Assembly: GCF_011089895.1 (NCBI RefSeq) | Contig: NZ_JAANAT010000001.1 | Location: forward strand, 2,976,001-3,040,000 | Source of the DNA: Mucilaginibacter inviolabilis | Lineage (GTDB): Bacteria > Bacteroidota > Bacteroidia > Sphingobacteriales > Sphingobacteriaceae | Direction of reading: 5' to 3' | DNA length: 64,000 bases | In this document: positions 1 to 64,000 of the stretch, piece by piece | Numbering within the stretch: the stretch's first letter is position 1 | Layout: each line of letters starts with the position of its first letter | The notes under the pieces: generated by a model | Seen by the model: only the letters and a program-made list of their open reading frames with translations | The model's database searches: none | What the model was told of the DNA's origin: nothing | Program-made: the position numbers and the translations under genes

Positions 1-22
1 AAGCATAAGGATCGATCTATTT

Positions 23-3000
23 TTAAGCTTTTTCATGATGATGCAAAGGGACATAAAATTTACTTTCTTTATCTTCTGGGTCTAATGATACTGATTGTGT
101 GCTGGCATTACCTTGTACCCAGGCAAAAACCAATGGTAATATTAACAGGGCTGCAAATGTTGAAGCAATAAGTCCGCCAATAACCGCGCGGCCAAGCGGC
201 GATGTCTGATCACCACCTTCACCCAGGCCGGATGCCATCGGGATCATACCTACAACCATCGCTAAACTGGTCATTAATATAGGGCGCAAACGCAAAGCTA
301 CAGCTTCGCGGGCGGCTTTCAACGCGTCGCCATTATGTTTACGCAACTCTTCGGCGTTGGTTATCAGCAATACCGCGTTGGATATGGATACACCCACCGA
401 CATGATCATACCCATGTACGATTGTAAGTTTAGCGTTGCCCCGGTTATTTTAACCAGCAGTAACGATCCGAACAATACCGCCGGCACCGTTGATAATACT
501 ACGAATGACATTTTAAACGACTGGAAGTTGGCTGCCAGCATCAGGAATATCACGATAATAGCTACCACCAAACCCGATTGTAAACTATCCAACGTATCGG
601 TTAGCGTTTGGCTCAGACCGCGCATTTCAATAGTTAAACCGTGCGGTAATTTGCCGATGGATTTAATAGCTTCCTGCACATCATGCGTAGCTGTACCCAA
701 ATCTTTTTTGTTGATATTGGCAGTAACCGACAGTGTAGGTATAGCGCCGATGTTGTCATCTTCGCCATTAGCCAGGCCGGTTTTTACATCAGCCACATCA
801 CCCAATGTTGGGCGTGCCTGGTTAGCTAATACAGGAATCTCCTTTACATCATTCAGGCTGGCCATTTGATACTCAGGTATCTGTACCTGTACCAGGTAGC
901 TCAGGCCGGCACGCTCATCAATCCAGTTATTTTTTTCGGTAAACCTTGATGATGAGGTTGAAGCGATCAATGAGCGGGAAATATCATTTAAACCCACACC
1001 CAGTTGTGCCGCTCTTTGCCTGTCGATAGTAATATCCAATGATGGATAGTTAAACGACTGACCTATCTGTGCATCGCGTAAATATTTAATCTGTTTTAAT
1101 TTATCTAACACCTTAAAGGCATATTCCTGATTCTGTTTTTTGTTTTTACCAGTTAAAGCCACCTCTATAGGCGTAGGCGATCCCTGGCTCAGGATCTTGT
1201 CTGTCAATTCTATCGGCTCAAATGATATTTTTATGCCGGGCATTCTTTGTGCTATGGAATCTCTGAATTTTTCTTTCAGATCGTCCAGGTTCACTTTATA
1301 GTCTTCGGTTAAGCTCACCTGCATAACCGCTTCTTGCGGCCCGGCCATGAACATATATATCGGGTTGGTAGAGAACGACGAAGGGTGTGTACCTACCATG
1401 GTAGAGGTAATAGCAATATGGTTTTTACCTACAATGTTACCCAATATACGTTGAGCTTTCACCACTTCTATCTCGGTACGTTCCAAACGGGTACCATCAG
1501 GTGCACGTAAACGTACCTGGAAGGTGCCGGAGTTTACCTTAGGTAATACGTCGCGGCCAATAATGTTCAGGAGTAAAAAGGCTAAACCGCAGGCAGTAAT
1601 AACATAAATGGTCACCAGAATTTTCCGGTTAGGCATCATCCTGTCCATCAGGCGCATAAAGCTATCCCTGAACTTATCAAAACGGGTTACTTCCTTACCG
1701 GTATGTTCCAAAGCCCTTTTCATGGCCTTTTCTTTTTGCTCCCATGGTTCGCCTTCATCCTCCAAAGCAAAACCATCGGGATTGCTGTGATCTTCATGTT
1801 TGTTCACCATGATCCAGTTGGCCATGATAGGTACAAAGGTTTGCGCCAGGAAGTATGATACGATCATGGAGAAACCAATAGCCAATGCCAGCGGCAGGAA
1901 CAACGCTCCCGGAATGCCTTTCATGGTAAAGGCCGGTGCAAACACCGCCAGGATACAAAACAGGATCAGCAATTTAGGGAAAGCGATCTCCTTACAGGCA
2001 TCCCATATAGCCAAAGCTTTTGGTTTACCCATATCAAAGTGCTGGTGAATATTCTCGATCGTTACCGTCGACTCATCCACCAGGATACCAATGGCCAGCG
2101 ACAAACCGCTCAGCGTCATGATATTGATTGTCTGTCCGAAAAGCGAAAGGAAAAATATAGCCGATATAATACAGGTTGGTATAGTTAATATTACGATTAA
2201 TGCACCGCGTTTATCACCCAGGAACAGCAATACCATTAAACCGGTTAGTACCGCACCTATGGCGCCTTCTTCGGCCAAACTTTTCACCGCGTTGATTACA
2301 TAAACCGACTGGTCAAACACGAACGACAGTTTCACGTCATCAGGAACCAAGGCCTGGAAACGAGGCAATGCTTTTTTCAAATTCTGAACCACATCCCAGG
2401 TTGAGGCTGTGGCCGATTTGGTAATAGGCAGGTAAACCGAACGCTTTCCGTTAATAAGCGCATAACCATTGGTGATATCCGCACCGTCTTCCACAGTAGC
2501 CACATCATGTAAAAAAACCGTTTGTACACCGTTTTTGTATAATGGGATATTACCAAAATCGGGGATCTTTTTAATGGTGGTATTTGCTGGGGCAAGGTAG
2601 TTATAGTCGCCTATACGTACGTTACCAGCGGGGGTGTTCTGATTATTTTCGCGCAAAGCGGCCACGATCTGGTCAGGCGTTAAATTGTGCGAGCGCAGCA
2701 ATCCCGGATCAACCTTGATCACCACGGTACGCTGATTACCACCAAAAGGAGCCGGTGCTACCAGACCGGGAACTGATGTAAATGCCGACCTTACATAAAC
2801 CAACGCAAAATCAAGCAACTCGTTGTTGGACCGTGTGGGACTACTGAGTACCAACTGACCAACGGGTAGTGTGGAGGCATCAAACCTCAAAATAAACGGA
2901 GGCTGCGAGCCCTGCGGGAATGCCGACTGGGCCCTGTTGGTGAACGCCGTGACCTCCGCCGCGGCCTGTGCCATATTGGTACCTTCGTAAAAAGTAACTT

Positions 3001-3274
3001 TTATCAGTGTTAAACCCTGTACGTTTTTGGTTTCGATAGTTTTTACACCCGAAACAAAGAGCAGCAGGTTCACATATTGCTTACCAAAATAAGCCTCCAT
3101 CTGGTCGGGGGTAAAACCTCCGTAAGGGTGGGATATGTAGATAACCGGCAGGTTCAAATCAGGAAAGATATCTATCTTGATGGTACGTACCGCATTGATC
3201 CCGAAAAAAAACAGTCCGGCAACTATAACCAATATGGTAATTGGTTTTTGTAGCGCCCCTTTGATCATTCCCAT
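23..3274 (-). CDS. RND-family efflux transporter permease
   Basis: Inner-membrane proton-driven efflux pump subunit of the AcrB/CusA superfamily, 1083 residues, the usual length for the family. A first membrane helix lies at about residues 12-29. The conserved RND segment GLSLAIGILVDESTVTIENI sits near residue 400 and carries the acidic residue expected in the proton relay. A second helix cluster follows at the C-terminal end, so the two-fold repeat is complete. A charged cytoplasmic linker of about 60 residues joins the halves and is longer than in AcrB. The TolC-like gene lies 21 bases upstream on the same strand. The periplasmic adaptor is not in view and may lie beyond the left edge. Whether it exports metals or organic compounds cannot be read from the sequence. 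Confidence 0.93.
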   Translation of the reverse strand: MGMIKGALQKPITILVIVAGLFFFGINAVRTIKIDIFPDLNLPVIYISHPYGGFTPDQMEAYFGKQYVNLLLFVSGVKTIETKNVQGLTLIKVTFYEGTNMAQAAAEVTAFTNRAQSAFPQGSQPPFILRFDASTLPVGQLVLSSPTRSNNELLDFALVYVRSAFTSVPGLVAPAPFGGNQRTVVIKVDPGLLRSHNLTPDQIVAALRENNQNTPAGNVRIGDYNYLAPANTTIKKIPDFGNIPLYKNGVQTVFLHDVATVEDGADITNGYALINGKRSVYLPITKSATASTWDVVQNLKKALPRFQALVPDDVKLSFVFDQSVYVINAVKSLAEEGAIGAVLTGLMVLLFLGDKRGALIVILTIPTCIISAIFFLSLFGQTINIMTLSGLSLAIGILVDESTVTIENIHQHFDMGKPKALAIWDACKEIAFPKLLILFCILAVFAPAFTMKGIPGALFLPLALAIGFSMIVSYFLAQTFVPIMANWIMVNKHEDHSNPDGFALEDEGEPWEQKEKAMKRALEHTGKEVTRFDKFRDSFMRLMDRMMPNRKILVTIYVITACGLAFLLLNIIGRDVLPKVNSGTFQVRLRAPDGTRLERTEIEVVKAQRILGNIVGKNHIAITSTMVGTHPSSFSTNPIYMFMAGPQEAVMQVSLTEDYKVNLDDLKEKFRDSIAQRMPGIKISFEPIELTDKILSQGSPTPIEVALTGKNKKQNQEYAFKVLDKLKQIKYLRDAQIGQSFNYPSLDITIDRQRAAQLGVGLNDISRSLIASTSSSRFTEKNNWIDERAGLSYLVQVQIPEYQMASLNDVKEIPVLANQARPTLGDVADVKTGLANGEDDNIGAIPTLSVTANINKKDLGTATHDVQEAIKSIGKLPHGLTIEMRGLSQTLTDTLDSLQSGLVVAIIVIFLMLAANFQSFKMSFVVLSTVPAVLFGSLLLVKITGATLNLQSYMGMIMSVGVSISNAVLLITNAEELRKHNGDALKAAREAVALRLRPILMTSLAMVVGMIPMASGLGEGGDQTSPLGRAVIGGLIASTFAALLILPLVFAWVQGNASTQSVSLDPEDKESKFYVPLHHHEKA

Positions 3275-3295
3275 TATAAATGTGTATTACTGTTA

Positions 3296-4696
3296 TTAAA
3301 AATTATTAATGAATATGCCGAAATCGCCTGTAGCTGCCGATTTAAACAGCAGGGCCTGCCATACATTGTTTAAGGCAATATAACGATCAACCTCGGCACG
3401 GTTCAGTGTATAAAGGGCCTGGGTAAAATCAACAATGTTGGCCAGCCCGTTTTTATACAAAGTATATTTTTGCTTGTAAGCATCGCTCGCGGCCGAAACC
3501 TCAACCGGTACTTCACGATAGTTTTTCAAGGAGTTACCAATACGGGTTTGGGCCAGTGCCAGCTGTGCTGTCAGTTGCTGCTCCACCAGGTCGTAATCAT
3601 TTTTAAATTGTTCTGACGTATACTTTTGTGATTGCACCTGGTAATGCACCCTGAACGGACTGGTAATATTCCAAACCATGGCCACGCCAAACAGGTAATT
3701 GTACCTGGTTGGGTTGGCGCCCGCACCGTAACTGCTGTTAACGCTGTTGGGGTTGGTGGTATAATCATAATTAAAACCAGAGCCTCTGCCCTGGTATACG
3801 CCAAACAAGGTAAATGTAGGGTAGCTGAAAGTTCTCAGGTATTTGGCCTGTTCGTCACTTACGCCGATGCGGTTTTGCAGGTAGCGTAATTGCGGATGAT
3901 CTGCCAGTTGTACCGAGCTTAAGGCTTCCAGCGTGGTAGGCAGCTTGGTAACAAAAGCGCTATCGAGCAAAAAGTCCTGCGCCGGGATACCCAGGTACAC
4001 CGAAAGCTGGTTGCTCTGATCTTGTACGGTTTGCTGCGTATTGGTCAGCGAGATTTTGGCGTTGGATACCTCCGCGTTGGCCAAAGCCGAATCGACACCC
4101 GGATTTAAACCATTCCGTACACGGGCCACTACCACTTTTTGCAGATCCATGGCCCTATTCAGGTTATCCTGCTGGGCTTTTTCTAATTGCTGGGCTGCCA
4201 GTAAATTTAAATAGGTGCTGGCCACGCGAACTTCGTGTTGAAATTGCTCTTGTGTAAGGTCGGCTTGTTCACGGTTAACGATGTTCTTTTGAACCTTGAT
4301 ACGTTCATGTGATTTGCCAAAGCTGAAGAAGTCCCAGCTTACATTGCTTAAATACAATGACCCGAATGCCGCGTTCCAGTTTTGTTTGGCCTGGGCCGGG
4401 CCTGATGATGCTACGGATAAACCACGGTAACCATACAAAGGTCCGTTTTGACCGTTGGCAGTTCCGTAATCCTGTTGTGCCGAGATGCTTACATCCGGTA
4501 AATATTCTGTACGTGTTTCTTTTAAGTATGCCTTAGCAGCGTTTAACTGATTAGCTTTGGATTTGATGGTACCGTAATTAGCGAGTGCCATTTGTTCAGC
4601 ATCTTTGATGTTTAAAACTTTTTGCTGAGCCTGAGCCTGGTAGACAAATAAAACACCTAAAAACAGAAGTAGTTGTTTTGAAGGTAGATTATACAT
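3296..4696 (-). CDS. TolC-family outer membrane efflux protein
   Basis: Outer-membrane channel partner of the downstream RND pump, 466 residues from the chosen start. The start at 4696 opens with MYNLPSKQLLLFLGVLFVY followed by QAQAQ, a clear signal peptide. A longer reading frame to 4777 would bury this signal inside the protein and run into the regulator promoter. Two OEP repeats rich in coiled-coil helices (NAAKAYLKETRTEYLPDVSI near the N-terminus, a second block after about residue 230) fit the TolC fold. It is first in a two-gene operon with the permease and is divergent from a LysR gene, which is the likely local regulator. Confidence 0.92.
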   Translation of the reverse strand: MYNLPSKQLLLFLGVLFVYQAQAQQKVLNIKDAEQMALANYGTIKSKANQLNAAKAYLKETRTEYLPDVSISAQQDYGTANGQNGPLYGYRGLSVASSGPAQAKQNWNAAFGSLYLSNVSWDFFSFGKSHERIKVQKNIVNREQADLTQEQFQHEVRVASTYLNLLAAQQLEKAQQDNLNRAMDLQKVVVARVRNGLNPGVDSALANAEVSNAKISLTNTQQTVQDQSNQLSVYLGIPAQDFLLDSAFVTKLPTTLEALSSVQLADHPQLRYLQNRIGVSDEQAKYLRTFSYPTFTLFGVYQGRGSGFNYDYTTNPNSVNSSYGAGANPTRYNYLFGVAMVWNITSPFRVHYQVQSQKYTSEQFKNDYDLVEQQLTAQLALAQTRIGNSLKNYREVPVEVSAASDAYKQKYTLYKNGLANIVDFTQALYTLNRAEVDRYIALNNVWQALLFKSAATGDFGIFINNF

Positions 4697-4716
4697 ATTG
4701 TGTATTTTATACACGG

Positions 4717-4724
4717 CAAAGGTA
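4717..4724 (-). promoter_or_regulatory. Candidate Bacteroidota -7 promoter element for the efflux operon
   Basis: On the minus strand the bases read TACCTTTG, matching the Bacteroidota -7 consensus TAnnTTTG, about 20 bases upstream of the TolC-like start. No clear TTTG at -33 was found, so this is a candidate only. It lies in the short divergent spacer where a LysR protein would be expected to bind. Confidence 0.35.
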
Positions 4725-4785
4725 GGGCTATAGGATCTATGAAAAAAATGAATTAATTTTGTCATAATCATTAGCAAAATTCATA

Positions 4786-5730
4786 ATGAATATAGCACTC
4801 CACCATTTCCGCTTAGTTGATACCATATCAAAAGAGGGAACTTTAACTAAAGCAGCCGCTACGCTGCATCTTACCCAGTCGGCACTGAGCCACCAGTTAA
4901 AGGAACTGGAAAAGGAGCTGGATATCGAAGTTTTTCATCGGGAAGGCAAAAAATTACATTTGTCTGAGATTGGCTATCGCTTTTTGCGCAGTTCGGAGAA
5001 GATCATCGCCGAAATACGGTCGATGGAAGAGGATATCCGCAATTACAAGAACGGTAAAACCGGCAAGCTGAATATCAGCATGCAGTGCTATACCGCTTAC
5101 CACTGGTTACCGGGAGTTATTAAAGATTTTAAAAGCCAATGGCCCGATATTCAAATCAATATTGTATCAGATGCAACCCGTCGCCCGCTGGAATACCTGA
5201 TGCGTGGTGATCTTGACCTGGGCATCGTTCGCACCCAAATGATAAATACGAAGATAACCTATGAGGCTATTTTCGAGGACCGCCTGAATGTTATATTACC
5301 GATTGATCATCCGCTTGCCAAAAAGGATGTGATCAATATCTGCGATTTTCAGGATCAGGACCTGATCCTGGCTCTTTACGATCCCAGCTACCAGGATACC
5401 CCACTTATTGAAACCCTGATACAGGACCAACACGTAAAACCCAAAACACTCAACCGAATCCACTATACCGATGCCACCATCGAAATGGTAAATGCAGGAC
5501 TAGGCATCAGCGTAATGGCCGACTGGATAGTAAAACCTTACCTGGCCAACAGAAACGTAGTAGCCAAACCCCTGCACCACAGCGTGGCCAAACGCACCTG
5601 GTATGCCGCTACCTGTAAGGACAACCCGGTTATCCAGAATTTCCTGTCGTGCTTAAAACTATATTTTGCCGAGAACCAAATGTGCATGGAAGAAGAACAT
5701 TTTGAAGAATTACTGGAACAGGTGGTTTAA
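4786..5730 (+). CDS. LysR-family transcriptional regulator, MetR-like
   Basis: DNA-binding regulator of 314 residues, typical LysR length. The N-terminal winged helix (about residues 1-62) contains TLTKAAATLHLTQSALSHQL, the LysR helix-turn-helix. The effector domain begins near residue 90, and the segment CYTAYHWLPGVIKDF resembles the corresponding part of MetR. It is transcribed away from the TolC/RND operon across an 89-base spacer, the usual arrangement for a LysR protein controlling its neighbour. The effector is unknown; MetR similarity in this subfamily does not prove homocysteine sensing. The C-terminus has an unusually acidic tail. Confidence 0.9.
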   Translation: MNIALHHFRLVDTISKEGTLTKAAATLHLTQSALSHQLKELEKELDIEVFHREGKKLHLSEIGYRFLRSSEKIIAEIRSMEEDIRNYKNGKTGKLNISMQCYTAYHWLPGVIKDFKSQWPDIQINIVSDATRRPLEYLMRGDLDLGIVRTQMINTKITYEAIFEDRLNVILPIDHPLAKKDVINICDFQDQDLILALYDPSYQDTPLIETLIQDQHVKPKTLNRIHYTDATIEMVNAGLGISVMADWIVKPYLANRNVVAKPLHHSVAKRTWYAATCKDNPVIQNFLSCLKLYFAENQMCMEEEHFEELLEQVV

Positions 5731-5741
5731 TACAACACACA

Positions 5742-5909
5742 GACGACTCACCCCGTCTGCGCTCCGCTGGACGACCCTCTCTTTCGCTTCGCGGCAAAGA
5801 GGGTGGGGAATTTGTTTGTTATTATTTTTGTTTACGATCATTCTCAAATCCCCTCTTTCCGCCGCAGGCGAAGAGAGGGTGACCAAGCGCAGCGATGGTC
5901 GGGTGAGTC
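5742..5909. repeat. Palindromic dispersed repeat (type D), complete inverted pair
   Basis: Two imperfect inverted arms at about 5742-5808 and 5851-5909 flank an AT-rich loop of about 40 bases. The arms share GACTCACCC, an ACCCTCTCTT core and a GCGGCAAAGAGGG-like end. A single arm of the same family occurs at 45108-45170 beside the helicase gene. The element lies between the LysR stop and the GH8 mature domain, and the GH8 reading frame is open straight through it. Confidence 0.75.
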
Positions 5910-5917
5910 AACCCGCT

Positions 5918-7066
5918 ATGCCCTTTCCTCAGCATTATCCCTACACCAAAGGCACCATAAAACCCAACCACCTATCCCAACAACAACTGGACAAACAGGT
6001 AGAGGCGTTTTACGATCAGTGGAAAAAACGCTATGTAAAACCCGCCTGTAGTCCAGATCAATACTATATCTGGTTTGAAAGAAAGGGCAAAGAGAGTGTA
6101 TCCGAAGGCCAGGGTTATGGCATGGTCATTACTGCGCTGATGGCTGGTTATGATCCATCAGCGCAGCATACTTTTGATGGTCTTTACCAATATTACAAAG
6201 CACACCCCGCCAAAACTTCTCCCTACCTCATGGCCTGGGCCCAGGTGAAAGGTTGTAAGGATCTCGACCGCAGTACCGCTACCGATGGCGATATGGATAT
6301 TGCCTATTCCCTGCTGTTGGCCGCCAAACAATGGGGCAACACCGGGAGCATCAACTATCTCCACGAAGCGCAAAATATCATAGCGGCCGTCATGCAGCAC
6401 GAGATCAACCCCAAAACCTACTCTGTCTTGCTGAGCGATGCCATCGAATATGATAGCGCCGATTACTTCGACACCCGCTCATCCGACTTTATGCCGGCAC
6501 ATTTTAAAGCCTTTGAAGCCACTTTACATAACGGCAAATGGAAATCAGTAACTGATAATAATTATCGCCTCTTTGAGGCCGTACAAGCCCGATACAGCCC
6601 CGACGCCGGCCTGGTGCCAGATTTCATCCGCGGTATCAACAAAACCCCTCACCCGGCACAACGCAACTACCTCGAATCGCCATACGATGGTTATTATAAC
6701 TACAATGCCTGCCGTGTACCGTGGCGCATTGCCAGCGATTATTTGCTGTATGGCGACAAACGCTCCAAAACTTTTGTTGATAAGATAAACCATTGGATCC
6801 GCGAAACCACTCAAGGCAATCCCGATAATATTTCGGCAGGATATACCCTGGCGGGTAATGATATCAAAGGGCGGTATTTTGAAGCTTTAAGCTTTATAGC
6901 CCCTTTCGCCGTATCAGCCACAGTTGATCAAAGTAATCAGCAATGGCTCAATAAGCTATGGGACTACCTAGTGGCCTTTAAACTCAAAGATTACGACTAT
7001 TACGATAACAGCATCAAAATGCTGGACATGATCATCGTATCAGGCAATTACTGGAAAGTATCTTGA
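5918..7066 (+). CDS. Glycoside hydrolase family 8 endoglucanase-type enzyme
   Basis: Inverting beta-glucanase of the GH8 family (cellulase, xylanase or chitosanase activities). The GH8 signature is intact: ATDGDMDIAYSLLLA carries the conserved Asp residues, and SEGQGYGMV carries the catalytic acid Glu. From ATG 5918 the product has 382 residues and starts at the mature domain (PFPQHYPYTKGTIKPNH), with no signal peptide. The frame is open upstream to TTG 5666, through palindromic repeat D. That extension encodes a hydrophobic run (ICLLLFLFTIILKSPLSA) ending in an AxA-like site, which could act as a signal peptide. The true start is therefore uncertain. A hairpin terminator follows at 7069-7094. 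Substrate is unresolved between beta-1,4-glucan and chitosan. Confidence 0.88.
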   Translation: MPFPQHYPYTKGTIKPNHLSQQQLDKQVEAFYDQWKKRYVKPACSPDQYYIWFERKGKESVSEGQGYGMVITALMAGYDPSAQHTFDGLYQYYKAHPAKTSPYLMAWAQVKGCKDLDRSTATDGDMDIAYSLLLAAKQWGNTGSINYLHEAQNIIAAVMQHEINPKTYSVLLSDAIEYDSADYFDTRSSDFMPAHFKAFEATLHNGKWKSVTDNNYRLFEAVQARYSPDAGLVPDFIRGINKTPHPAQRNYLESPYDGYYNYNACRVPWRIASDYLLYGDKRSKTFVDKINHWIRETTQGNPDNISAGYTLAGNDIKGRYFEALSFIAPFAVSATVDQSNQQWLNKLWDYLVAFKLKDYDYYDNSIKMLDMIIVSGNYWKVS

Positions 7067-7068
7067 TT

Positions 7069-7094
7069 TCGGATATCGGATGTTCGATATCCGA
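7069..7094 (+). terminator. Hairpin terminator after GH8 gene
   Basis: Perfect 10-bp inverted repeat TCGGATATCG / CGATATCCGA with a six-base loop, followed by TTTATTTTT. It begins three bases after the GH8 stop codon and fits an intrinsic terminator. Confidence 0.7.
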
Positions 7095-7187
7095 TTTATT
7101 TTTAATTCTTGATTCGGCAATAGAGTTTATTATTCTGTTAATTCTTAAATTCCGTAAATTCTGGTTCAGAATACTTAATTTAAACCC

Positions 7188-7610
7188 ATGGAACAGTACG
7201 AGAAAATGTATTTGTACAAACGGATAGTACAGGCCAAGCTATTCATCGACAGTCATTTCTCCGAAAATATCGACGTTTCCAACATTGCCGATGAGGCCTG
7301 TTTCTCCAAATATCATTTCATCAGGCTTTTTAAATCCATATACGGCAAAACCCCGCATCATTATCTTACCCAGGTGCGGATAGACAAAGCCCGCTTATTA
7401 CTGGCCGAAGGCAATAGCATCATGGATGTTTGTGCAAGCATCGGTTTTGACAGTCCTACATCATTTACAGCCACTTTTAAAAAAATGGTAGGTAAAACAC
7501 CCTCAGTATTTCAAAACAGCCAAAAAGCAAAGCAGCAAGCTATTAGCGCCAATCCCTTATCTGCTGTTCCTAATTGTTTTGCGGAATCTCATGGGTACAT
7601 CAAAAAATAG
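7188..7610 (+). CDS. AraC-family HTH protein lacking a sensor domain
   Basis: A 140-residue protein consisting almost only of an AraC DNA-binding domain. The first helix-turn-helix (NIADEACFSKYHFIRLFKSI) and second helix-turn-helix (IMDVCASIGFDSPTSFTATF) are both present, with the connecting helix HHYLTQVRIDKARLLL. No effector domain precedes them and about 30 residues of unclassified tail follow. Such stand-alone domains can act like MarA/SoxS, controlled by their own abundance. The VOC and DUF1569 genes follow within about 70 bases and may be targets or co-transcribed. Confidence 0.88.
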   Translation: MEQYEKMYLYKRIVQAKLFIDSHFSENIDVSNIADEACFSKYHFIRLFKSIYGKTPHHYLTQVRIDKARLLLAEGNSIMDVCASIGFDSPTSFTATFKKMVGKTPSVFQNSQKAKQQAISANPLSAVPNCFAESHGYIKK

Positions 7611-7678
7611 CAATTTTCAAGAGGTAATAGTGTGATGCATTGCCCATGTTTGTATTGCTAACCAAATACATACAAAAA

Positions 7679-8092
7679 ATGATCACCAAAGTAACGCACA
7701 TGTGCATTTATGTTCTTGATCAGAACCGTGCATATGATTTTTATGTAAACAAACTGGGCTTTAAAGTACATACCGATGCCCCCATGGGCGAAGGTGCCCG
7801 CTGGCTCACCGTAACCCCGCCCGAACAACCCGAACTGGAAATAACCCTGTTCCTGGTTGCCGAAGGTGGCATGTTTGATAAGGAAACGGTACAAACCATG
7901 ACCCACCTTATCCAGAAAGGAACGTTTGGGGCAGCCGTATTTACCTGTCACGACCTGCTGGCCACATACGAAGAATTAAAGGCCAAAGGCGTGGTATTCA
8001 AAAAGGTGCCAACAAAGGAGTTTTATGGCTATGAAGCCCTGTTCACAGATGACTCCGGCAATTGGTTTTCACTGGCACAAATTGAATCTTAG
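7679..8092 (+). CDS. VOC-superfamily (glyoxalase/bleomycin-resistance fold) protein
   Basis: A 137-residue cytosolic protein with the paired beta-alpha-beta-beta-beta modules of the vicinal oxygen chelate superfamily. It opens with MITKVTHMCIYVLDQNRAYD and closes with the typical ALFTDDSGNWFSLAQ strand. Start 7679 (ATG) is preferred to the TTG at 7640 because the fold begins there. VOC proteins include glyoxalases, dioxygenases and drug-binding proteins, and the substrate cannot be assigned here. The stop lies three bases before the next start, so it shares an operon with the DUF1569 gene. Confidence 0.88.
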   Translation: MITKVTHMCIYVLDQNRAYDFYVNKLGFKVHTDAPMGEGARWLTVTPPEQPELEITLFLVAEGGMFDKETVQTMTHLIQKGTFGAAVFTCHDLLATYEELKAKGVVFKKVPTKEFYGYEALFTDDSGNWFSLAQIES

Positions 8093-8095
8093 GTT

Positions 8096-8539
8096 ATGAA
8101 ATCCATCTTTGATCAGCAAACAAGAGATGAACTCATCAACAGGGTGAATTCATTAAACACCGGCAGCAAGGCGCAATGGGGCAAAATGAATGTATATCAA
8201 ATGGTAAGGCACTGTAGTCTTTGGGAAGACATGATGCAGGGTAAACAGAAATACAAACAAGCATTTATCGGTCGTATTTTTGGCAAAATGGCCTTACGCA
8301 AAGTAATGAAAGAAGAATCGCCCCTGGCCAGGAACACTCCTACTCTTCCTGAACTTAGAATTACCAGTAATGGTGACATGGGATCGGAGCGGACAGCATG
8401 GATCACCAAGATCCGGAATTACGCCAATTTTTCCAATCCCGGTTTCATACATCCTTTTTTTGGTAACATGACCGAGGAGCAGATTGGATATATGGCTTAT
8501 AAACATACCGACCACCATTTACGGCAGTTTGGGGCCTGA
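8096..8539 (+). CDS. DUF1569 (DinB-like fold) protein
   Basis: A 147-residue protein matching the DUF1569 pattern, a relative of the DinB/YfiT four-helix bundle. Conserved features include MNVYQMVRHCSLWEDMM near residue 31 and the C-terminal KHTDHHLRQFG, whose histidines correspond to the metal site of DinB-like proteins. There is no signal peptide. It is tightly coupled to the VOC gene and often found in similar small stress or detoxification cassettes, but no reaction is known for the family. Confidence 0.85.
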   Translation: MKSIFDQQTRDELINRVNSLNTGSKAQWGKMNVYQMVRHCSLWEDMMQGKQKYKQAFIGRIFGKMALRKVMKEESPLARNTPTLPELRITSNGDMGSERTAWITKIRNYANFSNPGFIHPFFGNMTEEQIGYMAYKHTDHHLRQFGA

Positions 8540-8570
8540 GTGCATGTATGTTAATTGATGTCGGGCGTAT

Positions 8571-8702
8571 AAACCCCTCCCTGCCAACGCGCAAGCCAAA
8601 CGCAACCCCTCCCGTGGGGAGGGAATGAAAAAGCAATGCATTTTAAAAGCCCCGGCTCCGTGCGATTCCTTCCCTCGGGAAGGGAAGGAAGGGGTTTCTG
8701 CA
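8571..8702. repeat. Dispersed GGGAGGG-type repeat (type C)
   Basis: Intergenic block with CCCCTCCC / GGGGAGGG and CCTTCCCTCGGGAAGGGAAGG palindromic parts. The same vocabulary (CCCTTCC, GGGAGGG, TCGCAC, GGTTTCTGCA) recurs at 43330-43452 and 56310-56353. It separates the DUF1569 and YdeI-like genes and encodes nothing recognisable. Confidence 0.65.
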
Positions 8703-8773
8703 CCATGCCTGGCTGAAATTTCTTTGTGCACTACTGACATAGGGCTGTCATGCGGCCTGGTTTTCTTTGTTTC

Positions 8774-9367
8774 ATGAAACAAACAATTCCTTCATCAAAC
8801 AAAGAGCTGCAGGTACTTTCTTTTAAAACCTCCGGACAATGGGAAAAATGGCTGGATAAGAACCATGAAAATACAGATGGCATCTGGCTGAAAATATTCA
8901 AAAAGGATTCGGGCATAAAATCTATCAACTATGCGATGGCCTTAGATGTCGCTCTTTGTTTTGGATGGATAGATGGGATTAAAAAAAAGCTGGACGAGGT
9001 ATCCTTTATTCAAAAATTCACGCCCAGAAGGGCTAGAAGTACTTGGTCGTACCGGAACACAGAACATATCCAACGACTTGTCACCAGCGGAAAAATGCGT
9101 CCGCAGGGTATTGCGCAGGTAGATATGGCCAAGGCTGATGGTCGATGGGAAAAAGCCTATGCACCACAACGGGAGGTGATTATTCCCGAGGATTTTATGG
9201 AAGCGTTAAACAACAATAAAAAAGCTAAAGCCTTTTTTGATACCCTCAACAAGAATAATCTTTTTATCATATACTACCATTTGCATCAGGCCAAAACACC
9301 CGAAACAAGGGAAAGAAGAATTCAGCGGTTTGTAGCTAAGCTGGAACAGGGCGAGGTATCGGTTTGA
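8774..9367 (+). CDS. YdeI/OmpD-associated family protein
   Basis: A 197-residue cytosolic protein of the YdeI (bacteriocin-protection/OmpD-associated) family. Characteristic segments are SGQWEKWLDKNHENTDGIWL, ALDVALCFGWIDGIKKKLDE and FTPRRARSTWSYRNTEHIQR, followed by a C-terminal helical region (RERRIQRFVAKLEQGE). The ATG at 8774 is chosen because family members start with a similar short lead. A further upstream start at 8750 would add eight residues. Physiological role is unclear in most species; links to peptide resistance come from distant relatives only. Confidence 0.87.
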   Translation: MKQTIPSSNKELQVLSFKTSGQWEKWLDKNHENTDGIWLKIFKKDSGIKSINYAMALDVALCFGWIDGIKKKLDEVSFIQKFTPRRARSTWSYRNTEHIQRLVTSGKMRPQGIAQVDMAKADGRWEKAYAPQREVIIPEDFMEALNNNKKAKAFFDTLNKNNLFIIYYHLHQAKTPETRERRIQRFVAKLEQGEVSV

Positions 9368-9415
9368 TGATCCTTATACAGGAGATCGAAGCCTACTCTT
9401 CTGGACAAGATTGTC

Positions 9416-9488
9416 ATTTCGAACGGAGAGAGAAATCTTATAAAATTGGCAAGGCATTGTGCAGAAGATTTCTCTCTCCATTCGAAAT
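9416..9488. repeat. REP-like inverted repeat (ATTTCGAA...type)
   Basis: Long imperfect inverted repeat: ATTTCGAACGGAGAGAGAAA pairs with a downstream TTTCTCTCTCC-ATTCGAAAT arm across a loop of about 28 bases. It has the general build of the other intergenic palindromes in the window but a different core. Confidence 0.6.
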
Positions 9489-9494
9489 CCTTTA

Positions 9495-9527
9495 AGACTT
9501 GCGAAGTTTTAAAAACTTCGCAAGTCT
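9495..9527. terminator. Bidirectional hairpin between convergent genes
   Basis: A 16-bp perfect inverted repeat, AGACTTGCGAAGTTTT / AAAACTTCGCAAGTCT, lies between the YdeI-like gene and the convergent amine oxidase gene. It likely terminates both. A related hairpin (core ACTTACGAAG) follows the ModE-like gene at 34579-34611. Confidence 0.6.
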
Positions 9528-9557
9528 GACTCTTCTCTTAAAGTCTTACTATTCTCC

Positions 9558-10871
9558 TTAACCAGATATCGTATCCTGAATCACCTCCGCCACATCCCTT
9601 CCACTAGTTAGGGCCGCCTCTATCGTACCCATGGCGGTGCCTTCGTAAAGATATTCACCGGCAAAAAACAGGGTACCATCAACCGGGGTATTCAGCGTGC
9701 GGCGACAGGCAGACGCATTAATGGTATCATAAGCGTAGGAACCCTGCGTAAAGGGTTTGGCTGTCCAGTTCACTACTTTCCATGTTTTAAGTCTTTGTTG
9801 TAACTCCTCCACACCCAACCGGAAAATATTGGCGAGTGATTGCAAGCCCTGCATCAATATATTCTCATCGGTCATCTCTTTTTTTGCTTCTGCATCCGGC
9901 CCTCCTATCCAGCCGGTAAATACGCTGGACTGTTCGGGAAACTGTGTCCACCAGGTGGGTATTTCTTCCCCCGAAAGCAGGTAGCCCATCTGGTCAAGGC
10001 TCCGGCCAATGCGTTCCTCGGTTTGTTTACTGTACCAGAAAGGCTCGTCAAACTCCAATAATATTTTGATCACCGCGCCAAAGCCCATCTGTTGTATAGC
10101 CTCTGCATGCGCTTTAAGCGGCGGATAAAAAGTTATCGCACCCGTTTGTCCATTGCCTGCCTTCAAAACACCCAGCGGAACAGCCAGTATCATCCGTTGG
10201 GCGTGGAAGGCTGTACCACCAACTGTAATCGCGCTCACCTTCCCGGGTTCCAGGTAAATATCTTTTACAATGGTATTCAGTAATATTTTGCCTCCGGCTC
10301 TGCACTCACGGGCCAGGAAATCCATCAAACTCACATATCCTCCTTCTACACGATGCTGGGCATTATCATCATCACTTTGCCATTCTTTCCTTAAGGCAAA
10401 ACAACTGGCTTTCTGCGGATCACCGGTATCATAGCCCGATACAAATTGCCGTACCGATGCCCTCATCCGGTTATATTCATCACCGGGGAACTCCTTCAAC
10501 ATCAATTCCTCGATGCTGGTATCCTGCTGCAGGCTGTTCAATTTGTCGATAAGCAGGTCCCAATGTTCAATAAATGATTCATCTTCACTAAATACACCCT
10601 CGTTGTACTGTACCATACTTGCCGACGCGGAACGGTATGGGATGCCAGCCTCATTTAATAAGCCAAGGGTAACCGGCAGATCGCCGTGCACAAATTCGGC
10701 GCCCAATTCTATATGTTTCCCGGTAACGGCATCGTGTTGCGTATATATCCGGCCGCCGATACGGTTATCTGCTTCCAGGACTATTACTTTTTTACCGGCA
10801 TTGGCCAGTTCACGGGCAGCCATCAGTCCGGCTGCGCCGGCGCCTACGATTAGTATATCAGCAGTATTCAT
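9558..10871 (-). CDS. FAD-dependent flavin amine oxidase
   Basis: A 437-residue flavoprotein of the monoamine oxidase/polyamine oxidase family. The Rossmann dinucleotide motif VGAGAAGLMAAREL is at residues 9-22, followed by the FAD-ribose Glu in VLEADNRIGGRIYT (about 30-43). The C-terminal FAD motif GTLFFAGEYLYEGTAMGTIE is near residue 400. There is no signal peptide, so it is cytosolic. It should oxidise an amine to an imine with release of hydrogen peroxide; the substrate cannot be deduced. The gene stands alone between convergent YdeI-like and divergent small-orphan genes. Confidence 0.9.
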   Translation of the reverse strand: MNTADILIVGAGAAGLMAARELANAGKKVIVLEADNRIGGRIYTQHDAVTGKHIELGAEFVHGDLPVTLGLLNEAGIPYRSASASMVQYNEGVFSEDESFIEHWDLLIDKLNSLQQDTSIEELMLKEFPGDEYNRMRASVRQFVSGYDTGDPQKASCFALRKEWQSDDDNAQHRVEGGYVSLMDFLARECRAGGKILLNTIVKDIYLEPGKVSAITVGGTAFHAQRMILAVPLGVLKAGNGQTGAITFYPPLKAHAEAIQQMGFGAVIKILLEFDEPFWYSKQTEERIGRSLDQMGYLLSGEEIPTWWTQFPEQSSVFTGWIGGPDAEAKKEMTDENILMQGLQSLANIFRLGVEELQQRLKTWKVVNWTAKPFTQGSYAYDTINASACRRTLNTPVDGTLFFAGEYLYEGTAMGTIEAALTSGRDVAEVIQDTISG

Positions 10872-10881
10872 ATTTTATAAA

Positions 10882-10889
10882 CAAAGTTA
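10882..10889 (-). promoter_or_regulatory. Candidate promoter of the amine oxidase gene
   Basis: Minus-strand TAACTTTG matches the -7 consensus TAnnTTTG. A GTTG lies 19 bases further upstream, near the position of the -33 TTTG element. The start codon is only about 10 bases downstream, implying a very short leader. Confidence 0.45.
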
Positions 10890-11052
10890 GGTTTTGTATT
10901 GATGGCGGCAACGCAGCAGTTTAGTCAGCATAAAATGTGACAAAAAGAATACAACCAATAAAAATCTCGGATTGTAACTAAAGTCACCAATTTTGCGACA
11001 TGCATGCACTTACTTTGATCAATAAACATTCATCATTTAACTTATTTGAATT

Positions 11053-11295
11053 ATGTCAGACAGTGTACAACTCATACCCGGTAATTCCCTGATAACCGAA
11101 ACGCCGGAAGAAGGCCGGGCATTAGCCATTAAAATATCGCGCCTGGTGATTAAAGCTACCCAACCCGATGCGGCAGTGCGCGAAAGATTAAGACCCATTT
11201 ACGCGGAAGACGCTGCCATGCTTATTGCCATAGGCCAAACCGTGGCTATTGAATTTGCCACCATTGCTGCCGCGAATAATTATTGGAAAAAATAA
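11053..11295 (+). CDS. Small uncharacterised protein (80 aa)
   Basis: An 80-residue soluble protein with no family I recognise. It is alanine-rich and helical in appearance (ERLRPIYAEDAAMLIAIGQT), with no cysteines, signal peptide or membrane segment. The ATG follows an AT-rich leader, and a Crp-type regulator starts 54 bases downstream on the same strand. The pair may be co-transcribed. Codon use looks like that of its neighbours, which supports a real gene. Confidence 0.6.
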   Translation: MSDSVQLIPGNSLITETPEEGRALAIKISRLVIKATQPDAAVRERLRPIYAEDAAMLIAIGQTVAIEFATIAAANNYWKK

Positions 11296-11349
11296 GCGGG
11301 CACCGCTACAACAAGGTAAATTTGCTGCAGACAGTGAACTGCAACAAAA

Positions 11350-11994
11350 ATGGATGAATTTCAAACCCACCTGGTAAGCCAATGCCTGGCCGAATTTGGG
11401 AAAGACTTGCTTGGCGAATTGATTAGCTTTGGCAAGCTCCAATCATTTGGACCGGATGAGTACGTGGTAAAACAAGGTCAGCTGGTTCGGAGTTTACCTA
11501 TTCTGATCAGCGGAACGGTAAAAGTTTACAGCGAGGAGGATGGTCTGCCTTTCCTCCTGTATTATATTAACCCGGGTTCTACCTGTATTTTTAGCTTTGC
11601 CCATTTGTTTAATGAAAAGGAAGTGAGCTTTTCTGGCATTACCGAGGAGGAGTCGCTCCTTTTGCTGGTACCCATTTATAAAGCCCGGGAATGGCTGTTG
11701 AAATATCCGGCGTTTAGCGAGATGATACTGCACGAATATCAGAAACATTATAACGACCTGCTGGAAACCACCAAACAGGTAATTTGCTATAACCTGGAAG
11801 ACCGTTTGTTACAATATTTAAAAACCAAGGCGAACATCGCCAAATCGGCCGAACTCATGATCACCCACCAGCATATCGCCGCCGACCTGGCCACTTCCAG
11901 GGAAGTGATATCCCGGTTATTGAAGAAACTGGAAAAAGACCACAAGATACTGCAGGTAGGGCGCAGGATCAAACTTACGCTCCCGCGAGATTAG
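11350..11994 (+). CDS. Crp/Fnr-family transcriptional regulator
   Basis: A 214-residue regulator with an N-terminal cyclic-nucleotide-binding-like beta barrel (about residues 15-120). A C-terminal winged helix includes ITHQHIAADLATSREVISRL (about 178-197), the Crp recognition region. No FNR-type N-terminal cysteine cluster is present and the phosphate-binding cassette of true cAMP receptors is not evident, so the ligand is unknown. It probably forms an operon with the small gene upstream. Confidence 0.9.
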   Translation: MDEFQTHLVSQCLAEFGKDLLGELISFGKLQSFGPDEYVVKQGQLVRSLPILISGTVKVYSEEDGLPFLLYYINPGSTCIFSFAHLFNEKEVSFSGITEEESLLLLVPIYKAREWLLKYPAFSEMILHEYQKHYNDLLETTKQVICYNLEDRLLQYLKTKANIAKSAELMITHQHIAADLATSREVISRLLKKLEKDHKILQVGRRIKLTLPRD

Positions 11995-12048
11995 CGCAAC
12001 GTACCTCGTAGTGATCATGGCTTCCAGTCTGAGGCAGCGAATATCTAA

Positions 12049-12128
12049 TTGTCATGCTGAGGAACGAAGCATCTGTTATTGAACTTTTGAATCGCAGAAT
12101 AGACCCTTCGCTCCGCTCAGGATGACAA
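12049..12128. repeat. REP-like palindrome (GTCATGCTGA type)
   Basis: Imperfect inverted repeat opening with TTGTCATGCTGAG and closing with CTCAGGATGACAA, with GAAGCAT and CCTTCG inside. At least four further members occur at 36819-36891, 45180-45259, 45274-45347 and 59988-60060. Confidence 0.75.
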
Positions 12129-12158
12129 ATAATTTAACGGTTTTGATCTCCACTCAAA

Positions 12159-12430
12159 TTTTCGTATATTTATAAAAATGCAACAGCCCGGCTTTCTGAT
12201 ATGAAAGCCGGGCTGTTGTATTTAAGAGAAAACAAGACCCCAAAACGGTCGTTTTACATTTAGTTATTTGACAATCAATTATTTAATACTTTTTAAAGTT
12301 TAAAAAAGCCCTCAAAACCACGTTTAAATTTGTTAAAAAGTGTTAAAATCGATGGTTTTGGATCAATTTTCAAGCGTTTTTAGCCCCTTTTTGGCCAGAA
12401 AAATGTTAAAATTTAAGGTTTAAAAAGTTT
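12159..12430 (-). ncRNA. Structured 3' element, copy A (end of SusCD-cytochrome operon)
   Basis: On the minus strand this 272-base stretch begins directly after the stop codon of the last gene of the SusCD operon. It aligns end to end with 32247-32526, which follows a stop codon on the other strand. Shared blocks in order are AAAACTTTTTAAACCTTAAA with TTTTAACA, ATTTTAACACTTTTTAACAA, GGTTTTGAG, AAACTTTAAAAAGTATTAAA, CAAATAACTA, a GC-rich hairpin and ATAAATATACGAAAA. The hairpin at 12181-12218 has a perfect 16-bp stem. Intervening sequence has diverged. It could be a 3'UTR RNA with built-in terminator or a short mobile element. Confidence 0.6.
12181..12218 (-). terminator. GC-rich hairpin closing element A
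   Basis: CAACAGCCCGGCTTTC / GAAAGCCGGGCTGTTG pair perfectly with a six-base loop. On the minus strand it is followed by CATTTTTATAAA. It is the likely terminator of the six-gene operon, and its stem differs from copy B by paired changes. Confidence 0.75.
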
Positions 12431-14005
12431 TTATTTGCTCTTTGAAACAGTCCTTTTGCCGGCATCATTATGCAATACAATAAAAGGTTGGTAAAGGTCC
12501 CAATTGGGTTCCATATCTTTTTGAACCATCAACCCTTTAGCCGTAAATGAAAAATTGCCGAGGATAATATCGGGGTAACCATCATGGTCGATATCATTTA
12601 TATCCATCGCTATCCAGCGGCCATATTGATTGATGGGCAGGGCGTGTACCTTAAACTTGCCTGGAGTAGTTTGCTCATGATAGGTAAAACCTTCTTCTGG
12701 GTAGTACTTAAAATCGGGAAAGAAAGCGATCACTGCGATATCAAGGTCGCCGTCGTGGTCAAAATCGGCAGCTATAGCCTTTGAGCAGCCGTTGATATGG
12801 TAAAAATAGGTCTGCTTAAATTTCCAGTTGCCTTGGTTGGTAAAAATATACACCCCATGATACGGTTTAAATACCGGCGAAAAATCGTTGTTATCGCCAC
12901 AGGTATACACAATATCCAGCAGGCCATCATGATTAAAATCAATCAGTTGAAAACTACTTGAGCCATACACCGAAGGAAAACGCAATAAATTTTGACTGGT
13001 AAAACCGCCTTTTTTATCATTCAGGAACATCCAGATCCCTTCGTCGGCCTGGGCAAAAAGGCAGACAATATCGGGCCAGCCATCGTGGTTAAAATCGCCG
13101 GTAAAAACCTGCGTTGCGCCGGGTAATGCACGTAATATTTTTTTGGTGAACCGGCCTCCGGCCTGCTGTTGCATCACATACAAACCGCCTCTATTGCGCC
13201 CGAAACCGCAGGATACATAGTCAGTAAGCCCATCCCGGTTAAAATCAGCATAAGCGCTTTTTACAGGCCTGGGCAAACTATCAGTGATTAAGGTGGAATC
13301 GTTTTTGGCAGGTTGATTGAGATTAATATTGATCAGCTTTCCTTTCAAAGCATCGCTTGGGGGCAAAAAACCTATACAGGTAATGATCGCTCCATTGGGT
13401 TCGTTCTTTGACTTAAAAAAATTAATATCCGTAACCGGCGACTGGAACTTTTTAACCAGGGTTGCTTGCAGATCACTATTCCACTTGTACAAATTGTTGC
13501 CCGCATTACCTGTATAAATGAAGTTATCATTCGGATTGTAGGCTACCATGGTGGTCATGGCCTGCAAACCTTTACGATTAGTATTTTGGGGTTGCCTGAG
13601 ACTAAATATTGCCCAGTCTTTTACAGCAGTGGGCTTGGGAATGATCAGTTTTTTGGGAGATGTATTTTTATAATATGCCAGTATCTTATACCAGTCTTCC
13701 TTGGACATACTGGTGTTTGCCGATACCAGGTAGTTACCCATAAAACTTTTGAAACCAAATTTTGGGGCCATTGCAGGCATAATGCCTGTTTCCCAGGTAG
13801 CACTGTCCAATAGCGAAGGATCCGGTAGTTGGTGGCAGCTTGAGCAATGGATCGCGGCCAGCTTTTTCCCATCGGCTAAGTACTCTTTATTGCTTTGGGT
13901 ATTGTTGTTATTGCCGGAACAGCTGATGATCAGCATTCCAATACTTAACATTATGGCTTTCAGCAAACACAACCTGTTTACCGGCATCCCGTAGTTTTTA
14001 GTCAT
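12431..14005 (-). CDS. Cytochrome c / FG-GAP repeat lipoprotein (paralogue 2)
   Basis: Predicted surface or periplasmic lipoprotein of 524 residues. A type II signal peptide ends at IISC (lipid Cys 29). One heme-binding motif CSSCH lies at residues 54-58, with MPAM about 20 residues later as possible distal ligand region. The rest is a beta-propeller-like domain with at least five VCBS/FG-GAP calcium loops, for example DFNRDGLTD, DFNHDGWPD, DFNHDGLLD and DFDHDGDLD. It is a close tandem paralogue of the upstream gene. The ATG at 14005 is chosen over the GTG at 14011. It is the last gene of the array. Electron transfer at or outside the outer membrane is inference. Confidence 0.88.
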   Translation of the reverse strand: MTKNYGMPVNRLCLLKAIMLSIGMLIISCSGNNNNTQSNKEYLADGKKLAAIHCSSCHQLPDPSLLDSATWETGIMPAMAPKFGFKSFMGNYLVSANTSMSKEDWYKILAYYKNTSPKKLIIPKPTAVKDWAIFSLRQPQNTNRKGLQAMTTMVAYNPNDNFIYTGNAGNNLYKWNSDLQATLVKKFQSPVTDINFFKSKNEPNGAIITCIGFLPPSDALKGKLININLNQPAKNDSTLITDSLPRPVKSAYADFNRDGLTDYVSCGFGRNRGGLYVMQQQAGGRFTKKILRALPGATQVFTGDFNHDGWPDIVCLFAQADEGIWMFLNDKKGGFTSQNLLRFPSVYGSSSFQLIDFNHDGLLDIVYTCGDNNDFSPVFKPYHGVYIFTNQGNWKFKQTYFYHINGCSKAIAADFDHDGDLDIAVIAFFPDFKYYPEEGFTYHEQTTPGKFKVHALPINQYGRWIAMDINDIDHDGYPDIILGNFSFTAKGLMVQKDMEPNWDLYQPFIVLHNDAGKRTVSKSK

Positions 14006-14053
14006 GTACACTTTTCAATTTTGGCAAACACAAACAGGGTGCAGCTTTTATAC

Positions 14054-15607
14054 TTATTTTTTGATGTGGTTTTCCAGCACTATCAAAGGTAACTTTTTAT
14101 CCCATGCGGGTTTAAACCCGGGTATAAATAAAAAACCGCTCGAGTAGTTACCTAATATAATGTCCGGCTTGCCATCATTATTCAGATCAGCAACTTCCAT
14201 ACACATCCAATGCCCATATTGGCTTACCGGAATAGCATGTGGCTTAAAATCAAAAGGCTTAACCTGTTCAAAATAAATAAATTCTTCGGCCGGGGTGTTT
14301 TTCATATCGGCAAAAAAGGCTATGGTAGCTATGTCCAGATCGCCATCCCCATCAAAGTCAGCGGCTATGGCTTTAGTACAACCATTAATGGGATAAAACC
14401 AGCGCTGTTTAAAATTCCAGTTGCCTGTGTTAGTATAAATATACAGGCCATGATAGGGCTTTATCCGGCGTGAATCATGGTAATTATAACCGCAGGTATA
14501 GATCAGATCGGGATTGCCATCATGATCCATATCGGCCAGCTGAAAACTTGATGAGCCATAAACCGGCGGAAAACGCAGCAGGTTTCTTTTGGTGAAACCT
14601 CCTTTATGGTCATTCAAAAACTGCCAGAGACCTTCATCGCCGCTCCCGATTAGTACCATTACATCGGGCCAGCCATCTTTATTAAAATCGCCGGTAACCG
14701 CCTGAATGGCTCCTGGTTTATCATAAATTGTTTCCTGACTATAAGTATAATCCGGATTCTGTTTTAATAAAAACACGCCGCCTTTCAGCTTACCTGTCCC
14801 ACAAACTACCATGTCGGTAAGGCCATCTTTATTAAAATCGGCAACTACGGTTTGCTGAGGCCGGGGCAAGTCTGACGCAACAAAGGTTTGGTCGTTATTG
14901 AGTTCCCTGGCGTCCAGATTTACTTTTACAATTTTACCGTTAGGGAAATCGGCGGGCTCCAGGCGTCCTATACAGCTAAAGTAACCCGCGTTGTTACCTG
15001 CTGTATCCTTTGTAAAATTCACACTCACAGCCGGTGATGGCAATGTACCCAGAGAATCGGGCTTTAAGTTATTGTCCCAGCCAAGTAGTTTGCTGCTGGT
15101 AAAATCAGCGCTGTACAGTTTATGTGTATATGGGTTTACCGCTACCATAGTGGTAAAACTATTATAGTTTACAGGAGCCGGCGTTTTTAGGGTAAAACCA
15201 GCCCAATCATTTATCAATGAAGTGGGCTTGGGTGCCGCAACAACCGTATCGGGAGCAGCTTTCTTGTAATAGGCTACCAGGGCAAGCCATTCCTGTAATG
15301 ATGCACCTGCAGTATCGGCCACATTTCGTTTATAATAGGTCGACCCATAAATGGAGATGTGCATAAAACCTGCCATATAGGGTAATACATGTTTTTCCCA
15401 AACATCTTTACTTAAGGCATTGGCCGGTACTAAAGCATGACAGCTTGTACATTTTGCCTGGGCTAGGTTTTGCCCATCTACCAGTACATTACCCGTTAAC
15501 TGATAAGGTTGCCTGGTTTTATTTTTACAGCTGTTCATTAGTGTTATGCCAGATAACACTGCAACAAACGATATGATATAGAATGTTATAAAATAGCTTC
15601 TTCTCAT
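14054..15607 (-). CDS. Cytochrome c / FG-GAP repeat lipoprotein (paralogue 1)
   Basis: A 517-residue lipoprotein with lipobox LMNSC (Cys 27) and one c-type heme motif, CTSCH, at residues 53-57. At least five FG-GAP loops follow (DFNKDGLTD, DFNKDGWPD, DMDHDGNPD, DFDGDGDLD, DLNNDGKPD). Shared blocks with its downstream paralogue, such as GGFT-NLLRFPPVYGSSSFQL, show a recent tandem duplication. It follows the haloperoxidase-like gene by 15 bases, so the genes are co-transcribed. A single-heme domain fused to a propeller suggests an electron-transfer or substrate-oxidising partner, but no enzyme activity is known for this architecture. Confidence 0.88.
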   Translation of the reverse strand: MRRSYFITFYIISFVAVLSGITLMNSCKNKTRQPYQLTGNVLVDGQNLAQAKCTSCHALVPANALSKDVWEKHVLPYMAGFMHISIYGSTYYKRNVADTAGASLQEWLALVAYYKKAAPDTVVAAPKPTSLINDWAGFTLKTPAPVNYNSFTTMVAVNPYTHKLYSADFTSSKLLGWDNNLKPDSLGTLPSPAVSVNFTKDTAGNNAGYFSCIGRLEPADFPNGKIVKVNLDARELNNDQTFVASDLPRPQQTVVADFNKDGLTDMVVCGTGKLKGGVFLLKQNPDYTYSQETIYDKPGAIQAVTGDFNKDGWPDVMVLIGSGDEGLWQFLNDHKGGFTKRNLLRFPPVYGSSSFQLADMDHDGNPDLIYTCGYNYHDSRRIKPYHGLYIYTNTGNWNFKQRWFYPINGCTKAIAADFDGDGDLDIATIAFFADMKNTPAEEFIYFEQVKPFDFKPHAIPVSQYGHWMCMEVADLNNDGKPDIILGNYSSGFLFIPGFKPAWDKKLPLIVLENHIKK

Positions 15608-15622
15608 ATAATTATATCTTAG

Positions 15623-16942
15623 CTATTTTTTAAGTTTTAGTTTTTTCCAAATGTATTCACCTACCTGCCGACCTTGTACCGCGCCCTGGTCAACACTGTT
15701 ACGATAGTGTATACCTCCATAAAAACGGCTGACCGAGGTTTCGTCGGCAGCTTTTAAAAAGGAATCAAAATGGCGCTGCATACCGATATACCGCAAGTCG
15801 CTGGTATCCTGATACGCGAAATTATCGCCAAAAATGTGGGTTAGTATCACTGCTGATGCACCGCTGATATCACTGTGCCCGCTCGGAAATTCCGGGAACG
15901 GAGGTGTTTGCAGCATAGGTAACCAGTTAGGGTCTATTTTGTCATTAATAACCGTCACCGGCCTGATATAGTTCAGATCATACTTTACCTGCCAGCCACA
16001 GATAAACGCGTCAAAAAGTGCTATAGACGTTAAGGCATAAGCCTGTGCCGTTTTCACCACATCGGCATGGGTTTGCTTACAGGCAATAGCGGTAATACCT
16101 ATCCAGTGACCACCGGGTGTGATCTTTTTATTGGCAAACATCACATGCCCGCTATGCTGAATTACAAAAGGGTTATCGTCCCAAAACTTGGCAATATCAA
16201 TTTGTTCTTTGGTCAGATTCTTACTTTGTTGATACACCTCCACATTCTGTTTAAAATAGGCGCTATTTTTATCCTCACTAAAAGGTGGCGGAGGCGGCAA
16301 CGGGAAATTGGTTGAGGTATCTACCGCAAAAGTGTGCATAGTGCCCCAGCAGAATTCTACCCCGTCCAGATAATCGGGTGGTGTTGGATGCCATTGACCG
16401 GGGTTATCATTACCTAAAAACCGGGGTTTACCGCGGGTTTGTGGATAATTGTCGACAGAGGCTCGTTTGAGTATGTATTTACCAATTTGCTCGCCAAATG
16501 CGATAGAACGGGCGTAAGTAGAATCGTCAAGGTTATCTTTGTAGCTGGCAAATACTTTATTCTCATACTTTTTCAGGGTATCAACAGAAAAGGTAACCTT
16601 ATGTGCTACTGTAAAAAATGCCTTGGTGGCCGCCAAAGTAAAATTGTAGTTTTTATTTTTTTGAGGTTTAGGTGGTTCGCCAAAACCCCGGAGCTGTGCG
16701 GTAATGGAGTTATAATCGGGGTTGGTATAGCGTACCGCCTCATACGCTGCAAGCGTGGCATAACCATATATACGACTGGCTACAGGCGGCGTAAATACGT
16801 CATATATAATTACTTGTGTTAGCTGGTCAACGTTTTGATGTATTACATCCGTATCCTTCATTAACGCAGCCTTCTTTTTATCGCCGCAACTAAAAAGAAA
16901 AAAAATACAGGTAACAGCTATAACTAGTTTAAAATGCCTCAT
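15623..16942 (-). CDS. PAP2 / vanadium-dependent haloperoxidase-like lipoprotein
   Basis: A 439-residue lipoprotein (lipobox LFSC, Cys 19) of the PAP2/vanadium haloperoxidase superfamily. The oxyanion-pocket motifs are present in order: KYDLNYIRP (KX6RP), FPSGHSDISGAS (PSGH) and SRFYGGIHYRNSVDQG (third histidine motif). Family members are either acid phosphatases or vanadate-dependent haloperoxidases that use peroxide, and sequence reading alone does not separate them. The length and the SRxYGGIHxR form favour the haloperoxidase-like branch. ATG 16942 starts seven bases after the ASPIC gene stop. Neighbouring cytochrome lipoproteins make a redox role attractive. Confidence 0.87.
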   Translation of the reverse strand: MRHFKLVIAVTCIFFLFSCGDKKKAALMKDTDVIHQNVDQLTQVIIYDVFTPPVASRIYGYATLAAYEAVRYTNPDYNSITAQLRGFGEPPKPQKNKNYNFTLAATKAFFTVAHKVTFSVDTLKKYENKVFASYKDNLDDSTYARSIAFGEQIGKYILKRASVDNYPQTRGKPRFLGNDNPGQWHPTPPDYLDGVEFCWGTMHTFAVDTSTNFPLPPPPPFSEDKNSAYFKQNVEVYQQSKNLTKEQIDIAKFWDDNPFVIQHSGHVMFANKKITPGGHWIGITAIACKQTHADVVKTAQAYALTSIALFDAFICGWQVKYDLNYIRPVTVINDKIDPNWLPMLQTPPFPEFPSGHSDISGASAVILTHIFGDNFAYQDTSDLRYIGMQRHFDSFLKAADETSVSRFYGGIHYRNSVDQGAVQGRQVGEYIWKKLKLKK

Positions 16943-16949
16943 ATATCGA

Positions 16950-19900
16950 TTAATTGAGCTGTATGTTTCTTTGGTGACCATAGCTATCAGTTATAGTTAC
17001 CGATGCCATATTGTTATCAATATTAAAAAATCTGCCGGACTGCGACAAGAAAGAACTACCGTTGTAAAACTCTTGCCTGCTTATTTTGCCATTTTTGTAT
17101 TTAATAACCGCATACATATCCAATGGCTGCAGGTTAACTGTTTTAACTGGTCTTTTTAATTCAAAAAGTTTCATCACATCGCGGTTCTGTGTAGCAGCTA
17201 GTAAATAGTTTCCTTTAGCTCCCTTTAACTTAACGAGGGCTTTACCGTTACCCGGTATAAAAAGGCCGCTTTGCAGCAATGTAAGGGGTTTAAAACCTCC
17301 TTTACCATCGCCTTTGAGTATAAGGCCATTAAAGGCGTCGTAACGGCCTGTGGTAACTTCTGTACCAAAATCATTACCATTGATGGCTACATCCAGATTA
17401 CCATCACCATCAAAATCATCAACGGTGATACCGCATAGTTCAGACATCTGAGCTTCCAGCGGCAATGGTATAATAGTAAATTTGCCATTGCCATCATTAC
17501 GCAAATAGCACGACTGCAGATAATTTGCCTTTAATCTTATGGCTCCTTTACGCATTTCGGGCGTTAACACCGAATCCATAGTAGCTACAGCCAAAGATTT
17601 ATAATTCTGGTACCGAACACGCATACCGATCATCTGTTTAATGATATCATCGCGCCCATTAACCGGAAATTCTTTCATTACTCCCTGCTGATCTTTCAGA
17701 AAAACGGATGGAAAAGCATCATAACTACCGTTGCTATCAAAATCCTTTGCAGTAATAAATATGGGGTACTGATCTGTAGCCTTGTAAAAAGTATTTAGGC
17801 CGGTGTTACCCACTATATAATCAATGTCGCCATCATGGTCAAAATCACCGGCAGCAATAGTGTTCCACCAGCCTAGTTTATTTTCGACGCCGGTATTATT
17901 GGTTACATTTTTGAAGGTGCCATGATCATTTTGCAGGAAAGTGATAGGCATCCATTCTCCCGTAATTATCAAATCGGGCCAGCCATCATTATTAAAATCG
18001 GTGAAGGTGGCATCACATACCAAACCAATATCCTTTAATGCTTTTGCAGCTGTTGCAGATACATCGGTGAATTTAATAACGCCCTTTTTACTATCGTTAC
18101 GTAAAATAAAGCTTGAAACAGGTTTAGGATAGTTCCAGGGATCAACCCTACCGGATACAAAAAGATCAAGCTTACCATCCCTGTTAAAATCAGCAGCTTT
18201 AACACATAATTTGCTGGTGAAGTTTTTGGGCAGGGCATCTGGTTGCAGCTTAAAATTTCCTTTCCCGTCGTTCAGGTAAATTCTGTCCTGATAATTTGTA
18301 GACCCGGATTCACTTTCGAAACCACCACTAGCTATGTACAAATCGGGATAACCATCGCCATCAGCATCAAAAAGCAGGATGCCTTCGTCCTTAACCCTGG
18401 TCTTTTGTGATAAAAAGTCGTTATGTGCCGAGATCTGGTTAACCGCTGGCAACATATCCTTTGTTCGCGGCAATAAATCGCGCTGTATAAATTTGCCATT
18501 GGCCTGCTGTAATAATACCTGAGCAGGATATTGGGTTGTGCCCCCAATTACCATATCATCAAATCCGTTACCATCTATATCCCCAACAGCAACGGCTGGT
18601 GTATATTCTGATAACTTATGTGGTATCAACTTTTGAACATTAAAATCAACATAGTCTTTGTCCTGATGCTTGTAAGCAATACCTGCGGATGCTGTTATCT
18701 CCTTAAATAAGGATGATTTATTGATAACCGGATGGTTATAATTATAATTTATTTTAGCATCGGCAATGTTTACCTTAAGCGTTTGATCTGCCTTTACATT
18801 TGGTAATACCTGCTTTTTACCGTTATCCCACCTGATCACAACAGAATCAAGCATGGCTATCTTTCCTAAACCAAAGTGGGCAATATTTTGTATGGTTGAT
18901 AGGTAACCCCGGTATGGTATATTTTCATATACCTGCTGTTTGCCGTGATCATAGTAAATATTGGCCTTCGCTCCTATACCATTGAGGTTTTGACTGCCTC
19001 CGTGAAATTGTATGTGTAAATAGTGATGATTATTTTTGTCCTTTTCACGGGAGGTGTTCTTATAGATGAATGCCTCATCATCAATATTATTGATGATCAT
19101 ATCCATAGTACCATCATTATCGAGATCGGCATAGGCAGCTCCGTTTGAAAATGACGGAATATCCAATCCCCAACTTTTGGTTACATCTTCAAACTGTAAT
19201 CCATTAGTATTTCTGAATGCGTAATTGGGTATTTTAACAATAGGGATTTGACCAAGAACCTGTTTTGTTGATGCAACTGAATAGGCCTGCTGCCTGAATA
19301 CAATAAAATCATGATCGGTCACATCACGTGGATAGCCATTTGTTATTACCAGATCGCGGTAGCCATCATTGTCAAAATCAGTAAGCATGGGGCCCCAACT
19401 CCAATCGGTTTGGGCAACGCCACTTAAAAATGCCATTTCGCTAAAAACAGGATCGCCAATAGAATCATTTTGCTTTACCCGTGGCCCCTGGTTAATCTGT
19501 AATGTATTGCGTGTATATTGATACTGATATTTGTACCGATCGAAATTTTGAAATATCTGGTAGTTGTTTGGCGGCATGAACATCTTTTTCCGATAATTAT
19601 CTTCTGGGTTCATGTCAACCTCAAAAACATCGGGCAAACCATCGTTATTTACATCTTCAATATCCTGCCCCATAGCGCTGTAAGAGGTATGTTTAAAATA
19701 CTCTTGCGTTTTGTCTGTAAATGTGCCATCGTGGTTATTAATATATAGTATATTGTTGGGTAAAAAGTCATTAGTAACATAAATATCCTTCCAGCCATCG
19801 CCATTAATATCAGCTATGCTTGCGGCATGACCATAGCCCTCAATAGTGATACCTGCCTGTTTGGAGACGTTAGTAAATACACCATGTTTTAATACCGGAT

Positions 19901-20570
19901 TCCAGTCGTTCCGATAAAGTCTGCCTGTACTGCGATGACTACCATCTGTAATAATTGGCCTGAAGGTACTCTGATTATCACTTGCAACAGCCTCGTTAAC
20001 GGTAAGGTACATATCCAGATCGCCATCATTATCATAATCAAAAAATGAGGCCATGGTAGAATGCACATTAATATCCAGGCCATACTCTTTGGCCATCTCT
20101 TTAAACCTGGGCACACCATCGGCGCCAACTCCCTGGTTTACATATAAAAGATTGGTTCTTTTAACAGAATCATCTAATAAAGTATTACATACATAGATAT
20201 CTGGCAGCCCATCATTGTTTATATCAACAATGGCAACGCCACGTCCCCAGCCACCTTTACCCCCAACGCCTGCTTTGGCTGTTATGTCTTCAAACTTCAT
20301 ATTACCCCTATTCAGATATAAACGATTGGGCACGGCATTACCAATAAAATAAATATCCTGCAGCCCATCATTGTTAAAATCGCCAATGCCTACACCGCCA
20401 CCATTATAAATATTAAGCATGGTGAGCGGGTTTATTTTTTCGTTTTCGACTATAGTATTACTAAAGGTGATACCAGAGTATGATGAGGGTATTTTTTCAA
20501 ATAACGTTGGCTTTTTACAAGCCATAAATGCACATACGAAGAGACATAAAAAGGGGACACTATGCTTCAT
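16950..20570 (-). CDS. VCBS-repeat lipoprotein with ASPIC/UnbV domain
   Basis: A 1206-residue lipoprotein (lipobox FMAC, Cys 18). About fourteen calcium-binding FG-GAP/VCBS loops are visible, among them DFNNDGLQD, DINNDGLPD, DYDNDGDLD, DVNNDGLPD, DADGDGYPD and DFDGDGNLD, arranged as two propeller blocks. Between them (about residues 520-610) sits an ASPIC/UnbV domain with NGIGAKANIYY, YRGYLSTIQNIAHFGLG and VVIRWDNGKKQVLPNV. Proteins like this are common beside SusCD pairs in Bacteroidota and are thought to be surface-exposed, but no molecular function is established. The gene follows SusD after an 83-base gap holding a hairpin. Confidence 0.9.
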   Translation of the reverse strand: MKHSVPFLCLFVCAFMACKKPTLFEKIPSSYSGITFSNTIVENEKINPLTMLNIYNGGGVGIGDFNNDGLQDIYFIGNAVPNRLYLNRGNMKFEDITAKAGVGGKGGWGRGVAIVDINNDGLPDIYVCNTLLDDSVKRTNLLYVNQGVGADGVPRFKEMAKEYGLDINVHSTMASFFDYDNDGDLDMYLTVNEAVASDNQSTFRPIITDGSHRSTGRLYRNDWNPVLKHGVFTNVSKQAGITIEGYGHAASIADINGDGWKDIYVTNDFLPNNILYINNHDGTFTDKTQEYFKHTSYSAMGQDIEDVNNDGLPDVFEVDMNPEDNYRKKMFMPPNNYQIFQNFDRYKYQYQYTRNTLQINQGPRVKQNDSIGDPVFSEMAFLSGVAQTDWSWGPMLTDFDNDGYRDLVITNGYPRDVTDHDFIVFRQQAYSVASTKQVLGQIPIVKIPNYAFRNTNGLQFEDVTKSWGLDIPSFSNGAAYADLDNDGTMDMIINNIDDEAFIYKNTSREKDKNNHHYLHIQFHGGSQNLNGIGAKANIYYDHGKQQVYENIPYRGYLSTIQNIAHFGLGKIAMLDSVVIRWDNGKKQVLPNVKADQTLKVNIADAKINYNYNHPVINKSSLFKEITASAGIAYKHQDKDYVDFNVQKLIPHKLSEYTPAVAVGDIDGNGFDDMVIGGTTQYPAQVLLQQANGKFIQRDLLPRTKDMLPAVNQISAHNDFLSQKTRVKDEGILLFDADGDGYPDLYIASGGFESESGSTNYQDRIYLNDGKGNFKLQPDALPKNFTSKLCVKAADFNRDGKLDLFVSGRVDPWNYPKPVSSFILRNDSKKGVIKFTDVSATAAKALKDIGLVCDATFTDFNNDGWPDLIITGEWMPITFLQNDHGTFKNVTNNTGVENKLGWWNTIAAGDFDHDGDIDYIVGNTGLNTFYKATDQYPIFITAKDFDSNGSYDAFPSVFLKDQQGVMKEFPVNGRDDIIKQMIGMRVRYQNYKSLAVATMDSVLTPEMRKGAIRLKANYLQSCYLRNDGNGKFTIIPLPLEAQMSELCGITVDDFDGDGNLDVAINGNDFGTEVTTGRYDAFNGLILKGDGKGGFKPLTLLQSGLFIPGNGKALVKLKGAKGNYLLAATQNRDVMKLFELKRPVKTVNLQPLDMYAVIKYKNGKISRQEFYNGSSFLSQSGRFFNIDNNMASVTITDSYGHQRNIQLN

Positions 20571-20594
20571 GAAATTAATATCAGGCTATAAAAA

Positions 20595-20618
20595 AGGTGG
20601 AGATAAACATCTCCACCT
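20595..20618 (-). terminator. Hairpin between SusD and ASPIC/UnbV genes
   Basis: Perfect 10-bp inverted repeat AGGTGGAGAT / ATCTCCACCT with a four-base loop, followed on the minus strand by TTTTTT. It is a typical intrinsic terminator inside the array, so it may attenuate transcription of the four downstream genes relative to SusCD. Confidence 0.75.
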
Positions 20619-20653
20619 AAAATTACATTTTTATAAATTATAATAGGTTTAAA

Positions 20654-22471
20654 TTAATAACCTTTGTTTTGAACCAATACACCGTTACCGCCTGCCAGTG
20701 ATTTTGACAAGTCAATTTGCGACTGAGGGATAAAATAATACTCATTTATTCCTTTGGTAAATTTAGCGCCCTGCAGTTGCGAGTTAATTCGTACGTCATA
20801 GGCAAAAAATGCATTGATCTCAGCAGCCATACTACCATCTCCTGTTGCTGAACCATTAGGTAAGCCAACAGAAGTACCATCCCAGCGCTGTAAATCAAAG
20901 AAACGCATACCTTCCATGGCCAGCTCTAATTTCCTTTCAAAATGGATGGCTTTACGGGCATAAGTTTTATCAGCAAAAGCTCCGCCTGGGTATTGACCAA
21001 CTTTATAATTATCAGCTGGTGTAGCATTCACAGTATAGGTGGAAGAAGATGGAGCATAAGTAGAGTTTTTATAAACCCAACCGGCTGGATTGGCTGCTCT
21101 TGCCCTAACCAAGTTAACATCGGTCACCGCGTTTGCAGGATTACCGGCAGTAGATTCAATTTCAGCTTCAGCTGCCATTAAAAGTATATCAGAAAACCGC
21201 ATCAGGTTAATATTATTTGATGTTAACTGTACGTTGTTCCAAACACCGGGAGTATTATCGGAATTTGTTCCCTTTTCTGATTGAGAATAAACATTTTTAC
21301 GCGGATTGAAAACACCATCTGTAGGGTCACGAATCCATCCTGCCGGAGGATTACCCCAGTCAAGAAATGGCACATTTGGCCGACCAACTGTGATATCCAA
21401 ACGAGGGTCAACATTACCGGTCCAAGGAGTAGCGCCATTGCTTACATCCTGACCAACTGTATTAAAGGTGTCAAATAAAGGCAACCCATTGGCGTCGGTT
21501 TTAAATGAATTACCTAGTGATTGTGAAGGGTTAAACCAACCGCAGCAACCACCAGGGCCACCATAAGGAAAGTTCAAATCATCGCCGGCATTACCATTTT
21601 GGCCATTTGCACCATCATTTACAGAGTTTTGAGCTGCAAATACTGATTCTGCACTATTTTTCTGCGAAGCCTCAGGACTAAAGTTTGTCTGAAAAATTGG
21701 GGTTAACGCATATTTTTGACCACGTGCAGTAACTCCATTTGCTATTAAATCACGCAGCAAGGTAAGTGCCTGGTCATATTTGTGCTCAAACATATATGTT
21801 TTTGCCAGGTATGCTTTTGCGGCCCAGCTATTGGCCCGCCCAGCTTGTGGCTGTGTAGCAGGCAAATCGGTCATCGCTGCTGTAAAATCGGCCTCTATTT
21901 TAGGCCAAATTTCTGCAGTATTGGGTAAGTTATAATTAGTTGTTGTTTCATCTGCATATGGTACCTGACCATACATTTTTCTTAATTCCAGATAATAAAA
22001 GCCGCGTAGGAATTTAGCCTCAGCTGCTATAACTTTAGCATCTGCCGCAGCAAGGTCCTTAGCCAGTGGGATAGTACGTAACACATCATTTGACCTGGCA
22101 ACGCCATCAAACAATAGGGTATATCTGTCCCTTACATAAACATTAGAAGTGTTAGCAGTAAAGTTACCTACCGGCAATGCATCCTGGCCACCATCTGAAG
22201 GTTGTGAACCTTTATAAGCATCACCTGCGGCTATACTACCAAACATCCAGTTTGAACCGGAAGCGTTTGAACCACCACCTATACCACCTACACCATCTAA
22301 TAAAGAGTAAGCTCCAATTAAAATCCCGTTTACTCCGGCAGCATTGGAAACCTGAGAAGGTGTTAACTGGCCCGCAGGGGTTTGAGACAGCAGGTTCTTT
22401 TTACAACTATATGCTAAGCATAACGCCACTAAAACCAGAGGCACTATGACTTTTAAATGTATTTTTTTCAT
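20654..22471 (-). CDS. SusD/RagB-family nutrient-binding lipoprotein
   Basis: Surface lipoprotein of 605 residues that caps the SusC channel and binds the polymer or oligomer before import. The lipobox is YSC (Cys 23), followed by KKNLLSQTPAGQLTPSQ. TPR-like helical segments such as KVIAAEAKFLRGFYYLELRK and the C-terminal block ERKLELAMEGMRFFDLQRW are SusD hallmarks. It lies 28 bases after its SusC partner. The ligand is not identifiable; the downstream genes do not include a hydrolase. Confidence 0.95.
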   Translation of the reverse strand: MKKIHLKVIVPLVLVALCLAYSCKKNLLSQTPAGQLTPSQVSNAAGVNGILIGAYSLLDGVGGIGGGSNASGSNWMFGSIAAGDAYKGSQPSDGGQDALPVGNFTANTSNVYVRDRYTLLFDGVARSNDVLRTIPLAKDLAAADAKVIAAEAKFLRGFYYLELRKMYGQVPYADETTTNYNLPNTAEIWPKIEADFTAAMTDLPATQPQAGRANSWAAKAYLAKTYMFEHKYDQALTLLRDLIANGVTARGQKYALTPIFQTNFSPEASQKNSAESVFAAQNSVNDGANGQNGNAGDDLNFPYGGPGGCCGWFNPSQSLGNSFKTDANGLPLFDTFNTVGQDVSNGATPWTGNVDPRLDITVGRPNVPFLDWGNPPAGWIRDPTDGVFNPRKNVYSQSEKGTNSDNTPGVWNNVQLTSNNINLMRFSDILLMAAEAEIESTAGNPANAVTDVNLVRARAANPAGWVYKNSTYAPSSSTYTVNATPADNYKVGQYPGGAFADKTYARKAIHFERKLELAMEGMRFFDLQRWDGTSVGLPNGSATGDGSMAAEINAFFAYDVRINSQLQGAKFTKGINEYYFIPQSQIDLSKSLAGGNGVLVQNKGY

Positions 22472-22499
22472 AATTTCTTTTCGCTAAAAACATTAAACA

Positions 22500-25400
22500 T
22501 TAAAACGTCGCCTGTACACCTATACTGTATCTTTTTTCGTTTGCCGGATAGTTTCCGAAGTCAATACCAAAGCTGGTGTTATCACCCGCAGTACTATTAT
22601 TAAGAGCCGAATTCTGTAATTCAGGATCTAAGCCAGTATACTTGGTGATTGTAAAAAGATTATTTCCTAATACGAACACTCTTACCTTAGATAAACCAAT
22701 TTTTCTTAATGCTTCCGGAGATAGAGTGTAGCCTATTTGTAATGATTTTAATCTTAGGAAAGAGCCATTTTCAATATAAAATGAGTTAAACGCACCAGTG
22801 TTGCCAATATTAGCTGCTCTTGTTAAAATAGGAATAGTAGCTTTGCTGTTATCAGCACCAGGATGCCATGAATCTGTTAATATATTGGCACTTACGTTGC
22901 CATCAAACACAGCGGGGAAACTTGTCCAGTATTTAACGTAATTAGCAACTTTATTACCATAAACGCCATAGAAGAAGGCGCTAAAATCAAAGCCCTTATA
23001 ACTGGCGCCTAAATTTAATCCTCCTGTAAACTTAGGATTTGGGTTTCCTATAAAAGTACGGTCATTGGCATCAATTTTGCCGTCTCCGTTAACATCCTTT
23101 AGCTTAAATAAACCAGGTTTAGCTCCGCTATACCCTGGAGAGTTATCAACATCGGCCTGACTTTGATATAAGCCCACTACCTGATAGCCATAAAACTCTC
23201 CCACTGGCTGTCCCGGCTGCAACCGTACAAAATTTTGCAAGCGGGTTGAACCTGCACTATTAACATCCAGATAAGGTACACCTGAATTTAGCGATTTCAC
23301 TAAATTGCTGTAGTGGCTAAAATTAAGTCCTACTGTAAATTTAAGCTGGTCGATATTACCATGATAATTTACACTGAAATCAAAACCTTTGTTTACTAAA
23401 TTTCCGGCATTGATATAAGGAGGGTTTGGAATACCTGCCGGGGCGGGCAGCTGTGATTTAAATAATAATCCAGAGGTTGTTTTTTTATAATATTCAAATG
23501 AAAAATCAACCGCATTATTCAATATCGTTCCATCGATACCAATATTTAACTCTTTATCCGTTTCCCAGGTAGTTTGTTTATTACCTTTTTGTGTGAGCGA
23601 GTACCCCAAGTTTGCAATATTTCCGGTACCATTGATATCATAATATTGAGTTCCAGGGCCTGCTGTATATAAATCGTAAGCGTTGTAAGGCTGCGTTGCC
23701 ACACCACTCAATGATCCTAATGAACCATAACCACCACGCAGTTTTAAATCATTTATCCAGTTAACACCTTTCAGGAAATCTTCTTTAGATATTCTCCAGC
23801 CTAAAGTTACTGAAGGAAAAGTTCCGTACCTGTAACCAGGAGCAAAATAAGAAGATCCATCCCGTCTGATAGTACTGCTTAACAGGTATTTATCATCAAA
23901 CGCATAATCTAACCTTGCAAAATAAGATTGGATAGTATTGGAGAAAAATACGTTATAATCAAGAAAGTTATTGGTATTTGTTTGGCCAGATGGCGAGCCT
24001 GTGTTCAATTGTATATAATCCGGATCGGTTATATTGTAATTTCCTCTACCGGCCTGTACCTGGCGGCCATAGTTATTGATGGACTCCTCTCCTAACAATA
24101 CCTTTAAGCTATGTTTGCCAAATTGTTGATTGTAATTTAAAGTATTAGTCCATGTATAATTGCTGCGGTATCCCGAAATTTCCTGATACGAATTTGCGCC
24201 TGTATTACCTTCAGCATTTTCATACGGAGTTGGGTTAAAATAACGATTATAATAGTTATCAATAGTACCACCAAATTGCGTACGGGCAGTGAAGTGTTTC
24301 AGGAAATCAACCTCAGCAAAAAGGTTACCTTGAATTTGCCAATCCTGGTTATTCCCCCTTAACTTGCTATTGGCAAGGCTGCGTTGAACAATAGCTACAG
24401 GGTTTTGAGAGTTACTTAAACCTGGAGATCTTGAACCAGCATAATTACCCATAATATCATAAACCGGGATGATAGGAGGTTCGCGATAAATGAAGGAAAT
24501 CGCATTGCCTTCATTCTGGTTAGCCGTACCCATATTAGGGTTGTTTTTATTAAACAAATAGGCATTTTCACCAACACGTACATGATCTGCAAGATTAAAA
24601 TTTGTATTGATTCTTGTAGAGTAGCGTTTTTCATAAGTACCGATCAATGTACCCTGCTGATTAAGATAACCAACCGACATTAAATAGGTTGATTTATCAT
24701 TACCTCCGCTGGCTGTTATATTATGTATTGTAGTTGGGGCGGGTTTAAATACTTCATGAAACCAGTCGGTTCCCTGCTTATTGGCCATAGTTACCTGATT
24801 ACCTACACCTGTTAAAGGATTTAAGGTATAATCAGCGGCCGTAGTACCCGGATCACCTATTTTAGCACCTGCCGGAGAAATGAAATCCGGAATAGTATAG
24901 GTACCTGTTCCTTGTGGGTCAAATTGAGTATTAGGGTTTCCTTTCGGTCCACCACCTATCTTACCGTCATTTTTATACGACTCAAATTCGGCCTCCATGT
25001 ATGTTTTGGTATCTGCCAGTTTAAAACCATCTTTTAATGGTCTGGTAGTTCCATAGAAACCATCATAGGTTATGGTCGTCTTTCCTGATTTACCTTTTTT
25101 CGTAGTAACAACAATTACACCATTTGAACCACGTACACCATAAATAGATGCCGAACCCGCATCCTTTAGTACTTGTATAGATTCAATGTCGTTTACGTTG
25201 ATGTCGTCTAATTTACCTGGAGTACCATCGATAATAACCAATGGCGCTGTACTAAAAATAGAACCTACACCACGAATATTTACAGAAGTTGCAGCACCCG
25301 GCTGACCGGAGTTGGTAACCGTTACACCTGAAGCCTGACCTTGTAACAATGTAGCTGTGTTACCTGCGGGCACCGATTTCATCGTAGTCACGTTAACAAT

Positions 25401-25784
25401 AGCTACCGAACCAGTGATGTCCTTTTTACGTTGAGAGCCGTAACCAGTAACAACAACTTCATTCAGTGAATTGCTGCCGGCCTGCAGCGTAATTCTGATG
25501 TTGGCATCGGTGCCTACTTTTACTTCGGTAGTTTGATATCCGATGTAGGAAACCACCAATGTGTTGCCCGGACTTAGGCTCAGCGTAAATTCGCCATTAA
25601 CATCCGTTACAGAACCTGTGGTAGTACCCTTAATGCGTACTGACGCACCTACTACGGGTAGTTTATCGTCGCTGCCGATAACTTTACCCTTGTACTTTGT
25701 TTGCGCTGTAACTACCAATGAAGAAACCAGGCAGCATAGCAGCACACCAAGGAATCTTCCCTTGAGGAGTAAACTTTTAAACAT
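22500..25784 (-). CDS. SusC/RagA-family TonB-linked outer membrane transporter
   Basis: Outer-membrane TonB-dependent importer of 1094 residues. A signal peptide (about 1-27, ending VVTAQ) is followed by a carboxypeptidase-like regulatory domain (about 30-115). The plug opens with LNEVVVTGYGSQRKKDITGS and includes the SusC signature ASIYGVRGSNGVIVVTTKKG. The 22-strand barrel ends at FGNYPANEKRYSIGVQATF. No N-terminal FecR-interaction extension is present and no sigma/anti-sigma pair lies nearby. It heads the six-gene array. An 868-base AT-rich gap upstream should hold the promoter. Confidence 0.96.
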   Translation of the reverse strand: MFKSLLLKGRFLGVLLCCLVSSLVVTAQTKYKGKVIGSDDKLPVVGASVRIKGTTTGSVTDVNGEFTLSLSPGNTLVVSYIGYQTTEVKVGTDANIRITLQAGSNSLNEVVVTGYGSQRKKDITGSVAIVNVTTMKSVPAGNTATLLQGQASGVTVTNSGQPGAATSVNIRGVGSIFSTAPLVIIDGTPGKLDDINVNDIESIQVLKDAGSASIYGVRGSNGVIVVTTKKGKSGKTTITYDGFYGTTRPLKDGFKLADTKTYMEAEFESYKNDGKIGGGPKGNPNTQFDPQGTGTYTIPDFISPAGAKIGDPGTTAADYTLNPLTGVGNQVTMANKQGTDWFHEVFKPAPTTIHNITASGGNDKSTYLMSVGYLNQQGTLIGTYEKRYSTRINTNFNLADHVRVGENAYLFNKNNPNMGTANQNEGNAISFIYREPPIIPVYDIMGNYAGSRSPGLSNSQNPVAIVQRSLANSKLRGNNQDWQIQGNLFAEVDFLKHFTARTQFGGTIDNYYNRYFNPTPYENAEGNTGANSYQEISGYRSNYTWTNTLNYNQQFGKHSLKVLLGEESINNYGRQVQAGRGNYNITDPDYIQLNTGSPSGQTNTNNFLDYNVFFSNTIQSYFARLDYAFDDKYLLSSTIRRDGSSYFAPGYRYGTFPSVTLGWRISKEDFLKGVNWINDLKLRGGYGSLGSLSGVATQPYNAYDLYTAGPGTQYYDINGTGNIANLGYSLTQKGNKQTTWETDKELNIGIDGTILNNAVDFSFEYYKKTTSGLLFKSQLPAPAGIPNPPYINAGNLVNKGFDFSVNYHGNIDQLKFTVGLNFSHYSNLVKSLNSGVPYLDVNSAGSTRLQNFVRLQPGQPVGEFYGYQVVGLYQSQADVDNSPGYSGAKPGLFKLKDVNGDGKIDANDRTFIGNPNPKFTGGLNLGASYKGFDFSAFFYGVYGNKVANYVKYWTSFPAVFDGNVSANILTDSWHPGADNSKATIPILTRAANIGNTGAFNSFYIENGSFLRLKSLQIGYTLSPEALRKIGLSKVRVFVLGNNLFTITKYTGLDPELQNSALNNSTAGDNTSFGIDFGNYPANEKRYSIGVQATF

Positions 25785-26590
25785 GAGATTGAGATTTAGT
25801 TGATTAATATATTTGATTTAAGATTGTAAGTCGATAACCATAGTTTTAAGTTTATAATTGGACCATAAAATTTTCAGGGATGAATTGTTTTCGGGGCAGA
25901 AAAACCTAATAGTGCGGCTTTTAAAATAGCGGCACCTAAATTCAGAAGATTCGAAAAAAATAAAGAGTGTAAAAGTTTTATCATATAATCTTCCCCGTAA
26001 TAAATTTTTAATTTATCCCCGCTATCACCCGTTTTTGCTTACCCTTTCGGGTTAAGCACATTAATTAAAATGTTATAATAATATTAGATTCAGTGTAATT
26101 TCTGTCAATTCAGAAATTTTAATTGGCTGCTCATCTAATGTAATGAGAGTGTATTGTTTACACAAGTAAAAAGTGAAGATTTACAAATTAATTATTAGTA
26201 AATCATTATAGCAAGCAAACATGGCAATTTGCGTTTGTTTTATTAATAAATTATTAACAAAACTTATTTTTTTATAAAAATATAGCAATGTAAAATTGTT
26301 GCTACTAATGATTCTACACATCCAAAAATTGGTCGTGAGCAATAATTATTAATAGACGACAACAAAATCTATATTTTTTCTGATAATAAATCCGTGTTTT
26401 ATCAACGCAATCGATTCCATTTTAATTGTCAAAAACATCTTTATAATCAAAAATAATGTCATTATAACACTTATAACGAAACATATAAAACTGCCGTACA
26501 ATCATTTATATGATTAATATGCATCTATAAAATTGTCAAATAAACACTTATCAACATATAAAATACTTTCGGCTTTTTCTTCGAAAACTA
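25785..26590. other. Long AT-rich non-coding spacer upstream of SusC
   Basis: About 800 bases without a credible reading frame, ending at the GH3 terminator. It is strongly AT-rich with a small hairpin near 26038-26056 (ACCC-TTTC-GGGT) and no dispersed repeat of the families seen elsewhere. It must contain the SusC promoter and probably regulator sites, but no TAnnTTTG element with a good partner was identified with confidence. Confidence 0.6.
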
Positions 26591-26626
26591 AAAATGGCGG
26601 AGATATTATAATACCTCCGCCATTTT
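26591..26626 (-). terminator. Terminator of the GH3 gene
   Basis: A 12-bp perfect inverted repeat, AAAATGGCGGAG / CTCCGCCATTTT, followed on the minus strand by ATTTTTAG-TTTTC context. It lies just downstream of the GH3 stop codon. Confidence 0.8.
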
Positions 26627-26652
26627 AAGATCATTAAGAAAAGTTCACTTTG

Positions 26653-28965
26653 TTATTTATTCCATTGTACAGAAGCATTATGCGTATCGCTTGAGTTTGT
26701 ACCAATTTCAACAATGAACTTGCCTGGCTCCCAATCATACCTAAGTTGGCTGTTATAAAATTTAAGCTCTTCTGGAGTGATAGTAAATGACACCTCTTTT
26801 TGTTCACCTGGTTGCAGGCTTATCTTTTTAAAACCCTTCAGTTCCTTTACAGACCGGCTTATGCTGGCTACCGGATCGCTGATATACAATTGCACCACCT
26901 CTTCTCCTGCATATTTACCGGTATTGGTAACAGTTACTGTTGCTGTAAGGTTGTCATTACCTTTTAGTGTTGTTTTATTGAGTTTAACATCACTATAGCC
27001 AAAAGTAGTATAGCTTAACCCATAACCAAATGGATAAAGCGGGTCGTTTGAAATATCAAGATAATTTGATTTAAACTTTGATGGCCCGCTGGTATATGGC
27101 CTGCCTGTGTTTTTGTGGTTATAGTAAATAGGTATCTGCCCTACACTGCGTGGAAAGGTAGCGGTAATTTTTCCGGCAGGATTATAATCGCCAAACAGGA
27201 CATCAGCTATAGCATTACCGGCTTCGGTTCCAGGAGCCCAAACATCTAATATAGCGCTGGCATGTTTATCTTCCCAGGTTAAGGTAAGAGGACGGCCATT
27301 AAATAATACAATAACTAATGGTTTACCCAACTTGGCCAGTTCTTTCAGCATATTTTTTTGGCTTTCGGGAATATCAATATCTGAGCGGCTTGATGATTCG
27401 CCCGACATACTTTGTGATTCACCTACCACAGCCACAATTACATCCGATTTTTTAGCAGCTTCAACAGCCTCTTTCAATAATTCATCAGCAGGTTTGGGAT
27501 CAACTGTTACCATCTGCTGACCAAAAAAGTTCAGCCGCTGTATAAATAGGCTATCTTCTGTGATGTTGGCACCTTTGGCATAGTTAATAGTAACGCCATC
27601 ACCAACTACATTCTTAATGCCCTGCATTACACTAATTGATTTTTGCCAATCGCCGGCAACTACCCAGGTGCCCAGCATATCGCGCTGATTATTTGCCAGA
27701 GGACCTACCAGTGCAATGGAACCTGTTTTCTTTAACGGCAGTGTTTGATTACTATTTTTTAACAGCACAAATGAATGCTTGGTGATATTACGTGCTTCCG
27801 TACGATTTTCGGCTGTTAGTACATCTTTAGCTTCGCGGTTTGCATCAATTGACTTATAGGGGTTATCAAATAATCCCAATTTGTATTTGGCCTCCAGCAC
27901 ACGGCGGCATGCCAGGTCAATTTCCTGTTGGGTTACTTTACCGGCGGTTAATGATTTTTTTAATGTAGTTAAAAAGCCTTCGCCTACCATATCCATATCC
28001 AAACCGGCTTTAAGAGCTAACGCTGATACAGTTTGCAGATCACCCAATCCATGCGCTGTCATTTCATTAACAGCGGTATAATCAGATACTACAAAACCTT
28101 TAAAGCCCCATTGTTTACGCAACACATCGGTTAACAACCATTGATTACCTGTGGCCGGCACGCCATCAACTGTATTAAAGGAGCTCATAAAACTACCTGC
28201 TCCCGCATCCACTGCTGCTTTATAAGGAGGCAGATAATCCTGGTACATTTTAATACGGCTCATATCCACCGTGTTATACTCGCGACCAGCTTCGGCACCA
28301 CCATATAAGGCAAAATGTTTTACACAAGCCATCACTGCATCTGCGTTTTTCATGTTATTACCCTGGTAACCTTGCACCATAGCTTTTGCCACCTGCGAAC
28401 CGTACCATGGATCCTCACCCGAACCTTCCGAAATACGCCCCCAGCGTGGATCACGTGCAATATCAACCATAGGTGAGTATACCCAATTCAAACCTTCGGC
28501 GGTAGCCTCTTTAGCCGCGATCTGTGCCGATCGTTTGATCAAATCCATATCCCAACTAGCTGAAAGACCCAGCGGAATTGGAAAAATAGTACGATGCCCG
28601 TGAATCACATCCAATCCAAAAATAAGCGGGATATGTAGCCTGGAGCTTTTTACTGCCAGGTCCTGGATCTGTTTTACCTGATCCGCACCCCATATACCAA
28701 ATACACCTCCAATGGCACCATTTTTTATTTTTTCCTCAACACCTTTATTTACGACTGAACCAGTGGTTGCGGCACCAATAGTTACCAGATTAAGCTGCCC
28801 TATTTTTTCATCAAGGGTCATCTTACTCATTAAACCGGTAACATAAGTATTCATCCTGGTATCCTCAGTTTTGGTTTGGGCTGATGCTTTATAAAAGGGG
28901 ATCAATGCCACAAAACAAAGCGGGATAACCTTGTTGGTGATTCGGGTTGAAAAACACTTTTTCAT
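26653..28965 (-). CDS. bglX: Glycoside hydrolase family 3 beta-glucosidase
   Basis: Periplasmic beta-glucosidase of 770 residues, close to BglX length. A signal peptide ending KASAQ is followed by the GH3 N-terminal barrel with KHFALYGGAEAGREYNTVDM and the nucleophile Asp in GFVVSDYTAVNEM. The C-terminal alpha/beta sandwich carries the likely acid/base Glu in VVGESQSMSGESSSRSD. A fibronectin III-like domain closes the protein (about residues 670-760). It cleaves terminal beta-linked glucose from oligosaccharides. It is transcribed divergently from the Nudix-type regulator, which is therefore its probable controller. The BglX name rests on architecture and length; xylosidase side activity cannot be excluded. 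Confidence 0.9.
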   Translation of the reverse strand: MKKCFSTRITNKVIPLCFVALIPFYKASAQTKTEDTRMNTYVTGLMSKMTLDEKIGQLNLVTIGAATTGSVVNKGVEEKIKNGAIGGVFGIWGADQVKQIQDLAVKSSRLHIPLIFGLDVIHGHRTIFPIPLGLSASWDMDLIKRSAQIAAKEATAEGLNWVYSPMVDIARDPRWGRISEGSGEDPWYGSQVAKAMVQGYQGNNMKNADAVMACVKHFALYGGAEAGREYNTVDMSRIKMYQDYLPPYKAAVDAGAGSFMSSFNTVDGVPATGNQWLLTDVLRKQWGFKGFVVSDYTAVNEMTAHGLGDLQTVSALALKAGLDMDMVGEGFLTTLKKSLTAGKVTQQEIDLACRRVLEAKYKLGLFDNPYKSIDANREAKDVLTAENRTEARNITKHSFVLLKNSNQTLPLKKTGSIALVGPLANNQRDMLGTWVVAGDWQKSISVMQGIKNVVGDGVTINYAKGANITEDSLFIQRLNFFGQQMVTVDPKPADELLKEAVEAAKKSDVIVAVVGESQSMSGESSSRSDIDIPESQKNMLKELAKLGKPLVIVLFNGRPLTLTWEDKHASAILDVWAPGTEAGNAIADVLFGDYNPAGKITATFPRSVGQIPIYYNHKNTGRPYTSGPSKFKSNYLDISNDPLYPFGYGLSYTTFGYSDVKLNKTTLKGNDNLTATVTVTNTGKYAGEEVVQLYISDPVASISRSVKELKGFKKISLQPGEQKEVSFTITPEELKFYNSQLRYDWEPGKFIVEIGTNSSDTHNASVQWNK

Positions 28966-29097
28966 TTTTTTAATTTAGATATAACAGAATTGGATAAACA
29001 AATATGAATAAAATAAAAGCCATGTAACTGAATATTAATTACTTATTTTAATAGAAAGTTACGGATTCAAATTGGTTGCAATAAAACAAAAACAATG

Positions 29098-29112
29098 GTG
29101 TATAAAGTACAC
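29098..29112. promoter_or_regulatory. Palindrome in the GH3/NrtR divergent promoter
   Basis: GTGTA-TAAAG-TACAC is a perfect five-base inverted repeat centred in the 199-base spacer between the divergent GH3 and regulator genes. It is a candidate operator for the regulator encoded alongside; binding is inference. Confidence 0.4.
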
Positions 29113-29146
29113 AATTGTAATTATTATAATTAAATAATCAAACTTT

Positions 29147-29166
29147 ATTTGTACAATAGCACAAAT
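29147..29166. promoter_or_regulatory. Palindrome overlapping the NrtR-type start codon
   Basis: ATTTGT and ACAAAT form a perfect six-base inverted repeat with an eight-base spacer. The right arm includes the first bases of the ATG at 29165. The position suits autorepression. Confidence 0.4.
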
Positions 29167-29926
29167 GTTAACTAGAGAACAACTTATTGAATATAGCGAA
29201 GACGCGCGTAAAAATTATTTGGATCATATTTCTATCGATTGCGTTGTTTTTGGCTTTCATGAGGGGCAGATGAAGGTTTTATTGTTAAACCCCCAGGATG
29301 AAAAGAAATGGTTGCTACCCGGTGGCTTTGTGCAGAAACAGGAACCTATTGAAATGGCCGCCAACCGCATATTGAAAGAACGTACCGGTCTTGATAAAAT
29401 ATTTTTGCAGCAATTTCACATTTTTGGTGCTCCAGATCGTGCAAAATTCCACCATGATCTTTATAAAAACATAGTATCTGATGAGCAAAACTGGTTTGCT
29501 AACCGTTTTTTATCGATAGGCTATTATGCACTGGTTGATTTTTTTGGTGTAGTACCGCAGGCCGACCAGTTTTCTGAACTTTGCACCTGGCGCGATCTGG
29601 ATGATATGCCCGAATTTCTGCTTGATCATGAACTGATATTTAAAACCGCATTGGAAACACTCCGCGTACAGCTCAGTTATCAACCTATAGGATATAACCT
29701 GATGCCTAAAGAGTTCACCATGCCCGAGCTGCAAAAGCTATATGAAACCATACTGGACAAAAAGCTGGACCGGCGCAATTTTCAACGCCGCATACTTGGT
29801 TTTGGCATCCTGACCCGGGCCGAGCAACCCCGTAAAGGGGGAGCTCACAAAGCTCCCTACTTATATTCTTTTGATCTGGAAAAATATCAAAATGCCCTAA
29901 CCGAAGGTTTTAAAGGCGGATGGTAG
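29165..29926 (+). CDS. Nudix-related transcriptional regulator (NrtR/AraR type)
   Basis: A 253-residue regulator with an N-terminal Nudix-fold domain and a C-terminal winged helix. The Nudix box (about residues 57-79) is degenerate: the segment reads GFVQKQEPIEMAANRILKER, where RExxEE should be. The metal-binding Glu residues are lost, so it is very unlikely to hydrolyse nucleotides. The winged helix includes RRNFQRRILGFGILTR (about 195-210). In Bacteroidetes, proteins of this type (AraR and relatives) sense sugars or sugar phosphates and control sugar-use genes. It is divergent from a GH3 gene, and two palindromes in the spacer may be its operators. Confidence 0.88.
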   Translation: MLTREQLIEYSEDARKNYLDHISIDCVVFGFHEGQMKVLLLNPQDEKKWLLPGGFVQKQEPIEMAANRILKERTGLDKIFLQQFHIFGAPDRAKFHHDLYKNIVSDEQNWFANRFLSIGYYALVDFFGVVPQADQFSELCTWRDLDDMPEFLLDHELIFKTALETLRVQLSYQPIGYNLMPKEFTMPELQKLYETILDKKLDRRNFQRRILGFGILTRAEQPRKGGAHKAPYLYSFDLEKYQNALTEGFKGGW

Positions 29927-29991
29927 TTTTAAGACAGAAGTCCTGAATCTTAAATTTCAAGTCAAAATGACTTTGGACTTCTGACTTAAAA
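29927..29991. terminator. Large cruciform between convergent genes
   Basis: TTTTAAGACAGAAGTCC pairs with GGACTTCTGACTTAAAA with one mismatch. The loop holds a second hairpin, AAGTCA-AAA-TGACTT. It lies between the regulator and the convergent 79-residue gene and likely terminates both. Confidence 0.6.
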
Positions 29992-29999
29992 CTTTGGAC

Positions 30000-30239
30000 T
30001 TAAGACTCAATTACGTACTCCATTTTTACCTGGATATTCAAATCTTCATGCATTTTGGCAAACTGCCGGGGGTTACGCGTAAAATCAGGATCGGTATCCA
30101 TATACATGTTAATAATTTTCACTTCCTCGGGGTGTTTATCTGTACCTATATTATAGGTAAGGCCATCACCACTTTCCAGCTTTTGTTTTAATTCCAGGTA
30201 TTGCTTACCTGTTATCATAATTATTTTTTCTGCGGTCAT
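30000..30239 (-). CDS. Small hypothetical protein (79 aa)
   Basis: A 79-residue soluble protein that I cannot assign. It has a charged composition with a short helix (ITGKQYLELKQKLESGDG) and a strand-rich remainder. A second in-frame ATG at 30218 would give a 72-residue form starting MITGKQYL. No signal peptide or cysteines. It faces the Nudix-type regulator and is divergent from the M1 peptidase gene. Coding is supported by codon use and by clean placement between a cruciform terminator and a promoter gap. Confidence 0.55.
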   Translation of the reverse strand: MTAEKIIMITGKQYLELKQKLESGDGLTYNIGTDKHPEEVKIINMYMDTDPDFTRNPRQFAKMHEDLNIQVKMEYVIES

Positions 30240-30380
30240 TAGTTTATTTATATGGGGTATAATGGTGGTATTTATCCGTTGAACTTAAATATGTTAAAAT
30301 CACTTATTTGGCAGGCATACGTTGCTGCCTATTCAGTTTATTATATTTACCTTCAAATATAACTGATATAATTTCGCTTA

Positions 30381-32246
30381 ATGCTTAACATCAAAAAATT
30401 ACTCGCAATAGTACTCTTATCCGGCAGTACCATTTCTTACGCGCAGGTTAACCTACCGATAGCCTTAAATCTGCAAAATACGTATACCAAAGGAACGCGC
30501 ACCAAAGCAGGAGCCCCCGGGAAAAACTACTGGCAAAATACTGCCGACTACCATATCAAAGTAAGCTTTGACCCCAAAAGCCGGAATATTGCCGGCACAG
30601 TGGCTATTGATTATGCCAATAACAGCCCGGATACGCTTAGCACAGTTCTGTTTAAGCTTTACCCTAATTTATACAAAAAAGGGGCGATTCGTGATATGCC
30701 TGTATCTGCTCAAGACCTTACCGATGGCGTACATATCAAATCAATCAGCGTTAATAACCAATTACAGGACAGCACCAAACATCGTATTGAAGGTACCAAT
30801 ATGATGCTGAACGCTCATTTAGCACCCGGGCAAAAGACTCATTTTGATATCGAGTATGCTTATACCCTCAACAAAACATCACATATACGTACCGGGCAAA
30901 TTGATACCGGAGCTTTCTTTGTGGCCTATTTTTTCCCGCGTATAGCCGTTTATGACGATATTGACGGCTGGAACGAATTTCCCTACCTGGGCTCGCAGGA
31001 GTTTTACAACGATTTTTGCCATTTTAATGCCGAGATCACCGTACCTGGCAATTACCAGGTTTGGGCTACAGGAAACCTCAAAAACCCCGAACAGGTGTAT
31101 AACCCCAAATATGTAAAACTGATAAACCAGGCAAGCATCAGCGATAAGATAACCGATATTATTACCCAAGCCGATGTTGAGGCTGCTGATATCGCCAGGA
31201 ACAATCCTACCAATACCTGGAAATTTGAAGCCGACAGCGTTACTGACCTTGTTTTTGCTATCAGCAACCATTATATCTGGAAGGCATCAAGTTTAGTGGT
31301 CGATACCAAAACTAATCGCCGCACGCGTGTTGATGCCGTTTTTAATCCTGCACATAAGGATTATTTTGAGGTAGTGAACTACGCCCGTAAAACAGTAGAA
31401 ACGATGAGCTATCAGTTTCCGAAATGGCCATATCCCTACCCGCATGAAACCGTATTTGACGGGCTCGACCAAATGGAATACCCGATGATGGTGAACGATA
31501 ATCCATTAGAAAACACCGCCGATGCTATTGAATTGACCGACCATGAAATATTTCACACCATGTTTCCTTTTTACATGGGCACCAACGAAACCAAGTATGG
31601 CTGGATGGACGAAGGCTGGGCCACCATTGGCGAATGGCTTATCAGTCCGGTTATCGACCCCAGCATCGTGGATCCTTATGGCGTTGCAGCAACAGAAAAC
31701 AGCGCTGGCATTGAGCAGGATGTGCCTGTCATGACCCTAACCCCTCAGCTTACCGGCGTTTCAAAATTTACAGATAGCTACCCTAAACCCGGTCTGGGCT
31801 ATTTATATGTCAAAGATATGCTGGGCGATGAGCTGTTTACCAAAGCCTTACATTACTATATTAGCCAATGGCATGGTAAACACCCAATGCCCTACGATTT
31901 TTTCAACTGTATCAATACCGGTTCGGGCATTAACCTTAACTGGTTTTGGAAAAGCTGGTTCTTTGACAACGGGCAGCCTAACCTGGCTATCAGCAAAGTA
32001 AGCCATCAACAACAAAAATATAGTGTGACCATTACCAGCATCGGTACCAAGCCTGTACCCATTAACCTCACTGTATATTATCAGGATGGCAGTTCGCAGC
32101 TGGTGCATCAGAGCATTGCTTGCTGGGCCAAAGGCAACAAAACCACCAATGTTACCTTCGCGGCTAAAAAGCCAGTTAAACAAATGGTGCTAGGCACTAC
32201 CTATGATCCGGACACAGATAAAAAAGATAACATCTGGAAACCATGA
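30381..32246 (+). CDS. M1-family zinc metallopeptidase, secreted
   Basis: Aminopeptidase N-like enzyme of 621 residues with signal peptide (ISYAQ end, about residue 22). The zinc site is intact: HEIFH at residues 388-392, with the third ligand Glu 18 residues later in YGWMDEGWA. A QMEYP segment about 25 residues before the zinc motif stands in for the usual GxMEN exopeptidase motif, as in many Bacteroidota M1 homologues. It should remove N-terminal residues from peptides in the periplasm or outside. It is monocistronic; element B starts immediately after its stop codon. Confidence 0.92.
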   Translation: MLNIKKLLAIVLLSGSTISYAQVNLPIALNLQNTYTKGTRTKAGAPGKNYWQNTADYHIKVSFDPKSRNIAGTVAIDYANNSPDTLSTVLFKLYPNLYKKGAIRDMPVSAQDLTDGVHIKSISVNNQLQDSTKHRIEGTNMMLNAHLAPGQKTHFDIEYAYTLNKTSHIRTGQIDTGAFFVAYFFPRIAVYDDIDGWNEFPYLGSQEFYNDFCHFNAEITVPGNYQVWATGNLKNPEQVYNPKYVKLINQASISDKITDIITQADVEAADIARNNPTNTWKFEADSVTDLVFAISNHYIWKASSLVVDTKTNRRTRVDAVFNPAHKDYFEVVNYARKTVETMSYQFPKWPYPYPHETVFDGLDQMEYPMMVNDNPLENTADAIELTDHEIFHTMFPFYMGTNETKYGWMDEGWATIGEWLISPVIDPSIVDPYGVAATENSAGIEQDVPVMTLTPQLTGVSKFTDSYPKPGLGYLYVKDMLGDELFTKALHYYISQWHGKHPMPYDFFNCINTGSGINLNWFWKSWFFDNGQPNLAISKVSHQQQKYSVTITSIGTKPVPINLTVYYQDGSSQLVHQSIACWAKGNKTTNVTFAAKKPVKQMVLGTTYDPDTDKKDNIWKP

Positions 32247-32526
32247 TCAAAAACTTTTTAAACCTTAAATTTTAACAATTTTTCGATCAAAATCGGGTAA
32301 AAATCATTCAAAAACTACTCAAAAAACCCTCATTTTAACACTTTTTAACAAATTAAAACCCGGTTTTGAGTAGTTTTTGAAACTTTAAAAAGTATTAAAT
32401 ATCTAATTATCAAATAACTACACACCAAACAGTTGATTTTCGACCTTGTTTTGGTGTTAACAAAACAGCCCGGTTTTTTCCCAAAAGAGAAAACCGGGCT
32501 GTTGATTGATATAAATATACGAAAAA
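32247..32526 (+). ncRNA. Structured 3' element, copy B (after M1 peptidase)
   Basis: This 280-base stretch starts at the base after the peptidase stop codon and aligns along its whole length with the minus strand of 12159-12430. It contains a perfect 18-bp inverted repeat (32307-32324 with 32364-32381, arm TTCAAAAACTACTCAAAA). The conserved ATTTTAACACTTTTTAACAA lies in that loop. Outer blocks CTTTTTAAA and TTTAAAAAG could pair at long range. It ends with a GC-rich hairpin and ATAAATATACGAAAA. No reading frame is conserved between copies. Confidence 0.6.
32464..32503 (+). terminator. GC-rich hairpin closing element B
   Basis: AACAGCCCGGTTTT pairs with AAAACCGGGCTGTT, and the stem can extend to 17 pairs with one G-U, closing a six-base loop. 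Compared with copy A, the upper stem differs by paired substitutions (CTTTC/GAAAG against TTTTTC/GAGAAA), which supports an RNA structure. Confidence 0.75.
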
Positions 32527-32806
32527 TTATGGGAAGATCTGGTGAAAGGGTTTTGCGTATAGCTAAATGTGATCAACGATTCACCTTTGGCCTATATTCG
32601 CTGAATGCCCCTCTCTTTCCCGTCACCACGACTTTGCGATAATAAGAAGTAATCATTGGGGTTCTTTAACAGTTTAGTCCCTAAATTTAGATTTTAACTT
32701 GCAGGGTAAATAAATTTTGCTGACTTTTATAAAAATTACTATGTACATACATAATTACATATTAATTCCGTTTTAAATCAATAAACCAATTATAAAAATT
32801 TAACGA

Positions 32807-33862
32807 ATGGACTTCTTAAACGCTGTATGGCATCAATTTACAGGCTTTTTTGGATTTGGCCAATTAATCGAAATCATCAAATCGGGCGATTATGATAAAC
32901 TGCTCACCTATCAGGGCTTTGTGGCATTACTGGTACCCATTATGCCTTTTCTATTGGTGATGGAGATTATCAGGGGAGCATTTTACAAGCGTTTTAAGGT
33001 GATCAATTACAAGCTAACTTTTTTCTCCTATGTGTTCAACTCTTTTATTGGCCGGGTAATATCTATTGCCATGGTGGGTATTTGCATCGGCTTGTTTGAA
33101 AAATACGCCATCTTTAAGCTTTCGTTCACCTGGTATTGGTTTATTTATGGTTACGTTGTATGGGAGTTTGGTCACTTTTTATATCATTATTTCGGGCATA
33201 AAGTAAGACTGTTCTGGTGCCTGCACTCTACCCATCACGCTCCCGAAAGCATGAACCTTTCGGTAAGTTATGCTCACTTCTTTCTAGAAGGGCCTTATGC
33301 CGATTTTATCCGAACCACAACCTGTATTTTGCTGGGTGTACCTCCAGCCATGCTATTTGTGATTATGTTTATCGACGGCTTTTGGGGCGGTATGATCCAC
33401 ATTGGCGAAAACCTGGTACATGACGGTCGCCTGGGTTTCCTGAATAATATTATCCTTACCCCGTCGCACCACCGCGTACATCATGCACGTAACCCGCTTT
33501 ATATGGATACCAACTTTTGTAATCTATTGAACATCTGGGATAAAGTTTTTGGTACCTACCAGGTGGAAGACCGTAACATCCCTATCGAATACGGTATCAG
33601 TCGCCCGATGATCAAGAATAGCTTCCTGGATGCTTATTTTGGCGAAATAGTGGCCCTGGCCAAGGACGTATACCGGGCACCGGGCATCAAAAACAAATTT
33701 CTGTACATGGTGATGCCTCCAGGCTGGAGCCATACCGGCGATCATAAAATGACTACGGTTGTAAAAAAGAAATATTTTGAAGAATTACAGCAGCAACAGG
33801 GAACTCCGGTGAATGATGCGGATAAAGCTGGCACTCAAAGCAATGAGCCGGTGCTCTCATAA
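32807..33862 (+). CDS. Sterol desaturase / fatty acid hydroxylase family protein
   Basis: Integral membrane di-iron oxygenase of 351 residues. The histidine clusters that bind the irons are present: GHFLYHYFGH, LHSTHHAPES and SHHRVHHARN, the last followed by PLYMDTNFCN. Several hydrophobic helices precede them (for example LLVPIMPFLLVMEII). The family adds hydroxyl groups or double bonds to lipids; the lipid substrate is unknown. The gene stands alone, preceded by element B and a 280-base AT-rich spacer (32527-32806) in which nothing else was recognised. Confidence 0.9.
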   Translation: MDFLNAVWHQFTGFFGFGQLIEIIKSGDYDKLLTYQGFVALLVPIMPFLLVMEIIRGAFYKRFKVINYKLTFFSYVFNSFIGRVISIAMVGICIGLFEKYAIFKLSFTWYWFIYGYVVWEFGHFLYHYFGHKVRLFWCLHSTHHAPESMNLSVSYAHFFLEGPYADFIRTTTCILLGVPPAMLFVIMFIDGFWGGMIHIGENLVHDGRLGFLNNIILTPSHHRVHHARNPLYMDTNFCNLLNIWDKVFGTYQVEDRNIPIEYGISRPMIKNSFLDAYFGEIVALAKDVYRAPGIKNKFLYMVMPPGWSHTGDHKMTTVVKKKYFEELQQQQGTPVNDADKAGTQSNEPVLS

Positions 33863-33947
33863 AAGACCGTCGGTTTACGCACATGCCAATCAAAATACCT
33901 TTCATTATCCCATTGGGCTAAAGCCCCAACCTTGCTATTTATTTTAC

Positions 33948-34014
33948 CCGTCCTATAAATGGGACGGCAATGAATTGATGTATCTTATCCATTGCCGTTG
34001 GCTTTAGCCAACGG
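33948..34014. repeat. Cluster of GGCTTTAGCC-type hairpins
   Basis: Contains hairpin CCGTCC-N8-GGACGG and a 20-base palindrome, CCGTTGGCT-TT-AGCCAACGG at 33995-34014. Related GGGCTAAAGCCCC and GGCTTTAGCCAAA stretches flank it at 33915 and 34036. It follows the desaturase gene and may terminate it. Confidence 0.55.
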
Positions 34015-34120
34015 ATAAAGGATCGTTCAATTAAGGCTTTAGCCAAACCCAGCGTTGCTTGCCGCAAAATATCCGCGATGATATCCCGGGATTTGCCTTT
34101 TCATCAAAATAGCCTTACTT

Positions 34121-34136
34121 TCATTATTAATAATGA
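34121..34136. promoter_or_regulatory. Perfect palindrome over the ModE-like start codon
   Basis: TCATTATTAATAATGA is a perfect 16-base palindrome that includes the ATG at 34133. It could be an autoregulatory site, but AT-rich palindromes arise easily by chance. Confidence 0.3.
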
Positions 34137-34477
34137 GTGATCCTATATTTAAATTGAACGGCAGAGTTTGGATAGAGATCGGGGACGAAAAAGTTCTCGG
34201 CCATGGGCGGGTTGAATTGTTGGGGCGTATCCAGGCTTCTGGTTCTATCAGACAGGCGGCTCTCCAAATGAAAATGTCATACAAGCAAGCCTGGGACCTG
34301 GTAAACCACATGAATGAGCATTTTAGCCAACCGCTGGTGATATCGCATCGTGGGGGTAAAGGAGGTGGTAATGCGGTGATAACAGAGTATGGTATAAAGG
34401 TGATAGGGGAGTTTCATCTGCTGCATCAAAAATTACAGGAGTTTTTAAAGGATAATACCGAAGGACTTAAATTTTAG
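34133..34477 (+). CDS. ModE-like winged-helix regulator without molybdate-binding domain
   Basis: A 114-residue protein corresponding to the N-terminal DNA-binding domain of ModE. The segment GRVELLGRIQASGSIRQAAL followed by QMKMSYKQAWDLVNHMN matches the ModE helix-turn-helix, and RGGKGGGNAVITEYG matches its wing. The protein ends where the TOBE/MOP molybdate-binding domains would begin in E. coli ModE, so it has no known ligand site. Short ModE-domain proteins occur widely in Bacteroidota. A near-consensus ModE box lies 293 bases downstream at the TonB receptor gene, which makes that gene the likely target. Confidence 0.9.
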   Translation: MSDPIFKLNGRVWIEIGDEKVLGHGRVELLGRIQASGSIRQAALQMKMSYKQAWDLVNHMNEHFSQPLVISHRGGKGGGNAVITEYGIKVIGEFHLLHQKLQEFLKDNTEGLKF

Positions 34478-34578
34478 AAAAACATTCTTTAAATTTCGGA
34501 CACAAGGTTTGGAGTAATTTTTATAAAGGGTAATCATCCTCAAAGACCCTGTCCGTCATATTTCGACAGTAGATAATT

Positions 34579-34611
34579 AGACTTACGAAGTTTTAGAAAC
34601 TTCGTAAGTCT
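34579..34611 (+). terminator. Terminator after the ModE-like gene
   Basis: Perfect 15-bp inverted repeat AGACTTACGAAGTTT / AAACTTCGTAAGTCT with a three-base loop, followed by TTCT. It separates the regulator from the TonB receptor operon. The rest of the 325-base spacer holds the ModE box and promoter. Confidence 0.65.
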
Positions 34612-34769
34612 TTCTACAATTGCCCCAGCCCCCTCAGCGGGAATCGCACCCTACCAGCACTTCTTCTTTTAAAATATCTTCTCATGACAAGCTAAGCCAC
34701 CATTTTAGGGTAGCAAAATTCAACAAATAATCTCCGGATACTTTAAATTCCGGTCAAAATTGCGAATTT

Positions 34770-34795
34770 GCGTTATATCTTATTTTATATAACGC
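34770..34795. promoter_or_regulatory. ModE box upstream of TonB receptor
   Basis: GCGTTATAT and ATATAACGC form a perfect nine-base inverted repeat with an eight-base AT spacer. The E. coli ModE operator consensus is CGnTATATA-N6-8-TATATAnCG, and the match is close. The right arm ends seven bases before the ATG at 34803, so binding would cover the promoter/leader and repress. Confidence 0.8.
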
Positions 34796-34802
34796 ATTGT
34801 TC

Positions 34803-36806
34803 ATGAAAAAACCTTTACTCTTTATTATCACTGTTTTAACCGCGCTCAACCTATCTCATTTAAATGCTCAGGCTCAAGACAGGGACACCTCCAAACATGT
34901 TTTCCAGTTGGGGCAGGTGAATATCATCGGTACAAAAGATAGTTTACGATCTGATAAGCTAAGTTCGGGCACCATTAACCGGTATAACCGCTTAACCGTT
35001 TCCAGCGCTCTGAACCTGCTGCCTGGTGTTACCTTAACAGCTGTGGGCCCAAGGAATGAATCGGCAGTAAGCATCCGCGGGTTCGATGTGCGTTCGGTTC
35101 CTATTTACCTGGATGGTGTGCCGCTATACGTACCTTACGATGGTTATGTTGATCTGGCACGGTTCAATACCTTCAACTTATCAGAAATACAGATTGCCAA
35201 AGGCTATTCTTCGGTTTTGTATGGCCCAAATGCCGAAGGCGGTGCTATCAACCTCATCAGCCGTAAACCCGTAAAACCTTTTGAGCTGAGTGCCATTGCC
35301 GGTTGGCTAAGCGGCGGTTACAGGCTAAATACCAATATAGGCTCCAACCTGGGTAAGGTTTATTACGAAATCTCGGCCTCGCAGTTAAAACGTAACTGGT
35401 ACCCGCTGTCGCATGATTTTGTGCCTACTAAAAATGAAGATGGCGGCCATCGCGATAACTCCTACAATAATGATGTGGCCGTAAGCGGCAAAGTTGGCTT
35501 TACCCCTACCGCCAACCAGGAATATGCCGTGGGTTACAGCTATCAGCATGGCACCAAAGGAACTCCCGTTTATACCGGCGATGATACGGCTAACCCGCTG
35601 TTTAAAAGTCCGCGTTACTGGAAATGGCCCAACTGGGATACCCAGAGTCTTTATTTGATCAGCAATAACCGCATCAACAGCACCAACGTGATCAAAACCC
35701 GCTGGTATTATGATCAGTTTAAAAACAACCTGCAAAGTTTTGATAATGCCTCCTACAACAGCATGACCAAACCGTATGCCTTCACCAGTATTTACAATGA
35801 CTACACGCTGGGCAGCAGTATCATGTTTGAAAATACCAGCTTAAAAAACAACAGTTTCAGTGTAGCGGGTCATTTTAAACAGGATGTGCACCGCGAGCAT
35901 AATGTAGGCGAACCCGTAAGGCGCGACGCGGACAACAACTTTACCGTTGGCGCCGAGGATACTTATCACCTCACATCGGCCTTAAAAGCCAATGCTGGGA
36001 TAAGTTATATGAACAGGCACAGCATTGATGCCCAGCAATACACCAACAATGTGGTGAGCCAGCTACCGGCCAACAGCAACAGCGCCTGGAACTTACAAGG
36101 CTTATTACAATACGATATAGACAGCACGAATGCTATTACACTTTCGGTGGCCCGCAAAACCCGTTTTGCTACCATCAAAGACAGGTACTCGTATAAATTT
36201 GGAACTTTTATCCCCAATCCTAACCTGAAAGCAGAGAACGCTTTAAATTATGACCTGAGCTATCATACGTTACTGAGCGGCAAACTATCGGTACAGGCAT
36301 CCTTATTTTACAGCAAGATTGGCAACCTGATCCAAACCGTAAACAATGTGCAGGTTGACCCTAAAACGGGCACCAACCTGTCGCAGGTGCAAAATGTGGG
36401 TCGCGCGGAGTATTATGGCGCTGAGCTGGCCTTGGGTTATCCCATTGCCGACCAGGTGCGGATAGATGCCAATTACACCTATCTGAAACGTAATAACCTT
36501 TCAAGCCCATCTATTTACCTCACCGATGTACCACAAAACAAAGTATTTGGTTCGGTGCAATACTCCCCTATCAAAAAACTGTACGTCATGGCATCGGAGG
36601 AGTATAATTCTAAAAGATACAGCACCAGCTACGGCACCGTATCCGGCGGATTTGCACTTACCAATGTCAAGGCTCATTTAACACTGGTTAAAGGATTTTC
36701 GATTGAAGGTGGTGTAAACAACCTGTTTGATAAAAACTATACCCTGGTAGAAGGTTTCCCCGAAGCCGGGCGTAATTATTTTGCGAATGTGATTTTTAGT
36801 TATTGA
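34803..36806 (+). CDS. TonB-dependent receptor, probable ModE target
   Basis: Outer-membrane TonB-dependent transporter of 667 residues, shorter than SusC and without the SusC N-terminal domain. Signal peptide ends NAQAQ. The plug contains GQVNIIGTKD, VSSALNLLPGVTLTAVGPRN and ESAVSIRGFDVRSVPIYLDG, then YGPNAEGGAINLISRKP. The barrel ends with the classical aromatic terminus YFANVIFSY. ATG 34803 is chosen over TTG 34797. The ModE box just upstream suggests uptake of an oxyanion such as molybdate or tungstate, or of a Mo-ligand complex; this is inference. Peroxidase and molybdopterin-fold genes follow. Confidence 0.93.
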   Translation: MKKPLLFIITVLTALNLSHLNAQAQDRDTSKHVFQLGQVNIIGTKDSLRSDKLSSGTINRYNRLTVSSALNLLPGVTLTAVGPRNESAVSIRGFDVRSVPIYLDGVPLYVPYDGYVDLARFNTFNLSEIQIAKGYSSVLYGPNAEGGAINLISRKPVKPFELSAIAGWLSGGYRLNTNIGSNLGKVYYEISASQLKRNWYPLSHDFVPTKNEDGGHRDNSYNNDVAVSGKVGFTPTANQEYAVGYSYQHGTKGTPVYTGDDTANPLFKSPRYWKWPNWDTQSLYLISNNRINSTNVIKTRWYYDQFKNNLQSFDNASYNSMTKPYAFTSIYNDYTLGSSIMFENTSLKNNSFSVAGHFKQDVHREHNVGEPVRRDADNNFTVGAEDTYHLTSALKANAGISYMNRHSIDAQQYTNNVVSQLPANSNSAWNLQGLLQYDIDSTNAITLSVARKTRFATIKDRYSYKFGTFIPNPNLKAENALNYDLSYHTLLSGKLSVQASLFYSKIGNLIQTVNNVQVDPKTGTNLSQVQNVGRAEYYGAELALGYPIADQVRIDANYTYLKRNNLSSPSIYLTDVPQNKVFGSVQYSPIKKLYVMASEEYNSKRYSTSYGTVSGGFALTNVKAHLTLVKGFSIEGGVNNLFDKNYTLVEGFPEAGRNYFANVIFSY

Positions 36807-36818
36807 TAAAAGTCGGAT

Positions 36819-36891
36819 GTCATGCTGAGCTTGTCGAAGCATGGTGGGCAGGGCCTCTACGCGCGCCCTTCGACAGGCTCAGGGTGACAGC
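36819..36891. repeat. REP-like palindrome (GTCATGCTGA type)
   Basis: TGTCATGCTGAGCTTGTCGA pairs imperfectly with a downstream TCGACAGGCTCAGGGTGACA arm. It lies between the TonB receptor and the cytochrome c peroxidase genes. Confidence 0.75.
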
Positions 36892-36935
36892 CCCTTTTAA
36901 CATGACACAAGGCCAGTATTTAAGTAAATTTGTTC

Positions 36936-38081
36936 ATGCACCAACTCAAACATAACCCACTTTTAAGCCGGCAAAGCCTCAGAAAAGGCCGGGTTATGTT
37001 CCTGCTGCTCATCTTTGTTATAGTATCCGGTTGGTGTTATGTAGATGGCGGTATCGAAACAGGCCCATACAACCTGGTATATCCGGCCAACTTTGGGAAC
37101 CGTATCCAGATCCCGGCTGATAATCCTACTACTAAACAAGGTGTTTACCTGGGTCGGATGCTTTTTTATGAAACCAAACTTTCGGCTAACAACAAGCTTT
37201 CCTGTAGTAGTTGTCATCAGCAGGATAAGGCTTTTACCGATGGACGAGCATTTAGTCCGGGAGTAGATGGTGTATTGACGCCACGCAATTCCATGTCGCT
37301 GGTTAATTTATTGTGGGCGCGCAGGTTGTTTTGGGATGGCCGGGCTAATGGACTGGAAGAACAGGCTGTTACGCCACTGACCAACCCACACGAAATGGGG
37401 CAGGCATTAAGCATTTCGGCACAACGGCTTAGTCAAACAGCCAACTACCCAGTCCTGTTTAAATTGGTTTATGGAGACGAAAAGATCACCGGCGACAAGA
37501 TAGTAAAAGCCCTATCGCAGTTTGAGCGTACGCTGATATCAGCCAATTCTCACTATGATCAGTACCTGCGCGGTGCTTATCAACCTACACCCGACGAATT
37601 GAAGGGCATAGAGTTGTTTAACACGGCACCTCAGCCCGAGAAAGGTATCCGCGGAGCCAATTGCAGCCATTGCCATGGTGGCCCAAAAACTTATATGGAA
37701 TTGTTTCATAATAACGGCCTGGACAGCCTGCCGAAAGACTCCGGCATAGAAAAGCTGACTGCTTTAGCCACCGATCGCGGTCGTTTTAAGGTGCCAACCT
37801 TACGCAATGTAGCCCTTACGGCACCCTACATGCACGACGGCCGGTTTAAAACCCTGGATGAAGTGATTGATCATTACAGCGAACACATTGAGCAGTCGCC
37901 CGCGTTAAGCTCCTTTCTGCGTGGTGAATCCAACGAAGCCGGTGGTAAAAGTTTAAAACTAAATTCAATAGAGAAAAAACAGTTGATCGCCTTTTTGAAC
38001 ATGCTTACCGATTCGGCATTTATCACCAATCCTGCATTTTCAGATCCGCATATACTATCCACAAAAAATAAAAAGCATTAG
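36936..38081 (+). CDS. Di-heme cytochrome c peroxidase (CcpA/MauG family)
   Basis: Periplasmic di-heme protein of 381 residues. An N-terminal hydrophobic segment (MFLLLIFVIVSGWCYV, about 22-37) anchors or exports it. Two heme c motifs are present: CSSCH at residues 90-94 and CSHCH at 243-247. The C-terminal GRFKVPTLRNVALTAPYMHD is a family hallmark and includes the conserved Met heme ligand. It reduces hydrogen peroxide using electrons from a small cytochrome, or oxidises another substrate in the MauG manner. It is followed after 10 bases by the molybdopterin-fold gene. Confidence 0.92.
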   Translation: MHQLKHNPLLSRQSLRKGRVMFLLLIFVIVSGWCYVDGGIETGPYNLVYPANFGNRIQIPADNPTTKQGVYLGRMLFYETKLSANNKLSCSSCHQQDKAFTDGRAFSPGVDGVLTPRNSMSLVNLLWARRLFWDGRANGLEEQAVTPLTNPHEMGQALSISAQRLSQTANYPVLFKLVYGDEKITGDKIVKALSQFERTLISANSHYDQYLRGAYQPTPDELKGIELFNTAPQPEKGIRGANCSHCHGGPKTYMELFHNNGLDSLPKDSGIEKLTALATDRGRFKVPTLRNVALTAPYMHDGRFKTLDEVIDHYSEHIEQSPALSSFLRGESNEAGGKSLKLNSIEKKQLIAFLNMLTDSAFITNPAFSDPHILSTKNKKH

Positions 38082-38091
38082 ATTTATATCC

Positions 38092-38583
38092 ATGAAAAAA
38101 CAACTCCTGATAGCCTGCATCGCTTTTTTAAGCTTTACAACTATTCCTTTTATATCTCAAGCACAAACCATTAAAATAAGTGGTGAAGTAAGTACACCAT
38201 TAACTATCGACGCTGCCTATCTGCAAAAATTCACCCAAACAACCGTGGTGCGTAAAGACAGGGACGGGAAAGATCATACCTATAGTGGGGTTATCCTGTC
38301 GGAGATACTGAAGAACGCGGGTGTTACTTTAGGCCCAGAGCTCAAAGGAGAGAATCTGACTAAATACTTACTGGTTGAAGCTAGTGACGGCTACCAGGTG
38401 ATCTTCGCGCTGGCTGAACTGGATAAAAGCTTTACCGACAGAACCATCATCCTGGCAGATAAGGTTGACGGTGCCCCACTTGCCCCCGCCGATGGCCCCT
38501 ACCGCATTATTGTACAAGACGAAAAGAAACCTGCCCGCTGCATTAAGCAAGTAACGGCAATGCAGGTGCATTTTGTGAAGTAA
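38092..38583 (+). CDS. Small periplasmic oxidoreductase molybdopterin-binding-fold protein
   Basis: A 163-residue exported protein (signal peptide ending ISQAQ). It matches the stand-alone oxidoreductase molybdopterin-binding domain family, with ISGEVSTPLTIDAAYLQKF, the VILSEILKNAGV segment, EASDGYQVIFALAELD and DGPYRIIVQDEKKPARCIKQ. The cysteine near residue 152 in ARCIKQ is not at the usual Mo-ligating position seen in YedY/sulfite oxidase, and the protein is much shorter, so cofactor binding is uncertain. Tight spacing to the peroxidase gene and the upstream ModE box point to a molybdenum-linked operon. Confidence 0.85.
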   Translation: MKKQLLIACIAFLSFTTIPFISQAQTIKISGEVSTPLTIDAAYLQKFTQTTVVRKDRDGKDHTYSGVILSEILKNAGVTLGPELKGENLTKYLLVEASDGYQVIFALAELDKSFTDRTIILADKVDGAPLAPADGPYRIIVQDEKKPARCIKQVTAMQVHFVK

Positions 38584-38647
38584 CAAGATTAATTATTGAA
38601 TTAGTGATTTAGTGAATTACTGATTAGGAACAACCTTTTTTCCTTTT

Positions 38648-38910
38648 TTGTCAGCAGTTAAGCTTCGGGCGAAAGCGGGCAGAACAATGGTGGCCTGTGC
38701 GGATGCGGGGCATAGCAAGTTTTTGCTGAAGCGCAGGGAAACGCGGGAACAAAGTGGGGCAAAATAATTGCAGCCCTGGTTCTGACTGATTTGGAGGGCA
38801 AAGGCCTTGTGCCGTAAAGAAGCATTTCTGCTGAAAGCCTTTTGGTTACTTTGTGGCGACAAAGTGACTGGCCCTCCCGCGGCCAAGAGCGGGTATACGC
38901 CATGCCTACC
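38648..38910. repeat. Dispersed ~250-bp repeat, copy 1
   Basis: Shares long near-identical stretches with 56404-56720 in the same orientation. Common landmarks are AAGCTTCGGGCGAAAGCGGG, CATAGCAAGTTTTTGCTGAA, GTGGGGCAAAATAATTGC and AAGAAGCATTTCTGCTGA, then GGTTACTTTGT-ACAAAGT. A minus-strand frame conserved in both copies reads LRFSKNLLCPASAQATIVLP, but length and ends differ. It fills the gap between the molybdopterin-fold gene and the convergent ankyrin gene. Confidence 0.75.
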
Positions 38911-38958
38911 AACGAATATATTCTTCGCTCCGCCCAGAATGACAAAACAGAAGTATGA

Positions 38959-39606
38959 TCAACCCAATATCTCTGCAATTTCTTCAAAACCCTTTTCGCG
39001 GGCCAGATCGGCGGGGAGCTTGCCGCCTTCCATACGTACATTGGTAATGGCGCCATGCTCCAGCAGCAGGATCAGCATTTCGATGTTACCATTTTGAGCA
39101 GCTGAATGTATAGGAGTGGCACCTGCCTGTTGCTTTACGTTTACCTGCGCACCGTTTTCAACCAGCAAACGGGCTATGGCAGTATAATTACCGGCGCAGG
39201 CAGAGTGTATAGGCGCAACCCGGAAACCATTGTTTGATGGTAAGTTAACATCGGCGCCATTAGTCACCAGGTAACGGGCAACCGCCTCATGACCAAAATA
39301 ACAGGCCAAACCAAGTGGGGTAAAACCATCGGAGGCGTGATCGTTAATCGTATCAGGATTGGTTTCAACAAAATGACTTACTACTTCCAACTTCCCGGCA
39401 GCAGCTGCTTCAAATAAGGTGATCTGGTTAACGTATCTCAACAACACATCAGTAACCTCAGGCTTTTTGTAATAACAAGATAACATTAATGGCGAAACCT
39501 GGTGGCTGGTTATGGTAGTGGCCAGCGTGGGGCTTTGCATCAGTAAGGCTTCCAGCTTACCCAGGTCGGCGGTGGTGATGTATTGTTCCAGCTTTTCTAT
39601 ACTCAT
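38959..39606 (-). CDS. Ankyrin-repeat protein
   Basis: A 215-residue cytosolic protein of about six ankyrin repeats. Clear units include DGFTPLGLACYFGHEAVARY, APIHSACAGNYTAIARLLVE and ATPIHSAAQNGNIEMLILLL, each with the TPLHxA-like turn. It has no other domain. Ankyrin proteins mediate protein binding; no partner is evident. ATG 39606 is chosen; an ATG three codons upstream (39615) and a TTG at 39630 are alternatives. It is divergent from ftsK. Confidence 0.88.
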   Translation of the reverse strand: MSIEKLEQYITTADLGKLEALLMQSPTLATTITSHQVSPLMLSCYYKKPEVTDVLLRYVNQITLFEAAAAGKLEVVSHFVETNPDTINDHASDGFTPLGLACYFGHEAVARYLVTNGADVNLPSNNGFRVAPIHSACAGNYTAIARLLVENGAQVNVKQQAGATPIHSAAQNGNIEMLILLLEHGAITNVRMEGGKLPADLAREKGFEEIAEILG

Positions 39607-39813
39607 GGTGTACATTGGTGTAAGCCGCAACTACATGGGCTATGCTTTTAATAAGGCTCTTTTACGAGGATCGTACCAGATGGTTTTCAATAATACTAAA
39701 AAATAAAAATACGATTAAATAATTGTTTAATCTGCTAACTTTATGTGAGTGAATTTAGGATTTACATTGATTTGGGATTAACCACCAAGTCCTAAATCCC
39801 GTGAAATTTTGTG

Positions 39814-39821
39814 TAAGTTTG
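39814..39821 (+). promoter_or_regulatory. Candidate -7 promoter element of ftsK
   Basis: TAAGTTTG matches TAnnTTTG, 25 bases before the ftsK start. No convincing -33 element was found. Confidence 0.35.
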
Positions 39822-39845
39822 CAGTAAAAGGATGTTACATCAGCG

Positions 39846-42407
39846 ATGCCGGTAAAAGGAAATCAGTTTAAATCAAATAGTTTTAAGGACGATAATCAGC
39901 CCCGCCAAACGGGAAAAGTTGAAAAGGAAAGAGCGCCAAAGCGCAGGCTGCCCAGCATGCCGCGCCTGGATATGGAGAATGGGAAGACGGTTAAAATAGC
40001 AGGCTTACTGTCGCTTTTGATGTCGATCTTTTTCCTGATAGCCTTCACCTCTTACCTGTTCACCTGGCAGGAAGACCAGAGTTATATATCAACCACCAAC
40101 GGCGGCTGGCATAACCTGGCTACAGGCAAAACCGTGCAGGAAATTGCCGATACCGGCAACCCGCAGATAGCACAAAACTGGCTGGGTAAATTTGGCGCAT
40201 TGCTTAGCAACCAGTTTATTTATGAATGGTTTGGTGTGGCCTCGTTCCTGTTTGTGTTCATCTTTTTTGTGATCGGTTACCGCCTGCTCTTTAAGGTAAG
40301 GTTGTTTTCCATTATCAAAACATTGGGTTATACCCTGTTTAGTATCGTATTTATTTCTACCACTATAGCTTATTTTCACGCTTTTATTATTGATTATCCG
40401 CATTACCTGGAGGGTGGTTTTGGCTACTGGACAAATCGTTTGCTGGATGCGCAGATCGGCCCGGCGGGTACGGGTGGTTTCCTGGTATTTGCCGCACTTA
40501 CAGTACTGGTAATTGCCTATAATATTGACTTTAAACTACCGCAACGTAAAAACCGACCGGCAGCACCAATAGCTGTTGATGAAGTGTCGCCAGAGCCGGT
40601 TGAAATGACAGAGGAAGAACCTTCTATTCCGTTGGAATGGCCACGGGGTAATAATCGCATCAAGGAAACGCATGTGACATCCATTATGCCCGAACCCAGG
40701 CAACAGCAACAACCATTGGAACAAACGCCCATTTATCACGAGCCGGTTGTGCTTAAGCCATCATCAACACATGAACCGGAGGAGGAAACCGAGATTCCGC
40801 TTACTATTGATACCAATCGTCCGCTGCCTGAACTCAATGTAGAAAAAACCGACGACGACAAAGCCAAAGATCTGGTAAATCAGTTTGGCATTTATGACCA
40901 TAAACTCGACCTGGCAACATACAAAATGCCGCACCTGGAACTGTTAGAGAACCACGGATCGAATAAAATATCAGTTAACGCCGAAGAGCTGGAAGCCAAC
41001 AAGAACAAAATTGTTGAAACGCTGAATCATTATAATATCGAGATCGATAAGATCAAGGCTACCATCGGGCCAACGGTTACGTTGTATGAGATCATCCCGG
41101 CGCCGGGTGTGCGTATCTCCAAGATCAAAAACCTGGAAGATGATATCGCCCTGAGTTTGGCGGCATTGGGCATCCGTATCATCGCGCCAATGCCAGGTAA
41201 GGGAACTATCGGTATCGAGGTGCCAAATCAGAACCCCGAAATGGTATCGATGCGCTCGATCCTATCGACAGAGAAATTCCAGAACACTACGATGGACCTG
41301 CCCATCGCCCTCGGTAAAACCATATCCAACGAGGTATTTATTGCCGATTTGGCCAAGATGCCACACTTATTGGTGGCTGGTGCTACCGGTCAGGGTAAAT
41401 CGGTTGGTATCAATGCCATATTGGTTTCGCTGCTGTATAAAAAGCATCCTGCGGAACTAAAATTTGTACTGGTAGATCCCAAAAAGGTGGAGCTTACGCT
41501 TTTCCGTAAAATTGAAAGACACTTCCTGGCTAAGCTCCCTGACGAAGGCGATGCCATTATTACCGATACCAAAAAGGTGGTGAATACGCTCAACTCGCTT
41601 TGTATCGAGATGGATCAGCGTTATGACCTGCTGAAAGATGCACAAGTACGTAACCTGAAAGAGTATAACGCCAAATTTGTAAACCGTAAGATCAGCGATC
41701 CGGAAAAACACCGCTACCTGCCATTCATCGTACTGGTGATTGACGAGTTTGCCGATTTGATGATGACCGCCGGTAAAGAGGTGGAAATGCCGATAGCCCG
41801 TATTGCCCAGCTGGCCCGTGCCGTAGGTATACACCTGGTTATTGCCACACAACGTCCATCAGTTAATATCATTACGGGTACTATTAAAGCCAATTTCCCG
41901 TCAAGACTGGCATTCAGGGTACTTTCCAAGATCGATTCACGCACCATTCTTGATGCCGGTGGCGCTGATCAATTGATCGGTCGCGGGGATATGCTGTTTA
42001 GTACGGGCAGCGACCTGATTCGTTTGCAATGTGCCTTTGTGGATACTCCGGAGGTTGAAGCCATTTCAGATTTTATTGGAAACCAAAAAGGTTATCCAAC
42101 CGCCCTGTTCCTGCCCGAATATGTGGGTGAAGGCGAAACCAGCAGCGCTAAAGAATATGATCCGGATGATCGCGATCCGATGTTTGAAGAGGCTGCCCGC
42201 CTTATCGTGATGCACCAACAGGGCTCCACTTCACTCATCCAGCGTAAAATGAAACTGGGCTATAACCGTGCCGGCAGAATCATTGACCAATTAGAGGCCG
42301 CAGGTATTGTAGGCGCTTTTGAAGGCAGCAAGGCCCGCGATGTACTTTATCCCGATGAATACAGCCTGGAACGCTATCTGGAAACCCTTCAAAAACCCAA
42401 AGATTAA
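39846..42407 (+). CDS. ftsK: FtsK/SpoIIIE DNA translocase
   Basis: Septal DNA pump of 853 residues that segregates chromosome termini at division. Four N-terminal membrane helices (about residues 50-225) are followed by a Pro/Glu-rich linker (about 235-335). The motor domain has Walker A GATGQGKSVGINA (about 511-523) and Walker B VLVIDEFADLMM (about 630). The C-terminal gamma winged helix, which reads KOPS-type sites, is present (GSTSLIQRKMKLGYNRAGRI, about 800). The linker is short compared with E. coli FtsK, as in most Bacteroidota. LolA follows, a conserved pairing in the phylum. Confidence 0.96.
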   Translation: MPVKGNQFKSNSFKDDNQPRQTGKVEKERAPKRRLPSMPRLDMENGKTVKIAGLLSLLMSIFFLIAFTSYLFTWQEDQSYISTTNGGWHNLATGKTVQEIADTGNPQIAQNWLGKFGALLSNQFIYEWFGVASFLFVFIFFVIGYRLLFKVRLFSIIKTLGYTLFSIVFISTTIAYFHAFIIDYPHYLEGGFGYWTNRLLDAQIGPAGTGGFLVFAALTVLVIAYNIDFKLPQRKNRPAAPIAVDEVSPEPVEMTEEEPSIPLEWPRGNNRIKETHVTSIMPEPRQQQQPLEQTPIYHEPVVLKPSSTHEPEEETEIPLTIDTNRPLPELNVEKTDDDKAKDLVNQFGIYDHKLDLATYKMPHLELLENHGSNKISVNAEELEANKNKIVETLNHYNIEIDKIKATIGPTVTLYEIIPAPGVRISKIKNLEDDIALSLAALGIRIIAPMPGKGTIGIEVPNQNPEMVSMRSILSTEKFQNTTMDLPIALGKTISNEVFIADLAKMPHLLVAGATGQGKSVGINAILVSLLYKKHPAELKFVLVDPKKVELTLFRKIERHFLAKLPDEGDAIITDTKKVVNTLNSLCIEMDQRYDLLKDAQVRNLKEYNAKFVNRKISDPEKHRYLPFIVLVIDEFADLMMTAGKEVEMPIARIAQLARAVGIHLVIATQRPSVNIITGTIKANFPSRLAFRVLSKIDSRTILDAGGADQLIGRGDMLFSTGSDLIRLQCAFVDTPEVEAISDFIGNQKGYPTALFLPEYVGEGETSSAKEYDPDDRDPMFEEAARLIVMHQQGSTSLIQRKMKLGYNRAGRIIDQLEAAGIVGAFEGSKARDVLYPDEYSLERYLETLQKPKD

Positions 42408-42563
42408 ACCTATTCAAATTTATTTACTCTAACAGAGTAACTATTAACAATAATAGTTGTTGATGTAAAAAACACTGATGAAACCATCATGAGCCGCCGT
42501 CAAAAAAAACAAATGAATATGCTCGTGATAGCTTCATTACCAATAAAAAAACAGATTATTTTA

Positions 42564-43241
42564 ATGAAAAAGATACTCCTTTATTCCATTTTAGCTATAA
42601 GCACCTGCAGCCCCGCTTTCGCCCAAAAAGATACACAAGCTAAAGCTATATTAAACCAGGTAAGCCAAAAGTATAAATCATACGATGCTATCAAGACAGA
42701 TTTTAGTTTTACGCTCGATAATCCACAGGCTGGCGTTAAAGAAACCCAGAACGGCACTTTAATTTCAAAAGCAAAATCGGGCAAATACCGGGTAACCCTT
42801 TATGCTTCGACCGGTGGAAAAGATGTAGACAAGGAAATCATCAACGATGGCAAAACCCAATGGACCTACCTCAAAAAAGATAAAGAAGTACAGGTTGGCG
42901 ACGCGCCAAAAGGCACAGATGGTGTTAGCAACCCCTCACAAATTTTCACCATCTATGAACATGGTTACAAATACTTGTACACCGGTGAGCAAAAAATAGG
43001 TGGAAAAGCCTATCAGGTCATCGACCTGACCCCCGAAAACGAAAAACAAAATATTTTTAAGGTCCGCCTGTTGATAGACAAAGCCAAAAAACAGATTTAC
43101 AGCGCGCAACTGTTTGATAAAAACGGTAATAAATACAACTACACCGTACGCAGCTTTACCCCGAATGCCCAAATTGCCGACGCCACATTTGCATGGGACG
43201 CCAAAGGCCACCCGGGTGTGGAATTAGTTGACCTGAGATAA
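42564..43241 (+). CDS. lolA: LolA-like outer membrane lipoprotein carrier protein
   Basis: Periplasmic chaperone of 225 residues that ferries lipoproteins from the LolCDE complex to the outer membrane. Signal peptide MKKILLYSILAISTC-SPAFA-Q is unambiguous from ATG 42564; an upstream frame to 42489 is rejected because it would precede this signal. Family features are the early LNQVSQKYKSYDAIKTDFSF, the NDGKTQWTYLKKDKEVQV strand pair and a C-terminal DATFAWDAKGHPGVELVDLR. It lies 156 bases after ftsK and is followed by a strong terminator. Confidence 0.9.
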   Translation: MKKILLYSILAISTCSPAFAQKDTQAKAILNQVSQKYKSYDAIKTDFSFTLDNPQAGVKETQNGTLISKAKSGKYRVTLYASTGGKDVDKEIINDGKTQWTYLKKDKEVQVGDAPKGTDGVSNPSQIFTIYEHGYKYLYTGEQKIGGKAYQVIDLTPENEKQNIFKVRLLIDKAKKQIYSAQLFDKNGNKYNYTVRSFTPNAQIADATFAWDAKGHPGVELVDLR

Positions 43242-43287
43242 GATTAGGTTTTACGTTGGCCGTAATAAATTTTACGTTTGATATTTA

Positions 43288-43324
43288 ACAAGAAGAGCGA
43301 TGATAAAATCATCGCTCTTCTTGT
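43288..43324 (+). terminator. Strong intrinsic terminator after lolA
   Basis: Perfect 17-bp stem, ACAAGAAGAGCGATGAT / ATCATCGCTCTTCTTGT, with a three-base loop and a TTTTT run. Confidence 0.9.
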
Positions 43325-43329
43325 TTTTA

Positions 43330-43452
43330 GTTCCCTCCCAAGGGAGGGGTGCGGCTGGCTTGAGCGCAATGGCAGGGAGGGGTTTCTGCAAGAGGTGATT
43401 ACCCGGCGATGAAACCCCTACCTCCCCTTCCCCAAGGAAGGGATCGCACTAA
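43330..43452. repeat. Dispersed GGGAGGG-type repeat (type C)
   Basis: Contains CCCTCCCAAGGGAGGG, GGGAGGGGTTTCTGCA and CCCCTTCCCCAAGGAAGGG, the same motifs as at 8571-8702 and 56310-56353. It lies between lolA and the convergent DUF1456 gene. Confidence 0.65.
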
Positions 43453-43498
43453 CCCTATTTCCTTTTATGTAGTGAACAAAAACGTCCAACCTAAATCC

Positions 43499-43750
43499 CT
43501 ATTTCCCTTCCACCTTAGGTGCCCTTTTATCAGGCATAGGGCCGCGTTGATGAATGATGAGGCCATTCAGAAAATTGCGCAGGATCTGGTCGCCGCAAGG
43601 CTTAAAATTGGGGTGATCGTCGGCACGGAAAATGGCACCCAGTTCCGTTTTGGTGATGCGGAAGTTAACCAGTTCCAAAACTTTTACAATATCATCATCG
43701 GTAAATTTCATCGCTACACGTAGCTTTTTCATGATATCATTATTGCTCAT
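43499..43750 (-). CDS. DUF1456 (YehS-like) protein, half-length
   Basis: An 83-residue protein of the DUF1456/YehS family. The segment MKKLRVAMKFTDDDIVKVLE, then VNFRITKTELGAIFRADDHP and RNFLNGLIIHQRG match one repeat of the family, which is normally about 150 residues with two such repeats. Here only one repeat remains and the protein ends in a basic tail, so it may dimerise to replace the double unit. Function is unknown. It starts 16 bases after the stop of the upstream helicase gene, suggesting co-transcription. Confidence 0.82.
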   Translation of the reverse strand: MSNNDIMKKLRVAMKFTDDDIVKVLELVNFRITKTELGAIFRADDHPNFKPCGDQILRNFLNGLIIHQRGPMPDKRAPKVEGK

Positions 43751-43766
43751 GCTCTTCTCAGTTTTA

Positions 43767-45068
43767 TTATCTTGAAATATCTATTTTAACTTTTTTGTTT
43801 TTGATCTTCTCGCCTTTCACCGCTTGTACTGCCCGCTCAATACGGTTACGTTTTACCGCCGCGTATGAAGCGTAATCGTGTACTTCTATTAGCCCTACAT
43901 CTTCCTTATCCAATCCGCCTTTTTTAAGTAGTAGACCCACGATGTCGATCTTATTTACCTTATCTTTTTTACCCGCGGCAATGTACAATGTAGCCCATGG
44001 CGATAACGGTGGTATCACCGGATTCTCGGGCAATTCCTCTATCTCGGGCATTTCTTTTAGATAAGATGGCTTTTCATCGGGCGACAGGATCAGGTATGAT
44101 GTACCCTTCGCATGCATACGAGCCGTACGGCCGTTCCGATGAGTGTAAGCCTCCTCGTTATGCGGCAGTTGATAATGTACCACATGCTCAATCTCGGGTA
44201 TATCCAGTCCACGGGATGCAAGGTCAGTGGTGATGAGTAAACGATGGCTGCCATTCCGGAATTTTAACAAAGCCCGCTCACGGTCCTCCTGTTCCATTCC
44301 GCCGTGAAATATATCATGCGGCAAACCAAGGTCAAACAACAGATCGCTGATGCGTTCAACTGCATCACGATGATTACAAAAAACCAACGTGGCGTTATCG
44401 CCTATTTTACAAATGAGGGCAAACAGCGCATCCAGTTTATCGGCAGCTTCGACTATAACGGCTTTTTGTTTGATATCAGGGGCTGAAGCGGCATTGGTTA
44501 GATAATCCAGTGTGCTGGGCTTTATTATTCCAGTAAAAGCCGGAATCTCCTCCATTTTGGTAGCAGACGTCAGGATGCGTTTTTTAATGGCGGGCATCTG
44601 TTTAATGATATAAGCCATATCCTCCTGAAAACCAAATTCCAGGGCTTTGTCAAATTCGTCGAGTATCAGGGTATGGATGGTATCGGTACTAAAGCTTTCG
44701 CGGCGCAGGTGATGCGCTATGCGGCCAGGCGTACCAATCAATACGGCTGGCGGCTGCGACAGGTTGTTTCGTTCAATTTTTACGGGATGACCACCATAGC
44801 AACAGTTCACTTTAAATCCGCTGCCTATGGCCTTAAAAACCTGCTCTATCTGTAAAGCCAGCTCGCGCGATGGCACCATGATGAGCGCCTGCACTGTTGG
44901 TATTTGAGCATCCAGCAAACTCAATAGTGGCAGTAAAAAACCCAGCGTTTTACCCGAGCCTGTGGGCGACAGCAATATCACATCGCTTTTTTTGGCGGCG
45001 CTGATGGCTGCCTCCTGCATAGGGTTTAACGCGTTTATCTTAAGATTCAGAAGGGCTTGCTTGATCAT
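43767..45068 (-). CDS. dbpA: DEAD-box RNA helicase, DbpA-like
   Basis: A 433-residue RNA helicase. Motifs are SPTGSGKT (Walker A), LILDEFDKAL (motif II as DEFD instead of DEAD), SAT, and HRNGRTAR (motif VI). The C-terminal domain (about residues 355-430, PWATLYIAAGKKDKVNKID to VKIDIS) matches the DbpA RNA-binding domain that docks on helix 92 of 23S rRNA, so a role in 50S assembly is expected. ATG 45068 is chosen. The frame is open to 45218, but that extension reads through a type D repeat and a REP palindrome and is not credible. A shorter DUF1456 gene follows. Confidence 0.92.
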   Translation of the reverse strand: MIKQALLNLKINALNPMQEAAISAAKKSDVILLSPTGSGKTLGFLLPLLSLLDAQIPTVQALIMVPSRELALQIEQVFKAIGSGFKVNCCYGGHPVKIERNNLSQPPAVLIGTPGRIAHHLRRESFSTDTIHTLILDEFDKALEFGFQEDMAYIIKQMPAIKKRILTSATKMEEIPAFTGIIKPSTLDYLTNAASAPDIKQKAVIVEAADKLDALFALICKIGDNATLVFCNHRDAVERISDLLFDLGLPHDIFHGGMEQEDRERALLKFRNGSHRLLITTDLASRGLDIPEIEHVVHYQLPHNEEAYTHRNGRTARMHAKGTSYLILSPDEKPSYLKEMPEIEELPENPVIPPLSPWATLYIAAGKKDKVNKIDIVGLLLKKGGLDKEDVGLIEVHDYASYAAVKRNRIERAVQAVKGEKIKNKKVKIDISR

Positions 45069-45107
45069 TATTTGTGCTGGAGTATGCGGCAAAGATAAGC
45101 TAAATAA

Positions 45108-45170
45108 ACGACTCACCCGGTCATCGCTTCGCTCGACCACCCTCTCTTCACCTGCGGCGGAAAGAGGGTA
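45108..45170. repeat. Dispersed repeat type D, single arm
   Basis: CGACTCACCCGGTCATCGCT and CCACCCTCTCTTCACCTGCG match one arm of the inverted pair at 5742-5909. It lies immediately upstream of the helicase gene, whose frame is open through it. Confidence 0.7.
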
Positions 45171-45179
45171 AAAGCAGTT

Positions 45180-45259
45180 TGTCATGCTGAACGGAGTGAA
45201 GCATCTATTGAGCGCCATCTTTATCGCAGAATAGATCCTTCGCTATGCTCAGGATGACA
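45180..45259. repeat. REP-like palindrome (GTCATGCTGA type)
   Basis: Opens TGTCATGCTGAACGGAGTGA and closes GCTCAGGATGACAAG. It matches 12049-12128 closely, including the inner ATCGCAGAATAGA and CCTTCGCT. Confidence 0.75.
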
Positions 45260-45273
45260 AGAAAAAAGTAGGC

Positions 45274-45347
45274 TGTCATGCTGAGCTCCGTCGAAGCATG
45301 GGGGCCAGGCCTCTGCGCTCGCCCTTCGACAAGCTCAGGGTGACAGG
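45274..45347. repeat. REP-like palindrome, tandem second copy
   Basis: TGTCATGCTGAGCTCCGTCG and AGCTCAGGGTGACAGGCC arms, with CATGGGGGCCAGGCCTCTGC inside. It belongs to the same subtype as 36819-36891 and 59988-60060 and sits 14 bases after the previous copy. Confidence 0.75.
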
Positions 45348-45356
45348 CCATCTTAT

Positions 45357-45638
45357 CTACCCCATTTTCTCCTCTTCTAACTCCTGGTTGGTTTTTTCCT
45401 GTATGTAGGTAGCTATCTCGGCTGCTTGCTCGTGGGTCAGGTCGCCAAAGCCGGTGTATTCCCATTCGCGCAGATCGTCGTCAAAAACAATATCACCCAA
45501 ACCTACTTCTCCCTCACTTAGTTTAAATACACCGGTTATATATAATGCGCCACCCGATATGGTTTGATTTACGGGTTTTATGGTGATGGTACGGTCGCCG
45601 TCATCGGTGTATAACTTATATTCTGCCGGTTTAATCAT
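45357..45638 (-). CDS. Hypothetical protein (93 aa)
   Basis: A 93-residue acidic soluble protein that I cannot assign to a family. The first half is strand-rich (YKLYTDDGDRTITIKPVNQT), the middle has GEVGLGDIVFDDDLREWEY, and the end is a charged helix (HEQAAEIATYIQEKTNQELE). It lies between the pseudouridine synthase gene upstream on the same strand (71-base gap) and the REP pair downstream. Regular codon use supports a real gene. Confidence 0.65.
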   Translation of the reverse strand: MIKPAEYKLYTDDGDRTITIKPVNQTISGGALYITGVFKLSEGEVGLGDIVFDDDLREWEYTGFGDLTHEQAAEIATYIQEKTNQELEEEKMG

Positions 45639-45709
45639 CTTTTATCTGTTTAGGTAAAAGACAATTATCAAGCCATTTTGTTTATTTCATCACCCTAAAG
45701 CTGAAGCTT

Positions 45710-46387
45710 TTACCAACCCATAATTTGCATCACCCGCTTAAATTCAGGCTGCAGACCGGCATCAATTTGTATGGCTTCGCCGCTAACCGGATGGGTAAAT
45801 TCCAGGTGCGAGGCGTGCAGCAGCATGGTTTCCATATCCCAGGTTTCTTTAAACAGTTTGTTCTGCTTGTTACAGCCGTGGGTACGGTCGCCTATAATGG
45901 GATGAAAAATATGACTAAAATGCTTGCGTAACTGGTGCATACGCCCCGTAGTGGGCACAGCCTCCACCAGCGAATAGCGCGATGTAGGATGTTTGCCCAA
46001 AGGCACATCCAGCTCGGCCCGCTTTACGGTAGTATATTGGGTAAAAGCATCTTGCAAAGTACCGTTCTCTTTGCGCAGTGGGTAATCGATATTTTCCTGA
46101 TCAGGGGTATGACCACGAACAATAGCCAGGTATTTTTTGTGTACCTGGTTTTCCATAAACTGTTGCTGCATGGCAATTTCGGCAGGTTTATCCAAGGCGA
46201 ATAACAATATCCCTCCAGTTTTGCGGTCGATACGGTGAGCAGGGTTTACCTTCTGACCTATCTGATCGCGCAGCAATTGCAGGGCAAACTCCGATGCATC
46301 GGCAGCTATGGGCGACCGGTGTACCAGCAATCCGTGTGGTTTATTGATGGCGATAAGATGTTCATCGCGGTATATGATCTCTAACAT
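45710..46387 (-). CDS. truC: RluA-family pseudouridine synthase, TruC-like
   Basis: A 225-residue RNA-modifying enzyme. The catalytic Asp lies in AHRIDRKTGGILLFALDK, the RluA-family motif II, and an N-terminal LEIIYRDEHLIAINKPHGLL is typical. The absence of an S4 domain and the short length fit TruC, which modifies U65 of tRNA. ATG 46387 is chosen over 46417 because homologues start at MLEIIYRDE. It is divergent from the COG4299 gene. TruC versus another small RluA-like enzyme is not fully settled. Confidence 0.88.
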   Translation of the reverse strand: MLEIIYRDEHLIAINKPHGLLVHRSPIAADASEFALQLLRDQIGQKVNPAHRIDRKTGGILLFALDKPAEIAMQQQFMENQVHKKYLAIVRGHTPDQENIDYPLRKENGTLQDAFTQYTTVKRAELDVPLGKHPTSRYSLVEAVPTTGRMHQLRKHFSHIFHPIIGDRTHGCNKQNKLFKETWDMETMLLHASHLEFTHPVSGEAIQIDAGLQPEFKRVMQIMGW

Positions 46388-46520
46388 GCAGCACTCGTTC
46401 AAAACGCGAAGGTACAACGCTGCGTAACAATTTCATTTTACAAAGTATGGTTAACTAAAAAAAATATTTTAAATAGGGTGCTTTTTATATCTTTAGTACC
46501 AACTAAAATCTTTTTGCAAT

Positions 46521-47666
46521 ATGGCCACTAGCGCAACCGCATCAGCAGGCAATGCCGATGATATCAATAAGGCATCAACCCGCTTATTTTCGTTAGACGC
46601 TCTGCGGGGCTTTGATATGTTTTGGATAATGGGCGGCGAGGAGATTTTTCATACCCTGGCCAAAACCACCAAATCGCCATTCTGGGAGGCCATAGCACTA
46701 CAATTCACTCACCCCGACTGGAACGGTTTCCATCTGTACGACCTGATATTTCCACTATTTCTGTTCATGGCAGGTGTATCCACCCCATTCTCGGTAGGCC
46801 GCGAACTGGAAAAGGGTAAAAGTAAAAAACAATTAACCTTAAGAGTGATCAGAAGAGCTGCCATACTGGTGCTTCTTGGTATTGTTTATAATAATGGATT
46901 AAACATTATGCCTATATCGCAAATCCGTTTTGCCAGCGTGCTTGGCCGTATCGGCATTGCCTACATGTTTGCTAATATCATTTACATCTACAGCCGGGAA
47001 CGGATGCAGATGGTATGGTTCTGGGTTTTTATTATTGGCTATTGGTTGCTGCTTAAATTCACCTCGGCACCGGGTTTCCCGCATGGCGATCTGACCATGC
47101 AGGGGAATTTTGCCTCGTATATGGATCGTTTGATATTACCTGGAAAACTGTATTTAGGCATTCATGATCCCGAAGGTTTATTCTCTACCATACCGGCCAT
47201 CAGCACCGGCTTATTGGGTATATTAACCGGTCAGCTTCTGAAAAAAACAGGACTGGCCCAAACCCGTAAAGTAGCTATTATGGCGGTTACCGGGGTCATA
47301 TTCCTGATCATAGCACAGATCTGGAACCTGGATTTTCCGATCAATAAAAATCTGTGGACAAGCTCATTTGTGATGCAGGTGGGCGGTTTGAGCTTGTTGT
47401 TGATGGCCCTGTTTTATTATGTGATTGATGTGCTGGGTTATCAAAAATGGGCCTTCTTTTTCAGGGTCATCGGCATGAACTCCATCCTCATCTATATTTC
47501 CGGACATTTTATCAAGTGGCAATTCACCAGCAATGCTTTTTTTGGCTGGATAGGGCAGTTGGTTGGTGATCCATACAATATTGTGGTGATGGCCGTTTGC
47601 TTTATCCTGGTGAAATGGGTTTTTCTATATTATTTGTACCAGAAGAAGACATTTTTGCGGGTGTGA
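46521..47666 (+). CDS. COG4299 membrane protein (DUF5009/HGSNAT-like acyltransferase), first paralogue
   Basis: Multi-pass inner-membrane protein of 381 residues related to heparan-alpha-glucosaminide N-acetyltransferase and NagX. It has the N-terminal signature RLFSLDALRGFDMFWIMGGE, PLFLFMAGVSTPFSVG and about ten hydrophobic helices, ending ILVKWVFLYYLYQKKTFLRV. Members are predicted to transfer acetyl groups across the membrane to amino sugars. A distant paralogue lies 2.8 kb downstream beside a chitinase. It is convergent with rlmF across an inverted repeat. Confidence 0.87.
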   Translation: MATSATASAGNADDINKASTRLFSLDALRGFDMFWIMGGEEIFHTLAKTTKSPFWEAIALQFTHPDWNGFHLYDLIFPLFLFMAGVSTPFSVGRELEKGKSKKQLTLRVIRRAAILVLLGIVYNNGLNIMPISQIRFASVLGRIGIAYMFANIIYIYSRERMQMVWFWVFIIGYWLLLKFTSAPGFPHGDLTMQGNFASYMDRLILPGKLYLGIHDPEGLFSTIPAISTGLLGILTGQLLKKTGLAQTRKVAIMAVTGVIFLIIAQIWNLDFPINKNLWTSSFVMQVGGLSLLLMALFYYVIDVLGYQKWAFFFRVIGMNSILIYISGHFIKWQFTSNAFFGWIGQLVGDPYNIVVMAVCFILVKWVFLYYLYQKKTFLRV

Positions 47667-47865
47667 CCGTTGATGGTTCTGATGACGTTGATTTCGTTGA
47701 TTATCTGAACCTTGATTTTTAGGATTAAGGGATCTCCACGATTTACTTATGCAAATCAAAATCCTATAATCTGATAAATCCCATAAATCATAGTTCAGAC
47801 AAAATCTATTTAATCAAGGTTCAGACAAATATCAGCGAAATCAACGCAATCAAAATAATCAACGG
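47667..47865. repeat. Long inverted repeat between convergent genes
   Basis: Arms of about 55 bases (47667-47721 and 47810-47865) share CCGTTGAT, CGTTGATTTCG and TCTGAACCTTGATT in inverted order. The central ~88 bases hold AGGATTAAGGGAT and GATAAATCCCATAAAT. The right arm overlaps the end of rlmF. It may terminate both genes and resembles dispersed AACCTTGATT palindromes known in Bacteroidota. Confidence 0.65.
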
Positions 47866-48812
47866 TGCTGTTCTTCCGGTGTAAAAAATGTCCAGGCCAT
47901 AATACGGCTAACTTTTTGACCTTGCGACATATTGATGGTTTGCACTTCCTTGGCGCCAGCCTTTTGCAGGGCATTGTACAAAATACGCAGATTTTCTTTT
48001 TTGGATACCAACGAGGTGAACCATAAGCATTGTTTGGCAAAGCGGGTGCTCTGGGTAGCCATCTGTTTTAAAAACGCGGCCTCGCCACCGGGGTACCATA
48101 ATTCGGTATTCTGACCGCCAAAGTTTAATAGCGGTTCTTCTTTGCCCTTCGCGGTATGCAGGCCAAGGTTATTCCATTTACGACGCGATCCTTCAGCAGC
48201 TTCCCTTACAGATGCATGAAACGGAGGATTGCAGACTGTCAGATCGAAAAACTCACCCGGCTTTATAGCAAACGTAAAAATATCAGCCCGGTGCTTTTGC
48301 AGGCGTAATTCAACGGTCTTTTTCAACTGATCATTACTATCAATGATCTTTTGTGCCGATTCAATAGCCGCCTCGTCGATATCTACCCCAACAAAGCTCC
48401 AACCGTATTCTTGTACGCCAATGATGGGATAAACACAGTTGGCGCCTACACCGATATCCAGCACCCGCACCTTTTTGCCTTTGCGTACCACACCACCGTT
48501 TGAAGTAGCCAACAGATCAGCCACGTAATGGATATAATCGGCCCGGCCGGGTATCGGCGGGCACAAATAACCTTCGGGAATATCCCAGCTGGCAATGCGA
48601 TAATGATGCTTTAGCAATGCTTTGTTCAGCATTTTTACCGCATCGGGGTTGGCAAAATTGATGGTTTGGTTATCGTATTGATTTACCGTAACAAAAGGCC
48701 GTAAGGCCGGCGTGGCCCGCATCAGCGCTTTAAAATCGTATCCCAGGCGGTGCTGGTTACGCGGATGCATGGTTTCTTTTGCTTCGGGTTGGTTTGGGGC
48801 TGATTCTGGCAA
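47859..48812 (-). CDS. rlmF: 23S rRNA (adenine-1618-N6)-methyltransferase RlmF
   Basis: SAM-dependent rRNA methyltransferase of 317 residues. N-terminal HPRNQHRLGYDFKALM and NFANPDAVKMLNKALLKHHY are RlmF hallmarks. The SAM motif VRVLDIGVGANCVYPIIG (about residue 150) and the N6-adenine catalytic motif VCNPPFH (about residue 205) are intact. An alternative start at MHPRNQHR would remove 14 residues rich in Pro/Glu. A MazG-like gene precedes it by 20 bases on the same strand, so the two are co-transcribed. Confidence 0.94.
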   Translation of the reverse strand: MPESAPNQPEAKETMHPRNQHRLGYDFKALMRATPALRPFVTVNQYDNQTINFANPDAVKMLNKALLKHHYRIASWDIPEGYLCPPIPGRADYIHYVADLLATSNGGVVRKGKKVRVLDIGVGANCVYPIIGVQEYGWSFVGVDIDEAAIESAQKIIDSNDQLKKTVELRLQKHRADIFTFAIKPGEFFDLTVCNPPFHASVREAAEGSRRKWNNLGLHTAKGKEEPLLNFGGQNTELWYPGGEAAFLKQMATQSTRFAKQCLWFTSLVSKKENLRILYNALQKAGAKEVQTINMSQGQKVSRIMAWTFFTPEEQHR

Positions 48813-48832
48813 GTTTTTTATTTTAAGTATGG

Positions 48833-49306
48833 TTATCCTACAATGCTGCCCAGATTGGCAGGTGAATAATTGATTGATTTCAGGGTTTTGTTATCCGATG
48901 TACGGTAAACCAAAAATAATCCATCAATCTCTTTATAGTGTGATTCGGTACCGGCTGTATTACGGTAATGTTCAATAGTTTGGTTAGCCTCTTCAACGGT
49001 TTTGCAGGCTTTGCTCATATTGGAGCGATGCACTTCGTCAAATAACTCTTTAAACTTTTGACCCAGTCCAAATTCCAGTACTGCACCCGATAGCACATAT
49101 TGCAAATCGCAAAGGGCATCTGCTACCTCCACCAGGTTGTTATCATCAACCGCTTGTTGCAGCTCCTTTAGCTCTTCTGCCAATAGTTCAATGCGCAATT
49201 GACTGCGTTCTTTGGAAGGAATAGCCGGTTCGGCAACAATGGGGTGTTTAAAAGTGGTATGAAATTCCGCTACCTGGTTTAAGGAGTTTAAATCTTTGAT
49301 CATCAT
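48833..49306 (-). CDS. MazG/PRA-PH-like nucleotide pyrophosphohydrolase
   Basis: A 157-residue all-helical protein. RIELLAEELKELQQAVDDNN and VEVADALCDLQYVLSGAVLE provide the ExxE and ExxD metal-binding pairs of the all-alpha NTP pyrophosphohydrolase superfamily. It should hydrolyse a nucleoside triphosphate to monophosphate and pyrophosphate. The C-terminal third (HYKEIDGLFLVYRTSDNKTL) resembles a COG4696-type extension. It heads an operon with rlmF. Confidence 0.85.
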   Translation of the reverse strand: MMIKDLNSLNQVAEFHTTFKHPIVAEPAIPSKERSQLRIELLAEELKELQQAVDDNNLVEVADALCDLQYVLSGAVLEFGLGQKFKELFDEVHRSNMSKACKTVEEANQTIEHYRNTAGTESHYKEIDGLFLVYRTSDNKTLKSINYSPANLGSIVG

Positions 49307-49654
49307 ATAAAAACAATATAAGCGCTGCTAAGTTATCAATTAACCCAAAAGCTTTCAAAAAATGATTGTTCACAAAAAGCAAAATGTCGCATGATACAAT
49401 CATTTATATCATACATATTCATTAATCCAACCATCATAAAATCTGGTTAAGCTGATTAATAATATACAATTAATATTAAAAGCTAATGGTAGATCGCTAA
49501 AAATGAACATAATAGTCAATTTATCTTGTTAATAATTAATTAACATTAACTATCTTTATTAACATAAACATAATATTAAAATCACTGTTTATTAACTTAG
49601 CTTTGTGCCGAAAATTAATTTCAAAAAACACTCAGAATTTCCTTGTCCAGTAAT
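49307..49654. other. AT-rich leader region of the histone H1-like gene
   Basis: About 350 bases with no reading frame between divergent genes, very AT-rich. An inverted ATGATTGT / ACAATCAT pair occurs at about 49363 and 49399. Long A/T tracts suggest curved DNA. Promoter element noted separately. Confidence 0.5.
49598..49605 (+). promoter_or_regulatory. Candidate -7 promoter element of the H1-like gene
   Basis: TAGCTTTG matches TAnnTTTG exactly, 49 bases upstream of the ATG at 49655. The -33 TTTG was not found. Confidence 0.4.
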
Positions 49655-50092
49655 ATGAAAAACGATAAAAATAAGACAGCCACTAAAGAAGCCCGTAAGG
49701 CTCTTAAGAAACAATTAAACGATAAACTGTTTGCACAGATCAAAACCGTAGTAAGCGAATTTGAATCAGACCTAAAAAAGGTGAACAAAGCTATTGAAAA
49801 AGCCTCAAAAAACCTGGCCAAAACATTAGCTGCAAAAATTGGTGAAAACACGGCTCCTGCTAAAAAAGTAGCAGTTCCACAAGCACTTGTTACCAAAGAC
49901 AAAAAAGTAGCAGTTCCACAAGCGCTTGCTGCTAAAGATAAAAAAGTAGCAGTTCCACAGGCACTTGCCACTAAAACGGCTGCAGCGCCAAAAGTTGCCG
50001 CCGCTAAAAAACCGGCAGCGACACCGGCTCCAGCTCCTGCAAAAACCGCAGCCAAACCAGCTGCAAAAAAGGAAACAACACCTAAAGCGTAA
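49655..50092 (+). CDS. Histone H1-like Lys/Ala/Pro-rich protein
   Basis: A 145-residue highly basic protein. The N-terminal half is a charged helix (KKQLNDKLFAQIKTVVSEFE and following) and the C-terminal half is a disordered Lys/Ala/Pro tail like eukaryotic H1 and bacterial Hc1/AlgP. Three tandem units of KKVAVPQAL plus four residues (13 codons, about 49861-49977) mark recent expansion. Likely a nucleoid-associated DNA-binding protein. ATG 49655 is chosen over TTG 49643. It is monocistronic, with a strong terminator after it. Confidence 0.8.
   Translation: MKNDKNKTATKEARKALKKQLNDKLFAQIKTVVSEFESDLKKVNKAIEKASKNLAKTLAAKIGENTAPAKKVAVPQALVTKDKKVAVPQALAAKDKKVAVPQALATKTAAAPKVAAAKKPAATPAPAPAKTAAKPAAKKETTPKA
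49861..49977 (+). repeat. Tandem 39-bp coding repeat, three units
   Basis: Three consecutive 39-base units, each containing AAAAAAGTAGCAGTTCCACA and CTTG. They encode the KKVAVPQAL repeat of the H1-like protein. The units are nearly identical at DNA level, so copy number may vary between strains. Confidence 0.85.
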
Positions 50093-50128
50093 GTTTTATA
50101 TAACTATATACAGAGTATAATTATGCTC

Positions 50129-50169
50129 AAAAATAAGCAAGACCCGAAAAGAGTCTTGCTTATTTTTTT
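50129..50169 (+). terminator. Strong intrinsic terminator after the H1-like gene
   Basis: 15-bp stem AAAAATAAGCAAGAC / GTCTTGCTTATTTTT with a nine-base loop and T-run. The 338-base spacer 50093-50430 otherwise holds the 19-bp shared motif at 50247-50265. Confidence 0.9.
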
Positions 50170-50246
50170 GCCAAATTTCTATCTTAAGCCGTCACCAATA
50201 TCAACTACTAAACCTGTTTACCCCTCGCATTCCGCCTGTTTCTACC

Positions 50247-50265
50247 TATCGTAGTGGTAAAGTAG
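50247..50265 (-). promoter_or_regulatory. 19-bp shared promoter motif, copy 1
   Basis: The minus strand reads CTACTTTACCACTACGATA, identical to the plus strand at 55192-55210. It lies 166 bases upstream of the second COG4299 gene. Two CTAC tetramers are 11 bases apart, one helical turn. Confidence 0.55.
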
Positions 50266-50430
50266 TGCCCAATTAATACAATCCGGATCATTTCCCTTTT
50301 AGATTTGCTTGAAGGCATATAAAACAAATTTGCTTAACTTATACTCGTGTATTGATCTGCATAAAGCAAACCTGGTTGGCTAAAAGTTAATACACGTACC
50401 TATTCATATTTCACAGTTAAACCCTTTTAA

Positions 50431-51603
50431 ATGCAACAGCTACCTAAGCGCCTTTTATCTATCGATGTGCTGCGAGCCATCACTATGCTATTGATGATAT
50501 TTGTTAACGACGCCAGCGGTGTAAAAAACATCCCCGGATGGATAGACCATGCACCGGGTAAAGCAGATGCCATGGGTTTTGCCGATACCATATTCCCGGC
50601 GTTCCTTTTCATTGTAGGTTTGTCGTTACCCTTCGCTATCAAAAACAGGCTCAATAAAGGCGATTCTTTCACCTCTATTTTAATATACATACTTACCCGC
50701 AGTGCGGCATTGCTCATCATGGGGTTTTATCATGTAAACCTGGAAAGCTACAGCAATACTTCTGTGTTACCCAAAGCACTTTGGGCGATATTGATTACGC
50801 TGGCCTTTTTCCTGATATGGCTGGATTATCCCGAAACCATGGCCAAAGCCAAAAGATACACTTTACAAGGACTAGGGATAGCCATACTAATTGCCATGGC
50901 CGTTGTATATAAAGGGAATGACGACGGCGAAATTACCGGTATGCGCCCCGAATGGTGGGGAATACTGGGCATTATTGGCTGGGCCTATCTTATATGTGCC
51001 ATTGTTTACTTACTGGCAAAAGGCAAACTGAACATTATTCTTCCGATACTGCTGTTATTTGTAGCTATCAATATAGCCCGGCATACTGGCATCATCCATA
51101 AAAGATTATTCCTGATCGGCGATGCCTCATCACTCTGTTTAACCATGGGCGGCATTGTAATATCAGAGTTATATGCACGCCTGGTTACTCTTGGCAAAAC
51201 GCAGCGCATGTGGCTCATTTTTGGGCTTACTGGTGTAGTGTTAATCGTATTAGGATTGGTGATACGCCCCTACACGCAAGGCATCTCCAAGATCCGCTCT
51301 ACTCCTGCCTGGATATTTATTTGCAGTGGTATTACCATCCTGGTATTTGAGCTGATGATTTACCTGGTTGATGTAAAGGGCAAAAAAAATTGGTTCAAAT
51401 GGATATGGCCAGCGGGTACCAGTACGCTTACCTGTTACCTGATGCCTTATTTCCAGGTTTTTCTGCTGATGCTTTTCCATATTAATTATCCGGATATTTT
51501 CAATTCGGGCATTATCGGCCTGGCCCGTTCTATGGCCACCGCGTTTATATTGATTGCCCTCGTTGGACTGATGGAAAAAAAGCGGATCAGACTCAAAATC
51601 TAA
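50431..51603 (+). CDS. COG4299 membrane protein (DUF5009/HGSNAT-like acyltransferase), second paralogue
   Basis: A 390-residue multi-pass membrane protein with the same N-terminal pattern as its paralogue at 46.5 kb: RLLSIDVLRAITMLLMIFVN and FPAFLFIVGLSLPFAIKNRL. About ten hydrophobic helices follow. The position, 35 bases before a GH18 chitinase, fits acetylation or handling of chitin-derived amino sugars, as for NagX-like proteins; this is inference. A 19-bp motif shared with the ThuA promoter lies upstream. Confidence 0.87.
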   Translation: MQQLPKRLLSIDVLRAITMLLMIFVNDASGVKNIPGWIDHAPGKADAMGFADTIFPAFLFIVGLSLPFAIKNRLNKGDSFTSILIYILTRSAALLIMGFYHVNLESYSNTSVLPKALWAILITLAFFLIWLDYPETMAKAKRYTLQGLGIAILIAMAVVYKGNDDGEITGMRPEWWGILGIIGWAYLICAIVYLLAKGKLNIILPILLLFVAINIARHTGIIHKRLFLIGDASSLCLTMGGIVISELYARLVTLGKTQRMWLIFGLTGVVLIVLGLVIRPYTQGISKIRSTPAWIFICSGITILVFELMIYLVDVKGKKNWFKWIWPAGTSTLTCYLMPYFQVFLLMLFHINYPDIFNSGIIGLARSMATAFILIALVGLMEKKRIRLKI

Positions 51604-51638
51604 TAAACACTTATACCATACTTAAACCTCATTATAAA

Positions 51639-52802
51639 ATGATCAACCTAAAATTTCACAAACATCTACTGGCTAAAGCACTGCTTTGTTTATTGCCATT
51701 TTTATTACCTGCCATTACGCTCCGGGCACAAAAAGCAACCAAGAAACCTAAATATGTAATTATTGGGTACGTTGGCGGTTATAAAGGTGTAGCCAACATG
51801 GAAATGGTGAACCCCGAAAAACTGACCCACATTAACTATGCTTTTGTCAACGTAAAAAACAACCGGGCCTTTTTAAGTCACGAAAGAACGGATACCATTA
51901 ATTTCCGGAACCTGGTACAGCTTAAAAAGCGTAATCCTGCACTTAAAGTGCTCATATCTATAGGCGGTTGGACCTGGAGCGGCAACTTCTCCGATGCAGT
52001 ATTGACCGATACCGCTCGCGAAGCTTTCTCGGCCAGCGCGGTAGCCATCATTAAAAAATTTGATCTTGACGGTATTGATATCGACTGGGAGTACCCCGGT
52101 ATGGCTGGCAACACCGGTAATACTTATCGCCCCGAAGATAAGGTAAACTATACGCTGATGTTTAAAGCCCTGCGACATGACCTGGATATACTGGAAAAAC
52201 AGGCGGGCAAAAAGCTGCTGTTGACTACGGCGGTTGGAGGGTTTAAACGTTTTTTAGATCATACCGAAATGGATAAAGCTCAGCAATATTTGGACTATAT
52301 AAACCTCATGACATATGATTATTTCCAGGATGGATCAGGCATCGCAGTTCATCATACCAACCTGTACGCCTCCAAACAATACCAGACAGAAAACTATGCC
52401 GATAAAGCTGTATCCGATTTTATTGCCGCCGGTGTGCCTGCCAGCAAATTGGTATTAGGCGTGGCTTTTTATGGTAGATCCTCAAAAGTACTGGATGTTG
52501 CCCAGAATGGGTTGGGGATGAAAAGGGCAGAATATGTACATGTGGGAGGTTATACACTGATCAAAGACAGTTTGCTAAACCGCAATGGTTTTAAATATTA
52601 TCGCGACCGCAATGCTGATGCCCCTTACCTATTCAACGCGGCTACCAAACAATTTATATCATATGATGATGAATGGTCGATAAAAGCTAAATGCCATTAT
52701 CTGATCAAACATAAAATGGCCGGGGTGATGTTTTGGGAATATGCTGATGATAAAAAGGAATATTTGCTTAATGAAATAGATGCAAGATTGAAGGCGAAGT
52801 AA
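51639..52802 (+). CDS. Glycoside hydrolase family 18 chitinase
   Basis: Secreted chitinase of 387 residues. A signal peptide ends near TLRAQ (about residue 30). The GH18 catalytic motif DGIDIDWE is intact at residues 144-151 with catalytic Glu 151. Other barrel signatures are LKVLISIGGWTWSGNFSDA, INLMTYDYFQDG and the final GVMFWEYADDKKEYLLN. It cuts chitin or related GlcNAc polymers with retention. No chitin-binding module is present. It is co-transcribed with the COG4299 gene upstream. Confidence 0.94.
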   Translation: MINLKFHKHLLAKALLCLLPFLLPAITLRAQKATKKPKYVIIGYVGGYKGVANMEMVNPEKLTHINYAFVNVKNNRAFLSHERTDTINFRNLVQLKKRNPALKVLISIGGWTWSGNFSDAVLTDTAREAFSASAVAIIKKFDLDGIDIDWEYPGMAGNTGNTYRPEDKVNYTLMFKALRHDLDILEKQAGKKLLLTTAVGGFKRFLDHTEMDKAQQYLDYINLMTYDYFQDGSGIAVHHTNLYASKQYQTENYADKAVSDFIAAGVPASKLVLGVAFYGRSSKVLDVAQNGLGMKRAEYVHVGGYTLIKDSLLNRNGFKYYRDRNADAPYLFNAATKQFISYDDEWSIKAKCHYLIKHKMAGVMFWEYADDKKEYLLNEIDARLKAK

Positions 52803-52841
52803 AAGAGAAGTTCGTTATTCACAGTTTTAAAGCTCATAAAG

Positions 52842-52934
52842 AATATGTCATTGCGAGCGCAGCGTGGCAATCTCCTCGCTTGCATATTAAACGCGAGGAG
52901 ATTGCTTCGTCGTTCCTCCTCGCAATGACATATT
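52842..52934. repeat. REP-like palindrome (GTCATTGCGAG type)
   Basis: Outer arms AATATGTCATTGCGAG and CTCGCAATGACATATT, inner arms GCAATCTCCTCGC and GCGAGGAGATTGC. A decayed half copy (GGAGATTGCTTTGTGCCTCA) occurs at about 56731-56758. It lies between convergent GH18 and ThuA genes. Confidence 0.75.
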
Positions 52935-52994
52935 TTTTATAAGTGATTGATTTTGTGCCTCATCTGCACATCTGGAATTTGCACATTTGCACAT

Positions 52995-53747
52995 CTACTT
53001 CCTCCCCAACCACAGCACCGCATTCTCAAACAGTTTGTTCTGAATATCCGACGTAAATATCTGATCACCGTGGCCCATGTTGATGTACAGCATTTTGTAT
53101 TTGGTATTCGTCCAAACTACCGGAATATCGCCCTCGCGGATGATGTCCTTTTTACCCAGGGGATAATTTGCCGGATCGAGCGTGACCAAAACTTTAATGT
53201 CTTTGTTTAGCCGGGGACTTGGCTTCCACCCATACCATTCGTTGATGGGCGAAACAAAATGAGCAGGAATGCCTTTAGTCACCGCGTGTTTAGTATCATC
53301 AACCAGCAGTTTCGCCGGCAATGGGGGCCAACTGTTGTTATAAAAAACCGAGCTACCTAAAAAGCTCACAAACCAGGGCCATTTGGTATACTTATCGTTA
53401 TACCCGGCTACATGAAAGCCGATCCAGGCGCCGCCATTATCCATATATTTTACAAAAGCGGTGCGCTGCTCTTCATTCTGCGGAAAATCATTTAGCCAGA
53501 TGATTAACTGGTAATTTTTCAGATTATCATCGTTCAGATTTTTCCAGTTGGTGGTGGCCTCGAAAGTAAAGCCATCTTTAGCTGCCAGATCAGTAAAGTA
53601 CTTAATGGCATCGTTGGCAAAATCAACATGATCTGATTCGACAGTGGTGGTGTAAAGGGCCAGCATTTTAAATTTAGATCCCTGGGCAAGCACTACAGTA
53701 CAACACATAACGGTTATCAGCAGACAAAACAGTTTTTTAAACATCAT
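52995..53747 (-). CDS. ThuA-like domain secreted protein (third in cluster, diverged)
   Basis: A 250-residue exported protein with signal peptide MFKKLFCLLITVMCCTVVLA. It has the ThuA (trehalose utilisation, glutamine-amidotransferase-like) fold: YQLIIWLNDFP, the YMDNGGAWIGFHVAGYND segment and DIPVVWTNTKYKMLYINMGH. It is clearly related to the next two ThuA genes but more diverged (VESDHVDFAN replaces GGHxxFxxxA). A start at 53771 would overlap the upstream stop as ATGA and allow translational coupling. Similar proteins are suspected to act on sugars, without proven chemistry. Confidence 0.88.
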   Translation of the reverse strand: MMFKKLFCLLITVMCCTVVLAQGSKFKMLALYTTTVESDHVDFANDAIKYFTDLAAKDGFTFEATTNWKNLNDDNLKNYQLIIWLNDFPQNEEQRTAFVKYMDNGGAWIGFHVAGYNDKYTKWPWFVSFLGSSVFYNNSWPPLPAKLLVDDTKHAVTKGIPAHFVSPINEWYGWKPSPRLNKDIKVLVTLDPANYPLGKKDIIREGDIPVVWTNTKYKMLYINMGHGDQIFTSDIQNKLFENAVLWLGRK

Positions 53748-53767
53748 ATGAGTATTTATTATCAACA

Positions 53768-54523
53768 TCATTTACCTGCAGCCCAAAAAATAGCGTTAGT
53801 GACCAATTTTACCCAGGCCGGATTATCCAGCAGGTTTGGCGAATGCCCCATGAAAATGTAAACGTTACGGGCCTTTTTCTGCTCGTTAGTCCAAACCACC
53901 GGATGGTCTCCCATTTTAATATCGCCTTGAGGATCGTAGGTTGATTCATCAACGCTGGCCAGCACATGCACATTGGGGCGCGGACTTTTATCATAGGTAT
54001 ACCACTCCTCCTGTTGTATCAGGAATGACGCAGGCACGCCTTTCATTACCGGGTGCTTTTTATCCTCAACATTTACCTTCCCTTTGGCAAAGGTGGCTAT
54101 GTAATTTTTGAAGCTGATACCGCCCATAAAATTCGAGAACCATTGCCACTCATGATAACCATCAAACTCGCCCAGGAGCGTTGCGTGGTGAAAGCCAACC
54201 CAACCACCTTTACCTTCGTCGATATATTTCTGGAAGGCGGCCACAGCTTTATCGGTCCAGGCATAGGGGGCATAGTCTAATTGCAAAAACAATTGATACT
54301 GGCTCAAAAAGGCGTCGTCTATTTTGTCGGTATTTTGAATATAATCGATAGTAAACCCTTTTTCGGCGGCCAGTTTATCCAGCCATACTTTAGCGCGTTT
54401 GGAGAACTCGATATGGTGCCCGCCGTTTTCATACAAGGCCAATACTCTAAAATGTTTAGTTTGCGCATGAACGTTAAAGCAAATAAATAGGCCAAGGCAA
54501 ATGAACAGCAGTAGTTTTTTCAT
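53768..54523 (-). CDS. ThuA-like domain secreted protein
   Basis: A 251-residue exported protein, signal peptide ending NVHAQ (about residue 21). Features are ALYENGGHHIEFSKRAKVWL, the IDEGKGGWVGFHHATLLGEF turn, WYTYDKSPRPNVHVLASVDE and GDHPVVWTNEQKKARNVYIF. These match the ThuA fold, which lacks the cysteine nucleophile of true class I amidotransferases. It forms an operon with the DUF4468 gene upstream and the diverged ThuA gene downstream. Its sequence is closest to the divergent 55278 gene. Confidence 0.9.
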   Translation of the reverse strand: MKKLLLFICLGLFICFNVHAQTKHFRVLALYENGGHHIEFSKRAKVWLDKLAAEKGFTIDYIQNTDKIDDAFLSQYQLFLQLDYAPYAWTDKAVAAFQKYIDEGKGGWVGFHHATLLGEFDGYHEWQWFSNFMGGISFKNYIATFAKGKVNVEDKKHPVMKGVPASFLIQQEEWYTYDKSPRPNVHVLASVDESTYDPQGDIKMGDHPVVWTNEQKKARNVYIFMGHSPNLLDNPAWVKLVTNAIFWAAGK

Positions 54524-54552
54524 ATATTTTTAGTTGTAGTGTTTGTAAGATT

Positions 54553-55095
54553 TTATTTATCCATAATGGTTTTTAGCGAGGCCAGGAGTGTACGCGAGTT
54601 GTTATTTAAACCGGTAAACAATCGTTTATCTTCTGCCGACCAGGGGTGTCCGCGGCGATAATCCCACCAGCGATATTCAATTTTGGAGTATTCATTGGTG
54701 ATACCTTTTTCTATCGGCTTTTCGTAATAATTATAGGCGCGATAGGTATATCCGGTATCTGTCACCGCAATAGCTACATTGAACCTTAACCAATAATAGT
54801 TCCCCGAATCGCTGGTGACCACTTTGAACAATCCAAAGCCATTAATGGTTCCGGCTTGCCGATCAATAACAACTTTACCTTCCGACTGATCCGGGAACAC
54901 CATACTAAACCATTTACTTGCCCGCTTAAATAGTTCGGCTTTACCGGCCATATTTTTCGAAGCGTTTTCATAGCTTAACTTTCCCTTATTCATAGGGATA
55001 TCAATTTTAGCGGTATCTGTTTGCGCAAATGCAAAAGCAGGCAAAGCCAAACAACAGGCCATCAAGCAAAGAATAATAAGCGGGGTTCTTTTCAT
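54553..55095 (-). CDS. DUF4468-like exported protein
   Basis: A 180-residue exported protein, signal peptide ending AFAQ (about residue 25). It resembles DUF4468 proteins with a TBP-like fold: ELFKRASKWFSMVF, GKVVIDRQAGTINGFGLFKV and FNVAIAVTDTGYTYRAYNYY. Function is unknown; the domain is common in Bacteroidota envelope proteins. It is the first gene of the minus-strand ThuA operon and is divergent from a third ThuA gene across a 182-base spacer holding the 19-bp motif. Confidence 0.8.
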   Translation of the reverse strand: MKRTPLIILCLMACCLALPAFAFAQTDTAKIDIPMNKGKLSYENASKNMAGKAELFKRASKWFSMVFPDQSEGKVVIDRQAGTINGFGLFKVVTSDSGNYYWLRFNVAIAVTDTGYTYRAYNYYEKPIEKGITNEYSKIEYRWWDYRRGHPWSAEDKRLFTGLNNNSRTLLASLKTIMDK

Positions 55096-55191
55096 ATAGG
55101 TTACAGGTAATCAAATGAGGGGTGCTACGTCAGCAACCCTACAGCAACCAAATATCCTAATTTGCAGCTGTAAAAAGCCTTTATACCTGCC

Positions 55192-55210
55192 CTACTTTAC
55201 CACTACGATA
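55192..55210 (+). promoter_or_regulatory. 19-bp shared promoter motif, copy 2
   Basis: CTACTTTACCACTACGATA, identical to the minus strand of 50247-50265; similarity extends to 24 positions with two mismatches. It lies between the divergent DUF4468/ThuA operon (start 55095) and the ThuA gene at 55278, so it could control both. Confidence 0.55.
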
Positions 55211-55277
55211 CGCTGATTACCGTTTTTGAATAAAAAGTTTCGGCTATAATTGCCCGACCTAAACCGAAGGTCGTGCT

Positions 55278-56048
55278 ATGAAAACATTTAAAATTATTGC
55301 CATCGTTTTACTGCTCGTTACTGGCAGTTCACTCATTAGCGTTGCTCAAAATAAACACCCGCGTTTCCGGGCTATTGCCATTGCCGAAGTTGGCGGGGGA
55401 CATGCCTTGTTTGATGCCGCCGCCAAAATATGGCTGGACAAGCTGGCCATCGATAGCAACTTTACCATTGATTATATTACCGATACCAAACCCATAACCA
55501 AGGATTTTTTAAAACAATATCAATTGTTTATCCAACTGGATTATCCGCCCTATCCCTGGGGACCAGAAGCTCAGGCGGCTTTTACAGAGTACCTGGAACA
55601 AGGTAAAGGTGGCTGGATTGGTTTTCACCATCCTACCCTGCTGGGTGTGTTTGATGGTTACCCCATGTGGCAGTGGTATTGCCAGTTTATGGGTGGCATT
55701 GAATTTAAGGATACCATACACGGCGGCACAACTGCCTTACTCACCGTTGAAGATAAAAACCACCCTATTATGGCAGGCTTACCGGCATCATTCACCACCA
55801 GGGATGAGTGGTATACCTACAATAAAAGTCCGCGCCCCAATGTGCATGTATTAGCCAGTATTGACGAAAACACCTACGTACCGGATAAGCCCATCAAAAT
55901 GGGCGATCACCCGGTGATATGGACAAATGAGCATATCAAGGCCAAAAATATCTACATAGCCATGGGCCACTTCCCCGAACTTTTTCAGGACAGCACGTTT
56001 ACGACGTTGGTGAGAAACACGATATTCTGGACGGTGAAATCTAATTAG
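55278..56048 (+). CDS. ThuA-like domain secreted protein
   Basis: A 256-residue exported protein, signal peptide ending SVAQ (about residue 24). It is closely similar to the 53768 gene: AEVGGGHALFDAAAKIWLDK, LEQGKGGWIGFHHPTLLGVF, EWYTYNKSPRPNVHVLASID and MGDHPVIWTNEHIKAKNIYI. The pair probably arose by duplication with inversion. It is monocistronic. It may act on sugars with the neighbouring hydrolases, but nothing in the sequence fixes a reaction. Confidence 0.9.
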   Translation: MKTFKIIAIVLLLVTGSSLISVAQNKHPRFRAIAIAEVGGGHALFDAAAKIWLDKLAIDSNFTIDYITDTKPITKDFLKQYQLFIQLDYPPYPWGPEAQAAFTEYLEQGKGGWIGFHHPTLLGVFDGYPMWQWYCQFMGGIEFKDTIHGGTTALLTVEDKNHPIMAGLPASFTTRDEWYTYNKSPRPNVHVLASIDENTYVPDKPIKMGDHPVIWTNEHIKAKNIYIAMGHFPELFQDSTFTTLVRNTIFWTVKSN

Positions 56049-56309
56049 TGAATTAGTGATTGGGAACAATTTTTTTTGGTGTAATCGGAACAGAACCGCT
56101 TAATATGCCATAAAAGTGGGTTTACATGGTTTACACTTTTTATGGTTAAAATTTATTTAATTAATTGATTTTTAACTAGTTAATTAAATTTTATACCAAA
56201 TTTGTGTTAACCGACTTTTTAGAGCTTTTGCCTTCTTAACATCTGCCGCCCGATGCAGGGTAATAGCTAATAAAAAAACAGTGGTGCTGATGATTATCCT
56301 GTTCCATAA

Positions 56310-56353
56310 ACCCCTTCCTCCCCTTCCCGAGGGAAGGAATCGCACCGGGCCTT
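56310..56353. repeat. Short type C repeat
   Basis: CCCCTTCCTCCCCTTCCCGA-GGGAAGG followed by AATCGCAC, as in 43330-43452 and 8571-8702. Confidence 0.6.
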
Positions 56354-56403
56354 AGCTCTTTTCATGGAGGTCATACTGGTTTTTAATTAGTGATTTTTCT
56401 TCT

Positions 56404-56720
56404 CCCGTCAGCAGATAAGCTTCGGGCGAAAGCGGGCAGAACAATGGTGGCTTGTGCGGATGCAGGGCATAGCAAGTTTTTGCTGAAGCGCAGCGGATTG
56501 CGCGAACGAAGTGGGGCAAAATAATTGCGGCCCAGGTTCTGTCCGCTTTGCAGGGTAAAGGCCATGAGCCAAAGAAGCATTTCTGCTGACTTGATTTATT
56601 CGTTGTTGTTTATTTTTTATCGGTGCTCATTATCTCGCTTCGCTCGGTCTTGGTTACTTTGTATCAAGACAAAGTAACAGCCACAGCGGCAATTGAGCGC
56701 TCTACGACATGCATTATTCG
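56404..56720. repeat. Dispersed ~250-bp repeat, copy 2
   Basis: Second copy of the element at 38648-38910, same orientation. It carries an insertion of about 60 bases before the GGTTACTTTGT-ACAAAGTAAC hairpin. The minus-strand LRFSKNLLCPASAQATIVLP frame is preserved. Confidence 0.75.
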
Positions 56721-57047
56721 TCCTGTATAAAGGAGATTGCTTTGTGCCTCACAATGACGCGGTGATATTTGATATTGTTAAATCTATAAGGCCTGATGAG
56801 CGTTCTCAAATGTCAGCACAAGTACCAATAATATCAATGCAGGACACCTCTACATTAACACTACAAAAACCCTCAAAAGGCCCTGATATGACTAATAACA
56901 AGTATATACACTCCACTACAAACAAAACATTTACCCTTTATATTAAAATGTTTTTTAAATTACCTTTTTAATCCAATTACCGTGCTCGCCTGATAATGCC
57001 GGTTTTATAAAACATTTTAAAATACCTCCTCGGGGGAAGCTTTGTTG

Positions 57048-59966
57048 ATGAAGAAAATCATTCTGTTGATTATTATTTACCACGCTTTGGTTTTTGTTGC
57101 CGGTGCGCAAACTACCATAGGTGTGCCCGCTATTAAAAATTACACGCATACAGATTATAACGCCAGTACCGAAGTATGGGATGTAAAGCAGGACCGCAAT
57201 GGCATACTTTATTTTGCCAATAACGACGGACTTTTAACTTTTGACGGCAGTTACTGGAAAATATACCCTTTACCCAATAAGGGCACCATCAAAGCCCTGG
57301 CTATTGACCCCGATGGAAAGATATTTGTAGGCGGACAGGATGAGATAGGCTACTTTTTCCCGGATGCGAACGGCATTTTAAAATATCATTCCATTAAGCA
57401 GCTCATGCCGCAGAAAGCAAGACAGTTTGCCGATATATGGAGCATTGTGCTGTTCAAAAATGAAGTTTTCTTCCGCACTATTGAATGTGTTTTTGAGTAC
57501 AATAACAACGAGATCAAAACATTTGATGCGCCGGGCGGCTGGAGATTGCTGTCAAAAGCCGGATCGCAACTCTTTGCGGAAGATAAGGACGAGGGCCTGA
57601 TGTTTTTTAAAGATTATCAATGGCAGCCCTGCCATACCCAATTGCCTACTGCCAGTCTGCATATTACCGGGGTGATGGATTATAATCGTGATACGGTACT
57701 GCTTACTACGCTGAAACAGGGCTTATTTTTATTAACCGGATCAACCTTAATCAAAAAACCTACCGCTATTGACCCCATTTTACAGAACGACCTGGTAAAC
57801 TGCGCCAAAAAAATAGGCGATGACCGCTATGCCATCGGCACCAAGGCCCGCGGCCTGATTATTATTGACGGCAAAGGCAATGTGGTAGAACGATTCTCCA
57901 ACAACGAAGGGCTGCAAAACAATAACGTGCTTGGCCTCTTGCTCGACCGTGACAAAAACCTGTGGCTCGGCCTGGAAAGCGGGATTGATTTTATCAACTA
58001 TAACACCTCGGTTAAGCGTATTTATGCCAATAAGGATAACCAGTTAAAAAGTAACGCGGTAAGTGTGTTTAACCAAAAATTATTCATAGGTACCTCAAAC
58101 GGGCTATACAGCGTTCCGCTTGATGCACAGCAAAAAGATATCAGCAATAATAAAGGGGTATTTACCGAGGTAGAAAACACCAAGGGACAGGTATGGAGCC
58201 TGCGCGAAATAAACCACCATTTGCTGGTTGGGCATGAGGATGGCGCCTTAGTGGTTGATAATAACCATGTAAAACAGATCACTAACCGGGAAGGTGCCTG
58301 GCGGTTTGTGTCCATCCCTTCCTCGCCCGATATTATTGCGGGCACTTACACAGGTTTGCAATTGATCAAAAACAATGGCAATGATTTTAAGGCTGATGTT
58401 AAAATGGATGCCCTGTATGAGTCGCTACCCACGTTGGCAAAAGACAATGACGAGCACGTGATATGGGCCTCGCACTCCTATCGTGGGGTTTATAAGATCC
58501 AGCTATCTGCTGATAGAAGAAAGATCATTCGTTATACCCAATACACCGATCGTAACGGTTTGCCTTCGGTGATGAACAATCACGCTTATTTCATCAGGGG
58601 TAAAATTCTGGTAGCTACCGAAAAGGGCGTTTATGAATATAATGTAAACCAAAACAGGTTTGAACCATCGGCATTCTACAATCAGGCTTTGGGCAATACC
58701 TATATAGAGCATCTAATTGCCGATTCTACAGGTAATATCTGGTTTATCAGTAATCAGCGGGCTGGCGTTATGGATTTTAGTAAACCATCAAGCGGCAAGT
58801 CATATACCGTGATCTATTTTCCCGAACTGGCTGGGCAAACCGTAAAGGGTGCCGGGTACATTTACCCTTACGATAAAGAAAACATCTTTGTGGGTTCCAA
58901 CAATGGGGTGTTTCATTTAAATTACCGGCAATATGTACAGTCGGAAACCAAACTGAACGTGTTATTAACCACCGTAAAGGCCATTGCCGAAAAAGACAGC
59001 CTGATATTTGGCGGCTACTTTATGAAGGATAATGAGGTGGCCGGCATTCAGGGCAAAAAGCAGATCGTTACTTTATCTAATCATTGGAATTCCTTTCATT
59101 TTGAATACTCATCAACCCTGTTTGCGCAAAAAAGTAACGAAGAATTTTCCTATAAGCTGGAAGGTTTTGATAACGAATGGTCAAAATGGTCGGTAAAAAC
59201 CGAGAAGGATTATACCAATTTGCCTTACGGCCGGTACACCTTTTTGGTAAGGGTACGCAATAACCTTGGTAATGCCTCGGCACCGGTAAGTTATACTTTT
59301 GTGGTTGATCCTGCCTGGTACCAAACTATCTGGGCCTACCTTTTTTATCTTTTGCTCGTGATCTTCGCTATCTACCTCACCTTTAAAGAGCAACGGAAAC
59401 GCTTCGACCTGCATCAGCAAAAACATGAGGAAGAACAGCGCCGCCTGAGCTACCTGCACAGCCTGGAGCTCGACCGGAACGAGAAAGAGATCATCGCCCT
59501 GAAAAACAACAACCTGGAATCGGAATTAAACTATAAAAACAAGGAGTTGGCCACCATTACCATGCACCTGGTGGAGCGTGGCCGTATCCTGCTCAATATT
59601 CGTGAAGAACTGGTGGCCGCCATTAAAAAAGTGAACATGCCCGATCTGACCCACGAATTCCGGAATGTTTTTAAGCTGGTAACCGATACCGAAAAAAAGG
59701 ACGACGACTGGAACCACTTTGCCATTTACTTTGACCAGGTACACAACAATTTCCTTTCCATCATGAAAACCCGGTTCCCGGGGCTTAGTCCTACCGATCT
59801 GAAACTGTGTGCTTATCTGCGGCTTAATCTCACCTCTAAAGAAATAGCCCAGCTCATGAACATCTCACTCAAAGGTGTCGAGATCAGCCGGTATCGTGTG
59901 CGCAAAAAACTGGGTTTAGCTACGGAGGTTAATTTGTATGATTTTTTGATTGATATAACGAAGTAG
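57048..59966 (+). CDS. Membrane-anchored Reg_prop/Y_Y_Y-domain LuxR-type regulator
   Basis: A 972-residue one-component sensor-regulator. A signal peptide (ends VAGAQ) leads into a periplasmic beta-propeller of Reg_prop repeats (about residues 40-640, for example VWDVKQDRNGILYFANNDGL and LGLLLDRDKNLWLGLESGID). A Y_Y_Y domain follows (about 670-750, YKLEGFDNEWSKWSVKTEKD). Then come a membrane helix (IWAYLFYLLLVIFAIYLTF, about 760), a coiled coil, and a cytoplasmic LuxR-like helix-turn-helix (LTSKEIAQLMNISLKGVEIS, about 930-950). There is no kinase or receiver domain, so DNA binding must be controlled through the membrane. ATG 57048 is chosen over TTG 57042. Targets may be the ThuA and GH genes nearby. 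Confidence 0.92.
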   Translation: MKKIILLIIIYHALVFVAGAQTTIGVPAIKNYTHTDYNASTEVWDVKQDRNGILYFANNDGLLTFDGSYWKIYPLPNKGTIKALAIDPDGKIFVGGQDEIGYFFPDANGILKYHSIKQLMPQKARQFADIWSIVLFKNEVFFRTIECVFEYNNNEIKTFDAPGGWRLLSKAGSQLFAEDKDEGLMFFKDYQWQPCHTQLPTASLHITGVMDYNRDTVLLTTLKQGLFLLTGSTLIKKPTAIDPILQNDLVNCAKKIGDDRYAIGTKARGLIIIDGKGNVVERFSNNEGLQNNNVLGLLLDRDKNLWLGLESGIDFINYNTSVKRIYANKDNQLKSNAVSVFNQKLFIGTSNGLYSVPLDAQQKDISNNKGVFTEVENTKGQVWSLREINHHLLVGHEDGALVVDNNHVKQITNREGAWRFVSIPSSPDIIAGTYTGLQLIKNNGNDFKADVKMDALYESLPTLAKDNDEHVIWASHSYRGVYKIQLSADRRKIIRYTQYTDRNGLPSVMNNHAYFIRGKILVATEKGVYEYNVNQNRFEPSAFYNQALGNTYIEHLIADSTGNIWFISNQRAGVMDFSKPSSGKSYTVIYFPELAGQTVKGAGYIYPYDKENIFVGSNNGVFHLNYRQYVQSETKLNVLLTTVKAIAEKDSLIFGGYFMKDNEVAGIQGKKQIVTLSNHWNSFHFEYSSTLFAQKSNEEFSYKLEGFDNEWSKWSVKTEKDYTNLPYGRYTFLVRVRNNLGNASAPVSYTFVVDPAWYQTIWAYLFYLLLVIFAIYLTFKEQRKRFDLHQQKHEEEQRRLSYLHSLELDRNEKEIIALKNNNLESELNYKNKELATITMHLVERGRILLNIREELVAAIKKVNMPDLTHEFRNVFKLVTDTEKKDDDWNHFAIYFDQVHNNFLSIMKTRFPGLSPTDLKLCAYLRLNLTSKEIAQLMNISLKGVEISRYRVRKKLGLATEVNLYDFLIDITK

Positions 59967-59987
59967 CCTGTATATCATTTCAAAGGC

Positions 59988-60060
59988 TGTCATGCTGAGC
60001 CCGTCGAAGCATGGTGGGCAGGCCTCTGCGCGCGATACTTCGACAAGCTCAGTATGACAA
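59988..60060. repeat. REP-like palindrome (GTCATGCTGA type)
   Basis: TGTCATGCTGAGCCCGTCGA pairs with TCGACAAGCTCAGTATGACA. It sits between the convergent Y_Y_Y regulator and thioredoxin genes. Confidence 0.75.
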
Positions 60061-60075
60061 GCCCTGTTTTACACC

Positions 60076-61209
60076 TTACTTATATATCCTCCCCATCAAC
60101 GGATCATCCCAGATGATCTTTTTGAGTTCTTCGGGATTGATGATACCTTGTTTTCCGTAAACAACTTTACCATCAGGGTCAACCAGCATAGTGTATGGCA
60201 GGGCGCCATCCCATTTAGGGTCAACCGCTTCGATCATTTTGTATTTATCATCGCCGGTATAAATATAATTGGGGCCCGATGCCTGTTTACCCTTCAAAAA
60301 ACTCAAAGCCTTATCCTTACGCGATGGATCGTCGGCGCTGATGGTGACAAACTCCAACCCTCGGTCACGGTACAGATGCATGATGGTTACCAGCTCCGGA
60401 AATTCGGCCACGCAAGGGCCACACCAGGTAGCCCACAGGTTGATCAATCTTAGTTTATCGCTTTTATTTTTTACCAGGTTGGCAATACCCGCTGCATCAA
60501 TGGTATCCAGTTTTACCGGCTCATTGGCCCAGGTTACGGCGGCTTTCTGGATCCAGTCCTGCTTCTCGGCCCATTTGATAGAGCAGCCAAAGGTTTTGGT
60601 TACCGGCACTGCCACTTCTTTACCAGCCAATACAGCATCAATAGCGTTGCGGGCATCTAAAGATCGTGGTGTTTTGGCAGGGTTTTCCATATCGTCAATA
60701 CGGCCATTATAGCGTAACTTCCTGTCCTTATCAAAAATAAAAATATGCGGTGTCGCTACCGGGCCATATTTATTACTGGCGATCTCTGTTTCGCCGTCAT
60801 ACAAATAGGGAAAATTAAAATGACGGTCTTTAGCACGTACTTTCATATCGTCAAACGAATCGCCAAGGTCACTATATCCCAACTCATCCAAGCGCAGGGA
60901 AGCCGGGTTGTTTGGGTTGATGGCCACTACTTTGACACCTTTTGATGCATAGTCGCTGGTTAGTTTCACCAGTCTATCCTCATAAGCCTGCGAAGTTGGA
61001 CAGTGATTGCAGATAAACACTACGGCCAGCACCTTGGCATCTTTAAATGATTGCAGTGTATACGTTTTCCCATCGATGCCGGGCAGACTAAAATCGGGAG
61101 CAGACTCACCCGTAGCTAAAGTGGTATGTGTTACCTGCGCAAAAGTAAACCGCGACAGGATCAGTAAAGCAATAAGAGTTATTAAACAAATCTTTTTCAT
61201 ATTCTTCAT
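60076..61209 (-). CDS. Double thioredoxin-fold protein (redoxin + TlpA-like)
   Basis: A 377-residue exported protein, signal peptide ending FTFAQ. The N-terminal redoxin domain (about 30-200) has VFICNHCPTSQAYEDRLVKL, a CxxC pair typical of AhpC/TSA-like proteins of this type. The C-terminal TlpA/ResA-like domain (about 225-370) has LWATWCGPCVAEFP with the WCGPC active site. It should act as a periplasmic thiol-disulfide reductase. An in-frame ATG at 61200 is an alternative start. It follows the GH9 gene by six bases and is co-transcribed. Confidence 0.9.
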   Translation of the reverse strand: MKNMKKICLITLIALLILSRFTFAQVTHTTLATGESAPDFSLPGIDGKTYTLQSFKDAKVLAVVFICNHCPTSQAYEDRLVKLTSDYASKGVKVVAINPNNPASLRLDELGYSDLGDSFDDMKVRAKDRHFNFPYLYDGETEIASNKYGPVATPHIFIFDKDRKLRYNGRIDDMENPAKTPRSLDARNAIDAVLAGKEVAVPVTKTFGCSIKWAEKQDWIQKAAVTWANEPVKLDTIDAAGIANLVKNKSDKLRLINLWATWCGPCVAEFPELVTIMHLYRDRGLEFVTISADDPSRKDKALSFLKGKQASGPNYIYTGDDKYKMIEAVDPKWDGALPYTMLVDPDGKVVYGKQGIINPEELKKIIWDDPLMGRIYK

Positions 61210-61215
61210 AACTAA

Positions 61216-63042
61216 TTATTCATGTATAGCCACGGCCAACAGGTACCAGGCGGTATGCGGAAGCCACTGCTCGGCCCAGCGCCAGTCGTAATCCTTGTGG
61301 ATCTGGGCGTAGGATAAATTAAAGTCGATATCATTTTCATCAGTCAATCCACCGGTTACACCATTTACAATACCGCCGGGAGCATTGGTATATTCAAACG
61401 TGCCAAAGAAACCATACGCGGGATTATTATGCCCTGTGCCCTGCAGCATACTGGCATCAAAAGGGTTCAAACCCAGGATCCAATTTAACTGATCAACGGC
61501 GAAGGTTTCCAGCTGATCATGGTAAGCTTGATCATCGGCAAACAAACCGGCAGCGAGGCGTGCAGCAGTAGCCATAGAAGATAAGCGGGCATTTTCGCCC
61601 TGCCACCAAGGCGAGGCATCGCTGCCCTGCGGAAAGAAAAACGATGTGCGCCTGTTGCCCAGGGTGTCCTGCACCAATTGACGACTATAACCAAAAGGGT
61701 TATTCACCTCATGGGTAACTTTCAATTCAAAATCAAAGGACGCTTTGATGGCTTTTTTGATGGCTACCTGCATAGCCTGATCTGCATATGGATAGTAATA
61801 GATCAAACTGGCAACAGGCATTCCTGCGTCTGATGGATGAAAGAATGGCCTGTCGGTACTATCGGCCTTCCAGTAGTTCTGATATTTTTTCCAGGCAGAT
61901 AATCGACTAATAAGATTAGTAGCCCTTTTGGTTGCAGCTGTTAAATATTCCGTTTTTTTGGTGGCTTTGTATAACTCGGTCGCAGCGCTTAAGGCGCAAT
62001 AATCATCCAGGATATTCTCGCGACCATCAAAGGTCATGAGCTTGTTGTTGGCTTCCAGGAAATGGAAAGCGTTTTCGGCGGCCTGTAAATATTGTTCGCT
62101 GGTAAAATCGCCGTTTACTTTGATGGTTGATGCCATAGCCAAGGCAGCAATGGCTATACCCCCACCCGATCGATAGCTGGTTTGATAACGGTGCCAGTCC
62201 TTATTTTCGGCGCTGTTGCTGAAGGGTTGATCTTTAGTTTGTTTGATGCGATAGGAAGCATCTTCGGCACGGATCACCCTGTCCTTTGCCAGTTTGCCCG
62301 GGCCCGGAGCCGATACCGAACGATAAAAAGAACCGTTTTTGACCTGCATCCGCACCAGGTAATCGGCACCATAAGTGGCCTCATCCAAAATACGGCGATT
62401 GATCTGCCTGAAATCGGTAGTTGTTTTTTTATCGAGGATCTCTTTGGTTTTCAATAAGCTCCAAACCACCAAAGGTATCTGCTGCGGATTGAAATAATTG
62501 GAGAACGACAGATGTGAAAAATGCTTGCCATAATCACCGGTGGCATCATACCAACCGCCATGGGCATCAATAGTATCCTGTGTTCTGCCAGCCAACAATA
62601 AATGACGATCGGCCTTGTCGATTTCGCCAGCAGCGCGCTGCCCTTTAAAGTAATATACTACATCTGACAGCGTAGCCTGCTCCAACACATTCTTCCCTAT
62701 TTTAAACGGATAGGAATTGATCTTTTTACCGGATAAGTTGATCTGCACCTGGTAGATACCCGCAGTAGTAAACCCGCTAAAATCAAGCGTATAAAACTCC
62801 CGGTTTTTCCATCCTTTCACGTTGCCATTGTATGCAGACTTGCCAGAGAATACCATTTTGCCGTCCACATCAACCAGCTGAAATGTGGTGATTTGATAGG
62901 CTTTGTCCGTTACTACAATAGCCTTTTTAGCTTTGGTATCTTCATAGCCTACCTGGTTGGTTACTATTTTAATTTGCTGGGCAAAGGTTGCCAATGGTAC
63001 CATTAATATGGAGAGCAAAAACTTCAGTTTCTTTTTATTCAT
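61216..63042 (-). CDS. Glycoside hydrolase family 9 endoglucanase
   Basis: Secreted cellulase of 608 residues. A signal peptide ends TFAQ (about residue 22). It has an N-terminal Ig-like CelD_N domain (about 25-115, IKIVTNQVGYEDTKAKKAIV). The GH9 (alpha/alpha)6 barrel has HGGWYDATGDYGKHFSHLSF with the nucleophile/base Asp pair, and the C-terminal WILGLNPFDASMLQGTGHNN and LTDENDIDFN, whose Glu is the likely acid. It cuts beta-1,4-glucan with inversion. A terminator-like hairpin upstream separates it from the SMP-30-type gene. Confidence 0.93.
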   Translation of the reverse strand: MNKKKLKFLLSILMVPLATFAQQIKIVTNQVGYEDTKAKKAIVVTDKAYQITTFQLVDVDGKMVFSGKSAYNGNVKGWKNREFYTLDFSGFTTAGIYQVQINLSGKKINSYPFKIGKNVLEQATLSDVVYYFKGQRAAGEIDKADRHLLLAGRTQDTIDAHGGWYDATGDYGKHFSHLSFSNYFNPQQIPLVVWSLLKTKEILDKKTTTDFRQINRRILDEATYGADYLVRMQVKNGSFYRSVSAPGPGKLAKDRVIRAEDASYRIKQTKDQPFSNSAENKDWHRYQTSYRSGGGIAIAALAMASTIKVNGDFTSEQYLQAAENAFHFLEANNKLMTFDGRENILDDYCALSAATELYKATKKTEYLTAATKRATNLISRLSAWKKYQNYWKADSTDRPFFHPSDAGMPVASLIYYYPYADQAMQVAIKKAIKASFDFELKVTHEVNNPFGYSRQLVQDTLGNRRTSFFFPQGSDASPWWQGENARLSSMATAARLAAGLFADDQAYHDQLETFAVDQLNWILGLNPFDASMLQGTGHNNPAYGFFGTFEYTNAPGGIVNGVTGGLTDENDIDFNLSYAQIHKDYDWRWAEQWLPHTAWYLLAVAIHE

Positions 63043-63083
63043 AGATCAAGATATTAATATGTTATATAAATTTATAAAAACAG

Positions 63084-63120
63084 TTGCGCTGTTCGAAGTC
63101 TCTGACTTCGAACAGCGCAA
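63084..63120 (-). terminator. Terminator upstream of the GH9 gene
   Basis: Perfect 17-bp stem, TTGCGCTGTTCGAAGTC / GACTTCGAACAGCGCAA, with a three-base loop, followed on the minus strand by CTGTTTTTATA. It lies nine bases after the stop of the SMP-30-type gene. Confidence 0.75.
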
Positions 63121-63129
63121 AACGTCTTT

Positions 63130-64000
63130 CTAATTAACAGCCACCGCGTACAAAGCATTATGCCCGGTAACGTACAAGGTTTTCCCATCTTTACTAAACA
63201 CAAGCGATGTAGGGCGTTCCGGAACTTTGATCACACCGCTCTGCTTACCGGCACTGTCATAAATATACACCTGCCCGTCGGCTATATACACATTGCCTTT
63301 GGCATCACCAGCCAAATCAAACTCGCCTCGTTCGGCAAAATATTTCAGATCGCTCAGGTAACCTTCGGGGCTTACCTTGAGCTGTACCGTACGTTTATCA
63401 TACTCATCAGTAGTATAAACCGGTTTACCGGGGTAGGCGGCAACTAGCGCGCTTGAACGGGCCAGGTCATACACCACCGGGATAATAGTAACTCCATCTG
63501 GCGCCACCCAGCATTCGGTTGCTTTATTGACTGATACCGTATTAAAATCATGAAAATCGCGCCAGCGGTGTACGGGATAAAGTGCCTGATATATAGTCTT
63601 GCCAGTTGGCATAGCCTCTTTTTTCAGGAGAAGGATGCTCTCATCCGGATTATCTGTATTTACCGAATACACCAAACTGCCAAAACCCGAATTGCCCCAG
63701 CCGCTAAAGGAAGTACCTGATGCATCAGCCGGATTTTTAAATTCTTCGGGCTTACCATCAACCAGATAACCGGGCTTGGGGGTATATTTAAATACCACCA
63801 GCAGGTTATCATTTTTATCGCAGGCCAGCGAAAGTGGTTCCCAGGGATAATCGGCCAGCAAACTGATAGTTTTGGTACTGGCATCCCATTTATAAATGCG
63901 CCTCATCCGCGCCTCGCTGAAGTAAACATTGCCCTTGCTATCGGTACACAAACTGTTGGCAAACTCAAAGCCAGATGCCAGTTTTTGTACATTGCCCTGA
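63130..64000 (-). CDS. SMP-30/NHL-type beta-propeller protein, 5' end outside window
   Basis: Partial gene. The frame is open to the right edge of the window (QGNVQKLASGFEFANSLCTD precedes SKGNVYFSEARMRRIYKWDA), so the N-terminus and signal peptide are missing. The visible ~289 residues show propeller blades with KGNVYIADGQVYIYDSAGKQ and ending RPTSLVFSKDGKTLYVTGHN. This resembles gluconolactonase/SMP-30 or NHL-repeat proteins. The role may be lactone hydrolysis or sugar binding, but catalytic metal residues cannot be checked without the rest. Confidence 0.8.
   Translation of the reverse strand, partial: QGNVQKLASGFEFANSLCTDSKGNVYFSEARMRRIYKWDASTKTISLLADYPWEPLSLACDKNDNLLVVFKYTPKPGYLVDGKPEEFKNPADASGTSFSGWGNSGFGSLVYSVNTDNPDESILLLKKEAMPTGKTIYQALYPVHRWRDFHDFNTVSVNKATECWVAPDGVTIIPVVYDLARSSALVAAYPGKPVYTTDEYDKRTVQLKVSPEGYLSDLKYFAERGEFDLAGDAKGNVYIADGQVYIYDSAGKQSGVIKVPERPTSLVFSKDGKTLYVTGHNALYAVAVN

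Follow-up and report, generated by a model that had tools for sequence, protein, structure and literature searches.

ERIC-type repeats are intergenic, occur in many copies and share a conserved core; we know of no phased tracts and no promoter of their own in them, and on this description they would differ from the element considered here. REPs are palindromes of 20–40 bp (PMC3733652), and BIME-2 units are sites of DNA gyrase in Escherichia coli (PMC6379681). The element resembles REPs and BIMEs in its many dispersed intergenic copies with a palindrome, but differs in its length of about 300 bp, its single hairpin, its curved module and its sites, which are fixed between species; being a ~300-bp unit with one hairpin rather than a 20–40 bp palindromic unit, it was not assigned to them. 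A recent survey of REPs mentions gyrase and Bacteroidota, and Mucilaginibacter was not found in the part of it consulted (PMC12306157).

The closest physical match to the element, which is known here from its sequence alone, would be the gyrase motif of E. coli, described in the section of the source used here as spanning 130 bp with periodic arms of 10.75 bp (PMC6379681). The likeness lies in the 130-bp span and in a period of 10.7–10.8 bp, set against AT/GC arms of ~10.75 bp. The gyrase motif is, in the same part of that source, degenerate and has a non-periodic centre of 36 bp, whereas the letters of the element's blocks are conserved; no non-periodic centre was found in its module, where the tracts run through with one weaker slot in class I. 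A second relevant system is FopS of Bacteroides, reported in the portion of the source consulted as 14 paralogous small RNAs of ~65–70 nt with sigma-ABfr promoters (PMC11697453). Both are paralogous non-coding units of the same phylum with a sigma-ABfr promoter, which in the element is putative, and they differ in that FopS has 14 members of ~65–70 nt and the element ~107 units of ~300 bp with phased tracts.

No description of the element family was found in the searches made of openly licensed papers. Nothing in the window (the whole 64,000-nucleotide stretch of Mucilaginibacter DNA that was analysed) scored at a gathering threshold of Rfam, the low-threshold matches all lying far below the gathering scores, and a known RNA family was rejected on this ground; the family may still be called undescribed, as originally supposed.

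Two copies of the element in the window

The original prediction described two diverged copies of a structured element, and these can indeed be aligned end to end, with the blocks as described, between the minus strand at about 12159–12432 and the plus strand at 32247–32526. The direction in which they were read there is called the reading orientation below. The two copies have the following parts.

12142..12432, plus strand as the likely transcribed strand (reading orientation minus): copy 1, whole element, about 291 bp
12142..12145, plus strand: copy 1, -33 box TTTG, separated by a 19-nt spacer from the -7 box; fits the sigma-ABfr consensus as given in part of PMC7366714
12165..12172, plus strand: copy 1, -7-like box TATATTTA, consensus TAnnTTTG with a deviating final base
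12181..12218, plus strand: copy 1, covarying GC hairpin, at the 5' end of the predicted transcript
12283..12432, minus strand (reading orientation): copy 1, curved module
12417..12427, minus strand (reading orientation): copy 1, module block 1, CTTTTTAAACC
12327..12348, minus strand (reading orientation): copy 1, module core 22-mer
12283..12297, minus strand (reading orientation): copy 1, module block 3, TTTAAAAAGTATTAA
32247..32542, minus strand as the likely transcribed strand (reading orientation plus): copy 2, whole element, right end placed by analogy with the family
32250..32398, plus strand (reading orientation): copy 2, curved module
32254..32264, plus strand (reading orientation): copy 2, module block 1
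32333..32354, plus strand (reading orientation): copy 2, module core
32384..32398, plus strand (reading orientation): copy 2, module block 3
32464..32503, minus strand: copy 2, covarying GC hairpin
32512..32519, minus strand: copy 2, -7-like box TATATTTA, read from the sequence, with no TTG at the expected -33 place

Copy 1 starts inside the stop codon of the ORF at 12431–14011 (minus strand) and copy 2 directly after the TGA of the ORF at 30381–32246 (plus strand). The proposal that the element sits right after a stop codon, in the sense of the gene, is therefore correct for the two window copies; it does not extend to the family, in which a sense gene lies upstream in only 28 of 86 copies. 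The gene before copy 2, named as an M1 peptidase, has the Pfam domain Peptidase_M1. Beside copy 1 a SusCD/cytochrome operon had been proposed, and Pfam recognises FG-GAP, PAP2, SusD and SusC/TonB-receptor domains there, with no cytochrome domain in the six ORFs scanned (26653–28965 excluded). The terminal hairpin is present as reported, but the 3' limit is not, since conservation continues for ~20–24 bases beyond it. Many further homologues occur in the same genome and in relatives: the original observation is confirmed and much larger than reported, and its interpretation is partly supported.

A family of about a hundred copies

The genome that contains the window (7.15 Mb in 13 contigs, hereafter the own genome) holds ~107 copies of the element. 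The core 22-mer, TTTTAACACTTTTTAACAAATT, has 107 matches in it at three mismatches or fewer (49 forward, 58 reverse) against two for the reversed control, a number well above what chance would give, and is exact in 93 of the 100 genome matches listed. A blastn search of the own genome with copy 1 gave at least 40 copies at 77–100% identity and two short reverse matches, taken from the best 40 of 170 candidates. A profile search of 1.507 Mb of own DNA, made up of the window and 80 stretches around 22-mer sites, found 86 copies at 80 bits or more, and a second, sequence-only model found the same 86 together with a regulatory region (L091) and 15 weak matches of elements to their own opposite strand; it detected no truncated leftovers of the element in the 1.507 Mb. 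The element is a dispersed, non-coding chromosomal unit of ~300 bp, with around a hundred copies per carrier genome.

Architecture of the curved module

The module, ~145 bp long, is framed by inverted copies of ACTTTTTAAA at a distance of about 130 bp, blocks 1 and 3 being inverted copies of one another in the alignment. The two blocks are 129–131 nt apart in 85 of the 86 own copies and in 107 of 112 copies from relatives, and the distance from the core to block 1 is 79 nt in 51 own copies and 89–90 nt in 35; the core occupies two positions one helical turn apart while the total module length stays fixed. The weak opposite-strand matches, 15 in number and involving many own copies, show the module to be quasi-palindromic.

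In 73 orthologous pairs, whose flanking genes are mostly 80–95% identical, identity is 96.3% in conserved columns, 77.0% in intermediate and 62.9% in variable ones, the corresponding values among own paralogues being 94.5%, 65.4% and 40.1%. The core register is shifted by one helical turn in 11 orthologous pairs, in which identity is paralogue-like in the left module (0.45, 0.38 and 0.45) and orthologue-like in the right part and the hairpin (0.66 and 0.77); we read these pairs as the outcome of gene conversion of the module between copies.

The A/T tracts recur with a period of 10.8 bp (power 0.224 vs 0.020 in shuffles, 82 copies). The tract slots lie 10–11 bp apart and were derived from these very sequences; 2445 of 2509 (97%) are filled, against 506 of 2316 midpoints, and the midpoints that are filled lie mostly at a few fixed places, for example AACAAAT of the core. 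The curvature ratio, predicted with one wedge model, has a median of 1.86 (5–95%: 1.46–2.41) in 82 copies, compared with 1.12 in shuffles and 1.07–1.08 in the flanks. Elements account for 68 of the 71 curvature peaks of at least 1.7 in the own DNA read and for 78 of the 84 of at least 1.5, and 78 of the 86 elements have a peak at the latter level.

A and T tracts are interchangeable at several slots (T18/A14 at one class II slot), and in orthologous pairs 39 slots switch between A and T, with 37 more filled in a single partner; part of this interchange stems from module swaps between copies. Since TTTT in place of AAAA leaves the bend intact and changes every letter, the pattern is most simply read as selection on curvature, and the module looks as if it has been selected as DNA for strong intrinsic curvature. 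DNA shape is not everything, as the letters of the blocks are conserved too.

Strong curvature is also not unique to carriers of the element. A 400-kb sample of the related genome G324 has seven peaks of at least 1.5, with partial relatives of the module's 5' half at three of them, and peaks outside the family come to 17.5 per Mb there against 4 outside elements in own DNA. In G324, L302:8986-9110 and L302:11516-11636 are such partial relatives, strongly curved and without the hairpin, placed on either side of a cluster that we take, by eye, to consist of LysR-type, reductase-like and ferredoxin-like genes. A further curved region, with TGTTAAAA repeats, is found upstream of a conserved AraC-family gene that follows zwf-pgl (L091:8990-9140, L294:6689-6800, L304-L333); in carriers and some sisters its curvature is kept as its letters change. 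This region is not the element, and the AraC-family protein as a possible binder of the element is a lead only.

The hairpin and the probable transcribed strand

Covariation is strong only in the hairpin. A scan over all 200 rows gave the hairpin a sum of 26.9, and the best stem elsewhere (9.1) falls at columns where the tract register slides; none was found in the ~210-nt body of own copies. The paired changes noted in the upper stem are borne out, pair 11 being formed in 71 of 80 own hairpins, where shuffles reach 51 at most.

Upstream of the hairpin on the opposite strand lies a box that fits the sigma-ABfr consensus, given in the parts of the sources consulted as TTTG/TAnnTTTG (PMC7366714; PMC9723704), and is a putative promoter. 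On that strand 20 of 73 own copies and 31 of 99 from relatives have TTG at a distance of exactly 23 nt ahead of TATnTTT, other offsets occurring 0–3 times, and TTG-N18-22-TATNTTT is present in 26 of 86 right ends where ~0.7 would be expected. The strict form, TTG-N18-22-TAnnTTTG, is present in only 4 of 86; of 172 copies, 107 have A and 58 have G as the final base of the -7 box. Identity between orthologues drops from 0.67 at -24 to 0.41 at -26, and nine copies from a sister clade keep the -7-like box, with TTG at -23 in none of the nine.

Mismatches in the stem are C.A rather than G.T by 60:22 in own copies and 64:22 in relatives. On the opposite strand the C.A mismatches read as G.U, which is what an RNA from that strand would lead one to expect, and the RNA strand is probably the one opposite to the reading orientation. 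The bias persists at hairpins into which no gene is read (20:8, p 0.036) and is weaker in single contexts (p 0.34 in SS, 0.096 in AS). The strand bias of the mismatches was also the ground for rejecting the idea that the hairpin exists solely as a DNA cruciform. The 8 nt after the hairpin contain on average 5.22 T on the opposite strand and 4.17 in the reading orientation.

Genomic context

With genes called by a simple ORF caller (at least 90 aa), none of the 86 copies lies inside an ORF, a few overlap a gene end, and the orientations of their neighbours are AA in 35, AS in 23, SA in 16 and SS in 12. The upstream sense gene, where there is one, is mostly within 30 nt. The hairpin side faces a gene end in 51 of 86 copies, and in co-directional gaps antisense copies outnumber sense ones 35:12 (p 0.0011). 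Divergent genes surround 23 copies and convergent genes 16, the latter about the background share (194 of 1186 gaps). Neighbouring genes have a TAnnTTTG box of their own in 9 of 43 cases (background 22%) and a two-box match in 2 of 43 (background 11%); a role as promoter or leader of the neighbouring gene was rejected, neighbours keeping their own -7 boxes at the background rate.

Close pairs of elements are scarce among the 100 listed positions of the 107 used for the spacing test: five gaps are shorter than 15 kb where 18.5 are expected, a number as low in none of 2000 random sets, and three are shorter than 10 kb where 12.8 are expected. Overall evenness of spacing is not significant in the same test (CV 0.88 vs 0.99, P 0.12), and loss by recombination between near copies could be an alternative cause of the few close pairs.

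The 84 own copies outside the window are oriented against the local sign of GC skew in 54 cases and with it in 30 (p 0.012). A second intergenic repeat, of the GTCATnCTGAGCGGAGCGAAG / GTCATTGCGAGCG type, lies at 12050-12127 of the window; on the hairpin side, 11 of the 86 copies have a repeat of this type no more than 150 nt away (~1.3 expected), and none of the 86 left flanks has one.

Distribution and inheritance

Among 301 genomes of the family Sphingobacteriaceae, the 22-mer at two mismatches or fewer occurs 104 times in the own genome, 127 times in G270 and 80 times in G294, and at most three times in every other (G318 lay outside the sample). At three mismatches or fewer, the own genome has 107, G318 118, G270 130 and G294 89, and five other relatives have 3–9. 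A scan of named genomes gave at least 118 loci from Mucilaginibacter lappiensis ATCC BAA-1855, M. sp. OK268 and M. sp. SG564, and at least two from a Bacteroidales MAG; of the 118 Mucilaginibacter loci listed, 114 hold the element at 60 bits or more and four gave no profile match at that level. Searches of 16 genomes with a model of the module (E <= 0.01) gave 118, 126, 131 and 113 matches in the four carriers, 24 in G301, 18 in G324, seven in G213, two in G321, one each in G089 and G305 and none in six genomes, counts that may include weak opposite-strand self-matches (15 in 102 in own DNA). In a tree of the M1 peptidase from 30 genomes the four carriers group together (100/100), three low-copy genomes form its sister clade (94/92), and the two are joined at 99/94.

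Collections of plasmids and phages gave no match to the element, and a plasmid or phage element was rejected on this basis; three viral contigs and two Bacteroidales MAG contigs have a lone 22-mer without the element (L227 by profile search only). In non-carrier genomes of the family (L234-L236, L248-L250), single sites resembling the 22-mer, with 1–2 mismatches, are found repeatedly ahead of the same ORFs, a pattern suggestive of a conserved binding site.

Downstream of the M1 peptidase, all four carriers have the element at the identical nucleotide, and none of the 26 other loci examined has it. Of 114 relative copies, 58 could be placed in own DNA by both flanks, 26 had a match to one flank, two had their flanks apart and 28 had no match. 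All 58 of the first group lie at the same site in the same orientation, with 0 absences, in DNA that was selected around elements and in which an absence far from any own element is invisible. Of the 26 with a match to one flank, 16 point to a place no more than 600 nt from an own element and 10 do not, some of these through partial or short, repeat-like matches. Ten loci of the sister clade, out of 49 matches, were examined and comprise nine full elements and one partial. At nine of the ten the left flank predicts the edge of a carrier element within 0–23 nt, two of the nine being the same site in two genomes; the right flank matches as closely in only one case. A G324 stretch has three carrier sites that are empty, with gaps of 87–117 nt; at a fourth carrier site, which is not counted among the empty ones, the gap is 1925 nt. 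Sister flanks that match carrier sites, together with the empty sites in G324, indicate that some sites are ancestral and that others were gained by carriers or lost in G324.

There is no signal of target duplication at the edges of the element (p 0.31) and no terminal inverted repeat in the sequence at its outer ends, the inverted blocks bounding the module and not the element. The fixed sites (58/58 placeable copies), the lack of a duplication signal and the lack of leftovers in 1.507 Mb make present mobility unlikely, but three carrier sites are empty in G324; an active transposon was rejected on these grounds, and the mobile element targeting gene ends that had been offered as one interpretation is not supported. 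The element appears to be vertically inherited, and a group of soil bacteria seems to have retained it at unchanged chromosomal positions over a long period.

Possible functions of the element

The explanation we tentatively prefer is that the element combines a curved DNA-shape module with a small transcription unit and acts, through a protein that wraps it, as a dispersed topological or architectural anchor. Its first part would be the ~145-bp module, with A/T tracts in helical phase and a core that moves by a whole helical turn only, and its second a predicted small transcription unit on the opposite strand, in which a sigma-ABfr-like promoter is followed immediately by the GC hairpin. A putative wrapping or bending protein would bind the module through its repeated TTTTAAC(A) sites and inverted ends, and the bound module would fold into a tight loop; the hairpin may serve as terminator or insulator, and such loops, set at intervals, may anchor the chromosome topologically or architecturally. 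Candidate binders are DNA gyrase, another nucleoid protein and a response regulator. In its most specific form the proposal, possible but somewhat doubtful, is of about a hundred dedicated DNA-shape sites, each a pre-bent loop of 145 bp with tract phase selected over letters and a promoter–hairpin of its own, forming spaced anchor or loading sites for gyrase or another wrapping protein. Against an anchor it can be said that an architectural site needs no promoter, and that the element occurs in a single clade only, three of its carrier sites being empty in G324.

That the copies are instead multicopy genes for a small RNA, either a hairpin RNA of ~45 nt from the opposite strand or one of ~270 nt with a 5' hairpin, acting in trans like FopS, is rather unlikely, although the promoter-like box has a fixed place, the hairpin covaries with G.U of the opposite strand even where no gene reads in, contexts are independent of the neighbours, and FopS, as far as the source consulted describes it, provides a precedent of 14 paralogous small RNAs from sigma-ABfr promoters (PMC11697453). 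The ~210-nt body of own copies lacks covariation, A/T interchange and whole-turn slides would make no sense for an RNA, the strict promoter occurs in 4 of 86 copies, and more than 100 near-equal copies are far above FopS. The facing of gene ends by the hairpin side (51/86), the antisense excess in co-directional gaps and the additional T residues after the hairpin on the opposite strand would all suit a transcription insulator cassette, a terminator hairpin with an AT-rich spacer whose curvature is a by-product or an aid to polymerase release; yet the 23 of 86 copies between divergent genes would have no transcription to stop, a terminator needs no phased module of 130 bp, and we consider a cassette of this kind distinctly unlikely.

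We think it improbable that the family is what remains of a MITE-like element, now extinct, that had a single phase of spread and has since been drifting. Such a past would agree with the uniform length of the scattered copies, with their spread inside one clade and with the three sites empty in G324, but the blocks resist change 10-fold relative to the spacers, and purifying selection on them argues against pure drift; truncated copies in 1.507 Mb, a target duplication signal (p 0.31) and terminal inverted repeats at the outer ends are also lacking. A giant regulon, in which the TTAACA-N4-TTAACA direct repeat is the operator of one transcription factor controlling the neighbours, is very unlikely. 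The 22-mer, whose direct repeat may be a box of the OmpR/PhoB type, does resemble boxes present singly at 1–3 per genome in non-carriers, several of them upstream of ORFs, but convergent genes enclose 16 of the 86 copies, close to the background share, and the neighbours' own TAnnTTTG boxes are at the background rate (9/43 vs 22%). The sense 3'UTR RNA family with a built-in terminator, put forward in the original prediction, holds for the two window copies and would suit the 28 of 86 that follow a sense gene, mostly within 30 nt; it was abandoned as highly improbable, given that 58 of 86 have no sense gene upstream and neighbours face every way, that the body lacks covariation, and that the promoter-like box and the G.U bias favour the other strand.

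Significance

The anatomy of the element is solid, and its function is what we infer. The physiological role of helically phased A-tracts in prokaryotes is described as 'not clear' in the part of the literature consulted (PMC3940949). Here a single genome supplies around a hundred versions of one compact and strongly curved sequence; A/T interchange, whole-turn slides and the fixed length allow selection for phase to be distinguished from selection for letters; and the genus includes both carrier and non-carrier species. Together these features make a function of DNA shape directly testable, with the curved module as bait for the protein that would read it.
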